Origin: Burkholderiales bacterium
Lineage (GTDB): Bacteria > Pseudomonadota > Gammaproteobacteria > Burkholderiales > Burkholderiaceae_C
Direction of reading: 5' to 3'
Assembly: GCA_017307865.1 (NCBI GenBank)
Contig: JAFKGE010000016.1
Location: forward strand, 1-64,000
Length of the DNA: 64,000 nucleotides
Shown: positions 1-64,000 of the stretch, one piece after another
Layout of the letters: every line of letters begins with the position of its first letter
How positions within the stretch are numbered: position 1 is the first letter of the stretch
The notes under the pieces: model-generated
The model's database searches: none
The model's input: only the letters and a program-made list of their open reading frames with translations
What the model was told of the DNA's origin: nothing
Position numbers and translations under genes: made by a program

Positions 1-31
1 CCTCGTTTGGGTCACTCAGAACACCCTCAGG

Positions 32-142
32 TGTCCGCCATCAAAATGGAATGCTGTCCGCCATCACCGTGGAACGGTGTCCGCCATGACGGTGGAACTC
101 TGTCCGCCATCAGCGTGGAATCGTGTCCGCCATCGCGTGGAA
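32..142. repeat. Five direct repeats in a 23-bp register, IS-end-like
   Basis: Five copies of a 19-20 bp unit close to TGTCCGCCATCANNGTGGAA begin at 32, 55, 78, 101 and 124, exactly 23 bp apart, with 3-4 variable bases between units. Iterated short direct repeats of this kind are known at the ends of IS21-family elements, where they bind the transposase. I infer that this is the terminal part of such an element, whose body would lie to the left of the window. The repeats stop 50 bp before the TRAP small-permease start, so the insertion probably separates that gene from its native promoter. No transposase gene is visible here. Confidence 0.6.
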
Positions 143-191
143 TACGCAGTTGATCAAGGGATCAGCCGTTTTTTTGGCCCTTCGCGTCCCC

Positions 192-776
192 ATGTCCGCT
201 CCCGATCCCAGCACGCGCCCGCCGGCCGCGGCCGACCCCTCCTCCCCTCCCGCCCCCCAAACCCGCGTGCCGCTGGCGATCGAGGACTGGCTGACCGTGA
301 TCATCATGGCGCTGCTGGCGCTGATCACCTTCGCCAACGTGCTGGTGCGCTACTTCACCGACGCCTCGTTTGCCTGGACCGAGGAGGTGTCGGTGTTCCT
401 GATGATCCTGCTGGCCATGGTGGCCAGTTCGGCCGCGGTGGCGCGCAACCGGCACATCCGCATCGAGTTTTTTGCCGACAGCGGCCCCGAGAAGCGCCAG
501 CGCGCGCTGGCCATCCTGGGCGCGGCGCTGGTGGCGCTGCTGTTCATCCTGATGGCGGCGCTGTCGGCGCGGCTGGTGTGGGACGACATCCGCTACGGCG
601 AGACCTCGCCCGGCATCGGCGTGCCGCAGTGGTGGTATTCGATCTGGCTGCCCATCGTCTCCATCGCCATCGCGCTGCGCGCCATCGGCCTGATGCTGCG
701 CGGCGGCCGCCCGGCGGCGGACAACCCCGAGCTGCCGAGTTCGCCTGAAATCCTGGACGAGGAGCGCGCGCCATGA
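192..776 (+). CDS. dctQ: TRAP transporter small permease subunit (DctQ type)
   Basis: Predicted 194-aa small membrane subunit of a tripartite ATP-independent periplasmic (TRAP) transporter. A proline-rich N-terminus of about 30 residues is followed by a first membrane helix containing LITFANVLVRYF, the typical first helix of DctQ, then FAWTEEVSVFLMI, and two later hydrophobic helices ending before a charged tail. In TRAP systems this subunit pairs with DctM and takes substrate from DctP at the inner membrane, driven by sodium or proton gradients. The ATG at 192 was preferred to an upstream in-frame start because that extension lies in the IS-end repeats. No clear Shine-Dalgarno is visible. 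Substrate unknown. Confidence 0.85.
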   Translation: MSAPDPSTRPPAAADPSSPPAPQTRVPLAIEDWLTVIIMALLALITFANVLVRYFTDASFAWTEEVSVFLMILLAMVASSAAVARNRHIRIEFFADSGPEKRQRALAILGAALVALLFILMAALSARLVWDDIRYGETSPGIGVPQWWYSIWLPIVSIAIALRAIGLMLRGGRPAADNPELPSSPEILDEERAP

Positions 777-785
777 GCACCGCAC

Positions 786-861
786 GGCCGCCCGAAGGTG
801 CGAAGGCCCCCGTGGGGGGCAGCGCAGCATGCGAAGCAGCGAAGCGTGGGGGCCAAGTCTC
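786..861. repeat. Family B intergenic repeat, copy 1
   Basis: Segment with the features GGCCCCCGTGGGGGGCAGCG and AGCGTGGGGGCC, able to fold through its C-run and G-run arms. A second copy with the same order of blocks lies at 5797-5877. It separates the dctQ stop from the dctM start, which in most TRAP operons nearly overlap, and its last bases lead directly into the dctM ATG. An upstream ATG inside the repeat would add about a dozen repeat-encoded residues to DctM. This looks like a Comamonadaceae small palindromic repeat; I cannot name it. Confidence 0.65.
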
Positions 862-2160
862 ATGATCGCCACCCTGCTCTTCGCGGTCTTCATCGTCACC
901 ATGCTGCTGGGCGTGCCGATCGGCGCGTCGCTCGGCCTGGCGGGGGCGGCGGCCATCGCCCTGGCCAACAGCCAGACGCAGTGGTTCGGTCTGCTGGCGG
1001 TGCCGCAGAACTTCTACGCCGGCCTGGGCAAATACCCGCTGCTGGCGATCCCGATGTTCGTGCTGGTGGGCTCGATCTTCGACCGCTCGGGCGTGGCCGC
1101 GCGTCTGGTGAACTTCGCCACCGCCATCGTCGGGCGCGGGCCGGGCATGCTGCCGCTGATCACCATCGCGGTGGCCATGTTCATGGGCGGCATCTCGGGC
1201 TCGGGGCCGGCCACGGCGGCGGCGGTGGGCGGCGTGATGATCGCGGCCATGACCAAGGCGGGCTACCCGCGCGCCTATTCGGCCAGCGTGGTGGGCGCGG
1301 CGGCGGCCACCGACATCCTGATCCCGCCCTCGGTGGCCTTCATCGTGTACTCGGTGCTGGTGCCGGGCGCCTCGGTACCGGCGCTGTTTGCCGCCGGCCT
1401 GATTCCGGGCGTGCTGGTGGGCCTGGCGCTGATCGTGCCGGCGGTATGGATGGCGCGCAAGCACGGCATGGGCCAGCTGGAGGCCGACCTGCCGCGCCCG
1501 CCGCTGCTCAAGAGCTTCATCGAATCCATCTGGGGCCTGCTGGCGCCGGTGGTCATCCTGGGCGGCATGCGCATGGGCTGGTTCACGCCGACCGAGGCGG
1601 CGGTGGTGGCGGTGTTCTACGGCCTGTTCGTGGGCATGGTGATCCACCGCACCATGACCTGGCGCGACCTGTTTCCCGTGCTCAAGGAGTCGGGCGAGCT
1701 GTCGGCCGTCATCCTGCTGGTGGTGGCGCTGGCGGGCATCTTCGCCTTCTCGCTGTCCACGCTGGGCGTGATCGACCCGATCACCCACGCCATCGTCAAC
1801 TCGGGCCTGGGCGAATACGGCGTGCTGACGCTGATCGTGCTGCTGCTGGTGGTGCTGGGCATGTTCCTGGACGGCATCTCGATCTTCCTGATCTTCGTGC
1901 CGCTGATGTGGCCGCTGATGCAGCACTACCACTGGGACCCGGTGTGGTTCGGCGTGCTGCTGACGTTGATGGTGGCCATGGGCCAGTTCACGCCGCCGCT
2001 GGCGGTCAACCTGATGGTGTCGTGCCGCATTGCCGGCGTCAGCATGGAAACCACCGTGCGCTGGGTCGTCCCGCTGGTGCTGGCGCTGGGCGTGGTGGTG
2101 CTGATGGTGATCGTGTGGCCGCAGCTGGCGCTGTGGCTGCCGCAGGCGCTGGGGTTCTGA
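862..2160 (+). CDS. dctM: TRAP transporter large permease subunit (DctM type)
   Basis: 432-aa polytopic protein, the usual length for DctM (about 425-430 aa), forming the transport channel of the TRAP system. Recognisable blocks are an N-terminal helix, FYAGLGKYPLLAIPMFVLVG, GGISGSGPATAAAVGGVMI (the conserved SGSG-type loop), ILIPPSVAFIVYSVL, and near the C-terminus FTPPLAVNLMV, the second conserved substrate-site repeat. The start at 862 was chosen because the ATG at 829 falls inside the family B repeat and would prepend an unrelated segment. It is co-directional with dctQ upstream and the binding protein downstream. Substrate cannot be deduced from sequence. Confidence 0.92.
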   Translation: MIATLLFAVFIVTMLLGVPIGASLGLAGAAAIALANSQTQWFGLLAVPQNFYAGLGKYPLLAIPMFVLVGSIFDRSGVAARLVNFATAIVGRGPGMLPLITIAVAMFMGGISGSGPATAAAVGGVMIAAMTKAGYPRAYSASVVGAAAATDILIPPSVAFIVYSVLVPGASVPALFAAGLIPGVLVGLALIVPAVWMARKHGMGQLEADLPRPPLLKSFIESIWGLLAPVVILGGMRMGWFTPTEAAVVAVFYGLFVGMVIHRTMTWRDLFPVLKESGELSAVILLVVALAGIFAFSLSTLGVIDPITHAIVNSGLGEYGVLTLIVLLLVVLGMFLDGISIFLIFVPLMWPLMQHYHWDPVWFGVLLTLMVAMGQFTPPLAVNLMVSCRIAGVSMETTVRWVVPLVLALGVVVLMVIVWPQLALWLPQALGF

Positions 2161-2224
2161 TTTTTTAGCCAAATGTGGCTCTGGCGCCCATCCGATCTGC
2201 GCGAGCAGCTCATTTTTTCATAGT
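2161..2224 (-). repeat. Family A repeat, copy 1
   Basis: Read on the minus strand this shows the family A order: a TCATAGT/ATGA-like edge, GAGCTGCTCGCGC, then GCGCCAGAGCC and an A/T-rich edge. It starts directly at the dctM stop and fills most of the dctM-dctP gap. Other copies are at 10600, 16706, 25038, 50578, 57785 and 62758. Confidence 0.7.
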
Positions 2225-2245
2225 GACCCTAGAGGAGATCCTGTC

Positions 2246-3292
2246 ATGAAGCAACGTCGCAAACTGCTGGCCGCGGCCGCCGCCACGGCGCTCGCCACCG
2301 CGCTCACGCTGGGCCTGCCCGCCAGCGCGCAGGCGCAGAACTACAAGAGCGAATACCGCATGTCGCTGGTGGTGGGCACCGCCTTCCCCTGGGGCAAGGG
2401 CGGCGAGATCTGGGCCGACAAGGTGCGCCAGAAGACCAACGGCCGCATCAACATCAAGCTGTACCCCGGCGTGTCGCTGATCCAGGGCGACCAGACGCGC
2501 GAGTTCTCGGCGCTGCGCCAGGGCGTGATCGACATGGCCATCGGCTCGACCATCAACTGGTCGCCGCAGGTCAAGCAGCTCAACCTGTTCTCGCTGCCCT
2601 TCTTGATGCCCGACTACGCCGCCATCGACGCGCTGACCCAGGGCGACGTGGGCAAGGAAATCTTCAAGATCCTGGACAAGGCCGGCGTGGTGCCGCTGGC
2701 CTGGGGCGAGAACGGCTACCGCGAGCTGACCAACTCCAAGCACGCGGTCAAGACCCCGGCCGACATGAAGGGCCTGAAGATCCGCATCGTCGGCTCGCCG
2801 CTGTTCATCGACACCTTCACCGCCCTGGGCGCCAACCCGACGCAGATGAGCTGGGCCGACGCGCAGCCGGCGTTTGCCAGCGGCGCGGTCGACGGGCAGG
2901 AAAACCCGATGAGCATCTTCACCGCCGCCAAGCTGCAGAACGTGGGCCAGAAGTACCTGACCATGTGGGGCTACGTGGCCGACCCGCTGGTGTTCGTGGT
3001 CAACAAGGACGTGTGGAACAGCTGGACGCCGGCCGACCGCGAGGCGGTGCGGCAGGCCGCCATCGAGGCCGGCAAGGAAGAGATCGCCATTGCGCGCAAG
3101 GGCATGATCGAGCCCGGTCAGCCCCTGCTCAAGGAGATCGAGGGCATGGGCGTCACCGTCACGCACCTGACGCCGCAAGAGCGCGAGGCCTTCGTCAAGG
3201 TCACGCGGCCGATCTACGACAAGTGGAAGCCGCAGGTCGGCACCGACCTGGTGAACATGGCAGAAAAAGCCATCGCAGCGCGAAAAAAATAA
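2246..3292 (+). CDS. dctP: TRAP transporter substrate-binding protein (DctP family)
   Basis: 348-aa periplasmic solute receptor. The N-terminus is a Sec signal peptide (MKQRRK, hydrophobic core, ASAQAQ cleavage region near residue 30). Family features include the early MSLVVGTAFPWGKGG strand, YPGVSLIQGDQTREFSALRQG, the ENGYRELTN block, and MKGLKIRIVGSPLFIDTFTA, where the conserved Arg of DctP proteins contacts the substrate carboxylate. A good Shine-Dalgarno (AGAGGAG) precedes the start. The gene follows the two permease genes, completing a Q-M-P TRAP set. The ligand is probably an organic acid, but this is family knowledge, not shown by the sequence. Confidence 0.9.
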   Translation: MKQRRKLLAAAAATALATALTLGLPASAQAQNYKSEYRMSLVVGTAFPWGKGGEIWADKVRQKTNGRINIKLYPGVSLIQGDQTREFSALRQGVIDMAIGSTINWSPQVKQLNLFSLPFLMPDYAAIDALTQGDVGKEIFKILDKAGVVPLAWGENGYRELTNSKHAVKTPADMKGLKIRIVGSPLFIDTFTALGANPTQMSWADAQPAFASGAVDGQENPMSIFTAAKLQNVGQKYLTMWGYVADPLVFVVNKDVWNSWTPADREAVRQAAIEAGKEEIAIARKGMIEPGQPLLKEIEGMGVTVTHLTPQEREAFVKVTRPIYDKWKPQVGTDLVNMAEKAIAARKK

Positions 3293-3310
3293 CACTACGG
3301 CGTTATTTTT
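3285..3310 (+). terminator. A/T-rich stem-loop at the dctP stop codon
   Basis: A perfect 9-bp stem, AAAAATAAC paired with GTTATTTTT, has an 8-nt loop and overlaps the dctP TAA. The T-run on the 3' arm makes it terminator-like, but a stem of almost only A-T pairs is weak. It may act as a partial terminator before the next binding-protein gene. Confidence 0.35.
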
Positions 3311-3403
3311 GGCTGCATGAGGCACCCAAAATGTCCAAAAAGAATGCATCCTCGGCCATCGGCTGAGGTTTACATCCTTTTTCACAAATCTTGAGGAGAC
3401 ATC

Positions 3404-4297
3404 ATGCAGCGTTCCCTGGCCTGCCTTGCGTTCGGCCTTGCGGCTTTGTTGCCGCTGGCCAACGCAGGGGTTCTGGATGACATTCGCGCGCGTGGCGAGG
3501 TGCGCCTGGGCTATCGGCCCGACGCTCCGCCGCTGTCCTACGCCTCGGCCGACGGCAAGCAGGGCATGGGCTTTGCGGTCGACCTGTGCAAGGCCGTGGT
3601 CAAGGACCTGGAGCAGCGCAAGCTGATCCCGGCCGGCGTCAAGATCAGCTACCTGCCGCTGTCCAACGCCGAGCGCTTCAAGGCCGTGGTCGAGCGCAAG
3701 GTCGACGCCGAGTGCGCCGACACCACCAACAACCGCGAGCGGCGCGACAAGATCGGCGTCGCCTTCACCATTCCGCACTACTACGCGGGGGTGCGCATCC
3801 TGGTGTCGAGCGCCAGCGGCATCAACGGCGTGGCCGACCTGAAGGACAAGACGGTGCTGGTGACCAAGGGCACCACCACCGCCAAGATCATCGACGAGCG
3901 CAACGCCAGCCTGCAGCTCAAGGCACGCACCAAAGAGTGCGATTCGCCCAGCGTCTGCTTCAAGGAGCTGGGCGAAAAGCAGGGCGACGCCTACATGATG
4001 GACGACATCCAACTGTTCGCCCTGCGCGCTGCCTCGGCCAAGCCCGGCGACTGGCAGGTGGTGGGCAACCTGCTGTCGATCGAGCCGCTGGCCATCATGC
4101 TGCCCAAGGGCGATGCCGCGTGGAAGCAGGAATTCGACAGCGTGCTGCGGCAGATGATCTTCGACCGCAGCTTTCACGCTCTTTATGCGCGCTGGTTCGA
4201 GGCGCCGATTCCGCCCAAGCAGCTGAACTACAACATCCCGATGAACTACCTGCTGAAGGATTCGCTGAAGTTCCCGACCGATCAGTTCGGCGACTGA
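3404..4297 (+). CDS. Amino-acid ABC transporter substrate-binding protein (glutamate/aspartate class)
   Basis: 297-aa exported family 3 solute-binding protein. The signal peptide spans about residues 1-21 (LANAG cleavage). The mature protein begins GVLDDIRARGEVRLGYR and has the GltI-like blocks AECADTTNNRERR and LVTKGTTTAKII, plus a C-terminal LYARWFEAPIPP typical of polar amino-acid binding proteins. A strong ribosome site (GAGGAGA) precedes the ATG. No permease is co-directional. The gene points at the gltIJKL-type operon across a shared terminator, and its protein resembles that operon's binding protein along its length. It may be a second receptor feeding the same permease; this is inference. 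Confidence 0.85.
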   Translation: MQRSLACLAFGLAALLPLANAGVLDDIRARGEVRLGYRPDAPPLSYASADGKQGMGFAVDLCKAVVKDLEQRKLIPAGVKISYLPLSNAERFKAVVERKVDAECADTTNNRERRDKIGVAFTIPHYYAGVRILVSSASGINGVADLKDKTVLVTKGTTTAKIIDERNASLQLKARTKECDSPSVCFKELGEKQGDAYMMDDIQLFALRAASAKPGDWQVVGNLLSIEPLAIMLPKGDAAWKQEFDSVLRQMIFDRSFHALYARWFEAPIPPKQLNYNIPMNYLLKDSLKFPTDQFGD

Positions 4298-4310
4298 AAA
4301 ACGCAGCGCC

Positions 4311-4342
4311 AAAAAAAGGACGGCCAGGGCCGTCCTTTTTTT
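4311..4342. terminator. Bidirectional intrinsic terminator
   Basis: A perfect inverted repeat, A-run plus GGACGGCC, a short loop, GGCCGTCC plus T-run, lies between the convergent binding-protein gene and gltL-like gene. It has a poly-T tail on either strand, so it can end transcription from both sides. Confidence 0.92.
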
Positions 4343-4358
4343 GTCGGTTCGCCGGCCC

Positions 4359-5108
4359 TCAGTGCTGGAGGATCTTGCCGAGGAAGTCCTTGGTGCGCGG
4401 CTGGCGGTTCTCGGGGTGGTTGAAGAACTCGTCCTTGCTGCAGTCTTCCAGGATGTGGCCGCCGACGTCGATGAAGATGACGCGGTTGGCCACCTTGCGG
4501 GCAAAGCCCATCTCGTGCGTGACCACCATCATGGTCATGCCCTCGCTGGCCAGCTTGACCATGACGTCCAGCACCTCGCCCACCATCTCGGGGTCGAGCG
4601 CGCTGGTGGGCTCGTCGAACAGCATCACGTTGGGGTCCATCGACAGCGCGCGCGCAATGGCCACGCGCTGCTGCTGGCCGCCCGACAGCTGACCGGGGAA
4701 CTTGTCCTTGTGCGCCATCAGGCCGACGCGGTCGAGCATCTTCAGGCCGCGCACCTTGGCGTCGTCGGCCTTGCGCCCCAGCACCTTGACCTGGGCGATG
4801 GTCAGGTTCTCGGTGACCGACAGGTGCGGAAACAGCTCGAAGTGCTGAAACACCATGCCGACCTGGCTGCGCAGCTTGGGCAGGTCGGTCTTGGGGTCGG
4901 TCACCTTGATGCCGTTGACGGTGATCTCGCCCTGCTGCACCGGCTCGAGCGCGTTGACGGTCTTGATGAGGGTGGACTTGCCCGAGCCCGAGGGGCCGCA
5001 GACGACGACCACATCGCCTTTTTCGACCTCCAGCGAGCAGTCGTGCAGCACCTGCACCGCGCCGTACCACTTGGAGACGTTCTTGAGCTGGATCATGGGG
5101 GTGGACAT
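4359..5108 (-). CDS. gltL: Glutamate/aspartate ABC transporter ATP-binding protein
   Basis: 249-aa ATPase of a polar amino-acid importer. Walker [10 protein letters not shown] is at about residues 38-46, followed by the Q-loop [16 protein letters not shown], the signature [15 protein letters not shown], Walker [16 protein letters not shown] and the switch histidine in VVTHEMGFA, all intact. The start was set at MSTPMIQL because AAGGAG lies 9 nt upstream of it. It is the last gene of the gltI-J-K-L order and ends at the bidirectional terminator. Length and motifs match GltL/GlnQ-type ATPases; glutamate or aspartate specificity is inferred from the neighbouring binding protein and permeases. 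Confidence 0.92.
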
Positions 5109-5121
5109 GGGGACGATCTCC

Positions 5122-5790
5122 TTATCGGATGATGGCAATTTTTCTGTTGATGCCCTTGACGACGGATGACAGCGAATAGCTGATGACGAAGTAGGTCACG
5201 GTCGCCATCAGGTAGGTTTCGATCGGGCGGCCGTAGTTCTTGCCGGCGGTCTCGAAGCCCTTGAGCAGGTCGTAGGCGCCGATGGCGTAGACCAGCGAGG
5301 TGTCCTGAAACAGGATGATGGTCTGCGTCAGCAGCACCGGCAGCATGTTGCGGAAGGCCTGCGGCAGGATCACCAGCTTCATGTTCTGCGCATAGCTCAT
5401 GCCCATGGCCTGGCCGGCAAACACCTGGCCGCGCGGGATCGACTGGATGCCGGCGCGCATGATCTCGCTGAAGTAGGCGGCCTCGAAGGCGATGAAGGTG
5501 ACGACGGCCGAGTATTCGGCGCCGATGGGCCGCCCGATCATCAGCGGCACCAGCAGGAAGAACCACAGGATCACCATCACCAGCGGCACCGAGCGCATGA
5601 CGTTGACGTACAGCGCCGCCGGCGTGTCCAGCCAGCGCTTGCCCGACAGGCGCATCAGCGCCAGCAGGGTGCCGAAGAAGATGCCGCCGGCGGTGGCCAC
5701 CGCCGTCAGGAAGATGCTGAACCACAGCCCCTTGAGGATGAAGTTCTGGATCAGGCCCCAGTTGAGGATCGAGAAATCGAGGTTCAGCAT
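5122..5790 (-). CDS. gltK: Glutamate/aspartate ABC transporter permease (GltK type)
   Basis: 222-aa inner-membrane permease of the HisMQ class. After a short amphipathic N-terminus ([11 protein letters not shown]) it has several hydrophobic helices and the cytoplasmic EAA-loop region [20 protein letters not shown], which contacts the ATPase. The start at MLNL was chosen because GGGAGG precedes it closely and the longer reading frame runs into the family B repeat. The stop lies only 13 bp before the gltL-like start, consistent with translational coupling. It pairs with the other permease upstream to form the heterodimeric channel. Confidence 0.9.
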
Positions 5791-5796
5791 GACAAG

Positions 5797-5877
5797 CCTC
5801 CCGCCGGGCCGCCCCAAGGGAGGCTAGCCCCCTTGGGGGGCAGCGAATACACGAAGTGAGTAGCGTGGGGGCTCATG
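5797..5877. repeat. Family B intergenic repeat, copy 2
   Basis: Fills almost the whole gap between gltJ and gltK. It shares with copy 1 the blocks AGCCCCCTTGGGGGGCAGCG and AGCGTGGGGGC in the same order. The C-run and G-run arms can pair into a stable hairpin in the transcript, which could lower expression of the genes beyond it. It is inserted inside an operon, as is copy 1. Confidence 0.65.
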
Positions 5878-6636
5878 TCAATGTCCTCCCGCGCCCGTGC
5901 CGGCGGACACGAAGCCGGGCACCCGCGCCCGCTTCTCGATCCAGGCGAACACGCGGTTGACCACCAGCGCCGAAATCGCGTAGAGCACCGTGACGGCCAG
6001 GTAGACCTCGATCGGGCGCGCAGTTTCCTCGCCCACCTGCAGCGCGTACTGCGTCATCTCGGGAATGGACACGGCAAAGGCCACGGCCGAGTTCTTGAAG
6101 ATGTTCATCGACTCGCTGGTGAGCGGCGGAATGATGATGCGATAGGCCATGGGCAGCAGCACGTAGCGGTAGTACTGCGGCGTGGTAAAGCCGACCGCCA
6201 TGCCGGCGTAGCGCTGGCCCTTGGGCAGGGCCAGGATGCCGGCACGCACCTGCTCGGCGATGCGCGCCGAGGTGAACAGGCCCAGCGCCAGCACCACCAG
6301 GATGAAGGGCGGGAAGTTCTTCATGGGCGGTATCAGGGCCGGCAGCACGAAGTACCACAGGAAGATCTGCACCAGCAGCGGGATGTTGCGAAACAGCTCG
6401 ACCCAGGCGTTGCCCAGCCGCACCAGCCAGGGGCTGCCCGGCAAGGTGCGCACGACGCCGATCAGCGAGCCGACGACCAGCGCCACCACCAGCGCCGTGA
6501 GCGAGACCGACACCGTCCAGCCCCAGGCCGAGAACAGCCAGTCCAGGTAGGTGATGTCGCGCCCTTTGCCGAAGCAGCCGGGCATCACGTCACCGCTCAG
6601 GGTGTCCTTGCAGAACACCATCCAATCCATTGCCAT
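5878..6636 (-). CDS. gltJ: Glutamate/aspartate ABC transporter permease (GltJ type)
   Basis: 252-aa permease, close to the usual 246 aa of GltJ. Hydrophobic helices flank the EAA loop, seen as EQVRAGILALPKGQRYAGMA. The segment YLDWLFSAWGWTVSVSLTAL is the usual first helix of this permease class. The start at MAMDWMVF was preferred because GGAGGG lies a few bases upstream. It follows the binding-protein gene after a hairpin and is separated from the second permease by the family B repeat. The N-terminal stretch before the first helix contains two cysteines, as in many betaproteobacterial relatives, to my recollection. Confidence 0.9.
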   Translation of the reverse strand: MAMDWMVFCKDTLSGDVMPGCFGKGRDITYLDWLFSAWGWTVSVSLTALVVALVVGSLIGVVRTLPGSPWLVRLGNAWVELFRNIPLLVQIFLWYFVLPALIPPMKNFPPFILVVLALGLFTSARIAEQVRAGILALPKGQRYAGMAVGFTTPQYYRYVLLPMAYRIIIPPLTSESMNIFKNSAVAFAVSIPEMTQYALQVGEETARPIEVYLAVTVLYAISALVVNRVFAWIEKRARVPGFVSAGTGAGGH

Positions 6637-6688
6637 CACGACCCTCCTGCGGCCGAAGCAGCCCGCTTCGCGATCTTCATATGCGCGA

Positions 6689-6714
6689 ACGCCCACTTGA
6701 AGCCAAGTGGGCGT
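6689..6714 (-). promoter_or_regulatory. Stem-loop between gltI and gltJ
   Basis: A perfect 10-bp stem, ACGCCCACTT paired with AAGTGGGCGT around a 6-nt loop, lies in the 115-bp gap between the binding-protein gene and the first permease gene. There is no T-run. Such hairpins commonly stabilise the upstream message or attenuate readthrough, so that binding protein exceeds permease; that role is inferred from position. Confidence 0.6.
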
Positions 6715-6751
6715 CCCTGCGGCTCACGCCTTCAATGCGCGCGTTGCGCGA

Positions 6752-7648
6752 TCACTTGTTGCCGTAGTCTTCCATCGGCTTGTCGTTGGGGTGCGCCCAG
6801 GCGTTCTTGGTGCCTTCCGAGGCCGGCATGTTCAGGTTGACGTTGTTGGGCGGGATCGGCTGCATGAACCACTTGTCGTACAGCTTGGCCAGCGAGCCGT
6901 CCTTGATCTGGCGCACGATGGAGTCGTCGACGGCCTTCTTCAGCTTGGCGTCGCCCTTGGGCAGCATGCAGGCGATCGGCTCGACCGACAGCACCTCGCC
7001 GACGATCGCGAAGTCCTTGGGGTTCTTGGCCTTGGCGATGTTGGCCGCCAGGATGGAGCCGTCCATCACGAAGGCATCGGCGCGGCCGGCCTCCAGCAGC
7101 AGGAAGCTGTCGGCGTGGTCCTTGCCCTGCACGGTCTTGAAGTCGATGCCCTGGGCGCGCTCGTTCTTGCGCAGGGTCTGCACCGAGGTGGTGCCGGTGG
7201 TGGTGGCCACGGTCTTGCCGTTCAGATCCTTGATGGACTTGATGCCCGACTTGGTGTTGACCGCCATGCGCACTTCTTCGACGTAGGTGGTGTAGGCGAA
7301 GTCCACGTCCTTCTGGCGCGCGGTGTTGTTGGTGGTGGAGCCGCACTCGAAGTCGATGGTGCCGTTCTGGATCAGCGGGATGCGGTTTTGCGAGGTGATG
7401 ACCTGGTAGTTGGTCTTCAGCGGCACGCCCAGGTCCTTGCTCAGGTCGCCGATGATGCGCTCGGCCATCTCGGTGTGAAAGCCCACGTACTTGCCGCCGC
7501 CCAGCGTGAAGCCCAGGCCGGAGGAGTCGCGCACGCCCAGGTTGACCGCGCCGCGCTCCTTGATCTTGGCCAGCGTGTCGGGGGCCTGGGCCATGACGGC
7601 GCCGGCCGCGAAGGCCAGGATGGAGAAAGCCAGCAATTGCTTCTTCAT
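6752..7648 (-). CDS. gltI: Glutamate/aspartate ABC transporter substrate-binding protein
   Basis: 298-aa exported binding protein, first gene of the importer operon. The signal peptide is MKKQLLAFS plus a hydrophobic core ending AVMAQA near residue 21. Diagnostic blocks of GltI/DEBP proteins are FHTEMAERI, FECGSTTNNTARQKDVDFAY, VATTTGTTSVQTLR and the C-terminal YDKWFMQPIPP. The start was set at MKKQ, with GGGAT upstream; a longer frame exists but lacks a signal peptide at its N-terminus. A candidate sigma70-type promoter lies 60-90 bp upstream. The protein captures acidic amino acids in the periplasm and delivers them to the two permeases; specificity is by family similarity. Confidence 0.93.
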   Translation of the reverse strand: MKKQLLAFSILAFAAGAVMAQAPDTLAKIKERGAVNLGVRDSSGLGFTLGGGKYVGFHTEMAERIIGDLSKDLGVPLKTNYQVITSQNRIPLIQNGTIDFECGSTTNNTARQKDVDFAYTTYVEEVRMAVNTKSGIKSIKDLNGKTVATTTGTTSVQTLRKNERAQGIDFKTVQGKDHADSFLLLEAGRADAFVMDGSILAANIAKAKNPKDFAIVGEVLSVEPIACMLPKGDAKLKKAVDDSIVRQIKDGSLAKLYDKWFMQPIPPNNVNLNMPASEGTKNAWAHPNDKPMEDYGNK

Positions 7649-7709
7649 GACAAAAATCCCTTTGCAAAAAATGAATGAGGGGATCGTCCAACGACACCCC
7701 GGAAGCCGC

Positions 7710-7737
7710 ATTCTACGAAGCTTCGACTAGTGGACAA
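7710..7737 (-). promoter_or_regulatory. Candidate sigma70-type promoter of the gltIJKL operon
   Basis: On the minus strand a TTGTCC hexamer, a 16-bp spacer and TAGAAT (5 of 6 matches to the -10 consensus) lie upstream of gltI. The -35 overlaps a short direct repeat (CTAGTGGACA at 7727 and 7740) that could be a regulator site. It begins just past the stop of the upstream exporter gene. Confidence 0.45.
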
Positions 7738-7739
7738 CC

Positions 7740-9575
7740 CTAGTGGACAGCCCCCTGATCGCCGCCCGGACTCTGCTGATGGCTGCGCTGGATGGCCCAC
7801 ATCTGGGCGTAGGCGCCGTGCGCGGCCAGCAGCTCCAGGTGGGTGCCGCGCTCGACGATGCGCCCCTGGCTCATCACCAGGATCTGATGCGCGTCGACGA
7901 TGGTCGACAGCCGGTGGGCGATGACCAGGGTGGTCTTGCCCTGCGCGGCGCTGGCCAGCTCGGCCTGGATGGCGCGCTCGTTGGCCGAGTCCAGCGCGCT
8001 GGTGGCCTCGTCGAAGATCAGCACCGGCGGGTCCTTCAGCAGGGTGCGGGCAATGGCCACGCGCTGCTTCTCGCCGCCCGACAGCTTCAGCCCGCGCTCG
8101 CCCACCATGGTGTCGTAGCCCCTGGGCGTGGACACGATGAAGTCGTGGATGCGCGCGGCGCGCGCCACCGCCTGCACCTCCTCGTCGCTCGCGCCCGGGC
8201 GGCCGTAGCGGATGTTGTAGGCGATGGTGTCGTTGAACAGCACGGTGTCCTGCGGCACGATGCCGATGGCGCGGCGCACGCTGGCCTGGGTGACGGCGCG
8301 GATGTCCTGGCCGGCGATGCGCACCGTGCCCTGCTGGGGGTCATAAAAGCGATAGAGCAGCCGCGCCAGCGTCGATTTGCCCGAGCCCGAGGGGCCGACC
8401 ACCGCCACCGTCCTGCCGGCCGGGATGGTGAACGTGACGTCGTGCAGGATGGGCCGCTCGCTCTCGTAGGCAAAGCCGACGTGCTCGAAGCTCACATCGA
8501 CCGGGCCGTTGGTGTGCAGCTCGGGCGCGCCGGGTGCGTCGGCCACCTCGCGCGGGCGGTCCATCAGCGCGAACATGCGGTGCAGGTCGGTCAGGTTCTG
8601 CTTGAGCTCGCGGTAGATCACGCCCAGGAAGTTGAGCGGGATGTACAGCTGGATCATGAAGGCGTTGATCATCACCAGGTCGCCGATGGACAGGTGCCCG
8701 TCGGCCACGCCCGCGGTGGCGCGCCACAGCATGGCCACCAGGCCGATGCCGATGATGAGCTGCTGGCCGGTGTTGAGCAGCGACAGCGAGGACTGGGATT
8801 TGAGGCGCGAGCGCTGGTAGCGGCGCAGGCTCTCGTCGTAGCGGCGCGACTCGAAGCCCTCGTTGCCGAAATACTTGACGGTCTCGTAATTCAGCAGCGA
8901 GTCGATGGCGTGGTTGTGCGCGGCCGAGTCGGCGCTGTTGGCCTCGACGCGAACGCGCGTGCGCCATTCGGTCACCCACACGGTGAACACCACGTAGGCG
9001 CCCAGGGCGGCCAGCGTGATCCAGACAAAGCCGGCGTCGAAGCGCGTGCCCAGGATGGCCAGCACCAGTGCCACCTCCACCAGCGTGGGGATGATGGAGT
9101 ACAGCGAGTAGGTGATCAGCGCCTCGATGGCGCGCACGCCGCGCTCGATGTCGCGCGTCATGCCGCCGGTCTGGCGCTCCAGGTGAAAGCGCAGGCTGAG
9201 CGAGTGCAGATGCTCGAAGGTCTGCAGCGCCACCTGGCGCGTGGCGCCCTGCGTGGCCTTGGAAAACACCAGCTCGCGCAGCTCGGTGAACACGGTGGTC
9301 ATCAGGCGCAACAGGCCGTAGGCCAGCAGCAGCCCGACCGGCACCACCACCAAGGCCAGCGGGTCGCCCGCCTTGATGTTCATGCGGTCGACCAGGTCCT
9401 TCAGCAGGATGGGCACGCCCACGTTGGACAGCTTGGCGCCGGTCACCATCAGCAGCGCCGCGCCCACGCGCCAGCGGTAGCGCCACAGGTAGGGCGCCAG
9501 GCGCGCCAGCGTGCGCCAGTCCGACTGGGGGGCCGTGCCCGCGGGCATGGGCATGGGCTCAGCGGCGGCGCGCAT
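7740..9575 (-). CDS. ABC exporter, fused permease/ATPase (Atm1/HMT1 class)
   Basis: 611-aa half-transporter. The N-terminal membrane domain (roughly residues 30-330) contains SLRFHLERQTGGMTRDIERG and DSLLNYETVKYFGNE, blocks characteristic of Atm1/ABCB7-type exporters that move glutathione-linked metal or sulfur compounds. The ATPase domain has Walker [10 protein letters not shown] near residue 393, signature LSGGEKQR near 494, Walker B VLIFDEATSALD and the switch His in VIAHRLSTI. It would work as a homodimer in the inner membrane. Starts at MPMPAG, 7 or 9 codons in, are equally plausible, because the divergent thioesterase gene is very close. It is not part of the gltIJKL unit downstream. 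Confidence 0.85.
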   Translation of the reverse strand: MRAAAEPMPMPAGTAPQSDWRTLARLAPYLWRYRWRVGAALLMVTGAKLSNVGVPILLKDLVDRMNIKAGDPLALVVVPVGLLLAYGLLRLMTTVFTELRELVFSKATQGATRQVALQTFEHLHSLSLRFHLERQTGGMTRDIERGVRAIEALITYSLYSIIPTLVEVALVLAILGTRFDAGFVWITLAALGAYVVFTVWVTEWRTRVRVEANSADSAAHNHAIDSLLNYETVKYFGNEGFESRRYDESLRRYQRSRLKSQSSLSLLNTGQQLIIGIGLVAMLWRATAGVADGHLSIGDLVMINAFMIQLYIPLNFLGVIYRELKQNLTDLHRMFALMDRPREVADAPGAPELHTNGPVDVSFEHVGFAYESERPILHDVTFTIPAGRTVAVVGPSGSGKSTLARLLYRFYDPQQGTVRIAGQDIRAVTQASVRRAIGIVPQDTVLFNDTIAYNIRYGRPGASDEEVQAVARAARIHDFIVSTPRGYDTMVGERGLKLSGGEKQRVAIARTLLKDPPVLIFDEATSALDSANERAIQAELASAAQGKTTLVIAHRLSTIVDAHQILVMSQGRIVERGTHLELLAAHGAYAQMWAIQRSHQQSPGGDQGAVH

Positions 9576-9619
9576 GTTGGAAAATGTCTTTCATCGATTC
9601 CTCACAGGACATTGTGCCG

Positions 9620-10084
9620 ATGCCATCCGATCCCCGCCCAAGCACCGTGCTGCGCCCGCCCAACGAGACCGCGGTCAACGCCCCCTACGAGCCCCTGCCG
9701 GCCGACCACACGCTGGTGCTGAAGGTCATCCCCATGCCCAGCGACGCCAACGCCAACGGCGACATCTTCGGCGGCTGGGTGATGGCCCAGGTGGACCTGG
9801 CCGGCTCGGTGCTGCCGGCGCGCTATGCCCAGGGGCGCATGGCCACGGTGGCGGTCAACCAGTTCATCTTCAAGCAGCCGGTGCGGGTGGGCGACATCCT
9901 CTCGCTGGTGGCCAAGATGGAGCGCATCGGCCGCAGCTCGATGACGGTGAGCGTGGGCGTGTATGCCGAGCGCATCCGCAACCAGGGGCACTACATCAAG
10001 GTGACCGAGGCGCAGCTGACCTACGTGGCCATCGACGACGAAGGCCGCCCGCGCCCGGTGCCGGTGCACGACCTGGCGCCCTGA
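9620..10084 (+). CDS. Acyl-CoA thioesterase, hotdog fold (YciA family)
   Basis: About 154 aa, single hotdog domain. The block IPMPSDANANGDIFGGWVMAQVD carries the signature of YciA/Acot thioesterases, with the catalytic Asp in NGDIFGGW. VAVNQFIFKQPVRVGDI and the later SMTVSVGVYAE are the usual beta strands. The enzyme hydrolyses acyl-CoA thioesters in the cytoplasm. I preferred the start at MPSDPRP because AGGA lies about 10 nt upstream. An ATG at 9584 adds 12 residues but leaves almost no room for promoters between this and the divergent exporter gene. It faces a second hotdog gene convergently. Confidence 0.88.
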   Translation: MPSDPRPSTVLRPPNETAVNAPYEPLPADHTLVLKVIPMPSDANANGDIFGGWVMAQVDLAGSVLPARYAQGRMATVAVNQFIFKQPVRVGDILSLVAKMERIGRSSMTVSVGVYAERIRNQGHYIKVTEAQLTYVAIDDEGRPRPVPVHDLAP

Positions 10085-10089
10085 CCGCG

Positions 10090-10575
10090 TCAGGAAACGA
10101 TGTAGGCCGCCGCGCCGGTCGACAGCAGGCTGCCGTCGGCGGCGTGAAAGGCCATGCGCGTGCTGGCCACGCGCGAACCCAGGCGGATCACCTCGGCGCT
10201 GGCCGTGAAGTGCGTCCCCACGCCGGGGCGCAGGTAGTCCACGCGCAGGTCGATGGTGCCCAGCTTGGTGAAGCGCGCCAGGCGCTGCTCGGGCGCCTCG
10301 TCCATGTGGCGCGCGCCGATGGCGGCCATCACCGCGATGCCGCCGGTGGCGTCCAGCGCCGCGCTGATCACGCCGCCGTGCAGGCGCTGGTGCTGAAAGT
10401 GGCCGATCAGCTCCGGGCGCATGTCGATGCGGCAGCACACCCGCTCGCCCGCGAGCTCGACCAGCTGGAGCCCCAGCAGCTGGTTGAAGGCGATGCGCTC
10501 TTCGAACATCTGCGTGAGCGCGGCGACAAAGGCGGGCTCGAAGGGCTGGGCAGGGGCGGCGGGTTTGGGGTTCAT
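10090..10575 (-). CDS. Thioesterase-family protein (YigI-like hotdog)
   Basis: 161-aa single hotdog protein. FNQLLGLQLVEL and HGGVISAALDATGGIAV match the conserved parts of the YigI/PaaI-type thioesterases, the HGG motif lying on the central helix. The downstream IDLRVDYLRPG is the usual strand near the active site. YigI-type enzymes cleave medium- and long-chain acyl-CoA; the substrate here is unproven. It is convergent with the YciA-type gene (5-bp gap) and lies downstream of the enoyl-CoA isomerase-like gene on the same strand, across a family A repeat. The setting suggests acyl-CoA metabolism. Confidence 0.8.
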   Translation of the reverse strand: MNPKPAAPAQPFEPAFVAALTQMFEERIAFNQLLGLQLVELAGERVCCRIDMRPELIGHFQHQRLHGGVISAALDATGGIAVMAAIGARHMDEAPEQRLARFTKLGTIDLRVDYLRPGVGTHFTASAEVIRLGSRVASTRMAFHAADGSLLSTGAAAYIVS

Positions 10576-10599
10576 GCTTCAGGCGACAGACGCGACAAC

Positions 10600-10650
10600 T
10601 ATCATAATCATAGCTGCTCGCGCTTATGCGACGGGCGCCAAGGCCTCAAA
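10600..10650 (+). repeat. Family A repeat, copy 2
   Basis: Contains TCATAGCTGCTCGCGCTT followed by GGGCGCCAAGGCCTC, the family A order. It fills the gap between the YigI-like gene and the enoyl-CoA isomerase-like gene, and its right edge carries the TGA stop of the latter. Confidence 0.75.
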
Positions 10651-11419
10651 GCTTGCTGAAGTCGGGCTTGCGCTTCTGCGCGAAGGCGGCAAAGGCCTCG
10701 CGCGCGGCGGGCTCGTGCAGCATGCGGCCGAAGACCTCGCCCTCCTCGTCCATGCGCGCCAGCACCGCCGCCTGCTGGCCGCCCTTCATCAGGCGCTTGG
10801 TGGCGATCAGCGCGCTCATCGGCTTGGCCGCCAGCTTGCGCGCCTGGGCCTGGGCAATGGCGTTGCACTCGGTGGGCGGCACCACGCGGTTGACCAGGCC
10901 CACTTCCAGCGCCGCCTCGGCCATGAAGGGCTCGCCCAGCAACAGCGCCTCGGCCGCGCGGTGCAGCCCGAACATCTGCGGCAGCAGCAGGCTGGAGCCG
11001 GCCTCGGGCACCAGGCCCAGGTTGACGAAGGGCAGCGCGAAGGCGGCGTTGTCGCCGGCGTAGACCAGGTCGCAGTGCAGCAGCAAGGTGGTGCCCACGC
11101 CCACGGCCGGGCCGCAGACCGCCGCCACGATGGGCTTGGGAAAGCTGGCGAGGGCGCGCAGAAAGCGCCACACCGGCTGCTGCTCGCGCGGGCCGGGGTC
11201 GGCCGGCGCGGCCTGGAAGTCGCCGATGTCGTTGCCGGCCGAAAACACCGTGGCATCGCCCTGGATCAGCACCACGCGCACGGCGGCGTCCTGTGCCGCC
11301 CGCTCCAGGCCGTCGGCCAGCGCGGCGTACATGGCGCGGGTGATGGAGTTTTTCTTGTCGACCCGGTTGAAGGTCAGGGTCATCACGCCGGCTTCGACGT
11401 GGGTGAGGATGTCGCTCAT
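10646..11419 (-). CDS. Enoyl-CoA hydratase/isomerase family protein, probable delta3-delta2-enoyl-CoA isomerase
   Basis: 257-aa crotonase-fold protein. The oxyanion-hole blocks are FSAGNDIGDF (about residues 62-71) and CGPAVGVGTTLLLHCD. The hydratase glutamate normally found in a GGGCELA block is absent (VGTTLLLHCD here). Instead LVPEAGSSLLLP carries the Glu that is catalytic in the ECI/PECI isomerases (usually PEGCSS). I therefore infer isomerase rather than hydratase activity, acting on unsaturated acyl-CoA. An AGGAG ribosome site is well placed before the ATG. It lies 25 bp downstream of the ClC gene on the same strand, so the two may be co-transcribed, an odd pairing. Confidence 0.8.
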   Translation of the reverse strand: MSDILTHVEAGVMTLTFNRVDKKNSITRAMYAALADGLERAAQDAAVRVVLIQGDATVFSAGNDIGDFQAAPADPGPREQQPVWRFLRALASFPKPIVAAVCGPAVGVGTTLLLHCDLVYAGDNAAFALPFVNLGLVPEAGSSLLLPQMFGLHRAAEALLLGEPFMAEAALEVGLVNRVVPPTECNAIAQAQARKLAAKPMSALIATKRLMKGGQQAAVLARMDEEGEVFGRMLHEPAAREAFAAFAQKRKPDFSKL

Positions 11420-11444
11420 GCAGGCTCCTGGGTGAAAGAAGGGT

Positions 11445-13247
11445 TCATTCGTCGGCGTCGCGCGCGCCCGGCCGGGGCCAGCGCGCGGAGGTCAGGAAAA
11501 AGCGCTCGCGCTGCGATTCTTCCTCGTAGGCGGCGCGCCGCGGCTTGACCAGGTCGCTGCGGCTGACGATGCCGACCAGCCGGCGCGTCTCGGGCGCGTC
11601 GATGACGGGCAGCCGCTCGATGTCCAGCGCCGCCATGCGCGAGGCCACCATGCGCAGGGTTTCCGCCGGCAGGGCAAAGGCCTCGGTCGGCGCCGCGATC
11701 AGGCTGGCGACCGGCTGCGCCAGCAGCGCCGCATCCAGGTTCAGGAAGTCGGCCCGCTCGACCATCGCCAGCAGCCGCCCGTCCTGCTGCACGGGGTAGG
11801 CGCGCTGCGACTGGCTGCTGCCGAAGTATCGGTCGATGACGTCGGCGATGGGCAGCTGCGCCTCGATCGCCTTCACCTCGCGCGTCATCACGTCGGCGAT
11901 GAAGCTCTGCTCCAGCGGGTCGACGCCGTACTCGCGGTAGATGCGCCGGCCGCGCCGCACGATCTTCTCGGTCAGGATGGAGTGCGGCATCACGATCACC
12001 GTGAAGGCGTAGGCCACGATGCAGCCCAGCAGCAGCGGCAGGATGGCATTGGCGTCGTGCGTCAGGCCGAAGGCGAACACGATGGACATCAGCGGCGCGC
12101 CCAGCGTGCCCGCCATGGTAGCGGCCAGGCACACCAGCACCCACAGCTGGATGTCGGCGCCGGGCAGCCAGCGCCCGATCACCACGCCCAGGCCGGCGCC
12201 CATGGTCATCAGCGGCGCCAGCGTGCCGCCCGAGGTGTTGGAGCCCAGCGCCACGGCCCAGATGATGGCCTTGACGATGACCAGGCTGGCGGCCGTGGCC
12301 AGCACCAGGTTGTTGGCCAGCAGGTCGCCGATCACGTCGTAGCCCACGCCCAGTGCGCGCGGCTGAAAGTAGCCGCCGATGCCCACCACCAGCCCGCCCA
12401 GCGCCGGCCACCACATCCAGTGGATGGGCAGGCGGGCAAAGCCGTCCTCGATCCAGTGGTACAGACGCGTGACCACCGTCGACAGCACGCCGCAGGCCAG
12501 GCCGGCGGCGATGGCCGAAACGATGGCGATCGCCGTCGGCTCGCTGGTGGTCATCGGAAACAGCGGCCCGCTCTCATACCACAGCGGGCGCAGAAAGCCT
12601 GCCACCGCACAGGCGATGGCCACCGGCAGCAGGCTGCGCGGACGCAGCTCGAACAGCATCAGCTCGACCGCGAACAGCACCGCCGCCACCGGCGTGCCGA
12701 ACACCGCCGTCATGCCGGCGCAGGCGCCCGCCACCAGCAGCGCCTTGCGCTCGACCGAGGTCAGGCTGACGGCCTGCGCCAGCAGCGATGCCGCCGCGCC
12801 GCCGGTGACGATGACCGGCCCCTCGGCGCCGAACGGGCCGCCGCTGCCGATCACGATGCCCGACACCACCGGCTTGAGCATGGCCACCTTGGGCGACATG
12901 CGGCTCTTGCCGTAGAGGATGGCCTCGATAGCCTCCGGAATGCCGTGGCCGCGAATTTTTTCGGTACCGTAGCGCGCCGCCAGGCCGGCGATCAGTCCGC
13001 CGATGGCCGGCACGATGATGACCCAGGCGCCCAGCTGGTTGTCGGCCGGCGAGCGCGCCACGAACGACAGGCTCTGAAAGAAAAACAGGTTGGTGAAGAA
13101 GCGGATCGCCATCAGCAGCACGTAGGCGCCGATCGAGCTGATGACGCCGATGACGATGGCCAGGCCCGACAGCAGCAGGAAGCGGTCCTGACCGTAGAAA
13201 TCGCGCCACTGCGGGCTCGCGGCGGTGTCAGGCTGGGGCGCGGTCAT
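11445..13247 (-). CDS. ClC-family chloride channel/antiporter with C-terminal CBS domains
   Basis: 600-aa protein. The ClC membrane domain spans roughly residues 25-430. Its selectivity motifs are visible in variant form: GHGIPEAIEAI (GSGIP position), GPFGAEGPVIVTGG (GREGP position, with Ala for Arg) and SGGTLAPLMTMG (GxFxP position). Two CBS motifs follow, one beginning IADVMTREVKAIEA and one containing MAALDIERLPVID and LVGIVSRSDLVKP; CBS pairs bind adenine nucleotides and gate the channel. It moves chloride or another anion through the inner membrane, either as channel or proton antiporter; which is not decided by sequence. Its start faces the divergent TDT carrier. Confidence 0.9.
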   Translation of the reverse strand: MTAPQPDTAASPQWRDFYGQDRFLLLSGLAIVIGVISSIGAYVLLMAIRFFTNLFFFQSLSFVARSPADNQLGAWVIIVPAIGGLIAGLAARYGTEKIRGHGIPEAIEAILYGKSRMSPKVAMLKPVVSGIVIGSGGPFGAEGPVIVTGGAAASLLAQAVSLTSVERKALLVAGACAGMTAVFGTPVAAVLFAVELMLFELRPRSLLPVAIACAVAGFLRPLWYESGPLFPMTTSEPTAIAIVSAIAAGLACGVLSTVVTRLYHWIEDGFARLPIHWMWWPALGGLVVGIGGYFQPRALGVGYDVIGDLLANNLVLATAASLVIVKAIIWAVALGSNTSGGTLAPLMTMGAGLGVVIGRWLPGADIQLWVLVCLAATMAGTLGAPLMSIVFAFGLTHDANAILPLLLGCIVAYAFTVIVMPHSILTEKIVRRGRRIYREYGVDPLEQSFIADVMTREVKAIEAQLPIADVIDRYFGSSQSQRAYPVQQDGRLLAMVERADFLNLDAALLAQPVASLIAAPTEAFALPAETLRMVASRMAALDIERLPVIDAPETRRLVGIVSRSDLVKPRRAAYEEESQRERFFLTSARWPRPGARDADE

Positions 13248-13303
13248 GCGGTTCGGCTTTTTGGGGTGGGCGCGGGCGGGCCCGTGACGTCCTCGCTCCG
13301 ATG

Positions 13304-13328
13304 GCTGGCCCCGTGCGGCGGGGCCAGC
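13304..13328. other. Hairpin in the divergent ClC/TDT intergenic region
   Basis: A perfect 9-bp stem, GCTGGCCCC paired with GGGGCCAGC around a 7-nt loop, lies in the 144-bp region between the two divergent genes. It may be a regulator site or a structured 5' leader; nothing else decisive is visible in the gap. Confidence 0.35.
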
Positions 13329-13391
13329 GCAAAATTTTAATCCGCGTCAAGGCGCGTCCCGGTCCGCTGCCCGGCACCGCACAATGGCCGC

Positions 13392-14477
<1,086 letters not shown>

Positions 14478-14478
14478 A

Positions 14479-15081
14479 TCAGCGTTGCGCCAACGCCTCG
14501 CGCAGCCAGTCCAGCCGGTCTTGCCCCCAGAACATCTGCTGGCCGACAAACATGGTCGGCGCGCCGAACACGCCGCGCGCCACGGCTTCCTCGGTGACGG
14601 CCTTCAGGCGGTCCTTGACCGGCTGCTGGCCGGCCTGCGCCAGCAGCTCGGCCGGATCGAAGCCCGCGGCGTGCAGCACGGCGCCGACCACGGCCGCATC
14701 GCCCATGTTCTTTTCATCGACCCACATGGCGTGGAACATGGCGCGGCAGTAGTCGCCAAAGCGCGCGCCGCCATCCAGCATCTGCATGGCCGTGGCGCCG
14801 CGCATCAGCAGCAGGGTGTTGATGGGAAAGTGCGGGTTGAAGCGCATCGGCACGCCGTAGCGCGCGGCGTACAGCTCGAGGTCGCGGCGGATGTAGCGGC
14901 TCTTGGCCGGCACCTCGGCTGGCGAGCGATTGCCCGTGGCCTGAAACACGCCGCCCAGCAGCATGGGCTTGTGGACCAGCTCGGCGCCGGCCTGCTCGCA
15001 CAGCGCGGGCAACTGAGTCCAGGCCAGATAGGTGGCGGGGCTGCCGAAGTCGAAGTAAAACTCCACGGTCTTGCGGGTCAT
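14479..15081 (-). CDS. 2-hydroxychromene-2-carboxylate isomerase family (DsbA-like) protein
   Basis: 200-aa thioredoxin-fold protein of the HCCA isomerase / kappa-GST family. It begins MTRKTVEFYFDFGSPATYLA: FDFGSP is the conserved N-terminal motif, in which Ser replaces the DsbA cysteine pair. FNPHFPINTLLLMRG and GVFGAPTMFVGQQMFWGQDRL are the other hallmark blocks. Relatives isomerise aromatic breakdown intermediates with glutathione or act as glutathione transferases; the substrate here is unknown. The start at MTRK lies just after the SDR gene (11-bp gap), making it the last gene of the beta-oxidation operon. Confidence 0.88.
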   Translation of the reverse strand: MTRKTVEFYFDFGSPATYLAWTQLPALCEQAGAELVHKPMLLGGVFQATGNRSPAEVPAKSRYIRRDLELYAARYGVPMRFNPHFPINTLLLMRGATAMQMLDGGARFGDYCRAMFHAMWVDEKNMGDAAVVGAVLHAAGFDPAELLAQAGQQPVKDRLKAVTEEAVARGVFGAPTMFVGQQMFWGQDRLDWLREALAQR

Positions 15082-15092
15082 GGCTCGGGCCT

Positions 15093-15836
15093 TCAAAACT
15101 TTTCTATCCAGGGGCGCAGATCGAGTTCGTGCGTCCAGGCATCGCGCGGCTGGCGGTGCAGCATCACGTACTGGGCGGCGATGTGCTCGGGGTTCAAGAT
15201 GCCGTCCTGCGCCTTCAGGGCGTAGCGCTCGGGAAACTGCGTGCGGATGAACTCGGTGTCGATGCCGCCGTCGATTACGGGATGCGCCACGTGGATGCCC
15301 TCGGGCCCCAGCTCGCGCGCCATGCTTTGCGCCAGCGCGCGCAGCGCCGCCTTGGCGCCGGAAAAGGCCGCGAAGCGCGCGCTGCCGCGCAGCGAGGCGG
15401 TGGCCCCGGTGAACAGGATGGTGCCGCGCTGCCCGCCGGCCGGCAGGGGCCGCGCCATCATGCGCTTGGCCACTTCGCGCGCGTTCAGAAAGCCGGCGAA
15501 GCAGGCCATCTCCCACACCTTGAAATACTTGCGCGCGGTCTCGGTCAGGATGCTCTCGGGCACGTTGGCGCCGATGTTGAACACCAGCACCTCGATCGGG
15601 CCGACCTCGCGCTCGATGCGCTCGACGAGCGCCACCACCTCGTCCTCCTTGCGCGCGTCGCTGCCGAAGGCATGCGCGATGCCGCCCGCGGCCTCGATCT
15701 GCGCCACCAGCGGCGCCAGCTTGTCGGCCTGGCGGCGCGTGACGCAGGTGGCGTAGCCCTCGCGCGCAAAGGCGCGGGCGATGGCGCCGCCGGTGGCGTC
15801 ACCGGCGCCGACGATGAGGGCGGCTTTGTGGGTCAT
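15093..15836 (-). CDS. SDR family protein with atypical active site (SDR_c10-like)
   Basis: 247-aa short-chain dehydrogenase/reductase fold. The nucleotide-binding motif is altered (VGAGDATGGAIA instead of TGxxxGxG). The catalytic Tyr-x3-Lys is Phe-x3-Lys here (FSGAK, about residue 160), while the upstream Ser region (ILFTGATASLRG) is present only as TGA. The classical SDR subgroup 10 is defined by exactly these departures, so a normal dehydrogenase reaction is doubtful. The start at MTHKAALIVG directly follows the thioesterase gene (8-bp gap). Position in a beta-oxidation operon suggests an acyl-CoA-related role, which is inference. Confidence 0.85.
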   Translation of the reverse strand: MTHKAALIVGAGDATGGAIARAFAREGYATCVTRRQADKLAPLVAQIEAAGGIAHAFGSDARKEDEVVALVERIEREVGPIEVLVFNIGANVPESILTETARKYFKVWEMACFAGFLNAREVAKRMMARPLPAGGQRGTILFTGATASLRGSARFAAFSGAKAALRALAQSMARELGPEGIHVAHPVIDGGIDTEFIRTQFPERYALKAQDGILNPEHIAAQYVMLHRQPRDAWTHELDLRPWIEKF

Positions 15837-15844
15837 GGCGAGCG

Positions 15845-16705
15845 TCACTCCTTGAAGTAAACCACCTGGTGCGTGGTCGCCAGCAGTTGACCGCTCGCGC
15901 TCCACACTTCGCCGCTCTGGTCGAAGTAGCCGTTGAAAAAGCGCTGCCCGCGCGCCTGCGCCAGCACGTGGCCGGTGCCGCAGGCGGCCAGCAGCGCGGC
16001 GTCGACGTGGAAATAGACCGAAAACGAGATGGTGCCGATCGGCGTGCGGGTGGCGCGGCGCAGCCACACGCGGGGGTAGAAGCTGTCGCACAGCGCCGTC
16101 AGGCTGGCGTAGTCCAGCGGGCGCGGCGGCTCGTCGCGCACCCACAGGCCGGTTTCGCTGCCCGGCGTTTCGGCGCCGTCCCATTCGCGCGGCATCGGGC
16201 CTTCGAAGAAGCGCATGTCGTAGCAGCCGAACCAGGCCACGTGCGCGATGCGCGGCGCGCTGGGCACTTCATCGGCCGCGGGCACCGCCGGCATCGCGCG
16301 GTCGGTGGCGCCCCAGGTGGCGCGCCGCACGGCCGTAACCGCGGTGGCGGTGAACACCACGGCGTCCCGGCCCGACGCAGCGGGCTGGTGCACGGTGACG
16401 GTCCAGTGCTGGGTCGAGCGGTTGGTGCGCGCCGGCACGGCCTCGACCGTGAACGGGCCGTCGGCCAGCGCGGCGGCGAAGTTGCCGGTGAAGGCCACCG
16501 GCTCGCCCAGCCGGTCGGGGTGGAGCAGCACCGCCTGCAGCGCCTGCGCGGCGGTGATGCCGCCAAAGGGGCCGACCATGTTGGCGTAGTCGGCGCTGGT
16601 GTGGCCACGAAAGCGCCGCGGCGCACCGGCCGCGCCGGCCGGCAACGGCTGCAGCGCCACCGCGCGATCGAAAGCGTGCTCGGCGCGACCCGCATCCCCA
16701 TCCAT
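15845..16705 (-). CDS. Acyl-CoA thioesterase, double-hotdog TesB-like
   Basis: 286-aa protein of the TesB/4HBT_3 type, two hotdog repeats in tandem. The first half contains YANMVGPFGGITAAQALQAV, in which FGG is the conserved turn, and VPARTNRSTQHWTVTV. The second half ends ISFSVYFHVDA and GQRFFNGYFDQSGEVWSASG, typical of the second domain, with QLLATTHQVVYF at the end. It would hydrolyse acyl-CoA to free acid and CoA. It sits between the thiolase and SDR genes in the same direction, separated from the thiolase by a family A repeat that begins right at its start codon. Confidence 0.82.
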   Translation of the reverse strand: MDGDAGRAEHAFDRAVALQPLPAGAAGAPRRFRGHTSADYANMVGPFGGITAAQALQAVLLHPDRLGEPVAFTGNFAAALADGPFTVEAVPARTNRSTQHWTVTVHQPAASGRDAVVFTATAVTAVRRATWGATDRAMPAVPAADEVPSAPRIAHVAWFGCYDMRFFEGPMPREWDGAETPGSETGLWVRDEPPRPLDYASLTALCDSFYPRVWLRRATRTPIGTISFSVYFHVDAALLAACGTGHVLAQARGQRFFNGYFDQSGEVWSASGQLLATTHQVVYFKE

Positions 16706-16771
16706 AAAAATCCTAAATTAATAGCTGCCGGCGCTTGTCAGACAAGCGCCAGAGGCCGATTCGACTCATAT
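16706..16771 (+). repeat. Family A repeat, copy 3
   Basis: Contains TTAATAGCTGCCGGCGCTTG then CAAGCGCCAGAGGCC and an A/T-rich edge. The centre is a 10-bp perfect inverted repeat (GGCGCTTGTC/GACAAGCGCC) with a 1-nt loop, the most symmetric copy seen. It fills the thiolase-thioesterase gap. Confidence 0.78.
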
Positions 16772-16781
16772 TCCGTGAAGC

Positions 16782-17990
16782 TCAAACGCGCTCGAAGATG
16801 CCCGCCGCGCCCTGCCCCATGCCCACGCACATGGTGACCATGCCGTACTTCAGATTGTGGCGCCGCAGGGCGTGAACGACTGTCGCCGACCGGATTGCGC
16901 CGGTGGCGCCCAGCGGGTGGCCCAGGGCAATGGCGCCGCCCATGGGGTTGACCTTGGCGGGATCGAGCTTGAGCGTGTTCATCACCGCCAGCGACTGCGC
17001 GGCAAAGGCCTCGTTCAGCTCGATCCAGCCCATGTCGTCCTGCTTGAGGCCCGCGGCCTTCAGCGCCGCCGGAATGGCCTCGATCGGACCCACGCCCATG
17101 ATCTGCGGCGGTACGCCGCGCGCGGCAAAGGACACGAAGCGCGCCAGCGGCGTCAGGCCGAAGCGCTTGACCGCCGCCTCGCTGGCCAGGATCAATGCGC
17201 CCGCGCCGTCGCTGGTCTGGCTGCTGTTGCCCGCCGTCACGCTGCCGCGCGCGGCAAACACCGTGCGCAGCTTGGCCAGGCCGGCCAGGCTGGTGTCGGG
17301 GCGCGGGCCTTCGTCGATGTCCACCGTGCGCGTCGTCAGCACCGGCTCGCCGGTCTTCAGGTTGGCGCCGCGCGCCGTCACCTCGACCGGCGTCATCTCG
17401 TCCTTGAACTCGCCCGCCGCGATGGCGGCCGTGGCGCGCTGGTTGGACTGCAGCGCAAAGGCGTCCTGCGCCTCGCGCGAGACCTGCCACTGCTGCGCCA
17501 CCTTCTCGGCCGTCAGGCCCATGCCGTAGGCGATGCCGTAGTCATCCACGTTGTCGGTGTCGGCAAAGATGGCCGGCGACAGCGAGGGCGTGTTGCCCAT
17601 CATGGGCACCATGCTCATGCTCTCCACGCCGGCGGCGATCATCACCTCGGCCTCGCCCACGCGAATGCGGTCGGCGGCGATCTGCACGGCGGACAGGCCC
17701 GAGGCGCAAAAACGGTTGACGGTGATGCCGCCCACCGACTTGGGCAGCCCCGCCAGCACCGCGCCGATGCGCGCCACGTTCAGGCCCTGCTGCGCCTCGG
17801 GAATGGCGCAGCCGCAAATCAGGTCCTCGATGGCGGCGGGGTCCAGCCCCGGCGCCTGCCGGAGCGCCGAGCGCAGCACCGTGGCCAGCAGCTCGTCCGG
17901 CCGGGTGTTGCGGAAATAGCCCTTGTGCGACTTGCCGATGGGCGTGCGCGTGGCGGCGACGATGTAGGCGTCCTGGATTTGTCGGGTCAT
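16782..17990 (-). CDS. fadA: Acetyl-CoA C-acyltransferase (3-ketoacyl-CoA thiolase)
   Basis: 402-aa thiolase that cleaves 3-ketoacyl-CoA in the last step of beta-oxidation. The nucleophile is Cys95 in VNRFCASGLS. GGAIALGHPLGATG carries the catalytic His and CVGMGQGAAGIFE the second Cys near the C-terminus; all are intact. The start at 17990 has an excellent AAGGAG 7 nt upstream and was preferred to a TTG two codons earlier. That ribosome site overlaps the tail of the DUF559 gene, whose stop is 2 bp away, so the thiolase start is now tied to the inserted DUF559 gene. Confidence 0.95.
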   Translation of the reverse strand: MTRQIQDAYIVAATRTPIGKSHKGYFRNTRPDELLATVLRSALRQAPGLDPAAIEDLICGCAIPEAQQGLNVARIGAVLAGLPKSVGGITVNRFCASGLSAVQIAADRIRVGEAEVMIAAGVESMSMVPMMGNTPSLSPAIFADTDNVDDYGIAYGMGLTAEKVAQQWQVSREAQDAFALQSNQRATAAIAAGEFKDEMTPVEVTARGANLKTGEPVLTTRTVDIDEGPRPDTSLAGLAKLRTVFAARGSVTAGNSSQTSDGAGALILASEAAVKRFGLTPLARFVSFAARGVPPQIMGVGPIEAIPAALKAAGLKQDDMGWIELNEAFAAQSLAVMNTLKLDPAKVNPMGGAIALGHPLGATGAIRSATVVHALRRHNLKYGMVTMCVGMGQGAAGIFERV

Positions 17991-17992
17991 GG

Positions 17993-18400
17993 TCAAACTC
18001 CTTGGGTTTTCAGCTCCCTCCCCCGCTGGGGGAGGGTTGGGGTGGGGGCGCGCGGCGCTTGCAGTTGCGCCAAGATGACGTGCAGCACTCCATCGAGATT
18101 CGTAAACGGCGCATCGGCCGCGAAGCGCAATACCGCAAAACCACGCGCCTCAAAAAATTCGTTGCGCCTGGCGTCGTACGCCAACTGGTCGGCGTGCTGC
18201 GAACCATCCAGTTCCACGATCAACATAGGCGCCAGACAAGCGAAGTCGGCGATATAGCCGCCCAAGGGATGCTGACGCCGAAACTTGACGCCCAGCTGCT
18301 CGCCGCGCAAGCGCGACCACAGGCGGCGCTCACCGTCGGTCATGGCGCGGCGCAGCGTGCGCGCATTGGCACGTGCCCCTGGCGTCGCTTGGTTCTGCAT
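17993..18400 (-). CDS. DUF559 endonuclease-like protein
   Basis: 135-aa protein of the DUF559 family, related in fold to Vsr-type endonucleases. Visible are the N-terminal RTLRRAMTDGERRLWSRLR, then VKFRRQHPLGGYIADFACL and LIVELDGSQHADQ, which holds the acidic and glutamine residues expected for a PD-(D/E)xK-type site. GAGG lies upstream of the chosen ATG; a longer frame would begin inside a family C repeat. The last dozen or so codons (TPTLPQRGREL) are themselves encoded by family C sequence. It interrupts the beta-oxidation operon between the HAD/ECH fusion and thiolase genes. Function is unproven; see findings. Confidence 0.85.
   Translation of the reverse strand: MQNQATPGARANARTLRRAMTDGERRLWSRLRGEQLGVKFRRQHPLGGYIADFACLAPMLIVELDGSQHADQLAYDARRNEFFEARGFAVLRFAADAPFTNLDGVLHVILAQLQAPRAPTPTLPQRGRELKTQGV
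18011..18048 (+). repeat. Family C repeat, copy 1
   Basis: CTCCCTCCCCCGCTGGGGGA followed by GGGTTGGGGTGGGGG: a strong GC hairpin plus a G-rich tail. It lies within the 3' coding end of the DUF559 gene, where it is translated as a PTPTLPQRG-type peptide on the minus strand. Confidence 0.75.
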
Positions 18401-18420
18401 GTTCACCTCGCCCTGATCTG

Positions 18421-18458
18421 CCCCTTCCCCCTCTGGGGGAAGGTTGGGATGGGGGCCG
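18421..18458 (+). repeat. Family C repeat, copy 2
   Basis: CCCCTTCCCCCTCTGGGGGA followed by AGGTTGGGATGGGGG, the same layout and orientation as copy 1. It lies just upstream of the DUF559 start, so the gene is framed by two same-orientation copies. Confidence 0.75.
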
Positions 18459-18500
18459 CCGAGCACCGCCAATCGCGCTTGTGCTCCTCCCAGCGCTGCT

Positions 18501-18538
18501 GGCCCCCACCCCTACCCTCCCCCAAAGGGGGAGGGGGA
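18501..18538 (-). repeat. Family C repeat, copy 3 (inverted)
   Basis: GCCCCCACCCCTACCCTCCC followed by CCAAAGGGGGAGGGGG is the reverse-complement layout of copy 2, about 40 bp away. The two form a head-to-head pair in the gap between the HAD/ECH fusion gene and the DUF559 gene, like paired palindromic units of REP-type elements. Confidence 0.7.
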
Positions 18539-18570
18539 ACAGTCGCGGGACACGTAAACATGAAACCGCC

Positions 18571-20982
18571 TCAATTGCGCAGCGGCTTGCCCGTGGCCAG
18601 CATTCCCATGATGCGGGCCTGCGTCTTGGGGTGGCCCAGCAGGCCCGTGAAGGCGCGCCGCTCCAGCGTCATCAGGTATTCCTCGCTCACCAGCGTGCCG
18701 GGATCGACGTCGCCGCCGGTCACCACGCCGGCGATCAGGCTGGCGATATCAAAGTCGTGCGCGCTGATGAAGCCGCCGTCGCGCAGGTTGACCAGCTGCC
18801 CCAGGATGGTGGCCTTGCCGTCGCGTCCCGCGACCGGGAACAGGCGCTTCACGGGCGCGCGCCAGCCGGCCTGATGCATGGCCTTGGCTTCGCTCACGGC
18901 CACGTGCAGCAGCTCGTCCTTGTGCGGCACGATCACGTCGCTCCACTGCAGCCAGCCCAGCTGGCGCGACTCGATGGCGCTGGTGCCCACCTTGGCCATG
19001 GCGGCCGCGGTGAAGCCTTCGGTCAGGAAGGGCAGCAGGTCCTTGCCGGTGCTGGCCTGCGCGTTCTCGGCCGCGCGGCGGGCGATGTAGGTGAGACCGC
19101 CGCCGCCAGGCACCAGGCCGACGCCGACCTCGACCAGGCCCATGTAGCTTTCCAGGTGCGCCACGCGGCGCGCGCAGTGCACCGACAGCTCGCAACCGCC
19201 GCCCAGCGCCATGCCGCGGATGGCCGCTACCACCGGCACCTGGGCGTAGCGCACGCGCAGCATCATGTCCTGCAGCTCCTGCTCCATCGAACCGACCAGG
19301 TCGGCGCCGCCGGCCACGTAGCCGGGCAGCATGGACTCCAGGTCGGCGCCGACGGAAAACGGCTCGCTGTCGTGCCAGATGACCAGGCCCTGGAAGTCGC
19401 GCTCGGCGGTGTCCAGCGCCTTCGTGAAGCCCTCGGCCACCTGTGGGCTGATGACGTGCATCTTGGTCTTGAGCGAGGCGATCAGCACCTCGTCGTCCAG
19501 CGTCCACACGCGAAGCGCCTTGTCCTCGAACACGGTCTTGCCCGCTTCTGCAGAACGCGGCCCGCCTTCGCCCAGCAGCAGCTCGGGGAAGATCTGGCGC
19601 TGGTACACCGGCAGCGTGCGGCGCGGCTCGAAGGCGCCGGTGCTCGGGTTCCACGAACCCTTTTCGGTGTGCACGCCGCCGGCCTCGGCCACCGGGCCCT
19701 TGAACACCCAGTCGGGCAGCGGCGCGGTGCAAACCGCCTTGCCGGCGTCGATGTCGGCCTGCACCATCTGGGCCACCTCCAGCCAGCCGGCCTCCTGCCA
19801 CAGCTCGAAGGGACCTTGCTTCATGCCGAAGCCCCAGCGCATGGCCTGGTCGACGTCGCGCGCGGTGTGGGCAATGTCCTGCAGATGCACGGCGGCGTAG
19901 TGAAAGCCGTTGCGCAGGATGGCCCACAGGAACTGCCCTTCGGCGCCGGTCGAGTCGCGCAGCAGCTTCAGGCGCTCGGCGGCGGGGCGCTGCAGCATGC
20001 GGCCGTACACCGCATTGGCCTTGGCGCCGGCCGGCACGTAGCCGCCGCTCTTCGCATCGAAGCGCAGCACGTCGCGCCCGACTTTCTTGAAGTAGCCCGC
20101 CTTGGTCTTTTGCCCCAGGTTGCCCAGCTCGATCAGCTTGGCCAGGTCGGCCGGCGTGCCGAAGGCGGCGTAGAACGGGTCGGTGTCCGCGCTCAGCTTG
20201 TCCTGCTGCGTCTTGATCACGTGGCCCAGCGTGTCCAGGCCCACCACGTCGGCGGTGCGAAAGGTGCCGCTGCTGGCGCGGCCCAGGCGCTTGCCCGTCA
20301 GGTCGTCGACCACGTCGTAGCTCAGGCCGTAGCGCTCCACCTCCTTCATGGTCAGCAGCAGGTTGCCGATGCCGATGCGGTTGGCGATGAAGTTGGGCGT
20401 GTCCTTGGCGCGCACCACGCCCTTGCCCAGGCCGCTGGTGACGAAGGCCTCCAGCTGGTCGAGCACGCCGGGCTCGGTGCTGGGCGTGGCGATCAGCTCC
20501 ACCAGGTGCATGTAGCGCGGCGGGTTGAAGAAGTGGATGCCGCAAAAGCGGTGGCGCAATTGCTCGGGCAGGGCCTGCGACAGTTCGGTGATCGACAGGC
20601 CCGAGGTGTTGGAAGCCAGGATGGCGCTCTTGCCCACCGAGGCGGCGATCTTGTGATACAGGTCGCTCTTCCAGTCCATGCGTTCGGCAATGGCCTCGAT
20701 GATCAGGTCGCAGCCCTTGAGCTTTTTCAGGTCGTCCTCGTAGTTGGCCGGTTCGATCAGCTCGGCGTCCGCCGCCACGCCGATGGGCGAGGGCTTGAGC
20801 TTCTTCAGGTTGGCGATCGCGTTCAGCACGATGCCGTTCTTGGGGCCTTCCTTGGCGGGCAGATCAAACAAGATCACCGGCACCTTCAGGTTGACGAGCT
20901 GGGCGGCGATCTGCGCGCCCATCACGCCGGCGCCGAGCACGGCGACTTTTTTCATGTTGAATCGGGTCATGGTGTTTTCCAT
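18571..20982 (-). CDS. 3-hydroxyacyl-CoA dehydrogenase / enoyl-CoA hydratase fusion (FadN-like order)
   Basis: 803-aa bifunctional beta-oxidation enzyme. The dehydrogenase comes first: VAVLGAGVMGAQIAAQLVN is the NAD-binding motif near residue 15, and IHFFNPPRYMHLVELI holds the catalytic His and Pro. After the C-terminal dehydrogenase domain, a crotonase domain begins near residue 490 with GMALGGGCELSVHCARR (hydratase Glu present) and VEVGVGLVPGGGGLTYI. This order is that of FadN-type proteins and reversed relative to E. coli FadB. It hydrates enoyl-CoA and oxidises 3-hydroxyacyl-CoA for the thiolase downstream. Internal Met starts at 20970 and 20955 are possible; the ribosome site is weak for all. 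Confidence 0.9.
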   Translation of the reverse strand: MENTMTRFNMKKVAVLGAGVMGAQIAAQLVNLKVPVILFDLPAKEGPKNGIVLNAIANLKKLKPSPIGVAADAELIEPANYEDDLKKLKGCDLIIEAIAERMDWKSDLYHKIAASVGKSAILASNTSGLSITELSQALPEQLRHRFCGIHFFNPPRYMHLVELIATPSTEPGVLDQLEAFVTSGLGKGVVRAKDTPNFIANRIGIGNLLLTMKEVERYGLSYDVVDDLTGKRLGRASSGTFRTADVVGLDTLGHVIKTQQDKLSADTDPFYAAFGTPADLAKLIELGNLGQKTKAGYFKKVGRDVLRFDAKSGGYVPAGAKANAVYGRMLQRPAAERLKLLRDSTGAEGQFLWAILRNGFHYAAVHLQDIAHTARDVDQAMRWGFGMKQGPFELWQEAGWLEVAQMVQADIDAGKAVCTAPLPDWVFKGPVAEAGGVHTEKGSWNPSTGAFEPRRTLPVYQRQIFPELLLGEGGPRSAEAGKTVFEDKALRVWTLDDEVLIASLKTKMHVISPQVAEGFTKALDTAERDFQGLVIWHDSEPFSVGADLESMLPGYVAGGADLVGSMEQELQDMMLRVRYAQVPVVAAIRGMALGGGCELSVHCARRVAHLESYMGLVEVGVGLVPGGGGLTYIARRAAENAQASTGKDLLPFLTEGFTAAAMAKVGTSAIESRQLGWLQWSDVIVPHKDELLHVAVSEAKAMHQAGWRAPVKRLFPVAGRDGKATILGQLVNLRDGGFISAHDFDIASLIAGVVTGGDVDPGTLVSEEYLMTLERRAFTGLLGHPKTQARIMGMLATGKPLRN

Positions 20983-20991
20983 TGAATTCGC

Positions 20992-21444
20992 TTATGGCAC
21001 GCGCTGCCAGATCTGCGTGCGCCAGAACGGCCCCAGGTAGCCGCGCACCTGCAGCTGCCTGCCGCCCTCGATGGGGGTGAAGCTGGCGCGGTATTGCTTG
21101 CCGTTTTCGGGGTCGAGGATGGTGCCGCCCTCCCAGGTGTCCTTGTCCGCGTCCTTCTTGCCGCCGCGGATGATCTCCAGCCCCACCATGGGCTGGCCCT
21201 TGCGCTCGTCGGTGCACTCGTCGCACACCGTCTTGGCGCCGGGGCGCAGGGTTTTCTCGATGCGGCCCGACAGGCCGCCCACGCCCTCGGTGATGCGGAT
21301 CTCGGCCTTGGGCTCCCGGGTCTTGTCGTCAATGCTGTTCCAGGTGCCGACGGGGCTCATCTGGGCCCAGGCGGGAAGCAGGAACGCTCCCAATGCGATG
21401 GCTGCCAGCGCTTGTTTCATGAGGGTTGCATGCAATTTGTTCAT
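20992..21444 (-). CDS. DUF2147 family exported protein
   Basis: 150-aa protein with a signal peptide (LMKQALAAIALGAFLLPAWA, cleavage about residue 28). The mature part, SPVGTWNSIDD ... GLSGRIEKTLRP ... DTWEGGTILDPENGKQYRAS ... LQVRGYLGPFWRTQIWQRV, matches the DUF2147 lipocalin-like family of proteobacterial periplasmic proteins. Two cysteines (VCDECTDE) form a CxxC. The GGGG upstream that may serve as ribosome site comes from a family C-like hairpin. It lies between the acyl-CoA dehydrogenase and HAD/ECH fusion genes, an arrangement suggesting a fatty-acid or envelope-lipid link. Biochemical function unknown. Confidence 0.82.
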   Translation of the reverse strand: MNKLHATLMKQALAAIALGAFLLPAWAQMSPVGTWNSIDDKTREPKAEIRITEGVGGLSGRIEKTLRPGAKTVCDECTDERKGQPMVGLEIIRGGKKDADKDTWEGGTILDPENGKQYRASFTPIEGGRQLQVRGYLGPFWRTQIWQRVP

Positions 21445-21447
21445 GAA

Positions 21448-21470
21448 CCCCTTCCCCCAGCGGGGGAGGG
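21448..21470. repeat. Family C-like short hairpin, copy 4
   Basis: CCCCTTCCCCCAGCGGGGGA plus GGG: the hairpin core of family C without the long G-rich tail. It fills the 35-bp gap between the acyl-CoA dehydrogenase and DUF2147 genes and may supply the latter's ribosome site. Confidence 0.55.
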
Positions 21471-21479
21471 AGCAGGAGG

Positions 21480-23276
21480 TCAGGCCAGCGCCGCCTCGGT
21501 GTCCAGCAGATTGGCCACGCCGGCGCGCGCGGTGATCATCAGCGTGGCCGTCTCGGGGAACAGGCGCGCGAAGTAGAAGCGCGCGGTCTGCAGCTTGGCG
21601 GCGTAGAAGGGGTCGGCGTTGCCGGCCGCAATCTGCTTGAGCGCCACGCTGGCCATGCGCGCGAACAGGTAGCCGAACACCAGGTGGCCGGCCACGCGCA
21701 GGAAATCGGTTGCCGCCGCGCCCACCTCGTCGGGGTTGGTCATGCCCTTGAAGCCGATCTCGGTGGTGAACTTGGTGAACTTGTCGGCCAGGCCCGCCAG
21801 CGGGTTGATGAACTCGGCCATGGACTCGTTCACGCCCTCGGCGCGGATCAGCGCCTCGATCTGCGCGCCCAGCTTCTTGAGCGTGGCGCCCTGGTTCAGC
21901 AGCACCTTGCGGCCCAGCAGGTCGAGCGCCTGCACGGTGTTGGTGCCCTCGTAGATCATGTTGATGCGCGCGTCGCGCACGAACTGCTCGGCGCCGGTCT
22001 CGTGGATGTAGCCGTGGCCGCCATAGACCTGCATGCAGGTGTTGGTGGCGGTAAAGCCGTTGTCGGTCAGGAAGGCCTTCACGATCGGCGTCAGCAGCGC
22101 CACCATGTCCTCGGCGTCCTGGCGCGTCTTTTCATCCGGGTGGTGCTCGGCCTGGTCCAGCAGCAGCGCGCACCAGGTGGCCAGCGCGCGGCCGCCCTCG
22201 GCGTAGGCCTTGGCCGTCAGCAGCATCTTGCGCACGTCGGGGTGCACGATGATCGGGTCGGCCGGCTTGTCCTTGGCCTTGGGGCCCGACAGGCTGCGCA
22301 TCTGCAGGCGGTCCTTGGCGTAGGCCAGCGCGTTCTGGTAGGCCACCTCGGTCAGGCCCAGCGACTGGTTGCCCACGCCCAGGCGCGCGCCGTTCATCAT
22401 CACGAACATGGCCATCAGGCCCTTGTTGGGCTCGCCCACCAGGGTGCCTTCGGCGCCGTCCAGGCTGAGCTGGCAGGTGGCGTTGCCGTGGATGCCCATC
22501 TTGTGCTCGATGCCGGTACACACCACGGGGTTGCGCTCGCCCGGGCTGCCATCGGCCTTGAGCTTGAACTTGGGCACGACGAACAGGCTGATGCCCTTGC
22601 TGCCCTTGGGCGCGTCCGGCAGGCGCGCCAGCACCAGGTGCACGATGTTGGGCGCGAAGTCGTGCTCGCCGGCGCTGATGAAAATCTTGCTGCCGGTGAT
22701 CTTGTACGTGCCGTCGGGCTGCGGCTCGGCCTTGGTGCGCAAGAGGCCCAGGTCGGTGCCGCAATGCGGCTCGGTCAGGCACATGGTGCCGGTCCACTCG
22801 CCGCTCACCAGCTTGGGCAGGTACAGCTTCTTCTGCATGTCGCTGCCGTGCGCGTGCAGCGCGGCATAGGCGCCGTGCGCCAGGCCGGTGTACATGGTCC
22901 AGGCCTGGTTGGCGCTGTTGAGCATCTCGAACACGCAGGTGTTCATCACCATCGGCTGGCCCTGGCCGCCGTATTGCGGATCGCACGACAGCGCCGGCCA
23001 GCCGCCCTCGACGTACTGCTGATAGGCCTCCTTGAAGCCCTTGGGCGCCGTCACGGTGTGATGGGTCTTGTCCAGCGTGCAGCCTTCGGCGTCGCCGCTC
23101 AGGTTGATCGGGTGCAGCACCCCGGCGGCGAACTTGCCGGCTTCCTCCAGCACGGCGTCCATGGTCTCGGCGTCCACGTCGGCGTAGCGCGGGATGGCCT
23201 TGAGTTGGTCGACGGCACCGAGCAACTCGTGCAGCACGAATTGCATGTCGCGCAGGGGCGGGGTGTAGCTGGGCAT
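21480..23276 (-). CDS. Acyl-CoA dehydrogenase with C-terminal extension domain
   Basis: 598-aa flavoprotein that makes the first oxidation of beta-oxidation, about 200 residues longer than classical acyl-CoA dehydrogenases. CLTEPHCGTDLGLLRTKA is the FAD/acyl binding block, KIFISAGEHDF the middle domain, and QVYGGHGYIHETGAEQFVRD plus MIYEGTNTVQALDL the C-terminal helical domain with the substrate-near YEGT motif. The last 120 residues form the extra helical domain typical of this bacterial subgroup (AMP-binding-operon and AidB-related forms). The gene follows its TetR neighbour by 26 bp and leads the catabolic genes. It would donate electrons to ETF. Confidence 0.92.
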   Translation of the reverse strand: MPSYTPPLRDMQFVLHELLGAVDQLKAIPRYADVDAETMDAVLEEAGKFAAGVLHPINLSGDAEGCTLDKTHHTVTAPKGFKEAYQQYVEGGWPALSCDPQYGGQGQPMVMNTCVFEMLNSANQAWTMYTGLAHGAYAALHAHGSDMQKKLYLPKLVSGEWTGTMCLTEPHCGTDLGLLRTKAEPQPDGTYKITGSKIFISAGEHDFAPNIVHLVLARLPDAPKGSKGISLFVVPKFKLKADGSPGERNPVVCTGIEHKMGIHGNATCQLSLDGAEGTLVGEPNKGLMAMFVMMNGARLGVGNQSLGLTEVAYQNALAYAKDRLQMRSLSGPKAKDKPADPIIVHPDVRKMLLTAKAYAEGGRALATWCALLLDQAEHHPDEKTRQDAEDMVALLTPIVKAFLTDNGFTATNTCMQVYGGHGYIHETGAEQFVRDARINMIYEGTNTVQALDLLGRKVLLNQGATLKKLGAQIEALIRAEGVNESMAEFINPLAGLADKFTKFTTEIGFKGMTNPDEVGAAATDFLRVAGHLVFGYLFARMASVALKQIAAGNADPFYAAKLQTARFYFARLFPETATLMITARAGVANLLDTEAALA

Positions 23277-23302
23277 GGCGGGGGCTCTCCTGAAATGAAG
23301 GG

Positions 23303-23956
23303 TTAGGCGCCGTAGCGCTGAAGGATGTTGACGAAACCTTGCCTGGCGCGGGCCATCGAGCCGGGGCGGCGCATGAAGCGCGCCTCGTAGTGCAGCGCCA
23401 GGATCAGGGCGTGGATCTCGAAGGTGATCTGGCGCGGGTCGGCGTCGGCCGCCAGATGGCCTTCCTCGCAGGCCTGGGCCACGGCGCGCGTCATGGCGCC
23501 GATCCAGGCGTCGACCGCCTCGGCCAGCGCGTCGTGCACGGCGCCGGGGCGGTCGTCGAACTCGACCGCGCCGCTGATGAAGATGCAGCCCGAATCCAGC
23601 TCGGCGCTGGTGTGGCGCATCCAGTTCTCGAACAGCGCGCGCACCCGCGGCAGCCCGCGCGGCTTGCGCAGGACGGGCTCGAACACCTCGGCCTCGAAGC
23701 GGCGATAGTACTCGCGCACCACGGCGATCTGCAGCTCCTCGCGCGAGCCGAAGTGGGCGAACACGCCCGACTTGCTCTTGCCCACCGCATCGGCCAGGGT
23801 GCCGATGGACAGGCCCTCCAGCCCCACGCGCGCGGCCATGCCCAGGGCCACGGCCACGATCTCGGCGCGCGTCTGCTCGCCCTTGGCCAGCGCGCGCGGC
23901 GCACGCTCGGCACGGGCGGCCGCATGCGCACGGGGGAGAGCGATCGAGGTGGTCAT
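23303..23956 (-). CDS. TetR-family regulator of the beta-oxidation operon
   Basis: 217-aa repressor. The helix-turn-helix is near residues 30-75: RAEIVAVALGMAARVGLEGLSI then ADAVGKSKSGVFAHFGSREEL, with GVFAHF as the recognition-helix end. The C-terminal half, beginning around EPVLRKPRGLPRVRALFENW, is the ligand pocket and dimer interface. It is the first gene of the operon running through the acyl-CoA dehydrogenase to the DsbA-like gene. A promoter and a small palindrome lie directly upstream, so autoregulation of the whole operon is likely. By analogy with FadR/PsrA-type TetR proteins the inducer could be an acyl-CoA; not shown. Confidence 0.88.
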   Translation of the reverse strand: MTTSIALPRAHAAARAERAPRALAKGEQTRAEIVAVALGMAARVGLEGLSIGTLADAVGKSKSGVFAHFGSREELQIAVVREYYRRFEAEVFEPVLRKPRGLPRVRALFENWMRHTSAELDSGCIFISGAVEFDDRPGAVHDALAEAVDAWIGAMTRAVAQACEEGHLAADADPRQITFEIHALILALHYEARFMRRPGSMARARQGFVNILQRYGA

Positions 23957-23966
23957 AATAAAACGA

Positions 23967-23974
23967 ACGATCGT
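23967..23974. promoter_or_regulatory. Candidate TetR operator core
   Basis: Perfect palindrome ACGATCGT in an A/T-rich setting (AAAACGAACGATCGTGCTAT). It lies at the predicted transcription start, 11 bp before the TetR gene, where a bound repressor would block the promoter at 23978-24006. Confidence 0.45.
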
Positions 23975-23977
23975 GCT

Positions 23978-24006
23978 ATTTTGATGTTGTTTCGCGCCTT
24001 TGCCAA
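23978..24006 (-). promoter_or_regulatory. Candidate sigma70-type promoter of the beta-oxidation operon
   Basis: On the minus strand TTGGCA (5 of 6), an exact 17-bp spacer and CAAAAT (4 of 6) precede the TetR gene. The expected start point falls on the palindromic operator candidate. Confidence 0.5.
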
Positions 24007-24109
24007 GAGTCGGAATCAGCCATCGAATAGGTATTTACCCGTAGATCGAGGCATTGGATGTCCTGCTTGCCCTCGGGGGCACTGTGCGAGCCCCGGGCGG
24101 CTCTGTCAA

Positions 24110-24139
24110 CTGGCCGGCCGGGCCCAGGAGGCCGGCCAG
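24110..24139 (-). terminator. Strong hairpin downstream of the FAH-family gene
   Basis: A perfect 10-bp stem, CTGGCCGGCC paired with GGCCGGCCAG around a 10-nt loop, starts 13 bp after the stop of the FAH-family gene. There is no T-run, so it may be a Rho-assisted end or a 3'-stabilising structure. The rest of the 196-bp gap holds only the TetR promoter region. Confidence 0.45.
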
Positions 24140-24152
24140 GCCCCTTCCGCGG

Positions 24153-25022
24153 TCAGCCCGCCCGGTAGGCCACCACCGCCTGGCGCTGCTGGCCCAGCCC
24201 GTCGATGCCCAGCGTCATCACGTCGCCCGGCCTGAGAAAGCGCGGCGCCGGCTGGCCCCTGGCGTCGCGCCGGCCCATGCCCACGCCGGGCGGGGTGCCG
24301 GTGGTCACCACGTCGCCCGGCTGCAGCGTCATGAAGCGGCTGGTGTAGGCGACCAGCCGCGCCACGCCGAAGATCATGGTGCGCGTGCTGCCGGTCTGCA
24401 TGCGCTCGCCGTTGACGTCCAGCCACAGGCCCAGGCGCTGCGGGGCGGGCACCTGGTCGCGCGTCACCAGCCAGGGGCCGATGGGGCCGAAGGTGTCGCA
24501 GCCCTTGCCCTTGTCCCAGGTGCCGCCGCGCTCCAGCTGGTATTCGCGCTCGCTGACGTCGTTGACCACGCAGTAGCCGGCCACGTGCGCCAGCGCGTCC
24601 TTCAGCGCCACGTGGCGCGCGGTGCGGCCGATGACCACGCCCAGCTCGACCTCCCAGTCGCTCTTCTTCGAGCCCTTGGGCAGCATGACGTCGTCATCCG
24701 GCCCCTGGATGCACGAGATGGCCTTGGTGAAGACCACCGGCTCCTTCGGGATCGGCATGCCGGCCTCGGCCGCGTGGTCGGCGTAGTTCAGGCCGATGGC
24801 GATGAACTTGCCCACGCCCGCCACCGGGCAGCCCAGGCGCGGGCGCCCGCGCACCGCCGGCAGCGCGGCGGGCTTGAGGCGCGCCAGCCGCGCCAGGGCG
24901 GCATCGCCCAACTGCGCCGCGCCGATGTCGGGCACCTGCGCCGACAAATCGCGCAGCACGCCCTCGGCGTCGATCAAACCCGGTTTTTCCTTGCCCAGGG
25001 GGCCATAGCGCACCAGCTTCAT
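24153..25022 (-). CDS. Fumarylacetoacetate hydrolase family protein
   Basis: 289-aa FAH-fold enzyme. It starts MKLVRYGPLGKEKPGLID, the usual short N-terminal cap. The catalytic core includes GKFIAIGLNYADHAAE, SDWEVELGVVIGR (metal-binding acidic residues), VVNDVSEREYQ, GCDTFGPIGPWL and GDVVTTGTPPGVGMG. Closest types are 2,4-diketo-3-deoxy-L-fuconate hydrolase and so-called ureidoglycolate lyase proteins, which cleave a C-C bond in 2-oxo acids using Mg2+. The substrate is not settled. The start at 25022 has GGAG 6 nt upstream. A family A repeat separates it from slmA on the same strand. Confidence 0.88.
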   Translation of the reverse strand: MKLVRYGPLGKEKPGLIDAEGVLRDLSAQVPDIGAAQLGDAALARLARLKPAALPAVRGRPRLGCPVAGVGKFIAIGLNYADHAAEAGMPIPKEPVVFTKAISCIQGPDDDVMLPKGSKKSDWEVELGVVIGRTARHVALKDALAHVAGYCVVNDVSEREYQLERGGTWDKGKGCDTFGPIGPWLVTRDQVPAPQRLGLWLDVNGERMQTGSTRTMIFGVARLVAYTSRFMTLQPGDVVTTGTPPGVGMGRRDARGQPAPRFLRPGDVMTLGIDGLGQQRQAVVAYRAG

Positions 25023-25037
25023 GATTTGCTCCAGATA

Positions 25038-25100
25038 ATATGGCAAACAGGGTTGCAGCGCCTGCCAATCAAGCGCGAGCAGCTACAACAATCATAGTAT
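25038..25100 (-). repeat. Family A repeat, copy 4
   Basis: Read on the minus strand: ATACTATGATTGTTGTAGCT then GCTCGCGCTTGATTGGCAGG and CGCTG. It fills the slmA-FAH gap, and its left edge carries the slmA stop codon (TGA), so the end of slmA is repeat-derived. Confidence 0.75.
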
Positions 25101-25733
25101 TCGCGCCAGGCAGGCCGCCAGCTGGTCGAGCGGGCTGCGCCGAAAACCCGAGCGCGCAAAGCGCTGCAGCCGCCCGGCCATGAAGGCCGCCAGCAGCGAC
25201 GCCGCCACCTTGGCGTCGGCCTCGGGCGTGGCGGCGACGCCGTCGCCTGCCGCGCCCTCGCGCAGGCTTTGGCGCAGCGCCGCTTCCAGCTTGTCGAACA
25301 GCAGGTTCATGCGCTCCTGCAGGCGCTCGTGCTCGCCCACCAGGGCGTCGCCCACCATCACGCGCGCCATGCCGGGGTTCTTCTCGCCGAACTGCAGCAC
25401 CATGGTCACGATGCGCGCGGCGCGCGCGGCGCCGGCCGGCTCGCGCTGGCCGATCTGGTTGACCAGGCCGAACACGCTGGCCTCGATGAAGTCGATCAGC
25501 GCCTCGAACATCTGCGCCTTGCTGGCGAAATGGCGGTACAGCGCCGCCTCGCTCACCTGCAGGCGCGCGGCCAGGGCGGCGGTGGTGATGCGCTCGCCGC
25601 CGGGCTGCTCCAGCATGGCGGCCAGCGCCTGCAGGATCTGCTCGCGCCGCTCGCCGGGCCGGGCGCGCTTGCGCGGCGCAACGGGGTCGAGGGCCGGGTC
25701 GGCCGTGCTGGCGGGGACGTCGTCGGGCGGCAT
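25092..25733 (-). CDS. slmA: Nucleoid occlusion factor SlmA (TetR family)
   Basis: 213-aa SlmA homologue. The DNA-binding part RREQILQALAAMLEQPGGERITTAALAARLQVSEAALYRHFASKAQMFEALIDFIE (residues about 29-84) closely follows E. coli SlmA, including the VSEAALYRHF recognition helix. FGEKNPGMARVMVGDAL and LFDKLEAALRQSLRE in the second domain also align. SlmA binds specific sites near the chromosome and blocks FtsZ ring assembly over DNA. The N-terminus is about 15 residues longer than in E. coli and proline-rich. It lies downstream of argB on the same strand, a pairing I recall from other betaproteobacteria. Confidence 0.88.
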   Translation of the reverse strand: MPPDDVPASTADPALDPVAPRKRARPGERREQILQALAAMLEQPGGERITTAALAARLQVSEAALYRHFASKAQMFEALIDFIEASVFGLVNQIGQREPAGAARAARIVTMVLQFGEKNPGMARVMVGDALVGEHERLQERMNLLFDKLEAALRQSLREGAAGDGVAATPEADAKVAASLLAAFMAGRLQRFARSGFRRSPLDQLAACLARIL

Positions 25734-25792
25734 GGCGGCGGTCGGGTGTGTCCAAATGATTCTGCCATAGCCATCCCGGCCGCCGCGCCGGG

Positions 25793-26686
25793 CTATCCGG
25801 CTTTAATCATCGTGCCGAAGGCCTGGTCGGTCAGCACCTCCAGCAGCATCGAATGCGGCACGCGCCCGTCGATGATGTGCACCGCATTCACACCGCTGCG
25901 CGCCGCGTCCAGCGCGCCGCTGATCTTGGGGATCATGCCGCCGGAGATCGTGCCGTCCTGCACCAGCGCGTCGATGCCGGCGGGCGTCAGTTCGGGCAGC
26001 AGCTGGCCGGCCTTGTCCAGCACGCCGGGGATGTTGGTCAGCATCAGCAGCTTCTCGGCCTGCAGCACCATCGCCAGGCGCGCGGCCACCACGTCGGCGT
26101 TGATGTTGTAGCTCTCGTTGCGCGCGCCGAAGCCGATCGGGCTGACGACGGGGATGAACTGGTCGTCTTGCAGCGCCTTGACCACCGCCGGGTCGATCGC
26201 CTCGATGTCGCCCACCTGGCCGACGTCGTGCTCCACACTGGGGTCTTTCTGGTCGAGCATGCGCAGCTTGCGCGCGCGGATCAGGCCACCGTCGCGCCCC
26301 GTCAGCCCCACCGCCTTGCCGCCGGCCTGGTTGATCAGGCCCACGATGTCCTGCTGCACCTCGCCGGCCAGCACCCACTCCACCACCTCCATGGTCTCGT
26401 CGTCGGTCACGCGCATGCCCTGGATGAAGTGGCCCTGCTTGCCCAGGCGCTTGAGCGCGGTCTCGATCTGCGGGCCGCCACCGTGCACCACCACCGGGTT
26501 GATGCCCACCAGCTTGAGCAGCACCACGTCCTCGGCAAAGGCCTGCTGCAGCGCCGGCTCGGTCATGGCGTTGCCGCCGTACTTGATGACCATGGTCTTG
26601 CCATGAAACTGGCGGATGTAAGGCAGCGCCTGGGCCAGGATCTGGGCCTTGTCGCGCGCGGTCGTGGCGGTGGTGTCGAGGGTCAT
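25793..26686 (-). CDS. argB: Acetylglutamate kinase
   Basis: 297-aa enzyme of arginine biosynthesis that phosphorylates N-acetylglutamate with ATP. Hallmarks are the N-terminal [13 protein letters not shown] (phosphate-binding Lys and GGN), [57 protein letters not shown], which binds the acetylglutamate moiety, and the C-terminal GISAL-region equivalent SGGMIPKI. The length is normal. The start at MTLDTTATT was chosen over an upstream Met that adds a Pro-rich piece. An N-terminal helix ([19 protein letters not shown]) is typical of arginine-inhibited hexameric forms, so feedback inhibition is likely. Confidence 0.96.
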
Positions 26687-26741
26687 GGCGGGCGGCGGGT
26701 GTGGGGTTGATGGCGGCAAGCCGCCGATGATAGAAGAAGGC

Positions 26742-27854
26742 CTACATGCGCGAGCTGCGAAACACCCGCGGCACCTTGAAGCGCACCAGCGCCAGGTAGG
26801 CCGCCACGTAGCTGACGGCGAACAGCACGCAAAAGCCCAGCAGCACGCCGCTGAAGCGCCAGAACAGCAGCGCCGGCACCACCGACAGCGCGATGAAGCC
26901 CCACAGGTAGGGCGCCGTGCGGTTGTTGCGCTTGAGCATGTTGCGCGCCTCGTCCTCGTCCAGCACGCTGCGCACCACGCGCCGGTAGATCAGCTGGTGC
27001 AGGTGCAGCGCGTCGGCCATGCCGGGCGAGTCGCCGCGCACCCACTTGCGGTACATCGAGAACAGCGTCTCCCACACCGGGTAGATCAGCAGCAGCAGCG
27101 GGAACCAGGGCGAGACGATGGGATGGCGCTGCACCAGCAGCAGGCTGATGACCGCGATCAGCAGGCCCCACACGTAGGCGCCCGCGTCACCGGCGAAGAT
27201 CAGTCCGCGCGGGTAGTTCCAGACCAGAAAGCCCCCGGTGGCCGCCGCCAGCGCCACCGCCAGCGAGGCCAGCTCGCGGTCGCCCACCTGCTGCGCCACG
27301 TGCGCCAGCGCCAGGCACACCACGATGGCCATCACCCCGGCCAGCCCGTTGTAGCCGTCGATGATGTTGAAGGCGTGCGGCAGCCCCGCCACCGCCAGCA
27401 CCGCCAGCGCCACGCCCAGCGCCGGCCAGGCGCGCCACCAGCCGTCCAGCCAGGCGAAGTCCAGCCGCGGCACCGCCACGCCCAGCAGCGCCCAAGCCAG
27501 CAGGCCCGAGCTCAGCGTCAGCAGCAGGCGCCAGCGCGCGGGCAAGCGCTGCGTCAGGTCCTCCACCACCCCACCGGCGACGGCCGGCAACAGCATCACG
27601 GTCCACTTCCACAAATGGATGCGATCGCTGTCGATGTTGCCCGCCAAATCGACCCATTGCAGCAGCGGCAGCGCCGCCAGCGCCAGCAGCCAGCCCGCCA
27701 GCACGCCCAAGCCGCCCACGCGCGGCACCTGGCCCACATGAAAACGCTGCGGCGCGTCCAGCGGATACCGCCTCGCGCGGCGGCGCAGCATCCGGCGCGC
27801 GGCCAGCGTCAGCACCATCGACAACAGGAAAGCAAGCGCCGCCAGGGACAACAT
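26742..27854 (-). CDS. WecA/MraY-like glycosyl-1-phosphate transferase
   Basis: 370-aa polytopic protein of glycosyltransferase family 4 (polyprenyl-phosphate type), with about ten membrane helices. Active-site blocks are [27 protein letters not shown] (acidic Mg-binding region), [13 protein letters not shown] and [12 protein letters not shown]; the cytoplasmic loop [13 protein letters not shown] is the sugar-recognition HIHH-type loop. It would attach a sugar-1-phosphate to undecaprenyl phosphate to start a polysaccharide chain. Divergent from the large glycosyltransferase gene, it opens the polysaccharide locus. The sugar is unknown; GlcNAc is the commonest for this group. Confidence 0.88.
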
Positions 27855-27982
27855 GGGCCGTGATTATCGACGCATGGAACCCGCCCTCCGGGCTCCTCCA
27901 GCGCGCAAAAATTGAGCACCATGGTAGCATCCGAGCCCCTGTGCGCGCCGCCGCGCGATAGCCCTCGACGGCTTGATTCCTG

Positions 27983-30900
27983 ATGGATTCCGCCCCCCCT
28001 TCCCTGCACGTCTACCAGCGCGAGATCGACACCGCGGAACGCAGCTCGCTGTCGGTGCTGGCCGCCCGCATTCCCACCGGTGCGCGCGTGCTCGATCTGG
28101 GCTGCGGCAGCGGCGCCGTGGGGCGCCACCTGGCCGCCCGCGGCGGTGCCGGCCCGATCGACGGCCTGACCATCAGCCGGCAGGAGGCCGACTTGGCCGC
28201 GCCCCACTACCGCCACGTCGAAGTCGCCAACCTCGAAAGCGCCGACCTGAGCGCGTTGTTCGCCCCCGCCAGCTACGACATCATCGTCTGCGCCGACGTG
28301 CTCGAGCACATCCGCCATCCCGAGCAGGTGCTGGCCCAGTGCCGGACCTTGCTGGCCGAAGGCGGGCGCGCGCTGCTCTCCATCCCCAACGCCGGCTACG
28401 TCGGCCTGCTGGCCGAGTTGATGGCGGGTGAATTCCGCTACCGCCCCGAAGGCCTGCTGGACGAAACCCACCTGCGCTTCTTCACTCGCCGCACCCTGCT
28501 GCGCATGCTGACCGAGGCACGCTGGGCGGTCGACGAGGTCGAGACGGTGCAGCGCCAGTTGCCCGACTCCGAGTTCAACGTCGCCTTCGACGCCCTGCCC
28601 CCCGCCGTGGCACGGCACCTGCTGGCGCTGCCCGATGCGCTGACGTATCAGTTCATCGTCGCCGCCCGCCCGGCCGCGGCCGGCGAAACGCTGGCCGAGC
28701 CCGAGCCCGAAGGCCGGTTGCCCGCCGAGGCCTTGTTTTCCGCCCAGCTGTACTGGGACCAGGGTGACGGTTTTTCCGAAGACCGCAAGGCGGTTGCCAC
28801 CGGCCTGATTGGCCATGAGCGCCAAACGCTTCGCTTCAGTCTGCCCGGCCATCTGCGTCAACTGAAAGCCCTCAAGCTGGATCCAGCCGACCGACCCGGC
28901 ATCCTGCATCTGCACGCCATCGAACTGCGTGGCGCCGATGACGGCCCACCGCTGTGGCGCTGGAACGCACGGGACGACGGCGCTGCCGCGCTCACCCGCA
29001 CGGCCGTCATGCACCAAATGGTCTGGGGTGCGCAACTGCCCGGCGGCGCCGCGGCTGCGGCCCTGCTGACGGGTGACGATCCATGGATCCAGTTGCCGAT
29101 CGACATCGACACCCTGGCACGCGCCGCGGGCCCATTGACACTGGAGGTCGAACTCGGCTGGCCGATGTCGGCCGACTATGCGCACCTGGCCAGTGTCGTC
29201 GGCCCGCTGGAAGCCGAGCAGCGCTATCTGCGCACCCAGGTCGCGCGCATCGTGGACATCACGCAGGATCACGAGAAACTGGCCGTCGAGCATGCCGACC
29301 TGCATCGTCGCCACGCCTTTCTGTTTGCCGAGCGCGAACGACAGGTCAGCGAACTGCACGAGCATCTGCGCGGCATGGACGAGCATTTGCGCAACCTCCA
29401 GAGTTCACGCGTGTTCCGCTACACCCGCCCGCTCGTCAAGCTGCATGCCTTCTTTTCCGGGCGGCGCGCCATGGCCGTTGCCCGCGCAGATGGGAACGCC
29501 AACGTCGAACCCGCGCCAGAGCCCGCGCCGGCGCCGCGCAGTGCCGTTGTCGACATCATCGTGCCGGTCTACCGCGGCCTGGCCGATACGCGGCTGTGCC
29601 TCGAATCGGTGCTGGCCAATCCGCAGGCGGTGGGGCAGCGCCTGATCGTCATCAACGACGCCAGCCCCGAACCCGAACTGACGCAGTGGCTGCGCGAACA
29701 AGCCGCCGTACAGCCGCGCATCACGCTGCTGGAGAACGAACACAACTTGGGCTTCGTCGGCACCGTCAATCGCGGCATGCGCCATTCCGACGCCAACGAC
29801 GTGCTGCTGCTCAACAGCGACACCGAGGTCGCGGGCGACTGGCTCGATCGCCTGCGCAGCTGCGCCTACACGCACGCGCGCATCGGCAGTGTGACGCCGT
29901 TTTCCGGCAACGCCACCATCTGCAGCTACCCCGTCTTTTGCGCCGACAACCCCTTGCCCGAAGGGCAGACCACGGCCAGCCTGGACCGCCTGTTCGCCCA
30001 GGCCAACGCCGGCCAGAGCGTGCCCGTGCCCACCGGCGTCGGCTTTTGCATGTACATCCGGCGCGACTGCCTGGAGGCCGTTGGCCTGTTCGACGAAGCC
30101 CAATTCGGCAAGGGCTATGGTGAGGAAAACGACTTCTGCCAGCGCGCCATGGATCTGGGCTGGCAAAGTCGCCACGCGCTCGATACCTACGTGCGACACA
30201 CCGGCGGCGTAAGTTTTGGCGACAGCAAGAGCCCGCGCGAACAAGCCGCTATGGATACGCTGCGTCGCCTGCACCCCGGCTATGAGGCCCAGGTGCGCCG
30301 CTTCGTGGCACTGGATCCGGCCCGCCCAGCGCGCTTGGCTGTCGACTGGCTGTTACACACCGACGCAGGGCGCAAGCCGGTGATCCTGGCCGTGAATCAC
30401 CAGCGAGGCGGCGGCACCGAGCGCCACATTCTTGAACTGGCCGAACTGCTGGCCGATTCAGCGTTGTTCGTGTCGCTGCGGCCCGCGGGTGGTCATCGGG
30501 TGCAATTGCAGCTGGTGGCACAAGACGCCGGACGCTGGGCGTTGTCAACTGCATGGTCGGCCTTGTTCGATCTGGCTCTGGAGCCCGACCGCAATGCGCT
30601 GCTGCAATTGTTGCGCACCATGCCCGTGGCGCATATCCACTACCACCACTTGCTCGGCCACGGCAAGCTGGTATGGGGGCTTCCCGAGCAGCTGGGGGTA
30701 GGCTATGACGTCACGCTGCATGACTTCTACAGCGTTTGCACCAACATCACCCTGACTGGCAAGGAGGGCCGCTACCAGGTCGATGCGCAGGGCGAATGCT
30801 GCGGCGGCCACCATCCGCGCTCGATGCCTGAACTGCAGGAGGACATCCAGTCCTGGCGCATCCGCAATCGCGTCTTTCTCCAAAACGCCCGTACCGTGCT

Positions 30901-31780
30901 CGCGCCGAGTCTCGACACCGCCGAGCGCATGCGTCGCGCCGTGCCCGAGGCGCCCATCCGCTTCGCGCCGCATACCGATATCGACCCAGCCGTCCTGCCA
31001 GCGCCGCGCCCACGCGCGCTGACAGGCAGCGAACCCCTGCGCATCGCCGTCATTGGCGCGCTCAGCATCATCAAAGGCGCCGACGTCCTGGAAGACGTGG
31101 CACGTCTGGCAAAAAAGGTCGGTGCACCCCTCGAGTTCGAACTCATCGGCTACGGCTACCGCCACCTGCAGATCACCCCCGCCTCCGCGCTGGTCAAGGT
31201 GCACGGTCAGTACGACGAAACCAGGCTGCCGGCCCTTCTGCAACGCGTGGCACCGGACCTGGTGTGGTTCCCAGCCCAGTGGCCCGAAACCTACAGCTAC
31301 ACCCTCAGCGCCGCGCTGGCCGCCGGCCTGCCGGTGGCCGTGCCCAACCTGGGCGCCTTTGTCGAGCGCGTGGCCGAGCGACCATGGAGCTGGGTGCAGG
31401 CCTGGGATTCATCCGCCCAAGCCTGGCTGGATTTTTTCCTGCGCATCCGCGCGCAGTGCTTCGCGGCGGGACAACTCGAACGCGCCGACGCCGCGCCAAG
31501 CTTGCTGCAGGCACTGGGTCATGCCCTCGGCCACTGGGACTACCACGCCGACTACCTCACATTCGCCCGGCCCGCCGTGGCAGGCCCGGAGTCGGCGCGC
31601 GCGCAGGCGGTGGCGCATCTGGTCGCCGCGCAGCAGCCCGTGCCGCCGGCTGCCATGTCCGGCGCAGGAAGCGCTTACGCGCTGGCACTCAAACTGCAGC
31701 AGCTGCCGGTGTTCGGCGGCATGGCACGCACCATTCCGCGCACGTGGCGATACCGCATCAAGCAGCTTCTCAGTCGCTGA
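27983..31780 (+). CDS. Giant methyltransferase-GT2-GT4 polysaccharide biosynthesis protein
   Basis: 1265 aa in one frame. Residues 1 to about 230 form a SAM methyltransferase (RVLDLGCGSGAVGRHL near 35; IIVCADVLEHIRHPEQV near 92). A beta-rich part of unknown type follows (about 250-410), then a charged coiled-coil-like stretch (about 416-480). A GT2 domain begins VDIIVPVYRGLADT near 522 with LLLNSDTEV (DxD-like) near 607. A GT4-like domain starts VILAVNHQRGGGTERHI near 797 and continues with VTLHDFYSVC, IAVIGALSIIKGADV and ETYSYTLSAALAAGLPV to about 1180. It probably adds and modifies several sugars of one repeat unit on the cytoplasmic membrane face. Acceptor and sugars are unknown. Confidence 0.88.
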   Translation: MDSAPPSLHVYQREIDTAERSSLSVLAARIPTGARVLDLGCGSGAVGRHLAARGGAGPIDGLTISRQEADLAAPHYRHVEVANLESADLSALFAPASYDIIVCADVLEHIRHPEQVLAQCRTLLAEGGRALLSIPNAGYVGLLAELMAGEFRYRPEGLLDETHLRFFTRRTLLRMLTEARWAVDEVETVQRQLPDSEFNVAFDALPPAVARHLLALPDALTYQFIVAARPAAAGETLAEPEPEGRLPAEALFSAQLYWDQGDGFSEDRKAVATGLIGHERQTLRFSLPGHLRQLKALKLDPADRPGILHLHAIELRGADDGPPLWRWNARDDGAAALTRTAVMHQMVWGAQLPGGAAAAALLTGDDPWIQLPIDIDTLARAAGPLTLEVELGWPMSADYAHLASVVGPLEAEQRYLRTQVARIVDITQDHEKLAVEHADLHRRHAFLFAERERQVSELHEHLRGMDEHLRNLQSSRVFRYTRPLVKLHAFFSGRRAMAVARADGNANVEPAPEPAPAPRSAVVDIIVPVYRGLADTRLCLESVLANPQAVGQRLIVINDASPEPELTQWLREQAAVQPRITLLENEHNLGFVGTVNRGMRHSDANDVLLLNSDTEVAGDWLDRLRSCAYTHARIGSVTPFSGNATICSYPVFCADNPLPEGQTTASLDRLFAQANAGQSVPVPTGVGFCMYIRRDCLEAVGLFDEAQFGKGYGEENDFCQRAMDLGWQSRHALDTYVRHTGGVSFGDSKSPREQAAMDTLRRLHPGYEAQVRRFVALDPARPARLAVDWLLHTDAGRKPVILAVNHQRGGGTERHILELAELLADSALFVSLRPAGGHRVQLQLVAQDAGRWALSTAWSALFDLALEPDRNALLQLLRTMPVAHIHYHHLLGHGKLVWGLPEQLGVGYDVTLHDFYSVCTNITLTGKEGRYQVDAQGECCGGHHPRSMPELQEDIQSWRIRNRVFLQNARTVLAPSLDTAERMRRAVPEAPIRFAPHTDIDPAVLPAPRPRALTGSEPLRIAVIGALSIIKGADVLEDVARLAKKVGAPLEFELIGYGYRHLQITPASALVKVHGQYDETRLPALLQRVAPDLVWFPAQWPETYSYTLSAALAAGLPVAVPNLGAFVERVAERPWSWVQAWDSSAQAWLDFFLRIRAQCFAAGQLERADAAPSLLQALGHALGHWDYHADYLTFARPAVAGPESARAQAVAHLVAAQQPVPPAAMSGAGSAYALALKLQQLPVFGGMARTIPRTWRYRIKQLLSR

Positions 31781-31791
31781 GCGCACGCCAT

Positions 31792-32694
31792 ATGGCACGC
31801 CTCGTGGCCGTGGTCGTGACCCACTTTCCGGCGCAGGAACGGCTCGTGCATGCCGTTCGATGCCTGTGCAACCAGGTCGATGCCGTGGTGTTGGTTGACA
31901 ACACCGACGCCCCCGAGCGTGCGGTCGATGCCAGCGCCCTTGGTCCCACCGTCACGGTCTTGCATCAAGGTCGCAACCACGGTATCGGCCAAGCGCAAAA
32001 CCGCGGCATCACCCAGGCGCGCGCACTCGGCGCCAGCCATGTGCTGCTGATGGACCAAGACAGCCTACCGTCGCCAGACATGGCGCTGACGCTTCTGCAT
32101 GCGCTGCGAGATGCCGGCCCGAACGTCGCCGCGGTCGGCCCGGTCTGCCGCGATGTCAAGACCGGTCAGCCACTTCCACTGATCCAGCGCCGCGGCTGGT
32201 GCATTCGCCGCCTCGCGCCCGAGGTTTTGAGAGAGCCCGTCGACGTCGACTACCTGCCAGCCTCGGGCACCTTGATGCCGCTCACCGCACTGGATCGCAT
32301 CGGGCCGCTGCGCGAAGACTATTTCATCGACCGCATCGACGTCGAATGGTGCCTGCGCGCGCGCCGTCTGGGCTGGCGAATTTTGGTGACGCCCGACGCC
32401 GAACTGCAACACGACCTGGGTCAACGCTCGGTTCGCTTCCTGGGTCGCACACTCTACATCGGCCACGACTTTCGCGCCTACTATCACCTGCGCAATTCGA
32501 TGGCGATGGCCCTGCGCGCGCCCATCGCCTGGCCCTGGCGGCTCGATCAACTGCTCAAGATGCCGCTGTACTTGGTGCTCTACACCGCCTTCGCCGAAGG
32601 CGGTTCGCTCAGGATGGCCCGACTGCTGCTGCGCGCCCTGCGTGACGGCGTGATGGGCCACATGGGCAAGCTGAACATCAACCACCGGGCATGA
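31792..32694 (+). CDS. GT2 glycosyltransferase, rhamnosyltransferase-like (RfbF type)
   Basis: 300-aa family 2 glycosyltransferase. It starts MARLVAVVVTHFPAQERLVH, then VVLVDNTDAP, HGIGQAQNRGITQA and LLMDQDSLPSPD (the DxD-type metal site), followed by FIDRIDVEWCLRARRLG, which carries the catalytic ED-type residues. This pattern is that of dTDP-rhamnosyltransferases. The start lies 11 bp after the giant glycosyltransferase stop, in the same direction, so the two are co-expressed. dTDP-rhamnose for it would come from the rfbBDAC genes at the other end of the region. Linkage and acceptor cannot be told. Confidence 0.85.
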   Translation: MARLVAVVVTHFPAQERLVHAVRCLCNQVDAVVLVDNTDAPERAVDASALGPTVTVLHQGRNHGIGQAQNRGITQARALGASHVLLMDQDSLPSPDMALTLLHALRDAGPNVAAVGPVCRDVKTGQPLPLIQRRGWCIRRLAPEVLREPVDVDYLPASGTLMPLTALDRIGPLREDYFIDRIDVEWCLRARRLGWRILVTPDAELQHDLGQRSVRFLGRTLYIGHDFRAYYHLRNSMAMALRAPIAWPWRLDQLLKMPLYLVLYTAFAEGGSLRMARLLLRALRDGVMGHMGKLNINHRA

Positions 32695-32869
32695 CGTCGA
32701 GACGCCCGATCTCGCCGTCCCGGTGAGCGAACGAACGCGCGACAAGCCTGGCAGGCCAGCTGGCGCCGGTTCGCCGTCGATCGCAACGCCACCGCCCACC
32801 CATTCTGCGCGAGTTACCATCATTTTCATAGTGAATCAGGCTTCTTCGCTCAACCTGACAGCGCGCCAC

Positions 32870-35341
32870 ATGGCCTTTGGCATGGCGCGTCGGGGTTGGC
32901 TGCCCCGGCTGCTTGGCGCAGCACTGCTGCTCCTTTGCGTGCTGGGCCACGCTGCACCCGTGGGCCACGGCTACGTCGACCGCGTGCAGGTCGACGGCCG
33001 GCAGCTGACGGTGACCGGCTGGGCCGCGTCCGAGCGACCCGAGGTGTTCATCACGGCCGCCATCGTGCGCCTGGACGGCCGCACCGTCTATCGCGGCCGC
33101 GTGCAACGCCACGAACGACCCGACGTCGCCGCCGCGACCGGTCGTCCGGACTGGGGTGGCAGCGGCATCAGCGTGCGCCTGGCGCTGCCGCGCGACATCG
33201 GCCCGGGACCGCACACGCTCGAAGTCGAGATGCAGCGCAGCGACGGCCAAATCTTCGCGCTCGCCATCGCCCCGTCGCTGCGTCAAATTACCATCCCCGC
33301 ATCGCCCAAACCCTCGCCGATGGTGCTGCTGGCCCTGCTGCTGGCCGTGGCGCTGCCGCTGGCGGCGCTCGTGCTGCCATCGACCTCGGCCTGGCCCCGC
33401 TCCTGGCCGCCGCCGCTGGCGTTCGTGGCGGCGCTGCCCGTGTCCTTCATGCTGCTGGTGGCCAGCGGCGCCACCGGCTCGTCGGTCGCGCTGCTGCTGC
33501 GCCCGCCGGCGGTCACGGTCGAACGGGCCGAGCCCTGGCTGGGCAGCCCACAGTTCGTGCGCAGCGACGAATGGGAGGTCATCACGCCGCTGGCCATGGC
33601 TCAGGCCACACACACCCCGCCCTGGCCGATCGTCAACCACAACCTCGGCGAGGACGGCCAGAACATGCTGGTCATCGGCATGACCGGCATGCCGGTGGCC
33701 CACGCCAGCACCCTGGCCAAGCCGGCCACCTGGGGCTGGTTTGCCTTCGACCAGCGCCGCGCCCTGGCCTGGGCCTGGTGGCTGCCGGTACTGGGCGGGT
33801 TTGCCGCCTGCTGGGCGCTGCTGATGCGCCTGACGCGCCTGGCCTGGCGGCCGGCCGCGGCGCTGGCAGCCGGCCTGGCGTGGGCGCCCTACTCCGCGGG
33901 GTTTTCGTTCTGGCCCTCCTATCTGCTGCTGTTTGTCGCGCTGGGCCTGCTGGCGTTCGACCGCCTGCTGCACGCCCGCCGCGCCGCCGCCGGGCTGGCC
34001 TGGGGCGCCCTGCTGGGCTGGTCGGCGGCGGCTTATGCGCTGGTGCTTTATCCCGCCTGGCAAATCTCCCTGGCCTGGCTGTGCGCGCCATTGGCCCTGG
34101 CCTGGGCCTGGCGCGAGCGTGCCCACTGGCGCTGGGGCGCAGCCCAGACGCTGGGCGCGCTGGCCGGCGTCTTGCTGGCCGGCTTGCTGCTGCTCGCCTG
34201 GTGGCTGGATGCGCGTGACGCCGTGGCCGTGATGCAAGGCACGATCTATCCCGGCCAGCGCGCCACCGAGGCCGGCGGCGACATCGATCGCTGGTTCGAG
34301 CTCAAGGGCTGGCTCAACCCCTTCACCCTGCATGTCAACACCCCCATGGTCAGCAGCGAGGCCGCCTCGTTCCAATTTTTGTGGCTGCCCACGCTGGCGC
34401 TGGTGCTCTGGCGCTGGTGGCAGGCGCGGCGCATCGAGCCGGTGTCGCTCGCCCTGCTGGCCTTCATGGCATTCGCGCTGACGTTCCAGTTCATCGGTTT
34501 CGCACCCATGCTGGCCCGCGTCACCGGCTGGGGTTCGGTCACCTCGTACCGACTCGACCTGGCGCTGGGCACGGCACAGTTGCTGCTGATCGCCTGGTGG
34601 CTGGCCCCTGCGTCCGAGCCAGTTCCGCTGCCGCGCCCCGGCCCGGCCGTTGCCCTTGCCCTGGCGGTGCTGGCGCTGGCGGGTTGCGAGCTGTCGACCA
34701 TGCCGCTGGACATTCGCGACGGCCTGCCGGCTGGCTTGGTGCTGGGTGCCATGCTGGCCATGGCCGCGTGCGCAGCGCTGCTGGTGCTGCGCCGCACCGG
34801 CGCCTTCATCGCGCTCTACGGCGGCTGGACACTGGCCGCGGTGCTGCCCTTTCACCCACTCGGCCAGGCCCCCGCCCGTCTCAGTCTGGCGCCGCCGCTC
34901 AGCGCCGCCGGCCTGGCCACGCCATCGCCCGACGCTGCCGGCCGGCGCGGCGTGGCCGTGGTGGGTGCGCGCGACTGGGCCATGACCCTGCCCGCCGCCG
35001 GCGTGCCGGTCGTCAACAGCGTGTTCTACTACCCGCAAGCCACGCTCTGGAAACGACTGGACCCCGCCGGCGCGCAGCGGGTGCTCTACAACCGTTACCA
35101 GCGTCTGATGTTCGAGCTGGGCGCGCCCGCGCAGGGCGCTGCCCAGCAGATCGAATCGCCGCGCCTGGACGAGGTGCGTGTCACGCTTGATCCAGCGCTT
35201 TTCGACTTTCGCCTCCTGGGCGCGCGCTGGGTCATCATGCCCGCGGCCGACGGTACGCGCGTTGCCCGCAATTCCACGCTGGCGCGTGTCGCGACGGGCG
35301 ACGGCAGTGCACCCTATGCCTTGTTCTTGGTTCAGCCCTGA
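32870..35341 (+). CDS. Large polytopic membrane protein of a polysaccharide locus
   Basis: About 823 aa from the start used here; a GTG at 32831 or an ATG at 32723 would lengthen it. After a signal-anchor (RRGWLPRLLGAALLLLCVLG) comes an exposed domain, GHGYVDRVQVDGRQLTVTGW to about residue 140. A long membrane domain of about a dozen helices follows, with a periplasmic VRSDEWEVITPLAMAQA loop, and a soluble C-terminal part. The SDEW loop and architecture resemble uncharacterised proteins next to O-antigen genes and GT-C-like enzymes. I do not recognise a function; a lipid-linked sugar transferase or modifying enzyme is possible. It follows the GT2 gene co-directionally. Confidence 0.75.
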   Translation: MAFGMARRGWLPRLLGAALLLLCVLGHAAPVGHGYVDRVQVDGRQLTVTGWAASERPEVFITAAIVRLDGRTVYRGRVQRHERPDVAAATGRPDWGGSGISVRLALPRDIGPGPHTLEVEMQRSDGQIFALAIAPSLRQITIPASPKPSPMVLLALLLAVALPLAALVLPSTSAWPRSWPPPLAFVAALPVSFMLLVASGATGSSVALLLRPPAVTVERAEPWLGSPQFVRSDEWEVITPLAMAQATHTPPWPIVNHNLGEDGQNMLVIGMTGMPVAHASTLAKPATWGWFAFDQRRALAWAWWLPVLGGFAACWALLMRLTRLAWRPAAALAAGLAWAPYSAGFSFWPSYLLLFVALGLLAFDRLLHARRAAAGLAWGALLGWSAAAYALVLYPAWQISLAWLCAPLALAWAWRERAHWRWGAAQTLGALAGVLLAGLLLLAWWLDARDAVAVMQGTIYPGQRATEAGGDIDRWFELKGWLNPFTLHVNTPMVSSEAASFQFLWLPTLALVLWRWWQARRIEPVSLALLAFMAFALTFQFIGFAPMLARVTGWGSVTSYRLDLALGTAQLLLIAWWLAPASEPVPLPRPGPAVALALAVLALAGCELSTMPLDIRDGLPAGLVLGAMLAMAACAALLVLRRTGAFIALYGGWTLAAVLPFHPLGQAPARLSLAPPLSAAGLATPSPDAAGRRGVAVVGARDWAMTLPAAGVPVVNSVFYYPQATLWKRLDPAGAQRVLYNRYQRLMFELGAPAQGAAQQIESPRLDEVRVTLDPALFDFRLLGARWVIMPAADGTRVARNSTLARVATGDGSAPYALFLVQP

Positions 35342-35380
35342 AGCGCAGCGGCCCTTACCGCGTGCGCGGCCAACCCGCCG

Positions 35381-36280
35381 CTACGGCGCCGCACGCTTCA
35401 AAACCCAAGCGTCCTGATGATTCCAGAACCATTGCGGCGCAAAGCGTGACACGGCCGGCGCATCGGGCAGTTTGGCCACGCGAGCCTGCACAAAGGCAGG
35501 GGACGTGAATGTCGTGCCGTATTCCTGCGCATCGATGGCATTCGACTCGCTCGAAGCGGCAAAAAAGTAGCCCTCGCCATCCAGGTTCACGCCGGCGCGG
35601 CGCGCGGCCTCGATGCCGTGCGTTGAAAACACCAGCAGTCCGCCCGGCGCCACCGCGTCCCACAGCACCGACAGCCAACGCCCCCAGCTGCCGCGCGGCA
35701 AGTGCGAAAACAGCGACAACACGAACACCAGCTCATGCCGGCGCGGCCAGACCAATAGCTCGGGCACGGCGCGCGACACGAAGCCCTGCACGCCAAACGT
35801 GCCGCGCGAAAAATCCACCGCGTCGGCCACCACGTCCGACACCGTGACCCGATCGGCGCCCACCGCCTTGACCAGGTGCCGGGTAAAACGCCCATGTCCA
35901 CTGGCAAATTCGAGCACGCTGGCCGTTCCGAGCAACGGTTGTTCCACGCTTTCCAGCAGCAGCATCAACTCCGACAGCGTGCGCCAGCCGTCGGCCAGGT
36001 AGTCACGCAGCGGGTTGTTCGACGTCGGGTGGCCAGCAAAAAAGTGAAAGATGTCATCCCCAGGCGCGATTCGGCAGTCCAGCCCGAACATGGCCGCAAA
36101 CGAACCCTCCAAGCTGTGTTGCTCGATCAGGTTGTGCGCGGCCAGACGCGTGGCCGCGTGGGCGCGCGCCCGCACCAGGGCCACACTGGCGCCGGCGCGG
36201 TCGCCCACGGCCAGGCGCTGCTGGCCTTCTTGCAACAGCACTAGCGCACCTTCTGGCGCCTCGGCATTCAAGTCATGCAT
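35381..36280 (-). CDS. Class I SAM-dependent methyltransferase of the polysaccharide locus
   Basis: 299-aa protein. An N-terminal helical part with IEQHSLEGSFAAMFGLDCRI precedes the Rossmann core: motif I is VLEFASGHGRFTRHLV (about residues 122-137), then VTVSDVVADAVDF and LVFVLSLFSHLPRGSWGRW. It lies 13 bp downstream of wzt on the same strand. In ABC-exported O-antigens, a chain-terminating methyltransferase (WbdD type) is commonly found beside Wzt, whose C-terminal domain recognises the methylated end. That analogy suggests a capping role, but the WbdD kinase and coiled-coil are missing. It converges on the large membrane-protein gene. Confidence 0.78.
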   Translation of the reverse strand: MHDLNAEAPEGALVLLQEGQQRLAVGDRAGASVALVRARAHAATRLAAHNLIEQHSLEGSFAAMFGLDCRIAPGDDIFHFFAGHPTSNNPLRDYLADGWRTLSELMLLLESVEQPLLGTASVLEFASGHGRFTRHLVKAVGADRVTVSDVVADAVDFSRGTFGVQGFVSRAVPELLVWPRRHELVFVLSLFSHLPRGSWGRWLSVLWDAVAPGGLLVFSTHGIEAARRAGVNLDGEGYFFAASSESNAIDAQEYGTTFTSPAFVQARVAKLPDAPAVSRFAPQWFWNHQDAWVLKRAAP

Positions 36281-36293
36281 GGGGTAAAGTCCT

Positions 36294-37520
36294 TTATTCC
36301 CACCGATGCGGCAAACGCACCAGACCGGGCATCAACGTCGGCCGCACGAAGCGAAAATGCCGAAATTGAAACCACTGTTCATAAACCACCAGCCCGCTGG
36401 CATCGAACAGGAACGCACTGATCACGTACTGCCCGCTGTGCAAGCCCAGCTCGGGAAAGATAAGCACCGACTGCCACACACCGGGAGCCACCTGGGTCGG
36501 CGCTGCACCGTCCTCGTGCGTCGCCAGCGAGGTGATACCCACGCCCTGGGACTGCTCGATCATGAAACCGATGTTTGGCCGTTCGTCGTCGCGCCCGCGC
36601 ACCGTGATGGTCACCACCAAGTCGCTGGTTTGAAGAAGAGGCGGGTCGACCGTTTCGTCTAAATCCGCGATCTCCACGGACAAGATGGTCGCGGCGGCCT
36701 GAGCCAACGCAGGCGCCGGCGTACTGTCTTTCACGGCGACTGCCGGCGCGGCGCGGTTCCCCGGGCCGGCCAGGAGCCGCGTGTGCATCTCGTAGGCGCC
36801 AATCACCGCCTCGGTCGGCCCCAGCTCCATGACCCGCCCGTGCTCCAGCCACAGCGCCACGTCGCACAGCTGGCGCACGTGGTAGGGGCTGTGCGAGCAG
36901 AACAGGATGGTGCAGCCGTTGGCGCGAAAGGCCTGGATGCGCTCGATGCATTTTTTCTGAAAGCGCTGGTCGCCCACCGCCAGCGCCTCGTCGATGATCA
37001 GCAGGTCCGGCTCCACCGCCGTCACCAGCGCAAAGGCCAGCCGCACCACCATGCCCGACGAATAGGTCTTCACCGGCCGGTCGATCGCCTCGCCGATGTC
37101 GGCGAAGGCCAGCACCTCGGCCTCCAGCGCCGCCATCTGCGCGTGCTCGATGCCGATCAGGCTGCCACCGAAATAAAGGTTCTGCCGCCCCGTGAAGTCG
37201 GGGTGAAAGCCCGCCCCCAGCTCCAGGATGGCCGTGATGCGCCCGCGCCGCTCGATCTGGCCTTGCGTGGGCTGCACGGTGCCCGTGATCAGCTTGAGCA
37301 GCGTGCTCTTGCCGGCGCCGTTGTGCCCCACCACACCCAGGCATTGCCCGCGCTCTAGTTGCAGCGACACGCCCTGCAGCGCCCAGTGGCTGCGGTGCAG
37401 CGCACGCCCGGTCAGCAGCGCCCGCAGACGCGCGCGCGGCGAGTCGTACAGGCGGTATTCCTTGCCCACGCCCGCCAGGCGCAGGGGGGGCGCGGCATGC
37501 ACGATGGCGGCGTCGGTCAA
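36294..37520 (-). CDS. wzt: Polysaccharide ABC exporter ATPase (Wzt) with C-terminal binding domain
   Basis: 408 aa. The ATPase domain has Walker A GHNGAGKST (residues 65-73), the aromatic LGAGFHPDFTGRQNLYFGG, signature YSSGMVVRLAFAL and Walker B DLLIIDEALAVGD. The region after about residue 250 is a beta-rich Wzt C-terminal domain (SVEIADLDET ... GMIEQ-like FMIEQSQGVGI ... GQYVISAFLFD), which in characterised systems binds the modified end of the finished chain. With Wzm it drives undecaprenyl-linked polysaccharide across the inner membrane. The permease gene lies upstream, separated by a toxin-antitoxin pair rather than adjacent as usual. Confidence 0.92.
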   Translation of the reverse strand: MTDAAIVHAAPPLRLAGVGKEYRLYDSPRARLRALLTGRALHRSHWALQGVSLQLERGQCLGVVGHNGAGKSTLLKLITGTVQPTQGQIERRGRITAILELGAGFHPDFTGRQNLYFGGSLIGIEHAQMAALEAEVLAFADIGEAIDRPVKTYSSGMVVRLAFALVTAVEPDLLIIDEALAVGDQRFQKKCIERIQAFRANGCTILFCSHSPYHVRQLCDVALWLEHGRVMELGPTEAVIGAYEMHTRLLAGPGNRAAPAVAVKDSTPAPALAQAAATILSVEIADLDETVDPPLLQTSDLVVTITVRGRDDERPNIGFMIEQSQGVGITSLATHEDGAAPTQVAPGVWQSVLIFPELGLHSGQYVISAFLFDASGLVVYEQWFQFRHFRFVRPTLMPGLVRLPHRWE

Positions 37521-37584
37521 ATCATGGTCCAGTCATCGATTGGCAGCGGTCACCCGGCTTGCACGCGGCTTCGTGCGCCCGCCA

Positions 37585-37818
37585 TCATGGGTTGAGCACC
37601 GAAGAATCCCGTGCATCCAGGCGGTCCAGAATTTTCAACGCCGCCTGCGGATCCGCTTGTGCCGCCAACGCGCGGAAGCGCACTTCGGCATCGAACGCGG
37701 CGATCGCCTGGGTGCTCAACTCCTCGATCAGCTTGTTCATCGAAAGGCCCCGGCTGTGCGCCACCTGTTTCAAGCGGTTGGCCGTCGGGTCGGGCAGTCG
37801 AATCGTCAAAGTGCTCAT
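37585..37818 (-). CDS. Ribbon-helix-helix antitoxin-like protein
   Basis: 77-aa small protein. STLTIRLPDPTANRLKQVA and RGLSMNKLIEELS form a ribbon-helix-helix fold: a beta strand of alternating residues, then two helices. The rest (AAFDAEVRFRALAAQADPQAALKILDRLDAR) is a charged tail likely to wrap the toxin. Its ATG overlaps the toxin stop in a 4-bp ATGA, so the antitoxin is made second from the same message. Dimers probably bind the palindrome before the toxin gene. A start two codons earlier (MAMSTL) is possible. It lies between the wzm and wzt genes. Confidence 0.82.
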   Translation of the reverse strand: MSTLTIRLPDPTANRLKQVAHSRGLSMNKLIEELSTQAIAAFDAEVRFRALAAQADPQAALKILDRLDARDSSVLNP

Positions 37819-38237
37819 GGCCATCTCTCCAGGCATTGGGCCGGCGTCAACACCCGAAGGTGCTCAAAACTCAGTTCGCCGTGGCGCAAGTCGCGCACGT
37901 TGTGCGTCACCACCGCATGCGCGCCGCCCGCCACGGCAAGCTCGATCAAATGATTGTCGCCCTCGTCGCGCAGATTGGGGCGCCAGCCAAAATACGGCAT
38001 CACCCAGCGGCCGGTGGCCGCCAGCGCCGCCAACACCTGCCAGCGTTCCGTTGCAGTCGTTGCGTCACTCCACAGGTGCGGCCGGGTCATCACGTCTTCA
38101 TATTCCAGCCATAGCGCGGTGCCGAACAATGGCACATGGTGCCCTTGCAACACACGGCGAATCAGTTGCCGCGAAGCGCCGCCGCCGGAACGCAAGGCGG
38201 CAACGACAACATTCGTGTCCAAAACCAGTATCGCCAT
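37815..38237 (-). CDS. PIN-domain toxin of a toxin-antitoxin pair
   Basis: 140-aa PIN-domain ribonuclease-like protein (COG1569 type). The first acidic residue is in AILVLDTNVVVAAL, then FGTALWLEYEDV and the later LRDEGDNHLIELAVAGGAHAVVTHN carries the other metal-binding acids (DEGDN). Such toxins cleave RNA until bound by their partner. Gene order is toxin first, antitoxin second, with a 4-bp overlap; many PIN systems are the other way round. A consensus -35, near-consensus -10 and a palindrome lie just upstream, so the message may be leaderless. It separates wzm from wzt. Confidence 0.85.
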   Translation of the reverse strand: MAILVLDTNVVVAALRSGGGASRQLIRRVLQGHHVPLFGTALWLEYEDVMTRPHLWSDATTATERWQVLAALAATGRWVMPYFGWRPNLRDEGDNHLIELAVAGGAHAVVTHNVRDLRHGELSFEHLRVLTPAQCLERWP

Positions 38238-38240
38238 CCA

Positions 38241-38274
38241 ATGACAGCATATATGCCGTCATTTTGCTTGTCAA
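38241..38274 (-). promoter_or_regulatory. Promoter and palindromic operator of the PIN/RHH pair
   Basis: On the minus strand a perfect TTGACA, an exact 17-bp spacer and TATGCT precede the toxin gene. The -10 sits inside a 22-bp near-perfect palindrome (arms ATGACGGCATA / TATGCTGTCAT, one mismatch) ending 3 bp before the ATG. The predicted start point is at or within two bases of the start codon. Antitoxin binding to the palindrome would shut the promoter. Confidence 0.7.
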
Positions 38275-38304
38275 TGTCCTTCTGCTCAGTCGATGGGACA
38301 ACAC

Positions 38305-39108
38305 TTACAGCCAATCCACCAACTCGTCGCGGCTGCGCGCCAGCGCCAGCGACAGGGCGGCGGCCAGCACGGCGATCCACACGACCAGCGCCAGCCACAC
38401 GTCCCACGCCGGCCAGCGCCCCTGCAGCAGCGCCGCCTGATAGCCCAGCACCGGCGCCGTCATCGGGTTGAGCCACAGCACCCAGCGCCAACGCTCGGGA
38501 AACAGGGTGACCGGAAACAGCACCGGCGACAGGTACACCCCCAGCGACAGCAGCACGCCCACCACCTGCACCACGTCGCGCAGTGCCGCCGCCAGAATGG
38601 CCAGCAGATAGGCCAGCAGGAAGGCCAACAGCCCCTGCAGCGCCAGCAGGGGCAGCACCGCCCACACGCCGGGCGCGAAGTGGTGGCTGCCCGCGTACAG
38701 CGGCACCAGCGCCAGCAGCAGCGGGGCAAACACCAGGCCGCTGGCCAGCACGGTGCGCGCCGGAAACAGCCCCGGCGGCAGCGGGTTCTTCTGCAGCAGG
38801 CCGCCGGCGTCCAGCAGGCTGGTCATGCCGCGCTGGGCGGCGTCGGCAAAGGCCATCCAGGCCAGCATGCCGACGATCAGGTAGGTGCCCACGCGGGCCG
38901 TGGGCGCCCCCGCGCCCAGGCGCATGCCGAACACCACGTCGAACACCAGGTAATACGCCGCCACCGTCAGCAGCGGCGGCAGCCACACCCACAGCAGGCC
39001 GCCGGCCGAGCCCGCCACGCGTGCCGCCAGTTCACGCCGCACCAGCACCGCCAGCAGGGCGCGCAGGCGCCACAGCTGGCCGCATTCGCGCGTCAATGCC
39101 GACCGCAC
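38305..39108 (-). CDS. wzm: Polysaccharide ABC exporter permease (Wzm)
   Basis: 267-aa inner-membrane protein of the ABC-2 type. An amphipathic N-terminus (LRALLAVLVRRELAARVAGS) precedes six hydrophobic segments, with LGLLW-type WLPPLLTVAAYYLVFDVVFG early and SPVLFPVTLFPERWRWVLWLNPMT late, the latter the conserved NP region. It forms the channel for lipid-linked polysaccharide and pairs with Wzt. It lies 42 bp downstream of the parvulin gene on the same strand, so that gene may share its promoter. The toxin-antitoxin genes follow before wzt. Confidence 0.9.
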   Translation of the reverse strand: MRSALTRECGQLWRLRALLAVLVRRELAARVAGSAGGLLWVWLPPLLTVAAYYLVFDVVFGMRLGAGAPTARVGTYLIVGMLAWMAFADAAQRGMTSLLDAGGLLQKNPLPPGLFPARTVLASGLVFAPLLLALVPLYAGSHHFAPGVWAVLPLLALQGLLAFLLAYLLAILAAALRDVVQVVGVLLSLGVYLSPVLFPVTLFPERWRWVLWLNPMTAPVLGYQAALLQGRWPAWDVWLALVVWIAVLAAALSLALARSRDELVDWL

Positions 39109-39150
39109 GTCCTCGATGGCCCGGCAAGCTGTCGTGCGCCCACGCCGCCC

Positions 39151-40113
39151 TCAACGCGAGGCGGCGGCGTTGCGATACATCACGTTCAGGAGCGCCGCAT
39201 CGTCCACCTTGACCTGGTCGAGTGCCGCCGTCCACAGGCGGGTCCGCTCCGACTGCTCCAGCTTGTCCCGGGCCTGATCACGCAGGGCGGGCAGCGCCTC
39301 CTCGAAAGTCAGCTTGCGCTCGGCCCGCGTGCCCAGCAGTTCGATGATGTGATAGCCGAACGGCGTCTTGACGGGCTCGCTCAACGCACCCGGCTGCTTC
39401 AGGGCAAAGGCCGCGATCTCGAACTCGGCCGCCATCTGGCCGTGGGCAAACCACGGCAATTCGCCGCCACGCTGCGCACTGCCCTTGTCGGCCGACTCGG
39501 CCTTGGCCAGGGTGGCGAAATCGGCGCCCGCGCGCAACTCGGCCAGCAGCTTCTCGGCGTGCGCCTTGACGGCGTCCGCGTTGTCGCCATCCTTGTCCAG
39601 CGCCAACAGGATGTGGCGCACATGCACCTGCGCCGGCACCACGAAGCGCTGCGGCTGGGCCCGGTATTCGGACAAGGCATAGCGGTCCAGCGCCGCGTCG
39701 TCCGGCACCACCGCCTGACTCTGCCGATCGAGATAGGCCTTGACCAGGGCCTGCTCGCGCGCCAGCCCCTTGGCGGTCGGGTCGGCCGGCTCGATGCCCG
39801 CCCGCGCGGCCAGCCCCGCCAGCTCGTGCTGGGCCCCCAGGCCGCGCACGAAGCGCAGCACCGAGTCCTTGGTGCTCCAGAACAGCTCGCGTTCCTTGCC
39901 TGGCACCAGCGCCTCGACCGCGGCCTCCAGCTGGGCCTGCGTGACATCGCCCGCGGGACCGGTCGCCAGCACCACGGCCCCATCCGCCACTGCCGCCGCG
40001 GGGGCCGGGGCACCATCGGCGGCGCGTGCGGGCCAGGGCGCCAGGCACAGGCCAGCCAAGACCGCCAGGCTCAGTTGTGCGCTCGCACGGCGCAACGCAT
40101 GCATCTCATTCAT
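39151..40113 (-). CDS. Periplasmic peptidyl-prolyl isomerase, parvulin type
   Basis: 320-aa exported foldase. The signal peptide (HALRRASAQLSLAVLAGLCL, cleavage after PARA) starts from the ATG at 40113, which has AAGGA upstream; a longer frame adds unrelated residues. An N-terminal helical region with an AHEL segment precedes the parvulin domain (about residues 165-265): VHVRHILLALD, FATLAKAESADKGSAQRGGELPWF and FGYHIIELLGTR are its conserved blocks. A C-terminal helix follows, as in PrsA/SurA-related proteins. It assists proline isomerisation of proteins crossing the periplasm. Location before wzm may be only promoter sharing. Confidence 0.88.
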   Translation of the reverse strand: MNEMHALRRASAQLSLAVLAGLCLAPWPARAADGAPAPAAAVADGAVVLATGPAGDVTQAQLEAAVEALVPGKERELFWSTKDSVLRFVRGLGAQHELAGLAARAGIEPADPTAKGLAREQALVKAYLDRQSQAVVPDDAALDRYALSEYRAQPQRFVVPAQVHVRHILLALDKDGDNADAVKAHAEKLLAELRAGADFATLAKAESADKGSAQRGGELPWFAHGQMAAEFEIAAFALKQPGALSEPVKTPFGYHIIELLGTRAERKLTFEEALPALRDQARDKLEQSERTRLWTAALDQVKVDDAALLNVMYRNAAASR

Positions 40114-40260
40114 CGATCGAACATCCTTCCATGGCCGGGCCGCCCCGTGGCGGCGCCGCCGTTCAAAACCCATCATCATACTGGCTCGGCCCGGGGGCAG
40201 CGACGCCGCGGCACGCCGCAAGACGGCTTGTTACCACGCCGGCGCCGCGCCCACAAAAAG

Positions 40261-40288
40261 AAAGGACGGGGTTTGACCCCCGTCCTTT
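40261..40288 (-). terminator. Intrinsic terminator of the exported-protein gene
   Basis: An 11-bp stem, AAAGGACGGGG paired with CCCCGTCCTTT, is followed on the minus strand by TCTTTTTG. It lies 54 bp after the stop of the large exported-protein gene. The rest of the 229-bp gap holds the leader of the parvulin gene and nothing else recognised. Confidence 0.8.
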
Positions 40289-40342
40289 GCATTGCAGCCG
40301 GCGTCAACCGGCCCGGGCGCCCCAGCGGGCGCCCGGCCGTCA

Positions 40343-41905
40343 TCAGTCGACGTAGCGGTGCGGCAGCGTCCAGCCGTAGTGGACACCCGTGCTGTTGTTG
40401 ACCAGCGAGGTGGCGGCAAAGCCATCCACCGGCAGACGGCCCGGCAGCGTCAGCTGCGCCCAGCCTTCGGTGCCCACCGGCGTCACCGTGCGCGTCGTCA
40501 CGGCCGCTTGCAGCACCGAGCTGGCACCGAACTGGACCACGAACACTTCACCGCAGGTCGGCGAGCTCGCGCCGGGCGAGAAGCTGCCGCCCGTCACGTT
40601 GACGCGCTCTTCGCGGTCGGTCGAGCCGAAGCCCACCAGCATGCAGGCCTGCGGGCCGTTGGCGGTGAGCACCCTGGACAGAATACCTGCGTAGGGGTTG
40701 CCGGCAACCGCGTTGGTCACGATGGCCGAGGTGGCAGCGCTGCCGGCGTAGTTCATCGACGCGAAGTAGCGACGGGTCGGCTGCGACACCACCCAGTCGG
40801 TGGCCATGGGCACGGCGGCGCCGGCGCCATTGGCCACATAGTCGTTCAGCACCCTGGTGTGCGACAGGGCCCCGCTGAGACCCAGCGCCTGCACTTCGGG
40901 CGCGCCGGCGGCAACCGGGGCGCCGGGCAGCAGCGGCGTGGACATGTCGGGCAGGTCGAACCACAGCGGCGTGATCATGCCGCCTTGCAGCAGCGGGTCG
41001 GCCGTGACGTTGACGGCCGGGTAGGCCACCAGGTCCAGGTTCGACGGCACCTGCGGCGTGAAGGCGATGTTGGTGTAGCCCTGCACCGGGACCAGGTTCA
41101 GGCCGGCAAGGGTATTGGCCGACACGACGGCCACATGGTTGCCGCTGAACATGGAGAAGTTTTCCTGGTTGGCCAGGGCCCAGGTGCCCATCAGGCCGCC
41201 GGTGGCCGCGCTCAGGCCCGCCGCTTCGGCTTCGAGCCCGGTGGCGGTGGTCGGGGTCAGCAGGGCGGCAAAGCCGGCGCCGCTGCAGGGCGCCACACCG
41301 GCCACGTGCTTGATGTTGGTGTACAGCGCGTTGGCCTTGCCGGCGTTCGGGCCGCTGATGTAGTTCGGCGGCACGTCGGCCATGTTCAGGATTTCAATGT
41401 AACCTTCGTTCAGGTTCAGGTTTTGCTGCGCGCCGCTCTGGTAGGCGGGCAGGCGCAGGGTGGAGAACTGCGCCGGCCAGGCCGAAGCGTCGGGAATGGT
41501 GCACGACTTGTCGGTGGTGCTGATTTCGGCCGCGCCGCTGGCGTTTTGCGACACGCTGGCCGACCACACGTCGCCGGGCGACAGGAACAGCGTGAAGTCC
41601 AGCACGTCGTCGGAGTTGGCGGCGCCGCGGAAGCGCACCTTCACCGCCTTGCCGTTGACGCCGTCGGTGTTGGTGATGTTGATCAGCGTGGCCATGCTGC
41701 CCTGGGCCGTGTAGTACGGCGTGAACAGCATGTTGCCGACGGCACCCGGATTGAGGACGTTGCCGACAGCCGGGCCGGGGAGCGCGGGCGTGGCCGCGGG
41801 CGCGGTGGCCGGCGCGCCGATGTAACCCAAGGCGTGAGCCGAACCTGCAAACCCCAAGCTGCCCAGGGCGACTGCAGCGCTCAGCGACAGAAAGCTCTTC
41901 TTCAT
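40343..41905 (-). CDS. Large exported protein of unknown function
   Basis: 520 aa with a clear signal peptide (MKKSFLSLSAAVALGSLGFAGSAHA). The mature protein is rich in Ala, Gly, Ser, Thr and Asn, has almost no lysine and few charges, and looks beta-rich. Blocks such as MLFTPYYTAQGSMATLINIT and VNGKAVKVRFRGAANSDDVLDF early, and EGYIEILNMADVPP in the middle, recall uncharacterised betaproteobacterial surface proteins. Cysteines (SCTIPD, PCSGAG, QACMLV, TCGEVF) are few and may pair. It is a single-gene unit with its own terminator. Secretion by the nearby type II system is possible but unsupported. Confidence 0.72.
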   Translation of the reverse strand: MKKSFLSLSAAVALGSLGFAGSAHALGYIGAPATAPAATPALPGPAVGNVLNPGAVGNMLFTPYYTAQGSMATLINITNTDGVNGKAVKVRFRGAANSDDVLDFTLFLSPGDVWSASVSQNASGAAEISTTDKSCTIPDASAWPAQFSTLRLPAYQSGAQQNLNLNEGYIEILNMADVPPNYISGPNAGKANALYTNIKHVAGVAPCSGAGFAALLTPTTATGLEAEAAGLSAATGGLMGTWALANQENFSMFSGNHVAVVSANTLAGLNLVPVQGYTNIAFTPQVPSNLDLVAYPAVNVTADPLLQGGMITPLWFDLPDMSTPLLPGAPVAAGAPEVQALGLSGALSHTRVLNDYVANGAGAAVPMATDWVVSQPTRRYFASMNYAGSAATSAIVTNAVAGNPYAGILSRVLTANGPQACMLVGFGSTDREERVNVTGGSFSPGASSPTCGEVFVVQFGASSVLQAAVTTRTVTPVGTEGWAQLTLPGRLPVDGFAATSLVNNSTGVHYGWTLPHRYVD

Positions 41906-42079
41906 AGCTATGACTCCATTGATAAAAAAGTTGCGAAACCCAAGCGGATCTTGGAAATGCCCGGTGATGCTAACACGCGGGCGCGGCCGGATTCAATCGG
42001 CAAACCGATAGAGGGCGGCGTTTGTGCCCAAGTGTTGTATTCAGTGCACAACGCCGGGGCCGGAGACGGGACCGGGCCG

Positions 42080-42505
42080 TCACAGCGCCTGGTAATACCA
42101 CCACTGGCCGTCTTCGCGCACCCAGGTTTCTTCCACATAGCCGACGATGTCCTGGCCGGCGAACTTGGGTGCCAGGATGCGCGAGGTCAGGCGCACGCTC
42201 ACGGTGCAGCGCTCGGCCTGGCACTTGACCTGGTGGATCTGCGCGCCGAGCCACTGGCCGCTGCCAAAGCGCTTGCGATAGTCGCCGGACTTGACGATGG
42301 CGCGAAAGCCGGGCTGGGTGTAGGCCCAGGCCTGCTCGAAGTCGCCCTTGATCAGGTCGTCCCAGCGCGCTTCGGCGCGTTGGCCGACGATCTGCTCGGT
42401 GGTGAGGGGCTGCAGGCCGGCGCAGCCGGCCAGGGCCAGGGCGGCGGCGGCCAGGGCGGCGCGCAGGGCAGCGCGGCGCGGAACGGGGGTGCGAAATGGC
42501 TTCAT
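42080..42505 (-). CDS. Putative lipoprotein
   Basis: About 141 aa. An Arg-rich, Ala-rich leader ends in ALALAGC, a lipobox with Cys near residue 28, so the protein is likely lipid-anchored. The mature part (LTTEQIVGQRAEARWDDLIKGDFEQAW then YTQPGFRAIV ... VKCQAERCTVSVRLTSRI ... VEETWVREDGQWWYYQ) has an NTF2-like/DUF4440-like pattern ending in a WYY strand, common in small betaproteobacterial lipoproteins. Function unknown. An upstream Met adds two residues. The 174-bp gap after its stop, and the gap before its start, carry no other gene. Confidence 0.78.
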   Translation of the reverse strand: MKPFRTPVPRRAALRAALAAAALALAGCAGLQPLTTEQIVGQRAEARWDDLIKGDFEQAWAYTQPGFRAIVKSGDYRKRFGSGQWLGAQIHQVKCQAERCTVSVRLTSRILAPKFAGQDIVGYVEETWVREDGQWWYYQAL

Positions 42506-42575
42506 GGGCAAAGGGGTGCGGGGTGGATGGAAAAGGGCGATTGTCGCAAAGCGGCGGCGGATGGGGCCAGCGCAG

Positions 42576-42629
42576 GCCCACTGGCCGGCTCGCGCCGGCT
42601 TGCGCGGCGCGAAGCCGGCCAGTGGGCCG
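42576..42629. other. Very long GC hairpin between lipoprotein gene and gspD
   Basis: A 16-bp perfect arm (GGCCCACTGGCCGGCT / AGCCGGCCAGTGGGCC) continues, after a one-base bulge, into a 7-bp inner stem with a 7-nt loop. There is no T-run. It lies 54 bp after the gspD stop on the minus strand and could end or protect the type II secretion transcript. Confidence 0.55.
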
Positions 42630-42682
42630 GCGCCGGGCCCAAGCCCACCGGTCGACCAAGCCGGGGCGCTACGACGCGGCCG

Positions 42683-45118
42683 TCACGGCCGCGCGGCGGG
42701 CGCGGCGGTGGGGAAGGCGCCGCTGTGCAGCAGGCCCTGCATGCGGTCGCGCAGCTCGCGGCTGACGGCGCGGGCGTCTTCGTCGGAGCGCAGCACGCGC
42801 GGCGTCAGGATGACCAGCAGCTCGGTGCGCTCGGCGCTGCTCTTGTGCTGGCCGAACAGCGCGCCCAGCACCGGGATGGACGACAGGAAGGGCAGGCCGG
42901 ACTTGCCGCTGCTGGCGCTGTCCTTGATCAGGCCGCCCAGCACCAGGGTTTCGCCCGAGCGCACGGCGACCTTGGAGTTGATCTGGCGCTGCATGAAGGT
43001 GGGGTAGCCAACGGTGGCGGCCGAGGTGGAGTCGGGGCCGATGTCGGTCACGATCTGGTCGATGTCGAGCGTGACCAGGTCGCCCGCGCTGACCGAGGGC
43101 GTGACGCCCAGCATGACGCCGGTGTCCTTGTACTGGATGTTGGTGGTGGTGCTGGGGGCGGTGCTGCTGCCGGTGTTGTAGTAGGTGGTGCCGGTGTTGA
43201 CGGGCTGCTGGGTGCCGACCTGGATGGCGGCGGTGTGGTTGTCGAGCACCATCAGCGAGGGGCTGGACATGACCTTGACCAGCGACTTGTTGGCCAGCGC
43301 GGAGAGCACGGCGACGACGTTGGAGCCGTTGATCAGGCTGTAGGTGAAGCTGCTGCTGGTGGCGCCCGCGGCGGCGGCGGTGGCGGGGTTGCCCAGCGTG
43401 CCGACGCCGGTGCGCCCGGCGGTGCCGCCGTTGAAGGTCCATTGCAGGCCGTACTGCAGGCCGTCGCCCAGGGTGACTTCGACGATGGAGGCCTCGATGA
43501 GCACCTGGGCGCGCTGGATGTCGAGCCGGCGCAGGGTGGCGCTGATGCGCTCGTATTCGGCGGCGCTGGCGTGGATCAGCAAGGTGTTGTTGATCTGGTC
43601 GGCCATGACGCGCACGCCGCTGGCCAGCTGGGTGGTGACCACGCCGGGGCCCTGGGGCTGCTGGGCGTTGTTGCGGTTGCCCGTGGCCCCGCCGGCGCCC
43701 AGGCCGAAACCGCTGCCGCCCATGCCGCCGATACCACCCGTGCCGCCGTAGCCACCGGTGTTGCCGAAGCCACCGGTGTTGCCGAAGCCGCTCGACTGGT
43801 TGCGGTTGCCGAACTGGCTGGCGAAGCTGCTGTTGACGTTGTTGGTGAGGCCCGGGGCCACGCCGCTGGGGCCGCCGTTGCTGCCCTGCGGGCCGCCGCC
43901 GTAGATGCCGTTGAGCAGCTCGGCCAGGTGGCTGGCGGAGCCGTTCTGCACCTTGTAGACGAACAGCTGGGGCTCGGTGCTGTTCAGGTTGGGCTGGTCG
44001 AAGCGCTCGATCCAGTAGCGCGCCTCGTCCAGGTAGGCGGCGCGCGGGCTGATGACCAGCACGGCGTTGATGCGCTCGATGGGCACGATGCGCAGCGCGC
44101 CGAAGATGGGGCTGCCCTCGGCCAGGCCCTGCAGCGGCTGCGGCGCGGCGGCGCCGGCGGGCGCCGGGCGGTTGCCCGCCGCGCGGGCCACCGCCGCGGT
44201 CGGCGCCTGGCCGCTGGCACCGCCGCCGGCCGCCGCGCCGGCCGCCGTGCCGGTGGACAGCAGGCGCAGGGCGGTCTCGACGTCGGCGGCGCTGGTGTAC
44301 TTGAGCGGAAACACGCCCACCGACATGCCGCGCAGCAGGTTGACGTCGAAGGTCTTGACCAGGTCGAGCCAGCCCTCGGCCTCGGCGCGGGTGCCGCGCA
44401 TGACGAGGATGTTGCGCAGGCTGTCGACGCGCACGATGGCGTCGGACGCGACCATGGGGCGCAGGATGTTGGCCATTTCGCCCGCGCCCAGGTATTCGAG
44501 CGGGATGATGACGGTGCCGTAGCCGGGTGGCAGGGGCTTGCCGGGCTCGGCCAGCACCGGCACGCTGACGATGCCCTTGAGCGCCTCGGGGCTGCCGACG
44601 TGGTAGGTGCCGTGGGCGTCGCGCGCCATCACCACGCCGCTGGCCTGCAGGGCGCTTTCAAGCAGCAGCAGGGCGCGGTCGGGGCTGACGGCCTGGCGCG
44701 TGGTGAGGGTGATGGTGCCGTTCAGCGGCGGATGCACCACGTAGTCGACCTTGAGCAGGTCGCCCAGCACCACCTTGACCACCTCGGACACCGGCGCCGA
44801 TTCGAACTTGAGCGCGGTGCTGGCGCCCTTGGCCGGGCCGGCGAACCTGACGGCCGGCGGCGCCACCACGCGGTCGTTGCCGCGGATGATGATGGGCTCC
44901 ATGGCGGCGGCTTCGGACGCGGCCGGCGCCGGGGCGGCAGGGGCCGGCGCACTGGCCTGCAGCATGGCGGCGCTGGCGGGCGCCGGCGCGCCCCAGGCCA
45001 CCTGGGCGGGGGCCGTTGAAGCGGGGCCGGTGTCCAGATCGGCGCAGGCAGCCAGCATGCCGGTCAGGGTCAGCGCGAGCAGTGGGGCAAAGAGACGGGA
45101 CATGGGCAGGGTGGACAT
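42683..45118 (-). CDS. gspD: Type II secretion system secretin GspD
   Basis: 811-aa outer-membrane channel subunit. It starts with a lipoprotein-type signal (LALTLTGMLAAC). N-domains follow (VDYVVHPPLNGTITL; FPLKYTSAADVETALRLL), then a Gly/Asn-rich insert around residues 430-490, and the secretin core with VTLGDGLQYGLQWTF, VMSSPSLMVLDNHTAAIQVGTQQPV, GVMLGVTPSVSAGDLVTLDI and VRSGETLVLGGLIKDS. The C-terminus ends VLRSDEDARAVSRELRDRMQG, the S-domain region for a pilotin. It is last in the gsp cluster rather than first. A further Met (MSRLFAPL) 5 codons in is an alternative start. Confidence 0.93.
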   Translation of the reverse strand: MSTLPMSRLFAPLLALTLTGMLAACADLDTGPASTAPAQVAWGAPAPASAAMLQASAPAPAAPAPAASEAAAMEPIIIRGNDRVVAPPAVRFAGPAKGASTALKFESAPVSEVVKVVLGDLLKVDYVVHPPLNGTITLTTRQAVSPDRALLLLESALQASGVVMARDAHGTYHVGSPEALKGIVSVPVLAEPGKPLPPGYGTVIIPLEYLGAGEMANILRPMVASDAIVRVDSLRNILVMRGTRAEAEGWLDLVKTFDVNLLRGMSVGVFPLKYTSAADVETALRLLSTGTAAGAAAGGGASGQAPTAAVARAAGNRPAPAGAAAPQPLQGLAEGSPIFGALRIVPIERINAVLVISPRAAYLDEARYWIERFDQPNLNSTEPQLFVYKVQNGSASHLAELLNGIYGGGPQGSNGGPSGVAPGLTNNVNSSFASQFGNRNQSSGFGNTGGFGNTGGYGGTGGIGGMGGSGFGLGAGGATGNRNNAQQPQGPGVVTTQLASGVRVMADQINNTLLIHASAAEYERISATLRRLDIQRAQVLIEASIVEVTLGDGLQYGLQWTFNGGTAGRTGVGTLGNPATAAAAGATSSSFTYSLINGSNVVAVLSALANKSLVKVMSSPSLMVLDNHTAAIQVGTQQPVNTGTTYYNTGSSTAPSTTTNIQYKDTGVMLGVTPSVSAGDLVTLDIDQIVTDIGPDSTSAATVGYPTFMQRQINSKVAVRSGETLVLGGLIKDSASSGKSGLPFLSSIPVLGALFGQHKSSAERTELLVILTPRVLRSDEDARAVSRELRDRMQGLLHSGAFPTAAPAARP
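43751..43786 (-). repeat. 18-bp tandem duplication in gspD
   Basis: Two exact copies of GCCACCGGTGTTGCCGAA lie side by side, with a degenerate third unit before them. On the coding strand they give GFGNTG repeats in the Gly-rich insert of the secretin. In-frame changes in copy number would be tolerated. Confidence 0.85.
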
Positions 45119-45153
45119 GGGCTTGAAAAACGGCGGCCGGGACACGCGGCGCG

Positions 45154-45363
45154 TCAGCGTGCCGGCGCGGCGCTGCTGGCCGGGGCCGAGGCGGGCTGGG
45201 CGGGCGCGCCGCCGCCGAAGGCGCCGTATTTCGGCTGGCGGGGCGGGGCGGGCGGCTCGGTCACCCAGGCGTTGCCGGCCGGATCGACCGGGCTCTTGGG
45301 GGCGCTGCAGGCCGCGAGGGCCGCGGCGCTGGCCAGGGCCAGCAGGGACAGGCGTTTGAACAT
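45154..45363 (-). CDS. Small lipoprotein in the type II secretion cluster
   Basis: 69 aa. The signal is MFKRLSLLALASAAALAAC, with the lipobox Cys at residue 19; the mature part is about 50 residues, Pro/Ala-rich and apparently unstructured, with WVTEPPAPPRQPKYGAFGGG. It lies between the gspC-like gene and gspD, so a helper such as a pilotin or assembly factor is conceivable, but it has none of the helical structure of known pilotins. The YGAFGGG piece recurs in neighbouring proteins; see findings. Co-transcription is implied by short gaps on both sides (45 and 35 bp). Confidence 0.72.
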   Translation of the reverse strand: MFKRLSLLALASAAALAACSAPKSPVDPAGNAWVTEPPAPPRQPKYGAFGGGAPAQPASAPASSAAPAR

Positions 45364-45408
45364 GGTGTGAACCCTTTCAGAGCGTGAGGGGGTTTGACAA
45401 GGAATCCG

Positions 45409-46182
45409 TCAACGCTTGGCCGCGGAGGGGTCGGGGCGCTGGCCGGGCGGTGTGGGCGCGCGGCCGCCACCGAAGCTGCCGAAACCGGCGGGTGCGGACG
45501 CGGTGGTCGCGGGCGCTGCGGGTGGCGGGGCCTGCGTCTGGGCGGTCGCGGGCGCTGGGGGTGGCGGGGCCTGCGCTGGGGGGGCCGCGGCCGGCGGCGG
45601 GTTGGCTGGGCGAGCAGCGGTCGCGTCGGAACGCACCGGCGGCGCGAACTGGGCAGCGGATGGCGCGGCCTTGGCGGACGGCGCTGGCGCCCCCTCGCCC
45701 GCCGGCACGGCCCAGTCGAGCACCCGCTGCTGGCCGCGGCGGACAAACCGCGCCTGGCGGCCCTGCACGCTTTGCAGCGTCCAGTCGCCCACGGCCTCGC
45801 CCACGCGCACGAAGCGGCTCTGGCCGCCCTCGTCCAGCATGACGCCGCTGAGGGTGGGGCCGGCGACGATGCCTTGCAGCCTGGCCTGCTCGATGGCGCT
45901 GGGCGCCGCGGCCGGCCCCGCGGCGGTCGACGGCGCGCTCGAAGGACGGCGCGTGGCCTCGAACAGCGGGCGCGCCAGCACCACCGGGTAGGTGGCGGCA
46001 GCGGCGGGGTTGGCGTGCAGCAGGGCGGCCTGCACGTCGTCCAGCTTGGGGGCTTGCGGCGCCGGCGCCTGCCAGTGGCGCCAGGCGGCCAGCGGGCCGG
46101 GCGCCCACCACAGGGCGGCCAGCAGCGCCGCCATCACGGCGATGGCGCCGACGTAGAGCGTGGTGGCCAGGCGCGGGGTCAC
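45409..46182 (-). CDS. gspC: Type II secretion inner-membrane protein, GspC/GspN-like
   Basis: 257 aa. A single N-terminal membrane helix (LYVGAIAVMAALLAALWW) is followed by a homology-region-like beta domain (PVVLARPLFEATRRP, ARLQGIVAGPTLSGVMLD, RFVRVGEAVGDWTLQSVQG, about residues 65-155). A long Pro/Ala-rich tail ends FGSFGGGRAPTPP. GspC links the inner-membrane platform to GspD; this protein fits that role, although databases often call such ORFs GspN. The start is GTG with GGAGGA 8 nt upstream, and that ribosome site lies in a duplicated segment between this gene and gspM. No PDZ domain is present. Confidence 0.68.
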   Translation of the reverse strand: MTPRLATTLYVGAIAVMAALLAALWWAPGPLAAWRHWQAPAPQAPKLDDVQAALLHANPAAAATYPVVLARPLFEATRRPSSAPSTAAGPAAAPSAIEQARLQGIVAGPTLSGVMLDEGGQSRFVRVGEAVGDWTLQSVQGRQARFVRRGQQRVLDWAVPAGEGAPAPSAKAAPSAAQFAPPVRSDATAARPANPPPAAAPPAQAPPPPAPATAQTQAPPPAAPATTASAPAGFGSFGGGRAPTPPGQRPDPSAAKR

Positions 46183-46190
46183 CGGACAAT

Positions 46191-46302
46191 CCTCCGCGCT
46201 GCGCGCTGCGGGATTCGCGCTGGGGAGCGGCCCGGCGCGTGCACGAGAAAACCCTCCGCGCTGGCGCGCTGCGGGATTCGCGCTGGGGAGCGGCCCGGCG
46301 CG
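46191..46302. repeat. Tandem duplication between gspM and the gspC-like gene
   Basis: Two copies, 46191-46239 and 46253-46302, start 62 bp apart and differ by a single G insertion over about 49 bp. Each contains CTGCGGGATTCGCGCTGGGG and AGCGGCCCGGCGCG. The minus-strand end of one copy supplies the GGAGGA ribosome site of the gspC-like gene; the other has the same GGAGGG without a start codon. Confidence 0.9.
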
Positions 46303-46303
46303 C

Positions 46304-46867
46304 TCATGGCTTCGCCCGCTCCTTCAGCACGTACAGGTCGAGCTGGCCGAACATGGACTGCGGCTGGTCGCGCAGGCCGCGCAGCTGCGCGCCCAGCTGC
46401 AGGGTATTGGTGAAGATGGCGGGGCGCTGCTGGGCCAGCTCGCGCAGCAGGGCCACCAGCTGCTCCCAGTCGCCTTCGACGCGCAACACCAGGCCGATGC
46501 GGTCGAAACCCTTTTCGTCGCGCGGGGCGGCGCTCTGGCTGCTGGCCACGCGCAGGCCGCGCGCGGTGGCGAGGTCGCGCACCTTTTGCAGCGCGGCGTT
46601 GCCGGTCTGGCTGGGGTCGTCGGCGGCGGGATAGACGAATTGAGACAAATTGGCCGTCAGCGCGCCTGCAGACTGCGCGAACAGCTCCTTGTTTTGTAGC
46701 ATGCCGGCCAGGCGGGCGTGGCGCGGGCCGACGTCGGCCAGCTGCTGGGAGGCCTGGCGGTACTTGGCCACCACGGTCCAGCCGGCCCAGGCCAGCACGG
46801 CCAGCAACAGGCAGCCGGCGGCCAGCAGCCACAGCGACTCGGGGCGCTTGAGGCGTTCGACGTTCAT
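46304..46867 (-). CDS. gspM: Type II secretion system protein GspM
   Basis: 187 aa. A membrane helix near the N-terminus (SLWLLAAGCLLLAVLAWAGW) is followed by a coiled stretch (VAKYRQASQQLADVGPRHARLAGMLQ) and a ferredoxin-like C-terminal domain (LATARGLRVASSQSA ... LRVEGDWEQLVALLRELAQQRPAIF ... FGQLDLYVL). This matches the subtype b GspM proteins. It binds GspL in the inner-membrane platform. The start overlaps the gspL stop by 4 bp (ATGA), so translation is coupled. A tandem duplication follows its stop. Confidence 0.87.
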   Translation of the reverse strand: MNVERLKRPESLWLLAAGCLLLAVLAWAGWTVVAKYRQASQQLADVGPRHARLAGMLQNKELFAQSAGALTANLSQFVYPAADDPSQTGNAALQKVRDLATARGLRVASSQSAAPRDEKGFDRIGLVLRVEGDWEQLVALLRELAQQRPAIFTNTLQLGAQLRGLRDQPQSMFGQLDLYVLKERAKP

Positions 46868-47949
46868 GAGGCCGCCTCCTTGCCAGCCGTCACGGGGCCG
46901 TAGCGGCGCGCGTCGAGCTTCATCTCGATGATGAAGGTTTCCTTGGCGGCGCCGGCGCCGCGCGTGGCGGGCGAGGCCAGGCGCACCTCGTGCGCGCCGG
47001 GCTGGGCGGCCAGGCGCTGCACCAGCGCGGCGGCGTCGTCGGCCTGGCCGTTCAGCACCAGCTTGTCGCCCTCCAGGCGCAGGCCGGTCAGCCAGGCGCC
47101 GTCGGGCAGGGTGCGGGTGAGCAGATCGAGCACCGGGGGCATGGCCAGTTGCTGGTCGAGCAGTTGGCCGACGCTTTGCAGGCGCTCCAGCTCGCGCAGC
47201 AGCGCCTCGCGCTGGGCCAGCTGTGGCGCGGCCTGCTTTTGCAGCGCGTCGAAGGACTGCTGGGCCTGGCGGGCGCGCGCGCGTTGCAGCGCGGTGGGGG
47301 TGACCACCAGCGCGGCCAGCAGGGCCAGCGCCAGCGCGGCCAGGCCCAGGCGGCGGCGCAGGCTGGCGCGCACGCGGCGCGCGCGCTCGCCTTCGCCATA
47401 GCCGCGCAGCACGATGGGGCGCAGCGGCTGGCCGGCCGGCGCGCGGCTGGGCAGCACCCAGACTTCGGGCAGGGGTGGGTCCGCCAGCTGCGCCTCGCGC
47501 AGGCTTTGCTCGACCTGCTGGCGCGAAGTGAGGGCGGCATCGACCTGCAGGCGCTCGCCGGCCACGCGGCGGGCGCTGTAGCCCCACACGGTCTGTTCGG
47601 CGCCGAAGGGGCTGGCGCCGGCGATGTCGAGCTGCACGGCCTGGGCCAGGTCGGCAGGCGCCAGCGGCGGCAGGGTGAGCTGGCGCTCGAGCACGCGCTC
47701 GGCCGGCAGCTGCAGGGCGCGGATGTGTGCCTCGCCCGAGGCGCCGGCGCCGGGCTGGGCCAGCTCGCCCACCATCTGCCAGGCGGCGGCGCCACCGTCG
47801 GACTGGTGCAACTGCACCGGCAGGCGCGGCAGCAGGCGGCGCAGCAGCGGCCATTCGAGCAGCACGCTGCCGGCGGCCTGCCATTGGCGGGGCCACTGCG
47901 CGGGGTCGATGCCGAAGGGGCGGCGGGTGTCGGTCGGATTCAGGTTCAT
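46864..47949 (-). CDS. gspL: Type II secretion system protein GspL (PilN-domain form)
   Basis: 361 aa. The N-terminal cytoplasmic half (WPLLRRLLPRLPVQLHQ ... LPPLAPADLAQAVQLDIAGASPF) is an actin-like/PilM-related piece, reduced compared with classic GspL. A membrane helix (LGLAALALALLAALVVTPTAL, about residue 208) precedes a coiled coil and a PilN-like periplasmic domain (WLTGLRLEGDKLVLNGQADDAAALV ... ETFIIEMKL). It connects the GspE ATPase with GspM. It lies 18 bp after gspK. Length is slightly short against about 390-400 aa for GspL. Confidence 0.85.
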   Translation of the reverse strand: MNLNPTDTRRPFGIDPAQWPRQWQAAGSVLLEWPLLRRLLPRLPVQLHQSDGGAAAWQMVGELAQPGAGASGEAHIRALQLPAERVLERQLTLPPLAPADLAQAVQLDIAGASPFGAEQTVWGYSARRVAGERLQVDAALTSRQQVEQSLREAQLADPPLPEVWVLPSRAPAGQPLRPIVLRGYGEGERARRVRASLRRRLGLAALALALLAALVVTPTALQRARARQAQQSFDALQKQAAPQLAQREALLRELERLQSVGQLLDQQLAMPPVLDLLTRTLPDGAWLTGLRLEGDKLVLNGQADDAAALVQRLAAQPGAHEVRLASPATRGAGAAKETFIIEMKLDARRYGPVTAGKEAAS

Positions 47950-47967
47950 GCAACAGGGGCGCGCCGG

Positions 47968-48840
47968 TCAGCCGGCTGCCGGCATGATCTGGCCTTGGGT
48001 ACGCAGGATGCGCCACGGAGCGGTGCGCGAAGCGCCGGCGCTCAGCGCCACGTCCTGGACAAGGAGCAGTATTTTGCCTGCATCCAGCGGCACGCCGACG
48101 CTCAGGCGGTAAAGATCGGTGCCACCGGTGCCGATGAAGGCGCTGTTGAAGGCGCTGGTGTCGCCCGCCGATGGGCTGCCGGCGCGCTGGCTGAGATAGC
48201 GCGCGACGCCCTGACTGTTGCCCTGCGCCAACACGACCAGCACGCCCGGTGGGGCCGCGGCCGGGTTGACCTGCGCGGTGCCGCGCAGGTCGGCGCTGAC
48301 CAGGGGGGCGATGCGGGCGTACAGGTCGTAACCGAAGCCGGGCACCAGCAGCAGGTCTTCGGGCGCTTCGAAGCGCCGTGGCTGCCCGCGCGCGCTGGTA
48401 TCGGCCGTGAGGGCGACTTCGGGGTGGCCGTCGCGCCACAGCACCAGGCGCGTCGCCAGTTCCTGTGCCTGGGCGACCGGCAGGCCACCGGCCACCTGCA
48501 GCAAAGCCGCCAGCAGATCGGGCGGCGCGCCGTTGAGCGAGATCAGGCCATCGAGCGGCGCCACCTGGACGCTCATCTCGACGCCGCCGTAACTGACCGG
48601 GACCTCGACCAGGCCGGTGGGGCGCTGGCGCTCGACCTGCAACTGCTGCACCACCAGTGCCGCCGCCGCCTCGCCCAGGGCGCGCCCGCTGATCTGGTCG
48701 CGCTGGTTGCCGGCCGCCTGCACCTGCTGGCGCACGGTGCCGGTGACGCCGATCACCATGAGGCTGAGCGCGGCGACAATCCACAGCACGGCGATCAGCG
48801 CCATGCCGGAGGTTTTGTGCAGTGCCGCGTGCCTCGTCAT
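47968..48840 (-). CDS. gspK: Type II secretion minor pseudopilin GspK
   Basis: 290 aa. The prepilin leader MTRHAALHKTSG is followed by MALIAVLWIVAALSLMVIG, a class III pilin-like helix. Position +5 is Ala instead of Glu, as is normal for GspK, the tip subunit. The large C-terminal domain contains the SAM-like helical segments seen in GspK (RFEAPEDLLLVPGFGYDLYARI). The start at MTRH lies 2 bp from the gspJ stop; an upstream Met would lengthen the leader. GspK caps the pseudopilus with GspI and GspJ. Confidence 0.9.
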   Translation of the reverse strand: MTRHAALHKTSGMALIAVLWIVAALSLMVIGVTGTVRQQVQAAGNQRDQISGRALGEAAAALVVQQLQVERQRPTGLVEVPVSYGGVEMSVQVAPLDGLISLNGAPPDLLAALLQVAGGLPVAQAQELATRLVLWRDGHPEVALTADTSARGQPRRFEAPEDLLLVPGFGYDLYARIAPLVSADLRGTAQVNPAAAPPGVLVVLAQGNSQGVARYLSQRAGSPSAGDTSAFNSAFIGTGGTDLYRLSVGVPLDAGKILLLVQDVALSAGASRTAPWRILRTQGQIMPAAG

Positions 48841-48841
48841 G

Positions 48842-49540
48842 TCAGCGTCGGCCTCCACCAAAAGCCCCGATCGTGGCCGACGGGTCGCTGTCGTAGGTGG
48901 GCCGCAGCGCCACGATCAGCGGCGGCCAGGCCGGCGCCGGGCCGTCGACACTGATCTCGACGGCGGTCGGCAGGCCGGTGACCGGCAAGTCCTTGGCGGC
49001 CACGCCGGGCGGGGGCCACACGGGGCTCCAGCGGCCGCTGGCCGGGTCCATGTAGCGCAGGCTCAGCGCGCCGACGGGCGCGGCCAGCACCTGGGCCTGG
49101 GCCTGGCCCCAGGCGTCGTACGTGGGCGCGCCGTCCCACGGCGCGTAGCGCAGCACCAGCTGGCCGCCGGCGGCGCCGCGCTCCAGCGCCAGGCGCAGGT
49201 AGTGGCGCCCGCCCAGGCCGAAGCGCGCGGGCATGACGCCGATCCAGGCCAGCGCGTCGGGGCCGGCCTGGAAGAAGGGAATCTGCGCCGGGCCATCGTC
49301 GACGCGGCCGCTGGCAAAGCGCCGCGCCGACACGCGGCCCAGGGCGTCGTCGAGCAGCGCGGTGGTTAGGCGGTAGTCGTCGGCGGCCTCGATGCGCTGC
49401 TCGACACGCGACTCGACCTGGCCCATGGAGCTCAGCGCGCTGGTCAGCACCAGCATCAGCAGGGCCAGCAGGGTCAGGGCGATCAGCACCTCGACCAGAG
49501 TGAAGCCACCCGGCGCCCGCCGGTTCGCCCAACGGCTCAC
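48842..49540 (-). CDS. gspJ: Type II secretion minor pseudopilin GspJ
   Basis: 232 aa. The 12-residue leader MSRWANRRAPGG is followed by FTLVEVLIALTLLALLMLVL, with Glu at +5 as required for prepilin peptidase and assembly. The globular part begins SSMGQVESRVEQRIEAADDYRLTT and contains LSLRYMDPASGRWSPVWPP. The C-terminus is ATIGAFGGGRR, an odd Gly-rich tail shared in pattern with other proteins of the cluster. It overlaps gspI by 4 bp. It forms the pseudopilus tip with GspI and GspK. Confidence 0.9.
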   Translation of the reverse strand: MSRWANRRAPGGFTLVEVLIALTLLALLMLVLTSALSSMGQVESRVEQRIEAADDYRLTTALLDDALGRVSARRFASGRVDDGPAQIPFFQAGPDALAWIGVMPARFGLGGRHYLRLALERGAAGGQLVLRYAPWDGAPTYDAWGQAQAQVLAAPVGALSLRYMDPASGRWSPVWPPPGVAAKDLPVTGLPTAVEISVDGPAPAWPPLIVALRPTYDSDPSATIGAFGGGRR

Positions 49541-50109
49541 CGCATCACCTCGCCCGGCTGGGGCTTGCGCTCGGGGCGCAAGCTGGCGAGCTCGAAGTGG
49601 CGCGGCGCCGTGCCGTCGCTCCAGGCGACGTCGACCACCACCTCGTGCAGGCGCGCGGCCTGGGGCGAGGCGCCGCTGGTGGGCGTGGGGTACGGGTGGC
49701 TTTGCAGCTGCCAGGCGTAGCCGGCGGCCTCGCCGGTCTCGCTCAGGCCCGCCGCGGGCACGGTCTGGTGCGCGGCCAGCAGGCCTTGGGCCAGCAGCAT
49801 GGCGCGCTCGTGCTGGTCGAGGTTGCCGATCTGGCGCGCGTTGTTGCCGCTGACGCGGTAGAGCATGCCCAGCGCCATGGCGGCGATGGCGAAGGCGACC
49901 AGGATTTCGAGCAGGGAGAAGCCGCGCTGCGTCGATGGGTGACGCCGTCGGCCCCTCACCCCCACCTGCACCCCATGAAGCAAAGCTTCACGGGGGCCCC
50001 GCGCCCTCTCCCCAGAGGGGCGAGGGAGCGAAACCCCTGAGCCGCGCGGGCGAACGACTCCCTCTCCCGCTGGCGGGAGAGGGTTGGGGTGAGGGTGCAC
50101 CCGGCTCAT
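49537..50109 (-). CDS. gspI: Type II secretion minor pseudopilin GspI with a repeat-built N-terminus
   Basis: 190 aa from the ATG that overlaps the gspH stop by 4 bp. The prepilin site is TQRG/FSLLEILVAFAIAAMALG, with Glu at +5; the mature part (YRVSGNNARQIGNLDQHERAMLLAQGLLAAHQ) is normal. But about 50 of the 63 residues before the cleavage site are encoded by a family C repeat (HPHPNPLPPAGEG and onward). Type IV prepilin leaders are usually 5-25 residues. A GTG at 49971 would give a 17-residue leader of normal size, but without the tight coupling to gspH. Which start is used is unknown; either way the repeat sits in the 5' end of the gene. Confidence 0.85.
   Translation of the reverse strand: MSRVHPHPNPLPPAGEGVVRPRGSGVSLPRPSGERARGPREALLHGVQVGVRGRRRHPSTQRGFSLLEILVAFAIAAMALGMLYRVSGNNARQIGNLDQHERAMLLAQGLLAAHQTVPAAGLSETGEAAGYAWQLQSHPYPTPTSGASPQAARLHEVVVDVAWSDGTAPRHFELASLRPERKPQPGEVMR
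49949..50103. repeat. Family C repeat, compound copy 5, inside the gspI 5' end
   Basis: About 150 bp. Outer arms CCCCTCACCCCC and GGTTGGGGTGAGGG are inverted; inside are CCTCTCCCCAGAGGGGCGAG and CCCTCTCCCGCTGGCGGGAG hairpins. It resembles two back-to-back palindromic units. It is open in the gspI frame across its full length and lies between the gspI start codon and the prepilin leader. Confidence 0.8.
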
Positions 50110-50612
50110 GGTGTGATCGCCTCCTGCTCGACGCGGCCCGAGAACCAGTCGACGCGCAGGCGCACGCCGCTGCCGGAGGGGCGGATCAGATCGACGCTGC
50201 CGCCCGAGGCGCCGCCGCGCGGCAGAAAGCGGATGGCCATGCGGCCGTTGCCGGCGCTTTCCTCGGCGGCCATGACGGCGCGCAGGGTCAGCGGCTCGGG
50301 CACGCTGTGCGGCGGGCCGCCCTCGACGCCGAAGGTGCGTGCGCGCAGGTCGACGTCGAAGCGGGTCTCGACGCCCTGGCTTTGCGCCTGCTGGCGCGCG
50401 GCGCGCAGGTCGGTCAGCACCTGGCGCACGGTGTCGCGGTACTGGCTGGATTCGTGCAGGCGCTCGAAGGCGATCGGGATCAGGCCGACCACCAGCGCCA
50501 TCAGCGCGATGACGACCAGCAGCTCGATCAGGGTGAAGCCGCGGGCCTTGCGGGCGACGTGGCGGTCGTCGCAAGAAACTATGCTTTTCATAGCTGCTCG
50601 CGCTTGATTCAT
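50106..50612 (-). CDS. gspH: Type II secretion minor pseudopilin GspH
   Basis: 168 aa. The leader MNQARAAMKSIVSCDDRHVA plus RKARG ends before FTLIELLVVIALMALVVGL, with Glu at +5. The globular domain includes LTDLRAARQQAQSQGVETRFDVD and a C-terminal VRLRVDWFSGRVEQEAI. The first 11-12 codons (MNQARAAMKSIV) fall inside family A repeat copy 5, so the start codon is repeat-derived; the second Met (MKSIV) is also in the repeat. It follows gspG after a 47-bp gap and overlaps gspI by 4 bp. Confidence 0.9.
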   Translation of the reverse strand: MNQARAAMKSIVSCDDRHVARKARGFTLIELLVVIALMALVVGLIPIAFERLHESSQYRDTVRQVLTDLRAARQQAQSQGVETRFDVDLRARTFGVEGGPPHSVPEPLTLRAVMAAEESAGNGRMAIRFLPRGGASGGSVDLIRPSGSGVRLRVDWFSGRVEQEAITP

Positions 50613-50645
50613 CAGCGCCAGAGCCCTATTTGATCCATATTTTTG
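50578..50645 (+). repeat. Family A repeat, copy 5
   Basis: TCATAGCTGCTCGCGCTTGA then TCATCAGCGCCAGAGCCCTA and a T-rich edge (CATATTTTTG), the best full-length copy. It fills the gspG-gspH gap and runs into gspH, supplying its start codon and N-terminal codons. Confidence 0.82.
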
Positions 50646-50659
50646 CCCGAGCGGGCGGC

Positions 50660-51097
50660 CTACTGCTTGTTCTGCACGTCGGCGTTCTCGCCCTCGCCGC
50701 CGGGCGCGTTGTCGGCGCCCAGCGACAGGATCTGGATGCCGCCGTTGGGGCCGGGGTTGGCGTAGCGGTAGGCGTTGCCCCAGGGGTCGACCGGCAGGCC
50801 GCCCTTGAGGTAGGGGCCGTTCCAGCCATTGGCCGAGGCCGGCTTGGTGACCAGCGCCTGCAGGCCCTCGGCGTTGGTGGGGTAGCGGCCGACGTCGAGC
50901 TTGAAGATTTCGAGCGCCTTGTCCAGGTCGGCGATCTGGATGGCGGCGGTCTTGCTCTTGGCGCCGCCCAGCCGGTCCATCACCGCCGGGCCGACCAGGC
51001 CGGCCAGCAGGGCGATGATGGCGATCACCACCAGCATCTCGATCAGGGTGAAGCCGCGCGCGGCGCGGGCCAGTTGACGGCGAATGAGGGATTTCAT
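50660..51097 (-). CDS. gspG: Type II secretion major pseudopilin GspG
   Basis: 145 aa, the usual size. The leader MKSLIRRQLARAARG (15 residues) precedes FTLIEMLVVIAIIALLAGLV with Glu at +5. The body holds KTAAIQIADLDKALEIFKLDVGRYPT, the conserved YPT region, then LVTKPASANGWNGPYLKGG and DPWGNAYRYANPG with the calcium-site loop. It is the main subunit of the pseudopilus piston that pushes folded substrates through GspD. It lies between gspF (26-bp gap) and gspH. Confidence 0.95.
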   Translation of the reverse strand: MKSLIRRQLARAARGFTLIEMLVVIAIIALLAGLVGPAVMDRLGGAKSKTAAIQIADLDKALEIFKLDVGRYPTNAEGLQALVTKPASANGWNGPYLKGGLPVDPWGNAYRYANPGPNGGIQILSLGADNAPGGEGENADVQNKQ

Positions 51098-51122
51098 GCG
51101 GTGTTGCCTTTCAAGGGGAGCG

Positions 51123-52346
51123 CTATCCAGCCAAATCGTTGATCGACAGGATGCCCAGCAGGATGGAGACGATGATGGCGGCGATGAGCGCGCCCAGCAC
51201 CAGGATGAGAATGGGTTCGAGCAGGGTGAGGGCGCGCTTGATGCCGGTCTCGACCTCGCGGTCCAGCACGTCGGCCAGCTCGTTCATCATGGGGCCGATG
51301 CGCCCGGTTTCCTCGCCCACTCGGATCAGGTTGATGGCCAAAGGTTCAAACACCTGGGTGCTTTCCATGGCGCGGGTGATGCGCACGCCCTCCTTGACCT
51401 GCGGCGCCATCTTGGCCAGCGGCGCGCGCAGGTTGGCGTTGCCCACCGTCTCGGTGGCGATGTGCAGGCCGGTCAGCAGCGGCACGCCGTTGCCCAGCAG
51501 GGTGCCCAGCGAGCGCGCGAACAGGGTCAGCTCGTACTTGTAAATCAGCGGGCCGATGACGGGCAGCTTGAGCAGGCTCGCCTGCCACCAGGCGCGGCCG
51601 GCGGACGAGCTCAGGGTGCGCCACAGCAGCCAGCCCAGCACCAGCACCACGATGCCGATCTCCAGCCCGTGCTGGCGAAAGCCCTGGCCCAGCGCCATGA
51701 CCACGCGCGTGGGCAGCGGCAGCGCGTCGCCCATGCCCTTGAACAGCTTTTCGAACTGCGGCACCACGAAGCCCAGCATGCCGACCAGCGACAGCACGGC
51801 CACGCCCAGCAGGATGGCCGGGTACAGGGTGGCCGAGACCACGCTTTCGCGCAGCGCGCGCAGGCGCTCCATGTGCGCCACCAGGCGCTCCAGCACCTCG
51901 GACATCTTGCCGCTGGCCTCGCCCGAGCGCACCATGTTCAGATAAAAATCGCCGAACAGCTTGTCGTGCTTGGCCAGCGCGCGCGAGAAGGTGGCGCCAC
52001 CCTTGACGTCCTCCAGCACGCCCTGCAACAACTGTTGCACGCGCGGCTTGGCGCTCATCTCGATCAGCACGCGCAGCGCGTTGTCCAGCGCCAGGCCGGC
52101 GCGCAGCATGATCGACAGCTCGCTGGTGAAGGCCAGCACGTCGGCGCGGTTGACGGGGCCCTTGTCGATGCGCCGCGTGCGCCCGCCCACGGTGATCGCG
52201 CCGGCAGCCGCGGCGCTCTCGACCTTGAGCGGCGTCAGGCCGCGCTCGCGCAGCTGGCGCAGCACGGCATCGGCGGCGGCGGCCTGGCTGCGGCCTTCGA
52301 CCAGCTGCCCGTCGGCCTGGGCGGCGCGCCATGCGAACTCAGGCAT
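51123..52346 (-). CDS. gspF: Type II secretion platform protein GspF
   Basis: 407 aa, the standard length. N-terminal cytoplasmic domain MPEFAWRAAQADGQLVEGRS and VLRQLRERGLTPLKVE, then two T2SSF domains, each ending in membrane helices (ATLYPAILLGVAVLSLVGMLG; LLEPILILVLGALIAAIIVS). The conserved FTSELSIMLRAGLALDNALRVL and SEVLERLVAHMERLRALRES are visible, and again LGNGVPLLTGLHIATETVGN in the second half. It is the inner-membrane core on which GspE and GspL act. Its ATG overlaps the gspE stop by one base. Confidence 0.95.
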   Translation of the reverse strand: MPEFAWRAAQADGQLVEGRSQAAAADAVLRQLRERGLTPLKVESAAAAGAITVGGRTRRIDKGPVNRADVLAFTSELSIMLRAGLALDNALRVLIEMSAKPRVQQLLQGVLEDVKGGATFSRALAKHDKLFGDFYLNMVRSGEASGKMSEVLERLVAHMERLRALRESVVSATLYPAILLGVAVLSLVGMLGFVVPQFEKLFKGMGDALPLPTRVVMALGQGFRQHGLEIGIVVLVLGWLLWRTLSSSAGRAWWQASLLKLPVIGPLIYKYELTLFARSLGTLLGNGVPLLTGLHIATETVGNANLRAPLAKMAPQVKEGVRITRAMESTQVFEPLAINLIRVGEETGRIGPMMNELADVLDREVETGIKRALTLLEPILILVLGALIAAIIVSILLGILSINDLAG

Positions 52347-54100
52347 CAGCCCTCACCCTGGTCCTGCGTGACGCGCAGCAACTCGTCCAGGCTGGTGACA
52401 CCGGCCGCCACCTTGCGCAGGCCGTCCTCGTACAGGCTGTGCATGCCGGCGTGCATGGCCAGGGTGTGCAGGCTGCTCGCGTCCTGCCCCTGCAGGATGG
52501 CGCTGCGCAGGGCTTCGTCGACCACCAGCAGCTCGTGGATGCCGGTGCGGCCCTGGTAGCCGGTGCCGCGGCAGTGCTCGCAGCCCTTGGCCTCGTACAT
52601 GGGCTGGCCGGCGGGCAGGAAGCGCCCCAGGCCCGAGTCTTTCAGCAGCTCGGGCGCGGGCTGCACCGGCGCCTTGCAGTGCGGACACAGGCGGCGCACC
52701 AGGCGCTGGGCCAGCACGCCGTTGACGGTGGAGGTGATGAGGTAGCGCTCGACGCCCATGTCCTGCATGCGGATGACGGCGCTGGCGGCCGTGTTGGTGT
52801 GCAGGGTGGACAGCACCAGGTGGCCGGTGAGCGAGGACTGCACGGCGATCTGCGCCGTCTCGCCGTCGCGCATCTCGCCGATCATGATGATGTCCGGGTC
52901 CTGGCGCAGGATGGAGCGCAGGGCGTTGGCAAAGGTCAGGTTGATCTGGGTGTGAACCTGGATCTGGTTGATGCCGGCCATCTGGTATTCGACCGGGTCT
53001 TCGACCGTGATGATCTTCTGCGAGGCGGCGTCGAGCTCGGCCAGCGCGGCGTACAAGGTGGTGGTCTTGCCCGAGCCGGTGGGCCCCGTCACCAGCAGGA
53101 TGCCGTGCGGGCGGTGCACCAGCTGGTGAAAGCGCTCCAGCGTGTCGGGCGCGAAGCCCATGTCGCCCAGGCCGAAGCGCACGCTGGCGCGGTCGAGCAC
53201 GCGCATCACCACGCTTTCGCCATACACGGTGGGCACGGTGGAGACACGCAAATCCAGCTCGCGCCCCTTGACGCGGGTCTTGATGCGTCCGTCCTGCGGC
53301 AGGCGGCGCTCGGCGATGTCCAGGTGCGCCAGCAGCTTGACGCGCGAGCTGACGGCCGCGCCCTGCCCCGCCGGCACCACCTCGCCGGGGTGCAGCACGC
53401 CGTCGACGCGGTAGCGCACGTGCAGGCCGTCGTCGAAGGGCTCCAGGTGGATGTCGGACGCCCGCAGCTCGATCACGCGCCCGATCAGGCTGTTGACCAG
53501 GCGGATGACCGGCGCCTCGCTGGCCAGGTCGCGCAGGTGCTCGACGAAGTCGCCCGCGCCCTCCTCGTCCAGCGCGCCGTCGTCGCCGGTCTCGGCCGCG
53601 GCCTCTTCCTGCTGGCGCTGCAGCGCCTTGTCGATGTCCGAGGGCAGGCCCACCGCCGGGCGCACCACCAGGCCGGTGGTCAGGTGCAGCGCCTTGAGCA
53701 CGAAGGCGTCCTGCGGCGCACGCATCACCACGTCGAGCCGGCCGTCTTCGGCGCGCAACGGCAGCACGTGGTGCGTCTTCAAGAACTCGGGCAGCAGGCC
53801 GGGCAGCTCGGGCGGCGCCTCGGCAAACGCCTCGGCGGCCACGAAAGGCAGGCCCAGGTGCTCGGCCAGCGCGTGCGCAGCGTCGGGCTCGGACACCAGG
53901 CCCAGGCTGACCAGCACGCCGTCCAGCGCGCCACCCATCTCCTGCTGCGCCGCCAGCGCCCGCTCCAGGTCGCGCGGCGTGAGCTTGCCGGCGCGCACCA
54001 GCAGCTGGCCGTAGGCGGGCCAGTCGATGGCGGGTACCGAGGCCACGCCCCCGGCGCCGGGAGGCACAACGATGTCGGTATGGAACGCGGGAAGGGTCAT
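52346..54100 (-). CDS. gspE: Type II secretion ATPase GspE
   Basis: 584-aa cytoplasmic motor. N-terminal N1E-like domain (YGQLLVRAGKLTPRDLERALAAQ), then the ATPase core with Walker A GPTGSGKTT near residue 338, the Asp box DGRIKTRVKGRELDLRVSTVPT, Walker B ILRQDPDIIMIGEMRDGETA and the His box LTGHLVLSTLHTN. The zinc site is two CxxC pairs, CPHC near 467 and CEHC near 508. It powers pseudopilus assembly. The start at MTLPAFH was preferred to an upstream frame. First gene of the gsp cluster; no clear promoter seen in the 54-bp gap before it. Confidence 0.94.
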   Translation of the reverse strand: MTLPAFHTDIVVPPGAGGVASVPAIDWPAYGQLLVRAGKLTPRDLERALAAQQEMGGALDGVLVSLGLVSEPDAAHALAEHLGLPFVAAEAFAEAPPELPGLLPEFLKTHHVLPLRAEDGRLDVVMRAPQDAFVLKALHLTTGLVVRPAVGLPSDIDKALQRQQEEAAAETGDDGALDEEGAGDFVEHLRDLASEAPVIRLVNSLIGRVIELRASDIHLEPFDDGLHVRYRVDGVLHPGEVVPAGQGAAVSSRVKLLAHLDIAERRLPQDGRIKTRVKGRELDLRVSTVPTVYGESVVMRVLDRASVRFGLGDMGFAPDTLERFHQLVHRPHGILLVTGPTGSGKTTTLYAALAELDAASQKIITVEDPVEYQMAGINQIQVHTQINLTFANALRSILRQDPDIIMIGEMRDGETAQIAVQSSLTGHLVLSTLHTNTAASAVIRMQDMGVERYLITSTVNGVLAQRLVRRLCPHCKAPVQPAPELLKDSGLGRFLPAGQPMYEAKGCEHCRGTGYQGRTGIHELLVVDEALRSAILQGQDASSLHTLAMHAGMHSLYEDGLRKVAAGVTSLDELLRVTQDQGEG

Positions 54101-54154
54101 GCAATCAAGGCAAGGGCATCGGGCGCCCAAGCTGAACGGGCGCGCGCGGGGATT

Positions 54155-55369
54155 TTACGGTGCGCCCGAGGACGCGGAGGAGGACGCCGAGGGGGCATCG
54201 AACGGGCCGGCTTGCACCCGGCGCGAGAAGCGATCGCGCAAACCGGTCAACGGCTTCTCGAAATAGGCAAAGATCAGCGCCGACAGGGCCCAGACCAGCG
54301 CCAGCCACAGGGCAAAGATCCATCCGGTGCCTCCACCCGGGTCCCACGCGAAATACCGGATGCCGGCCAGGATGAGCAGCATGAGCGGCAGATGGCACAG
54401 GTACATGGAGTACGAGTGGTCCGCGGCGCGCGCCACCAGACGCCGCACCGCCGGCGAGGGCGCGCTGCGCGTCGTGAGCCACGGCAGGAGCAAGGCCGTG
54501 CCCAGCGCCGGCGCCGTCATGAGCGCGAGGTCATTGAGGCGCCCCCCCGCAAAACCATGCCAGTCGCGCAGCATGAAATAAAACATGGCGGCCATGCCGG
54601 CCGCGGTCAAGAACAGCCCCAACAGCGCCTTCAACCCCCGCCGACGTGCCCACCATGTGGGATGCCAGCGATTCGCGATGGCCGCCGCCACACCCCAGCC
54701 GATCGAGTCCAGGTGCATGACGGTCACGCGGCGAAAACTCTCGTCCCATTCGAAGAAATGCGTGGCGGGCGTGGCCACGATGCGCAGGGCCATGGGCACG
54801 ACGATCAGCACGCCCGCCACACAGCCGAACAGGCGGCGCCGCTCCAGGCGAAGCAGCCAGCCCAGCAGTCCGACCAGCAGGGCAATGAGAAAGTAGAACC
54901 ATTCCTCGACGGCCAGGGACCAGGATTCCGAAAAAAACAAGGGCTTTTGCTGCGGCCAGGCCAGGCTCTGCGAAAACACCAGGAACGGCCAGGCAAAGCG
55001 GCCTTCTTCGATCTGCCACCACGCCAGCAGCGCGTTGACGGCCAGAAACAGGTAGTAGTTGGGCAGGGTGCGAAACCAGCGCCGCAGCCAGAAATCGCGT
55101 GTGCTGGGCCACCAGCGCCGGCCGGTTTCAAGATTTCGGATCAGGATCGAGCCGATCAGGAACCCGCTCAGCACGAAAAACCACTCGAGCCCCAGGATGG
55201 CGCCGCACGCGCTGAGCGCGGCCCGCCAGCCGCGCCATTCGGACAATCCGGTGGACACGTAAAGGCCGAGATAGCCGTGAAACGCCAGCACGGCAGCAAT
55301 GGCGGCGCTGCGCAGCACATCCAGACCGAAATTGCGCGTCGGCGCGCCGCTTGACGACGCCACGCTCAT
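54155..55369 (-). CDS. Acyltransferase family 3 (OafA/YrhL type) membrane protein
   Basis: 404 aa with about ten membrane helices. Hallmarks are NFGLDVLRSAAIAAVLAFHG (the conserved R/H region; His in FHG), LGLEWFFVLSGFLIGSIL, FWLRRWFRTLPNYY and SWSLAVEEWFYFL. C-terminal ADHSYSMYLCHLPL and FAYFEKPLTGLRDR complete the family pattern. Such enzymes put acetyl or similar groups on O-antigen or other surface sugars. The start at MSVASSSG overlaps the GT2 stop by 4 bp (ATGA), so it is translationally coupled with that gene and the rfb genes upstream. Confidence 0.9.
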   Translation of the reverse strand: MSVASSSGAPTRNFGLDVLRSAAIAAVLAFHGYLGLYVSTGLSEWRGWRAALSACGAILGLEWFFVLSGFLIGSILIRNLETGRRWWPSTRDFWLRRWFRTLPNYYLFLAVNALLAWWQIEEGRFAWPFLVFSQSLAWPQQKPLFFSESWSLAVEEWFYFLIALLVGLLGWLLRLERRRLFGCVAGVLIVVPMALRIVATPATHFFEWDESFRRVTVMHLDSIGWGVAAAIANRWHPTWWARRRGLKALLGLFLTAAGMAAMFYFMLRDWHGFAGGRLNDLALMTAPALGTALLLPWLTTRSAPSPAVRRLVARAADHSYSMYLCHLPLMLLILAGIRYFAWDPGGGTGWIFALWLALVWALSALIFAYFEKPLTGLRDRFSRRVQAGPFDAPSASSSASSGAP

Positions 55370-56151
55370 GCCCGACCCGCCCGGTTGGCGTTCGCCGGCC
55401 TGGCGCGCCACGCCCGCCAGGCCGGCGAACGCCACAGGCGCAGCAGGCTGCCGGCGTGCCACACGAGCGGCTGCAGACGCCGCCGGCTGGCGCGCTGCGC
55501 CGCGTGCTCGACGACGGCGGCGTCGGCACGCGCCAGCCGCCAGCCCGCCAGTTGCAGGCGCAAGCACAGGTCGACGTCCTCGCAATACATGTGGAAGCCT
55601 TCGTCGAATCCGCGCACCTCGGTCCATGCCGCGCGGCGCAGCAGCAGGAACGCGGCGTTGACCCAGTCGGGCGACTGCCCGGGCGCCAGCTCGCGGGCAC
55701 GGCGCAGCAGGTGACGGCGCAACAGGCGCGCCGGCGTGGGGGCAAAGCGCTCATGGTCTTGCAGGCGGCCGGCCGCGTCGAGCTGGACCGGGTAGGCCGC
55801 GCCGATGCGGGCGTCGGCCTGCAGCGCCGCAACCAAGGCCTCGAACGGGTTGGCGCGCAGCCGCAGGTCGGGATTGAGCACCGCCAGCAGCGCGGACCCG
55901 CCCAGCCGGGCGTCGCGCTCGAAGGCCCGGTTGTGGTTGGCGCCAAAACCGGCGGGGCGGGCGTTGAGCAGCCATTCGACCTCGAACGGCCAGTGCCGGC
56001 CCTGCAAGGGTGCGACCCGCTGGGGCTCGGGCACGTTGAGCGTGACGATGACGCGCCGCGGACGCGGCTCGGCCAGGCCCGCCAAGTCATCCAGCAGCTG
56101 CGCCAGCTGCGCGCCATGGCCGTGACTGACGATGGAGGCGGTGATGTCCAT
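55366..56151 (-). CDS. GT2-family glycosyltransferase
   Basis: 261 aa. It starts MDITASIVSHGHGAQLAQLL, then GFGANHNRAFERDA and LLAVLNPDLRLRANP (NPD at the DxD position), followed by FHMYCEDVDLCLRLQLAGWRL with the ED catalytic pair. This is the pattern of rhamnosyltransferase-like GT2 enzymes. The C-terminus is basic and Arg/Ala-rich. It lies 17 bp after rfbC and overlaps the acyltransferase gene by 4 bp, so a dTDP-rhamnose donor is likely; acceptor unknown. Confidence 0.87.
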   Translation of the reverse strand: MDITASIVSHGHGAQLAQLLDDLAGLAEPRPRRVIVTLNVPEPQRVAPLQGRHWPFEVEWLLNARPAGFGANHNRAFERDARLGGSALLAVLNPDLRLRANPFEALVAALQADARIGAAYPVQLDAAGRLQDHERFAPTPARLLRRHLLRRARELAPGQSPDWVNAAFLLLRRAAWTEVRGFDEGFHMYCEDVDLCLRLQLAGWRLARADAAVVEHAAQRASRRRLQPLVWHAGSLLRLWRSPAWRAWRARPANANRAGRA

Positions 56152-56168
56152 GCGCGCCGCGCGATCGC

Positions 56169-56726
56169 TCAAGCCGGCAGCTCGGCCTGTGCCAGCGGCG
56201 GCGCGGCCCGATCCTTGGCCGACAGCAGCGGCGCCGTGATGCCGTGCGCGGCCAAAGGCCAGGCAACGCCCACGGCCGGGTCGTTCCAGGCGATGGCGCG
56301 CTCGTGCTCGGGCGCATAGTAGTCGCTGGTCTTGTAGAGAAAATCGGCGCTGTCGCTGAGCACCAGAAAGCCATGTGCCAGGCCGGGCGGAACCCACAGC
56401 TGCCGCTGGTTGTCGGCGCTCAGCTCGACGCCCACCCAGCGGCCAAACGTGGGCGAAGCGCGGCGGATGTCCACCGCGACGTCGAACACCGCGCCCGCCA
56501 CCACACGCACCAGCTTGCCCTGCGGCTGCCGCAGCTGGTAGTGCAGGCCGCGCAGCACGCCCTTGGCGGATCGGCTGTGGTTGTCCTGCACGAAATCGGC
56601 ATCCAGGCCGGTGGCCGCGGCAAACGCGCGGCGGTTGTAGCTTTCCATGAAAAAGCCGCGCGCATCGCCGAATACGCGAGGCTCCAGGATCAAGACGCCC
56701 TCGATCGCGGTCGTCAGCACGTTCAT
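56169..56726 (-). CDS. rfbC: dTDP-4-dehydrorhamnose 3,5-epimerase
   Basis: 185-aa cupin enzyme, third step of dTDP-L-rhamnose synthesis. Conserved blocks are [41 protein letters not shown] (catalytic His in RGLHYQ), [17 protein letters not shown] (Asp of the His-Asp dyad) and [13 protein letters not shown] (catalytic Tyr). The length is normal. The start overlaps the rfbA stop by 4 bp. Order B-D-A-C with tight overlaps means all four are made from one message. Confidence 0.96.
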
Positions 56727-57622
56727 GCGCGGCGCTCCGGCGCCGGCCCGCGCAGCAGGCCCAGCAGATACTGCCCATAGCCGCTCTTGGCCAGCGGCTG
56801 GGCCAGGCGCTCCAGCTGCGCGGCGTCGATGAAGCCGCGGCGCCAGGCGATCTCCTCGGGGCAGGCCACCTTCAGGCCCTGGCGGCGCTCCAGCGTGGCG
56901 ATGAACTGGCCGGCGTCCAGCAGGCTGTCGTGCGTGCCGGTGTCCAGCCAGGCGTAGCCGCGCTGCATGATCTGCACGCTGAGCTGGCCCTGCTTGAGAT
57001 AGGTGTCGTTGACGGTGGTGATCTCCAGCTCGCCGCGCGCGCTGGGGCGAATGGACTTGGCGATGTCGAGCACCTGTGCGTCGTAGAAGTACAGGCCGGT
57101 GACGGCGTAGCTGCTGCGCGGCTGCGCGGGCTTTTCCTCGATGCTGATGGCGCGGCCGGCGGCGTCGAATTCGACCACGCCGTAGCGCTCGGGGTCGTGC
57201 ACGTGATAGGCGAACACCGTGGCGCCCTCGCTGCGCGCGTCGGCGTTGGACAGCAGGGTCTCGAAGTCGTGGCCGTAGAACAGGTTGTCGCCCAGCACCA
57301 GCGCGCTGGGCGCGCCGCCGACGAATTTTTCGCCAATGATGAAGGCCTGCGCCAGGCCGTCGGGGCTGGGCTGCACGGCGTATTGCAGGTGGACGCCCCA
57401 GGCGCTGCCGTCGCCCAGCAATTGCTGAAAGCGCGGCGTGTCCTGCGGCGTGCTGATGACCAGGATGTCGCGCATGCCGGCCAGCATCAGCGTGGCCAGC
57501 GGGTAATAGATCATGGGCTTGTCGTACACCGGCAGCAATTGCTTGCTGATGGCCAGCGTGGCCGGGTGCAGGCGGGTGCCGGAGCCGCCGGCCAGGATGA
57601 TGCCTTTGCGTGATGGGGTCAT
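56723..57622 (-). CDS. rfbA: Glucose-1-phosphate thymidylyltransferase
   Basis: 299-aa enzyme that makes dTDP-glucose from glucose-1-phosphate and dTTP. The nucleotide-binding motif [14 protein letters not shown] is near residue 7, then [33 protein letters not shown] (metal Asp), [20 protein letters not shown] and ALTEINDTYL-equivalent [11 protein letters not shown]. The start at MTPSRKG overlaps the rfbD stop by 4 bp. The enzyme is normally inhibited by dTDP-rhamnose; the residues needed are not separately checked. Confidence 0.96.
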
Positions 57623-58521
57623 GGGGCTTGAAGGATTTCCTGCAGCATGCGGCGCACGCCATCTTGCCAAGGTGGCAGGGCGAGGTCGAAGGCGGCCTGC
57701 AGCTTGCGCGTGTCCAGGCGCGAATTGTGCGGCCGCTGCGCGGCGGTGGGGTAGTCGGCGGTGGTGATCGGAGCGATGTCCCTTACTATTAATTTAATAG
57801 CTGGTTGCGCTTGTTGTGCCTGCGCAAACACGTATTTTGCATAGGAAAACCAGTTCGTCTCGCCGGCCGCCGCCAGGTGGTAGATGCCGACCTTGTCGGG
57901 CTGGCGCAGCAGCTGGGCGAGGGCGTGGGCACTGACGTCGGCGATCAGCTCGGCGCCGGTGGGCGCGCCCCACTGGTCGTCGATCACGCTCAGGCGCTCG
58001 CGCTCGGCGCCCAGGCGCAGCATGGTGCGGGCGAAGTTGCCACCGCGCGCGGCATGGACCCAGCTGGTGCGCAGGATGAGGTGCGCGCAGCCCGACTGCA
58101 CGATGGCCTGCTCGCCCGCCAGCTTGGTGCGGCCGTAGACGCTCAGGGGGCCGGTGGCGTCGTCCTCGCGCCAGGGGCGTTCGCCGCTGCCGTCGAACAC
58201 GTAGTCGGTGCTGTAGTGCGCCAGCAGCGCGCCACAGGCGGCCGCTTCGCGCGCCAGCACGGCCGGCGCTGCGGCGTTGATGCGTTCGGCGAGCGCGGGC
58301 TCGGATTCGGCGCGGTCGACGGCGGTGTAGGCGCCGGCGTTGACGATGACCTGGGGCTTGAGCGCGCGCACGGTGGCGGCCAGGCCTTCGGCATCGGCCA
58401 GGTCGCCGCACAGGCCCGCTTCGCCATGACGATCCAGCGCGATCACCTGACCCAGCGGCGCCAGGCTGCGGCGCAGCTCCCAGCCGAGCTGGCCCTTGGG
58501 GCCCAGCAGCAGAATCTTCAT
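57619..58521 (-). CDS. rfbD: dTDP-4-dehydrorhamnose reductase
   Basis: 300-aa SDR-type enzyme giving dTDP-L-rhamnose. [16 protein letters not shown] is the NADP-binding start, followed by [24 protein letters not shown] and [10 protein letters not shown] (Tyr-x3-Lys). Near the C-terminus are [19 protein letters not shown] and [16 protein letters not shown]. Codons for [20 protein letters not shown] come from a family A repeat, yet the segment matches the RmlD family in length and partly in residues (compare YAALVFEEARKAG in E. coli). Catalytic residues are untouched. It overlaps rfbA and rfbB by 4 bp each. Confidence 0.95.
57785..57846 (+). repeat. Family A repeat, copy 6, inside rfbD
   Basis: TTTAATAGCTGGTTGCGCTT then TGCCTGCGCAAACACG and an A/T-rich edge (TATTTTGCATAG): same order as the intergenic copies but more diverged. 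It is in frame and encodes about 20 residues of the reductase. The A/T-rich edges stand out from the surrounding GC-rich coding sequence. Confidence 0.65.
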
Positions 58522-59588
58522 GCCGCGGCGGCCGCGCCGTACTGCGTGGCCACCCAGTCGCGGTAGGCGCCGGACTGCACCTGGGCCACCCAGTCGGGGT
58601 GGTCCAGATACCACTGCACGGTCTTGCGGATGCCGGTGTCGAAGGTCTCCGCCGGGCGCCAGCCCAGTTCGCGCTCGATCTTGCGCGCGTCGATGGCGTA
58701 GCGCCGGTCGTGGCCGGGGCGGTCGGGCACGGTGGTGATCTGCGTGGCGTAGGGCTGGCCGTCGGCGCGCGGGCGCAGCTCGTCGAGCAGGCGGCAGACG
58801 GTGTGCACGATCTCGAGATTGGGCTTTTCGTTCCAGCCGCCGACGTTGTAGGTCTCGCCCGGCCGGCCCGCCTGCAGCACGCGGCGGATGGCGCTGCAGT
58901 GGTCGCCCACGTACAGCCAGTCGCGCACCTGCTGGCCGTCGCCGTAGACCGGCAGCGGCTTGCCGGCCAGGGCGTTGACGATCATCAGCGGGATCAGTTT
59001 TTCGGGAAAGTGATAGGGCCCGTAATTGTTGGAACAGTTGGTCGTCAGCACCGGCAGGCCGTGCGTGTGGTGCCAGGCGCGCACCAGGTGGTCGCTGGCG
59101 GCCTTGCTGGCGCTGTAAGGACTATTGGGTTCGTAGCCGTGCTGCTCGGTGAAGGCGGGCGCATCGGGCGCCAGGCTGCCGTAGACCTCGTCGGTGGACA
59201 CGTGCAGGAAGCGGAAGTCCGCCTGCCGCTCGGCCGGCAGGGTGCCCCAGTGGGCGCGCACCGCCTCCAGCAGCTGGAAGGTGCCGACGATGTTGGTGGC
59301 GATGAACTCGCCCGCGCCGTGGATGGAGCGGTCGACATGGCTTTCGGCCGCGAAGTTGAGCACCGCGCGCGGCTGGTGCTCGGCCAGCAGGCGCGCCACC
59401 AGCGCGCGGTCGCCGATGTCGCCCTGCACGAAGACATGGCGCGCATCGCCCTGCAGGGCCGCCAGGTTGGCGCGGTTGCCGGCATAGGTCAGCTTGTCGA
59501 GGTTGACGATGGGCTCATGGCCCTGCGCCAGCCAGTCGAGCACGAAGTTGCTGCCGATGAAGCCGGCGCCGCCGGTCACGAGAATCAT
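58518..59588 (-). CDS. rfbB: dTDP-glucose 4,6-dehydratase
   Basis: 356-aa extended [19 protein letters not shown] is the NAD motif, [15 protein letters not shown] follows, then [27 protein letters not shown] (active Asp-Glu pair after ST), [15 protein letters not shown] (Tyr-x3-Lys) and [20 protein letters not shown]. It removes water from dTDP-glucose as the second step of rhamnose synthesis. It is the first gene of the rfbBDAC-GT2-acyltransferase unit. The 169-bp gap to the divergent phasin gene holds a 7-bp stem hairpin (59610-59634) and no clear promoter. Confidence 0.96.
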
Positions 59589-59757
59589 GTGCTTGCACCT
59601 TTCGCCCCAGGCGTCGCGCCGGCCGGCCGACGCCTCATGGGGCGCATTGCGTGAAACCCGGCATTATTTCATGCCCCTCAAGCGGCATCGAAGCCGCTAC
59701 AGTGTGGCCTGCGCCCGCCTTGCCGCGGGCCGCCCACGCCCCTACCGGACCCCTGCC

Positions 59758-60255
59758 ATGGCCACCCCAACCCGCAAATCCGCCCGTCCCCGCCCCGCCC
59801 CGGCCGAGCCCGCCGACGCGGCGCCCGACACCCTGCACACCGCGCCCGACAACATCTGGCTGGCCGGACTGGGCGCGCTGGCCAGCGCGCAGGCCAATGC
59901 GCAGGCCGAGGGCACCAAGGCCTTCGAGGCGCTGGTGCAGCAGGGCCTGCAGATGCAGGCGCGCACGCAGGCGCTGGCCAAGGAGCAATGGAACGAGGCC
60001 GCGCAGCGCATGGGCGCCTTCACCGCCGAGACCGCCGGCGCCGCCGGTTCGTGGGACCGCTTGGGCGGCATCTTCGAAGGCCGCGTGGCGCGCGCGCTGG
60101 CCAGCATGGGCATGCCGGCGGCCAGCGAGATGGCCGAGCTGCGCCAGCGCGTGCAAGCGCTGGAACAGGCGCTGGCCGCGCTGCAGGCGCCACGCGCCAA
60201 GTCCAAGCCGGCCGCCCCCCGCGGCGCGGGCCGCAAGCCGAAGCCGGCGCCCTGA
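59758..60255 (+). CDS. Phasin / polyhydroxyalkanoate granule-associated protein
   Basis: 165 aa of the PHA granule-associated phasin type. A Pro/Ala-rich basic N-terminus is followed by NIWLAGLGALASAQANAQAEGTKAFEALV, a signature amphipathic helix, and a predicted coiled-coil-like stretch QQGLQMQARTQALAKEQWNEA. A second coil (SEMAELRQRVQALEQALAALQ) and a KPKAAP-like basic tail end the protein, which could bind DNA as in PhaF-like proteins. It coats PHA granules. The start at MATPTRK was chosen as the family's usual beginning; longer frames lack support. Confidence 0.85.
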   Translation: MATPTRKSARPRPAPAEPADAAPDTLHTAPDNIWLAGLGALASAQANAQAEGTKAFEALVQQGLQMQARTQALAKEQWNEAAQRMGAFTAETAGAAGSWDRLGGIFEGRVARALASMGMPAASEMAELRQRVQALEQALAALQAPRAKSKPAAPRGAGRKPKPAP

Positions 60256-60327
60256 ACCCGAACCGCCCATGACTGCGCGTGCGGAACCCTCGGCGCCGCC
60301 GCCGGTCTGCCACCTGTTTCGATCACC

Positions 60328-61500
60328 TTGACTGCCGCCCTGGCCCCCGTCGCCCCACCCCATCTGCCACGCCAGCTGGCCACCGCCACCGTGCTGGTGG
60401 TGGCCGTGCACGCCCTGCTGCTGCTGGGGCTGCCGCGCCTGCGCCAGGCCACGCTGAACAGCATCGACACCGGCACCTTCATCACGCGTCGGATTGCGCC
60501 GCCGGCCCCCATGGCGCCGGCCCCCGCTGCCGAGCCCGAAGCGGCACCGCCGCCCCGGCCCGAGCCGGTGGCCAAGCCGGTCAAGCCCAAGCCGGCGACC
60601 CCGGTGCGCAAGGCGGTGGCAAAGTCGACGCCCCCCGTTCACACCCAGCCGGCACCCACGCAGGCCGCCGCGCCTGCCGGGGCGACCGAACCCAGCCTGC
60701 TGACCGAAAAGCCGACCGGGCTGGGCAGCTTCGGCGGCGGCGTGCCCCAGCCCATCGTCCCGCCGCTGCCGGCGGACGGCATCGGCCCCGCCCTGGCGCT
60801 GGCCCACACCCTGGGCAGCGAGGTGCCGGTTCGCGTGCCGCGCGCGGCGGAACTGGGCTTCCAGCTCAAGAGCCAGCTCGGTGGCCAGGTGATGACGGGA
60901 TCGGCCACCCTGCAGTGGCGCCAGGATGGGCAGTGGTATGAAGGCCGCCTCAACCTCTACAACCCGAAAACAAGTGCGCGCACGATCGTCGCCACGGGTC
61001 TGATCGCCCCCCAAGGACTGCTGCCCGTGCGGCTGCAAACGCAGCTGCCGAGCGAGCAGGGCATCCGCTTCGACTACGACAGCGGCCAGGTCGCCTTCAG
61101 CGCCAGCGGTGCCGAGTCCCCGCTGGTGGCCGGCATGCAGGACCGCCTGAGCGTGATGTTCCAGCTGGGCGCCCTGCTGGCCGGCGACCCGGAGCGCTAC
61201 CCGGTGGGCACCGCCATCAGCCTGCCGGCGGCCTTCGAGCGCGGCGAAGGTACCTGGCGCTTCGCCGTCGAGGCCGACGAGGACATCCCGGCGCTGGGCA
61301 AGTCCGTGCCGACGGTGCACCTGATCCACGTGCCGTTCGACGAGCGCAGCGCGCGCATCGAGCTGTGGCTGGGCCGCACGCTGGACTACCTGCCGGTGCG
61401 GCTGCGCACCACCGAACCGAACGGCGACACCATCGAATACACCCTGCTGACGGCCTGGGCCCAGCCCACGCCCACCGCGCCGGCGGCGCCCAAGCCATGA
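60328..61500 (+). CDS. DUF3108 family protein with N-terminal membrane anchor
   Basis: 390 aa from a TTG start; no ATG gives a sensible N-terminus. A single membrane helix (ATATVLVVAVHALLLLGL) precedes a Pro/Lys-rich, TonB-like linker (EPVAKPVKPKPATPVRK, about residues 60-125). The periplasmic DUF3108 domain (FQLKSQLGGQVMTGSATLQWRQDGQWYEGRLN ... GLLPVRLQ ... FDYDSGQVAFS ... VGTAISLP ... EYTLLTAW) follows. The layout suggests a protein spanning from inner membrane toward the outer face. The GLGSFGGGVP patch recalls type II cluster proteins. It overlaps the next gene (TGA/ATG). Function unknown. Confidence 0.8.
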   Translation: MTAALAPVAPPHLPRQLATATVLVVAVHALLLLGLPRLRQATLNSIDTGTFITRRIAPPAPMAPAPAAEPEAAPPPRPEPVAKPVKPKPATPVRKAVAKSTPPVHTQPAPTQAAAPAGATEPSLLTEKPTGLGSFGGGVPQPIVPPLPADGIGPALALAHTLGSEVPVRVPRAAELGFQLKSQLGGQVMTGSATLQWRQDGQWYEGRLNLYNPKTSARTIVATGLIAPQGLLPVRLQTQLPSEQGIRFDYDSGQVAFSASGAESPLVAGMQDRLSVMFQLGALLAGDPERYPVGTAISLPAAFERGEGTWRFAVEADEDIPALGKSVPTVHLIHVPFDERSARIELWLGRTLDYLPVRLRTTEPNGDTIEYTLLTAWAQPTPTAPAAPKP

Positions 61501-62174
61501 CCCGCAAGGCCCCCCGCCGCACCGCCGAGCGCATCCTGGCCACCTCGCTGGAGCTGTTCAACCGCTTCGGCGAGCCCAACACCTCCACCTCGATGATCTC
61601 GGCCGAGCTGCGCATCAGCCCGGGCAACCTGTACTACCACTACCCGTCCAAGGACGAGCTGATCAACACCCTGTTCGACCAGTACGAACACGCCGCCACC
61701 GAGCTGCTGGCCGCCGCCGAGGACGTGCGCGACGTCGAGGACGCGTGGTTCTTCCTGCACTCGCTGTTCGAGCTGATCTGGCAGTACCGCTTTTTTTACC
61801 GCGACCTCAACCACCTGCTGTCGCGCAACCGCCGGCTGGAGACGCACTTTCCGGCCCTGCTGATGCGCAAGAAAAGTGCCCTGCGCGCGCTGCTCGACCA
61901 CCTGCCCACCGGCGCGCCCGCCGCGCCGCCCAGCGCCGAAACCGAGCGCCGCCAGGACGCCCTGGCCGCCAGCATGGTGGTGGTGCTGACCTACTGGCTC
62001 AGCTACGAATACGTGCTGCAGCCGCGCAGCGCCATGGAGCCCGAGAACGCCCAGGACGCGCTGCTGCGCGGCGCCTACCACGTGATGAGTCTGCTGCTGC
62101 CGCACCTGGGCGACGCGGCGCGTGCGCACCTGACGGGCCTGCTGCAGGCTTATCAGGCGCCACCCTTGCCCTAA
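61497..62174 (+). CDS. TetR-family regulator
   Basis: 225 aa. The DNA-binding domain is at about residues 8-55: TAERILATSLELFNRFGEPNTST, ISAELRISPGNLYYHYPSKDEL, with NLYYHYPSK as the recognition-helix signature. The C-terminal domain contains VEDAWFFLHSLFELIWQYRFFYRDLNHLLSRN, a pattern seen in TetR proteins next to PHA and lipid genes. The start overlaps the DUF3108 stop by 4 bp, so both are translated together. A function in regulating lipid or granule genes is suggested by the phasin and ACBP neighbours only. Confidence 0.85.
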   Translation: MTRKAPRRTAERILATSLELFNRFGEPNTSTSMISAELRISPGNLYYHYPSKDELINTLFDQYEHAATELLAAAEDVRDVEDAWFFLHSLFELIWQYRFFYRDLNHLLSRNRRLETHFPALLMRKKSALRALLDHLPTGAPAAPPSAETERRQDALAASMVVVLTYWLSYEYVLQPRSAMEPENAQDALLRGAYHVMSLLLPHLGDAARAHLTGLLQAYQAPPLP

Positions 62175-62198
62175 CATGCCGCCATCTGCACCCCTGCC

Positions 62199-62465
62199 AT
62201 GACCCAAGCCATGTCCGACCTCAAAGCCCGCTTCGAACAAGCCTTTGCCGATTCGCAAAAGCTCGCCACCCGGCCCGACAACGCCACCCTGCTCAAGCTG
62301 TACGCCGCCTACAAGCAGGCCACCGAGGGCGACAACGAGCGCGACAAGCCCGGCTTTGCCGATCTGGTGGCGCGCGCCAAGTGGGACGCCTGGAAAAAGC
62401 TGGAAGGCACCCCCACCGACGAGGCCATGCAGCAGTACCTGGACCTGTTCGAGAGCCTGCGCTGA
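62199..62465 (+). CDS. Acyl-CoA-binding protein (ACBP)
   Basis: 88 aa, the classic ACBP size. MSDLKARFEQAFADSQKLA is helix 1, LLKLYAAYKQATEGDNE is the conserved helix 2 signature with the acyl-CoA-contacting Tyr and Lys, and DLVARAKWDAWKKLEGTP the third, followed by EAMQQYLDLFESL. It holds long-chain acyl-CoA in the cytoplasm. A Met four codons in (MSDLK, 62211) is an alternative start. ACBP is mainly eukaryotic but occurs in some Burkholderiales. It lies 24 bp after the TetR gene in the same direction. Confidence 0.9.
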   Translation: MTQAMSDLKARFEQAFADSQKLATRPDNATLLKLYAAYKQATEGDNERDKPGFADLVARAKWDAWKKLEGTPTDEAMQQYLDLFESLR

Positions 62466-62472
62466 CAGCCGC

Positions 62473-63624
62473 TCAGGACGGCGGCGCGGCGGCCGGCGCC
62501 AGCGCCCGCAGGCGCGCGTGGCGTTCGTCCGGGGGCAGCGCCCCCAATTCGCGCACGGCGGCGTAAAAGCGCGGCCAGTCGTCCCCCCCTTGCGCGAACA
62601 GCGCCTCGAAGGCCGGTACCCAGCCGTCGTAGGCGGCCTGCAGCGCAAAGGCGGCGTTGTTGGCCTGGGCCACCCAGCGGTCGTAGCCGTCGAAGGGTGT
62701 GCCGGCCGCGGCCCAGCGCGCCTTCAGCGCCTGGTAGCGCGTGCGAAAGCGCTGCATTGCTTCTGATTTCATAGCTAACTGCGCTTGCTGCGTGCGGGCT
62801 GGAGCCTTGTTTTTGTCATAAATGGCGCCCAGCTCGGCGCGCGTGGCGTGGGTGAGTTGGCGAAAGTCGTGCTGGCGCTGCTGCGCCAATGCGTCGGCGC
62901 GCCGGGCCGCGGCGTCGCCGTGCCGCGCCAGCCAGCGCGCCGCGCCCAGGGCAGCCACGGCCGTGGCGTAGGACTCGTTGAAGGCGGTGTCGCCGGCCAG
63001 GTAGAACTTCTGGTGCGCCAGCTCGTGAAACACGATGCGCGCCAGCGCCGCGTCGGGGTAATGGATGACGGTGGACAAGAGCGGATCGCCGCCCAGCCAG
63101 TTCAGCCAGCCCAGCGTCGAATACATGGGCACGCCGTACACCGTCACCTCCAGCGCGTCCTGCGTGCGCAGCTGCCGGCCCAGCGCCTGCGCCGCGGCCT
63201 CGTCGAAGTAGCCGCGGTAGCCCACGCAGCCGAGGACGACGAAGCACCAGCGCTTGAGCGTGAGCGAATCCACCGGCGCGGCCGCCACGTTCCACACCGC
63301 GGCCGCGCCGTGGATGTCGGCGTAGCGGCGGTAGCTGGCGTTGTCGGGCAGGTCCAGCTCGGTCACGGCATAGCTGCGCAGGCGCTGCGCCAGCTCCAGC
63401 CGCGCCTTCAGGGGCGCGGGCGTGGCGGGGTCGCGCAGCCAGTCGTCGATGGGGCGCGCGGCCTGCATCAGCGCCAGTTGCCCGCCGATGGCCTGTGCGT
63501 AATAGCCCACCGTGCTGCAGCCGGCCAGCAGCGCCAGCGCGCCGACCAGCAGCAGGGCGCGCCCGAGGCGGCGCCAGCGCGAGACGGGATGAAGCGTGAG
63601 GGCCATGCTGGCGCGATTGTCCAT
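62473..63624 (-). CDS. Predicted aminopeptidase lipoprotein (COG4324 / Aminopep family)
   Basis: 383 aa from the start used here; a Met six codons later (MALTLHP) is possible. The signal (RRLGRALLLVGALALLAGC) has a lipobox. The metallopeptidase site is IVFHELAHQKFYLAGDTAFNESYATAVA, with HExxH-type HELAH and the downstream Glu. SYAVTELDLPDNASYRRYADI and FPIAGCVGYRG-like LGCVGYRGYFDEAAA are family blocks. Codons near residue 270-290 (YDKNKAPARTQQAQLAMKSEA) come from a family A repeat, without an apparent size change. Substrate unknown; likely periplasmic or outer-membrane anchored. It is convergent with the ACBP gene, 7-bp gap. Confidence 0.85.
   Translation of the reverse strand: MDNRASMALTLHPVSRWRRLGRALLLVGALALLAGCSTVGYYAQAIGGQLALMQAARPIDDWLRDPATPAPLKARLELAQRLRSYAVTELDLPDNASYRRYADIHGAAAVWNVAAAPVDSLTLKRWCFVVLGCVGYRGYFDEAAAQALGRQLRTQDALEVTVYGVPMYSTLGWLNWLGGDPLLSTVIHYPDAALARIVFHELAHQKFYLAGDTAFNESYATAVAALGAARWLARHGDAAARRADALAQQRQHDFRQLTHATRAELGAIYDKNKAPARTQQAQLAMKSEAMQRFRTRYQALKARWAAAGTPFDGYDRWVAQANNAAFALQAAYDGWVPAFEALFAQGGDDWPRFYAAVRELGALPPDERHARLRALAPAAAPPS
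62758..62822 (+). repeat. Family A repeat, copy 7, inside the aminopeptidase gene
   Basis: TTTCATAGCTAACTGCGCTT then GGGCTGGAGCCTTG and a T-rich edge (TTTTTGTCATA). It keeps the TCATAGCT and GCGCTTG core and the GGCTGGAGCC block of copy 5. In frame within the peptidase coding sequence, where it encodes about 21 residues. Confidence 0.68.
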
Positions 63625-63682
63625 CGCCGACGCGGCGGGCCGCCCGATGGCCAAACGCCCCCCAGACGGCTAGACTGCCGCC

Positions 63683-64000
63683 ATGAACCTCATCGAACCC
63701 ATCCTGGCGCAAGCCGCGGCCATCACCCAATTGCGGCGCGACATCCACGCTCACCCCGAGCTGTGCTTCGAGGAAGTGCGCACCGCCGACCTGGTGGCGG
63801 CCAAGCTGGGCGAGTGGGGCATTCCCATCCACCGCGGCCTGGGCACCACCGGCGTGGTCGGCATCGTGCACGGGCGCGACGGCGGCAAGTCGGGCCGCGC
63901 CATCGGCCTGCGCGCCGACATGGACGCGCTGCCCATGACCGAGTTCAACACCTTCGAGCACGCCAGCCAGACGCACGGCAAGATGCACGCCTGCGGCCAC
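63683..64000 (+). CDS. M20-family metallopeptidase / amidohydrolase (partial, cut by window end)
   Basis: The first 106 codons of an open frame that continues past the window. It begins MNLIEPILAQAAAITQLRRD, then IHAHPELCFEEVRTADLVA, the typical start of hippurate hydrolase/IAA-amino-acid hydrolase type proteins (usually about 390-400 aa). IGLRADMDALPMTEF is the conserved segment before the metal site, and the last codons give HACGH, which carries the metal-binding Cys and His. It would hydrolyse N-acyl amino acids or peptides. It is divergent from the aminopeptidase gene, sharing a 58-bp promoter region. Confidence 0.9.
   Translation, partial: MNLIEPILAQAAAITQLRRDIHAHPELCFEEVRTADLVAAKLGEWGIPIHRGLGTTGVVGIVHGRDGGKSGRAIGLRADMDALPMTEFNTFEHASQTHGKMHACGH

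Follow-up and report, generated by a model that had tools for sequence, protein, structure and literature searches.

A DUF559 (YcjD-family) nuclease gene that lies among short repeats readable as intrastrand triplexes was found in the window analyzed here, a 64,000-nt stretch of DNA from a Burkholderiales bacterium (GenBank assembly GCA_017307865.1, contig JAFKGE010000016.1, positions 1 to 64,000), and the same arrangement, with the gene between or beside such units, recurs chiefly among Pseudomonadota, with some loci in other phyla. That DUF559/YcjD is associated with the triplex repeats is secure; cleavage and mobilization of the repeats by the enzyme are inferred. Our reading, to which we assign a probability of roughly two in three, is that a repeat system resembling REPIN/RAYT, but sharing no parts with it, has DUF559 as its resident nuclease. 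As far as searches of an open-access library show, the link is unreported, in agreement with the suspicion voiced in a preliminary description of this DNA that it might be undescribed.

The window gene (17993 to 18400, minus strand; translation 17996-18400) sits in the fadB-fadA junction and matches Pfam PF04480 with E=2e-35. We preferred the ATG at 18400, which gives a protein of 135 aa, over the TTG at 18472 of the ORF list, because the first 24 residues of the TTG reading are largely repeat sequence. The DUF559 domain spans 18059 to 18373 (minus strand), and the E, Q, D, ExD and H of its nuclease site are nearly invariant in the family. The gene splits a beta-oxidation pair, as had been described, with the fadA thiolase downstream (16782 to 17990, minus strand) and a fadB-like 3-hydroxyacyl-CoA dehydrogenase/enoyl-CoA hydratase upstream (18571 to 20982, minus strand). 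The same description had the 3′ coding end made of repeat sequence and the fadA ribosome site carried by the inserted gene, and both statements proved correct: repeat DNA makes up the last ~20 codons, including the final codons APTPTLPQRGREL, and the AAGGAG upstream of fadA falls within the end of the DUF559 ORF.

Three repeat units were located at this locus, two in the same orientation and one inverted, which is the layout first proposed. The left unit (18016 to 18048, plus strand) is composed of a hairpin at 18016-18036 and a third-strand tail at 18039-18048 that points toward the gene; the right unit (18503 to 18535, minus strand) is inverted with respect to it, and the two form an outer pair that brackets the gene. 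An extra unit with the palindrome variant CCTTCCCCC (18423 to 18456, plus strand) lies upstream of the ATG at 18400 and makes, together with 18503-18535, a REPIN-like inverted pair (18423 to 18535) that folds in silico as a single long hairpin, the DNA folding energy of the stretch 18420-18538 being -42.2 kcal/mol (z -5.3). The individual units of the window did not fold clearly better than their shuffles, so that the structural signal rests on the pair and on the third strand.

In the repeat unit a pyrimidine/purine hairpin is followed by a purine-rich tail, and the tail can be read as a third strand for the purine arm of the hairpin (G on G, A or T on A). This identifies the units as BoxC/PIT/TM repeats, a motif in which a hairpin and a third purine strand make a class II triplex, as set out in the accessible part of PMC4666352. 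A unit of a sister type at 50060 to 50095 (plus strand) fits exactly the TM-ECO (BoxC) triplex consensus published there; those at 18016 and 18503 conform to it once a single position is relaxed, and no fit was obtained in 100 shuffles. Triplex formation in vitro has been reported for the E. coli motif (PMC4666352, available in part); for the sequences analyzed here it is inferred. A third strand accompanied 426 of the 878 hairpin readings, each palindrome being readable on both strands, whereas shuffling leads one to expect 147, and the third-strand signal is thus partly due to composition, since shuffled DNA still yields those 147 readings. Rhizobial units presumably resemble RIME.

Allowing up to 3 mismatches, the palindrome occurs five times in the window against 0.13 expected from shuffles; of these, the one at 50006 is a sister-type copy, and a solo palindrome at 21450 to 21470 (plus strand) has 1 mismatch and no clear tail. 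The repeat type of the DUF559 locus, called family C in the preliminary description, was said there to have invaded gspI as well, and this claim could not be maintained: the copy near 50060 is a sister-type one, CCCTCTCCC, placed upstream of where a pilin-like ORF has its N-methylation signal (residues 215-239 of 345), so that gspI does not look interrupted. The sister-type units at 49952-50096, upstream of the N-methylation motif of this ORF, resemble an inverted pair and not a gene invasion. The host genome (3.9 Mb, 91 contigs) contains one DUF559 match; two palindrome patterns occur in it 10 and 3 times, and the sister type 14 times. Its fadB-fadA junction measures ~580 bp. Of 20 relatives without DUF559, 15 have 29-187 bp separating the fadB stop codon from the thiolase motif, 2 have ~550 bp and 3 were left unresolved; one of the 15 short-junction genomes (G044) has a solo palindrome at this site.

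PF04480 matches occurred in 50 of the 150 genomes of the host family, and in 19 the match was full-length (E below 1e-30). G/C palindromes flank the gene on both sides in all 19 full-length loci (the right copy of L019 is imperfect), their sequence varies from genome to genome, and 14 of these loci occupy the fadB-fadA site, the rest being sited elsewhere. No unit was found within 400 bp of any of the 11 divergent PF04480 matches (L020-L030, E 3e-13 to 1.7e-7); loci were therefore chosen from full-length matches. The resulting set of 99 loci comprises the 19 family genomes, 70 additional genomes of the phylum with their best match each, and 10 extra paralogs, of which G172 contributes 6 and G318 contributes 4; among the 77 phylum genomes with DUF559, 3 were in the family set and 4 had no listed place. 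With 76 of 80 named loci it makes up 175 loci. One peptide pattern gave 572 confirmed places, of which the best 80 became the named loci; these consequently lean to close relatives. For flanks shorter than 150 bp, 4 of the 80 were dropped, or 5 of the 80 where 200 bp were required, and short length likewise removed 3 of the 30 Vsr loci and 1 of the 12 Y1_Tnp loci retrieved. Repeat counts, E. coli row values and family strata were entered by hand from tables.

Each locus was scored for similarity between its left 250 bp and its reverse-complemented right 250 bp, with a score of 16 as threshold and with random windows of the same shape from the same loci as control. Inverted flank repeats were present at 74 of the 99 loci versus 4 of 1485 random windows, and at 52 of the 76 named loci (from the best 80 of 572) versus 5 of 1140, the named positives including Geobacter, Desulfobacterales, SAR202 Chloroflexi and Xanthomonas. 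Taken together, 126 of 175 DUF559 loci (best 80 of 572 included) scored positive as compared with 5 of 814 neighboring ORFs and 1 of 484 short ORFs. When the triplex motif itself was searched for as a hairpin with a third strand, without fixing its sequence, it was found within 300 bp at 165 of the 175 loci and on both sides at 120, whereas random windows of the same loci gave 61 and 3 of 1050, respectively; 10 of the 175 loci lacked the motif and 55 lacked it on one or both sides (all these counts again include the best 80 of 572 named places). The orientation of the units is regular as well: in 48 of the 50 loci with exactly one unit per side, the units are inverted with their tails inward.

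The same proximity was not a property of related or competing genes. A unit lay within 400 bp in 94 of the 99 DUF559 loci and in 70 of 75 named loci (from the best 80 of 572), but in only 1 of 27 Vsr loci and in none of 11 loci chosen as Y1_Tnp best matches; as the latter were mostly IS200-type, we added 21 RAYT-like Y1_Tnp genes, 16 of them from repeat-rich genomes, and none had a unit within 600 bp. The expectation that DUF559 genes elsewhere would be associated with the repeats was therefore fulfilled, with neighboring ORFs, random windows, Vsr genes and Y1 transposases negative. RAYT was rejected as a candidate driver; in the host, no unit lies within 600 bp of the Y1_Tnp gene, whose 4-kb flanks are likewise free of such palindromes.

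Four extra loci were inspected, in which the tails pointed outward at the Deinococcus and Synechocystis plasmid loci and no motif was seen at the Picosynechococcus locus. On plasmids of two Deinococcus species (L367 and L368), DUF559 lies within the same hpa catabolic operon but at a different point in each, with tails outward. Of 72,556 plasmid and 50,697 phage records, tblastn matched 44 and 3, respectively, which makes a mainly plasmid- or phage-borne origin of the gene unlikely.

Repeat number follows the presence of the gene. Among 299 genomes of the phylum, at least 5 copies of one common palindrome were counted in 54 of 77 genomes with DUF559 and in 14 of 222 without it (median copies 14 and 0, respectively), and when labels were permuted within 16 families (178 genomes) the observed statistic was reached in 0 of 20000 permutations. 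The congeners G237, with DUF559, and G241, without it, have 142 and 0 copies, respectively. The excess is not uniform, as the large family f32 had near-equal means (2.2 and 2.0), f10 and f17 showed no excess, f59 (two genomes) was reversed, and 8 of the 77 DUF559 genomes had zero copies of the one palindrome counted. In the host family, full-length DUF559 occurs in 15 of 21 repeat-rich genomes versus 4 of 129 others (p=1e-12). An abundance of repeats in genomes without the gene had been named at the outset as an outcome that would refute the link; such genomes do exist (14 of 222 in the phylum, and 6 of 21 repeat-rich family genomes without the full-length gene), but in the phylum they are a minority when set against the 54 of 77 with it. 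One genome of the window genus (G015) has 35 repeats by three patterns, no DUF559 match and 20 Y1_Tnp matches, with a fadB-fadA junction of 41 bp without repeats; its repeats are possibly a population left after gene loss. Two other genomes, G287 and G308 (87 and 69 percent complete), contain more than 100 palindrome copies and no DUF559 match, for which gene loss, missing contigs or another partner could each account.

The repeats not only accompany the protein but tend to match it. In 13 of the 14 family genomes in which the flank type is one of the two counted, it is also the majority type of the genome, the sole exception being the host itself (13 versus 14 copies). Over 74 paired-flank loci, protein similarity correlates with repeat similarity (Mantel r=0.18, p=0.004), an effect that is strong for closely related proteins, mean repeat similarity being 0.73 at protein similarity above 0.7 as against 0.30 below 0.3. 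As an association, the link between protein and repeat inferred from the window alone holds in general; it is not peculiar to family C, as the repeat sequence changes between genomes along with the protein. Among the seven paralogs of G172, the closest proteins (L163 and L165, similarity 0.61) share their repeat (0.87), L167 and L168 combine a protein similarity of 0.54 with different repeats (0.26), and L138 and L164 have fairly similar repeats (0.67) and less similar proteins (0.39). For the 14 loci at fadB-fadA, DUF559 distances correlate with those of FadA (r=0.65, p=2e-4), and this agreement indicates that the gene is inherited vertically there while the repeat type changes.

YcjD of E. 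coli is itself a DUF559 protein, encoded between sapF and fabI. In a K-12 derivative (L334:2287-2870), a BoxC triplex repeat lies downstream of ycjD, on its right side only. Of 5426 complete E. coli genomes, 3364 contained the ycjD region over at least 80 percent of the query, and we sampled 59 chromosomes at even steps down the ranking, after a plasmid record (H125) had been dropped from 60 rows. BoxC-like places had a median of 22 (14-32) in strains with ycjD (n=37) versus 6 (2-23) in strains without it (n=22; p=4e-9), some of the latter having 10-23. This correlation is confounded, because ycjD occurs mainly in phylogroups A, B1 and C, according to the available portion of PMC12817139, which names ST69 and ST182 as carriers of ycjD that belong to none of these three. 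No clean empty sapF-fabI site was seen in the two ycjD-less strains read, which have efflux genes there instead (PMC12817139, same limitation).

In order to compare states of a single site, a 1.7-kb stretch around the DUF559 gene of G318 was searched in 41 congeners, and 19 homologous stretches, that of G318 included, were read, the states being judged by eye from the alignment. The gene lies between two inverted units in G318, G445, G452 and G461 (right unit cut in G461), and at the homologous intergenic site a repeat pair without the gene is found in G460 and G456; a gene-less pair also occurs in L195. In G463, G451, G450 and G467 a pair adjoins the gene-bearing unit, G448, G474 and G454 have a small hairpin alone, and G476 has a different insert and a pair. 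Another hairpin family occupies the site as pairs in G444, G471 and G472 and singly in G475 and G470. Among the matches listed, the terminal unit was found again elsewhere in these genomes at 92-100 percent identity. Gene-bearing, pair-alone and small-hairpin states therefore coexist at one site; the data do not give the direction of change, and no target-site duplication could be defined from the 19 stretches, whose ends are too variable. The second hairpin family, ATCTCCCCC...GGGGGAGAT (G444:C1:3319855-3321260, L102; genus g223), occurs at this site in inverted pairs of its own and is likewise found on the flanks of DUF559 genes.

The protein belongs to a known nuclease fold. The AlphaFold model of the window protein (pLDDT 77, pTM 0.70) retrieved with Foldseek the family member 3hrl (E 6e-8) and then the homing endonuclease I-Bth0305I (E 1.5e-3), Vsr being a weak structural match (rank 9, E 0.31). 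A sequence profile gave the same two hits (3hrl, E 4e-38; I-Bth0305I, E 5e-5), and all others, with E 0.1 or more, were taken as chance. Over the 99 loci the active-site residues are conserved as E in 99, D in 99, E in 98, D in 99 and H in 98. The protein thus has the PD-(D/E)XK-like core of an EDxHD/Vsr-fold nuclease with conserved E, D, ExD and H; the YcjD family had been placed in the PD-(D/E)XK superfamily by 2005 (PMC1189080, seen in part).

On these grounds, we propose the following model. Two inverted units would constitute a miniature element, and two such units enclosing the nuclease gene a gene-bearing element. The enzyme would recognize the folded unit, either as a hairpin or triplex in single-stranded DNA or as the cruciform of a pair, and nick it; nicking would allow pairs to be copied in trans into new intergenic sites, the gene itself seldom moving, and loss of the gene would leave a decaying repeat population. 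The idea, already put forward from the window, of a relation like that of REP and RAYT but with a different enzyme is supported by the association, and the cutting and moving of repeats remains an inference: neither movement nor cleavage nor target-site duplication was observed in this analysis. We also incline to the broader view that DUF559/YcjD and its triplex repeats are a separate class of replicating bacterial DNA, in which a Vsr/EDxHD-fold enzyme recognizing the triplex or hairpin would spread inverted pairs in trans, in Pseudomonadota and some other phyla and with ycjD/BoxC of E. coli K-12 included.

The structural hit to I-Bth0305I, the closest fold beyond DUF559's own family, raises the alternative that survives best, namely that the gene is a homing-type parasite which cuts repeat pairs and is copied into the cut during repair, the repeats serving as homology arms but spreading by other means. 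I-Bth0305I dimerizes on a target of nearly 60 bp (PMC3943268, in the part available), and the position of the gene between two units, together with the pairs that adjoin the gene-bearing unit in four of the G318 congeners, would suit such a parasite. We nevertheless consider it improbable: between 1 and 8 gene copies were found per genome while the palindrome reaches hundreds, the gene is vertically inherited at fadB-fadA, and repeat number tracks its presence, which a pure parasite does not need.

Rather doubtful, too, is a caretaker role, in which the enzyme would resolve or repair folded repeats or their mismatches and be kept where repeats are common, without spreading them. DUF559 has the Vsr/PD-(D/E)XK fold and is under constraint (mean uncorrected pN/pS 0.42 over 91 pairs, with synonymous sites near saturation). 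Moreover, Caulobacter VsrA, a DUF559 protein, acts in a DNA-damage response tied to cytosine methylation, as far as the accessible text of PMC12907096 goes, and this tie counts against DUF559 being a repeat nuclease. Repair of this kind leaves unexplained why units of matching type surround the gene; true Vsr genes do not adjoin the repeats (the 1 of 27 above), and a regex search up to 3-4 kb around 179 DUF559 loci (best 80 of 572 included) found no C5-methyltransferase motif, unlinked partners not being excluded.

The notion that DUF559 is a mere bystander, a dispensable gene around which repeats gather while a RAYT or another transposase moves them, has little left to recommend it beyond the frequency of Y1_Tnp genes in the family, which occur in 112 of 150 genomes, the host included with one. 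These genes are not associated with repeat richness in the host family (17 of 21 repeat-rich genomes versus 95 of 129 others), and a Y1_Tnp match is absent from 7 of the 19 DUF559 genomes; in three of these seven, 8-18 palindromes of the counted type are present. The 21 RAYT-like and 11 other Y1_Tnp genes lacked units within 600 and 400 bp, respectively (other transposase families were outside the scan), and of the neighboring ORFs only 5 of 814 are flanked. Finally, hairpins at both ends of a small gene might be ordinary terminators or protective hairpins of its transcript, but this can practically be dismissed, as the units are genome-wide repeats with a third strand, pairs occur without the gene, and PIT elements had no terminator or promoter activity in earlier work, according to the available part of PMC4666352.

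If DUF559 is, as we propose, the resident nuclease of these repeats, a repeat class known since the 1990s without a mobilizer would gain one, and a widespread domain labeled as of unknown function would gain a function. REP/RAYT would also have a counterpart, a second repeat-nuclease system built independently, whose recognition signal could be the triplex fold, and the question would be open to direct test in E. coli K-12.

RAYTs are single-copy genes, vertically inherited and matched to the type of their repeats. REP and REPIN sequences are short palindromic intergenic repeats, often in inverted pairs, that bracket a nuclease gene (PMC3116915 and PMC3733652, both in part), and the DUF559 system has the short palindromes, the inverted pairs and the bracketed nuclease gene in common with them. 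The enzyme, however, is of the PD-(D/E)XK/EDxHD/Vsr fold, whereas RAYT is a HUH/Y1 tyrosine transposase. The DUF559 unit has a third-strand tail where REP repeats carry a GTAG or CGTC tag beside the palindrome (PMC3733652, in part), a tag that was not noticed in the units read, without a systematic scan. The Y1_Tnp match is missing in the seven DUF559 genomes mentioned above. The criterion of an associated Y1/HUH gene fails, since the gene is PF04480 and neither the 21 RAYT-like nor the 11 other Y1_Tnp genes are flanked by a unit. To REPINs the likeness is one of organization only: inverted doublets fold as one hairpin, and gene-less pairs such as those of L195 and G460 occur, their intergenic location not having been counted.

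With BoxC/PIT/TM elements the repeat itself is shared, a hairpin with a third purine strand. The authors of the 2015 study stated, in the part of PMC4666352 available, that activities giving mobility had never been found near these motifs, and a DUF559 gene in their vicinity would not have been taken for such an activity in that work; here, in contrast, DUF559/YcjD is proposed as the partner, and the sequences of the units associated with it vary by genome. The EDxHD homing endonucleases, represented by I-Bth0305I, offer the nearest solved fold outside the family and a similar catalytic E, D and H by our own reading of the motif, but for DUF559 no intron or intein host was noticed, and its copies stay low while the repeats multiply. 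Vsr (PF03852) and VsrA share the fold, VsrA being a DUF559 protein; Vsr genes differ in seldom standing beside triplex repeats, and DUF559 loci in lacking the C5-methyltransferase motif. As in MITEs and their autonomous transposons, gene-bearing and gene-less forms with common ends exist at one site, although neither a transposase of known kind nor a target-site duplication was seen. By membership, the DUF559 system is therefore neither REP/RAYT nor a shown homing element, and by function its nearest relative is REPIN/RAYT, the mobilizing step being inferred.
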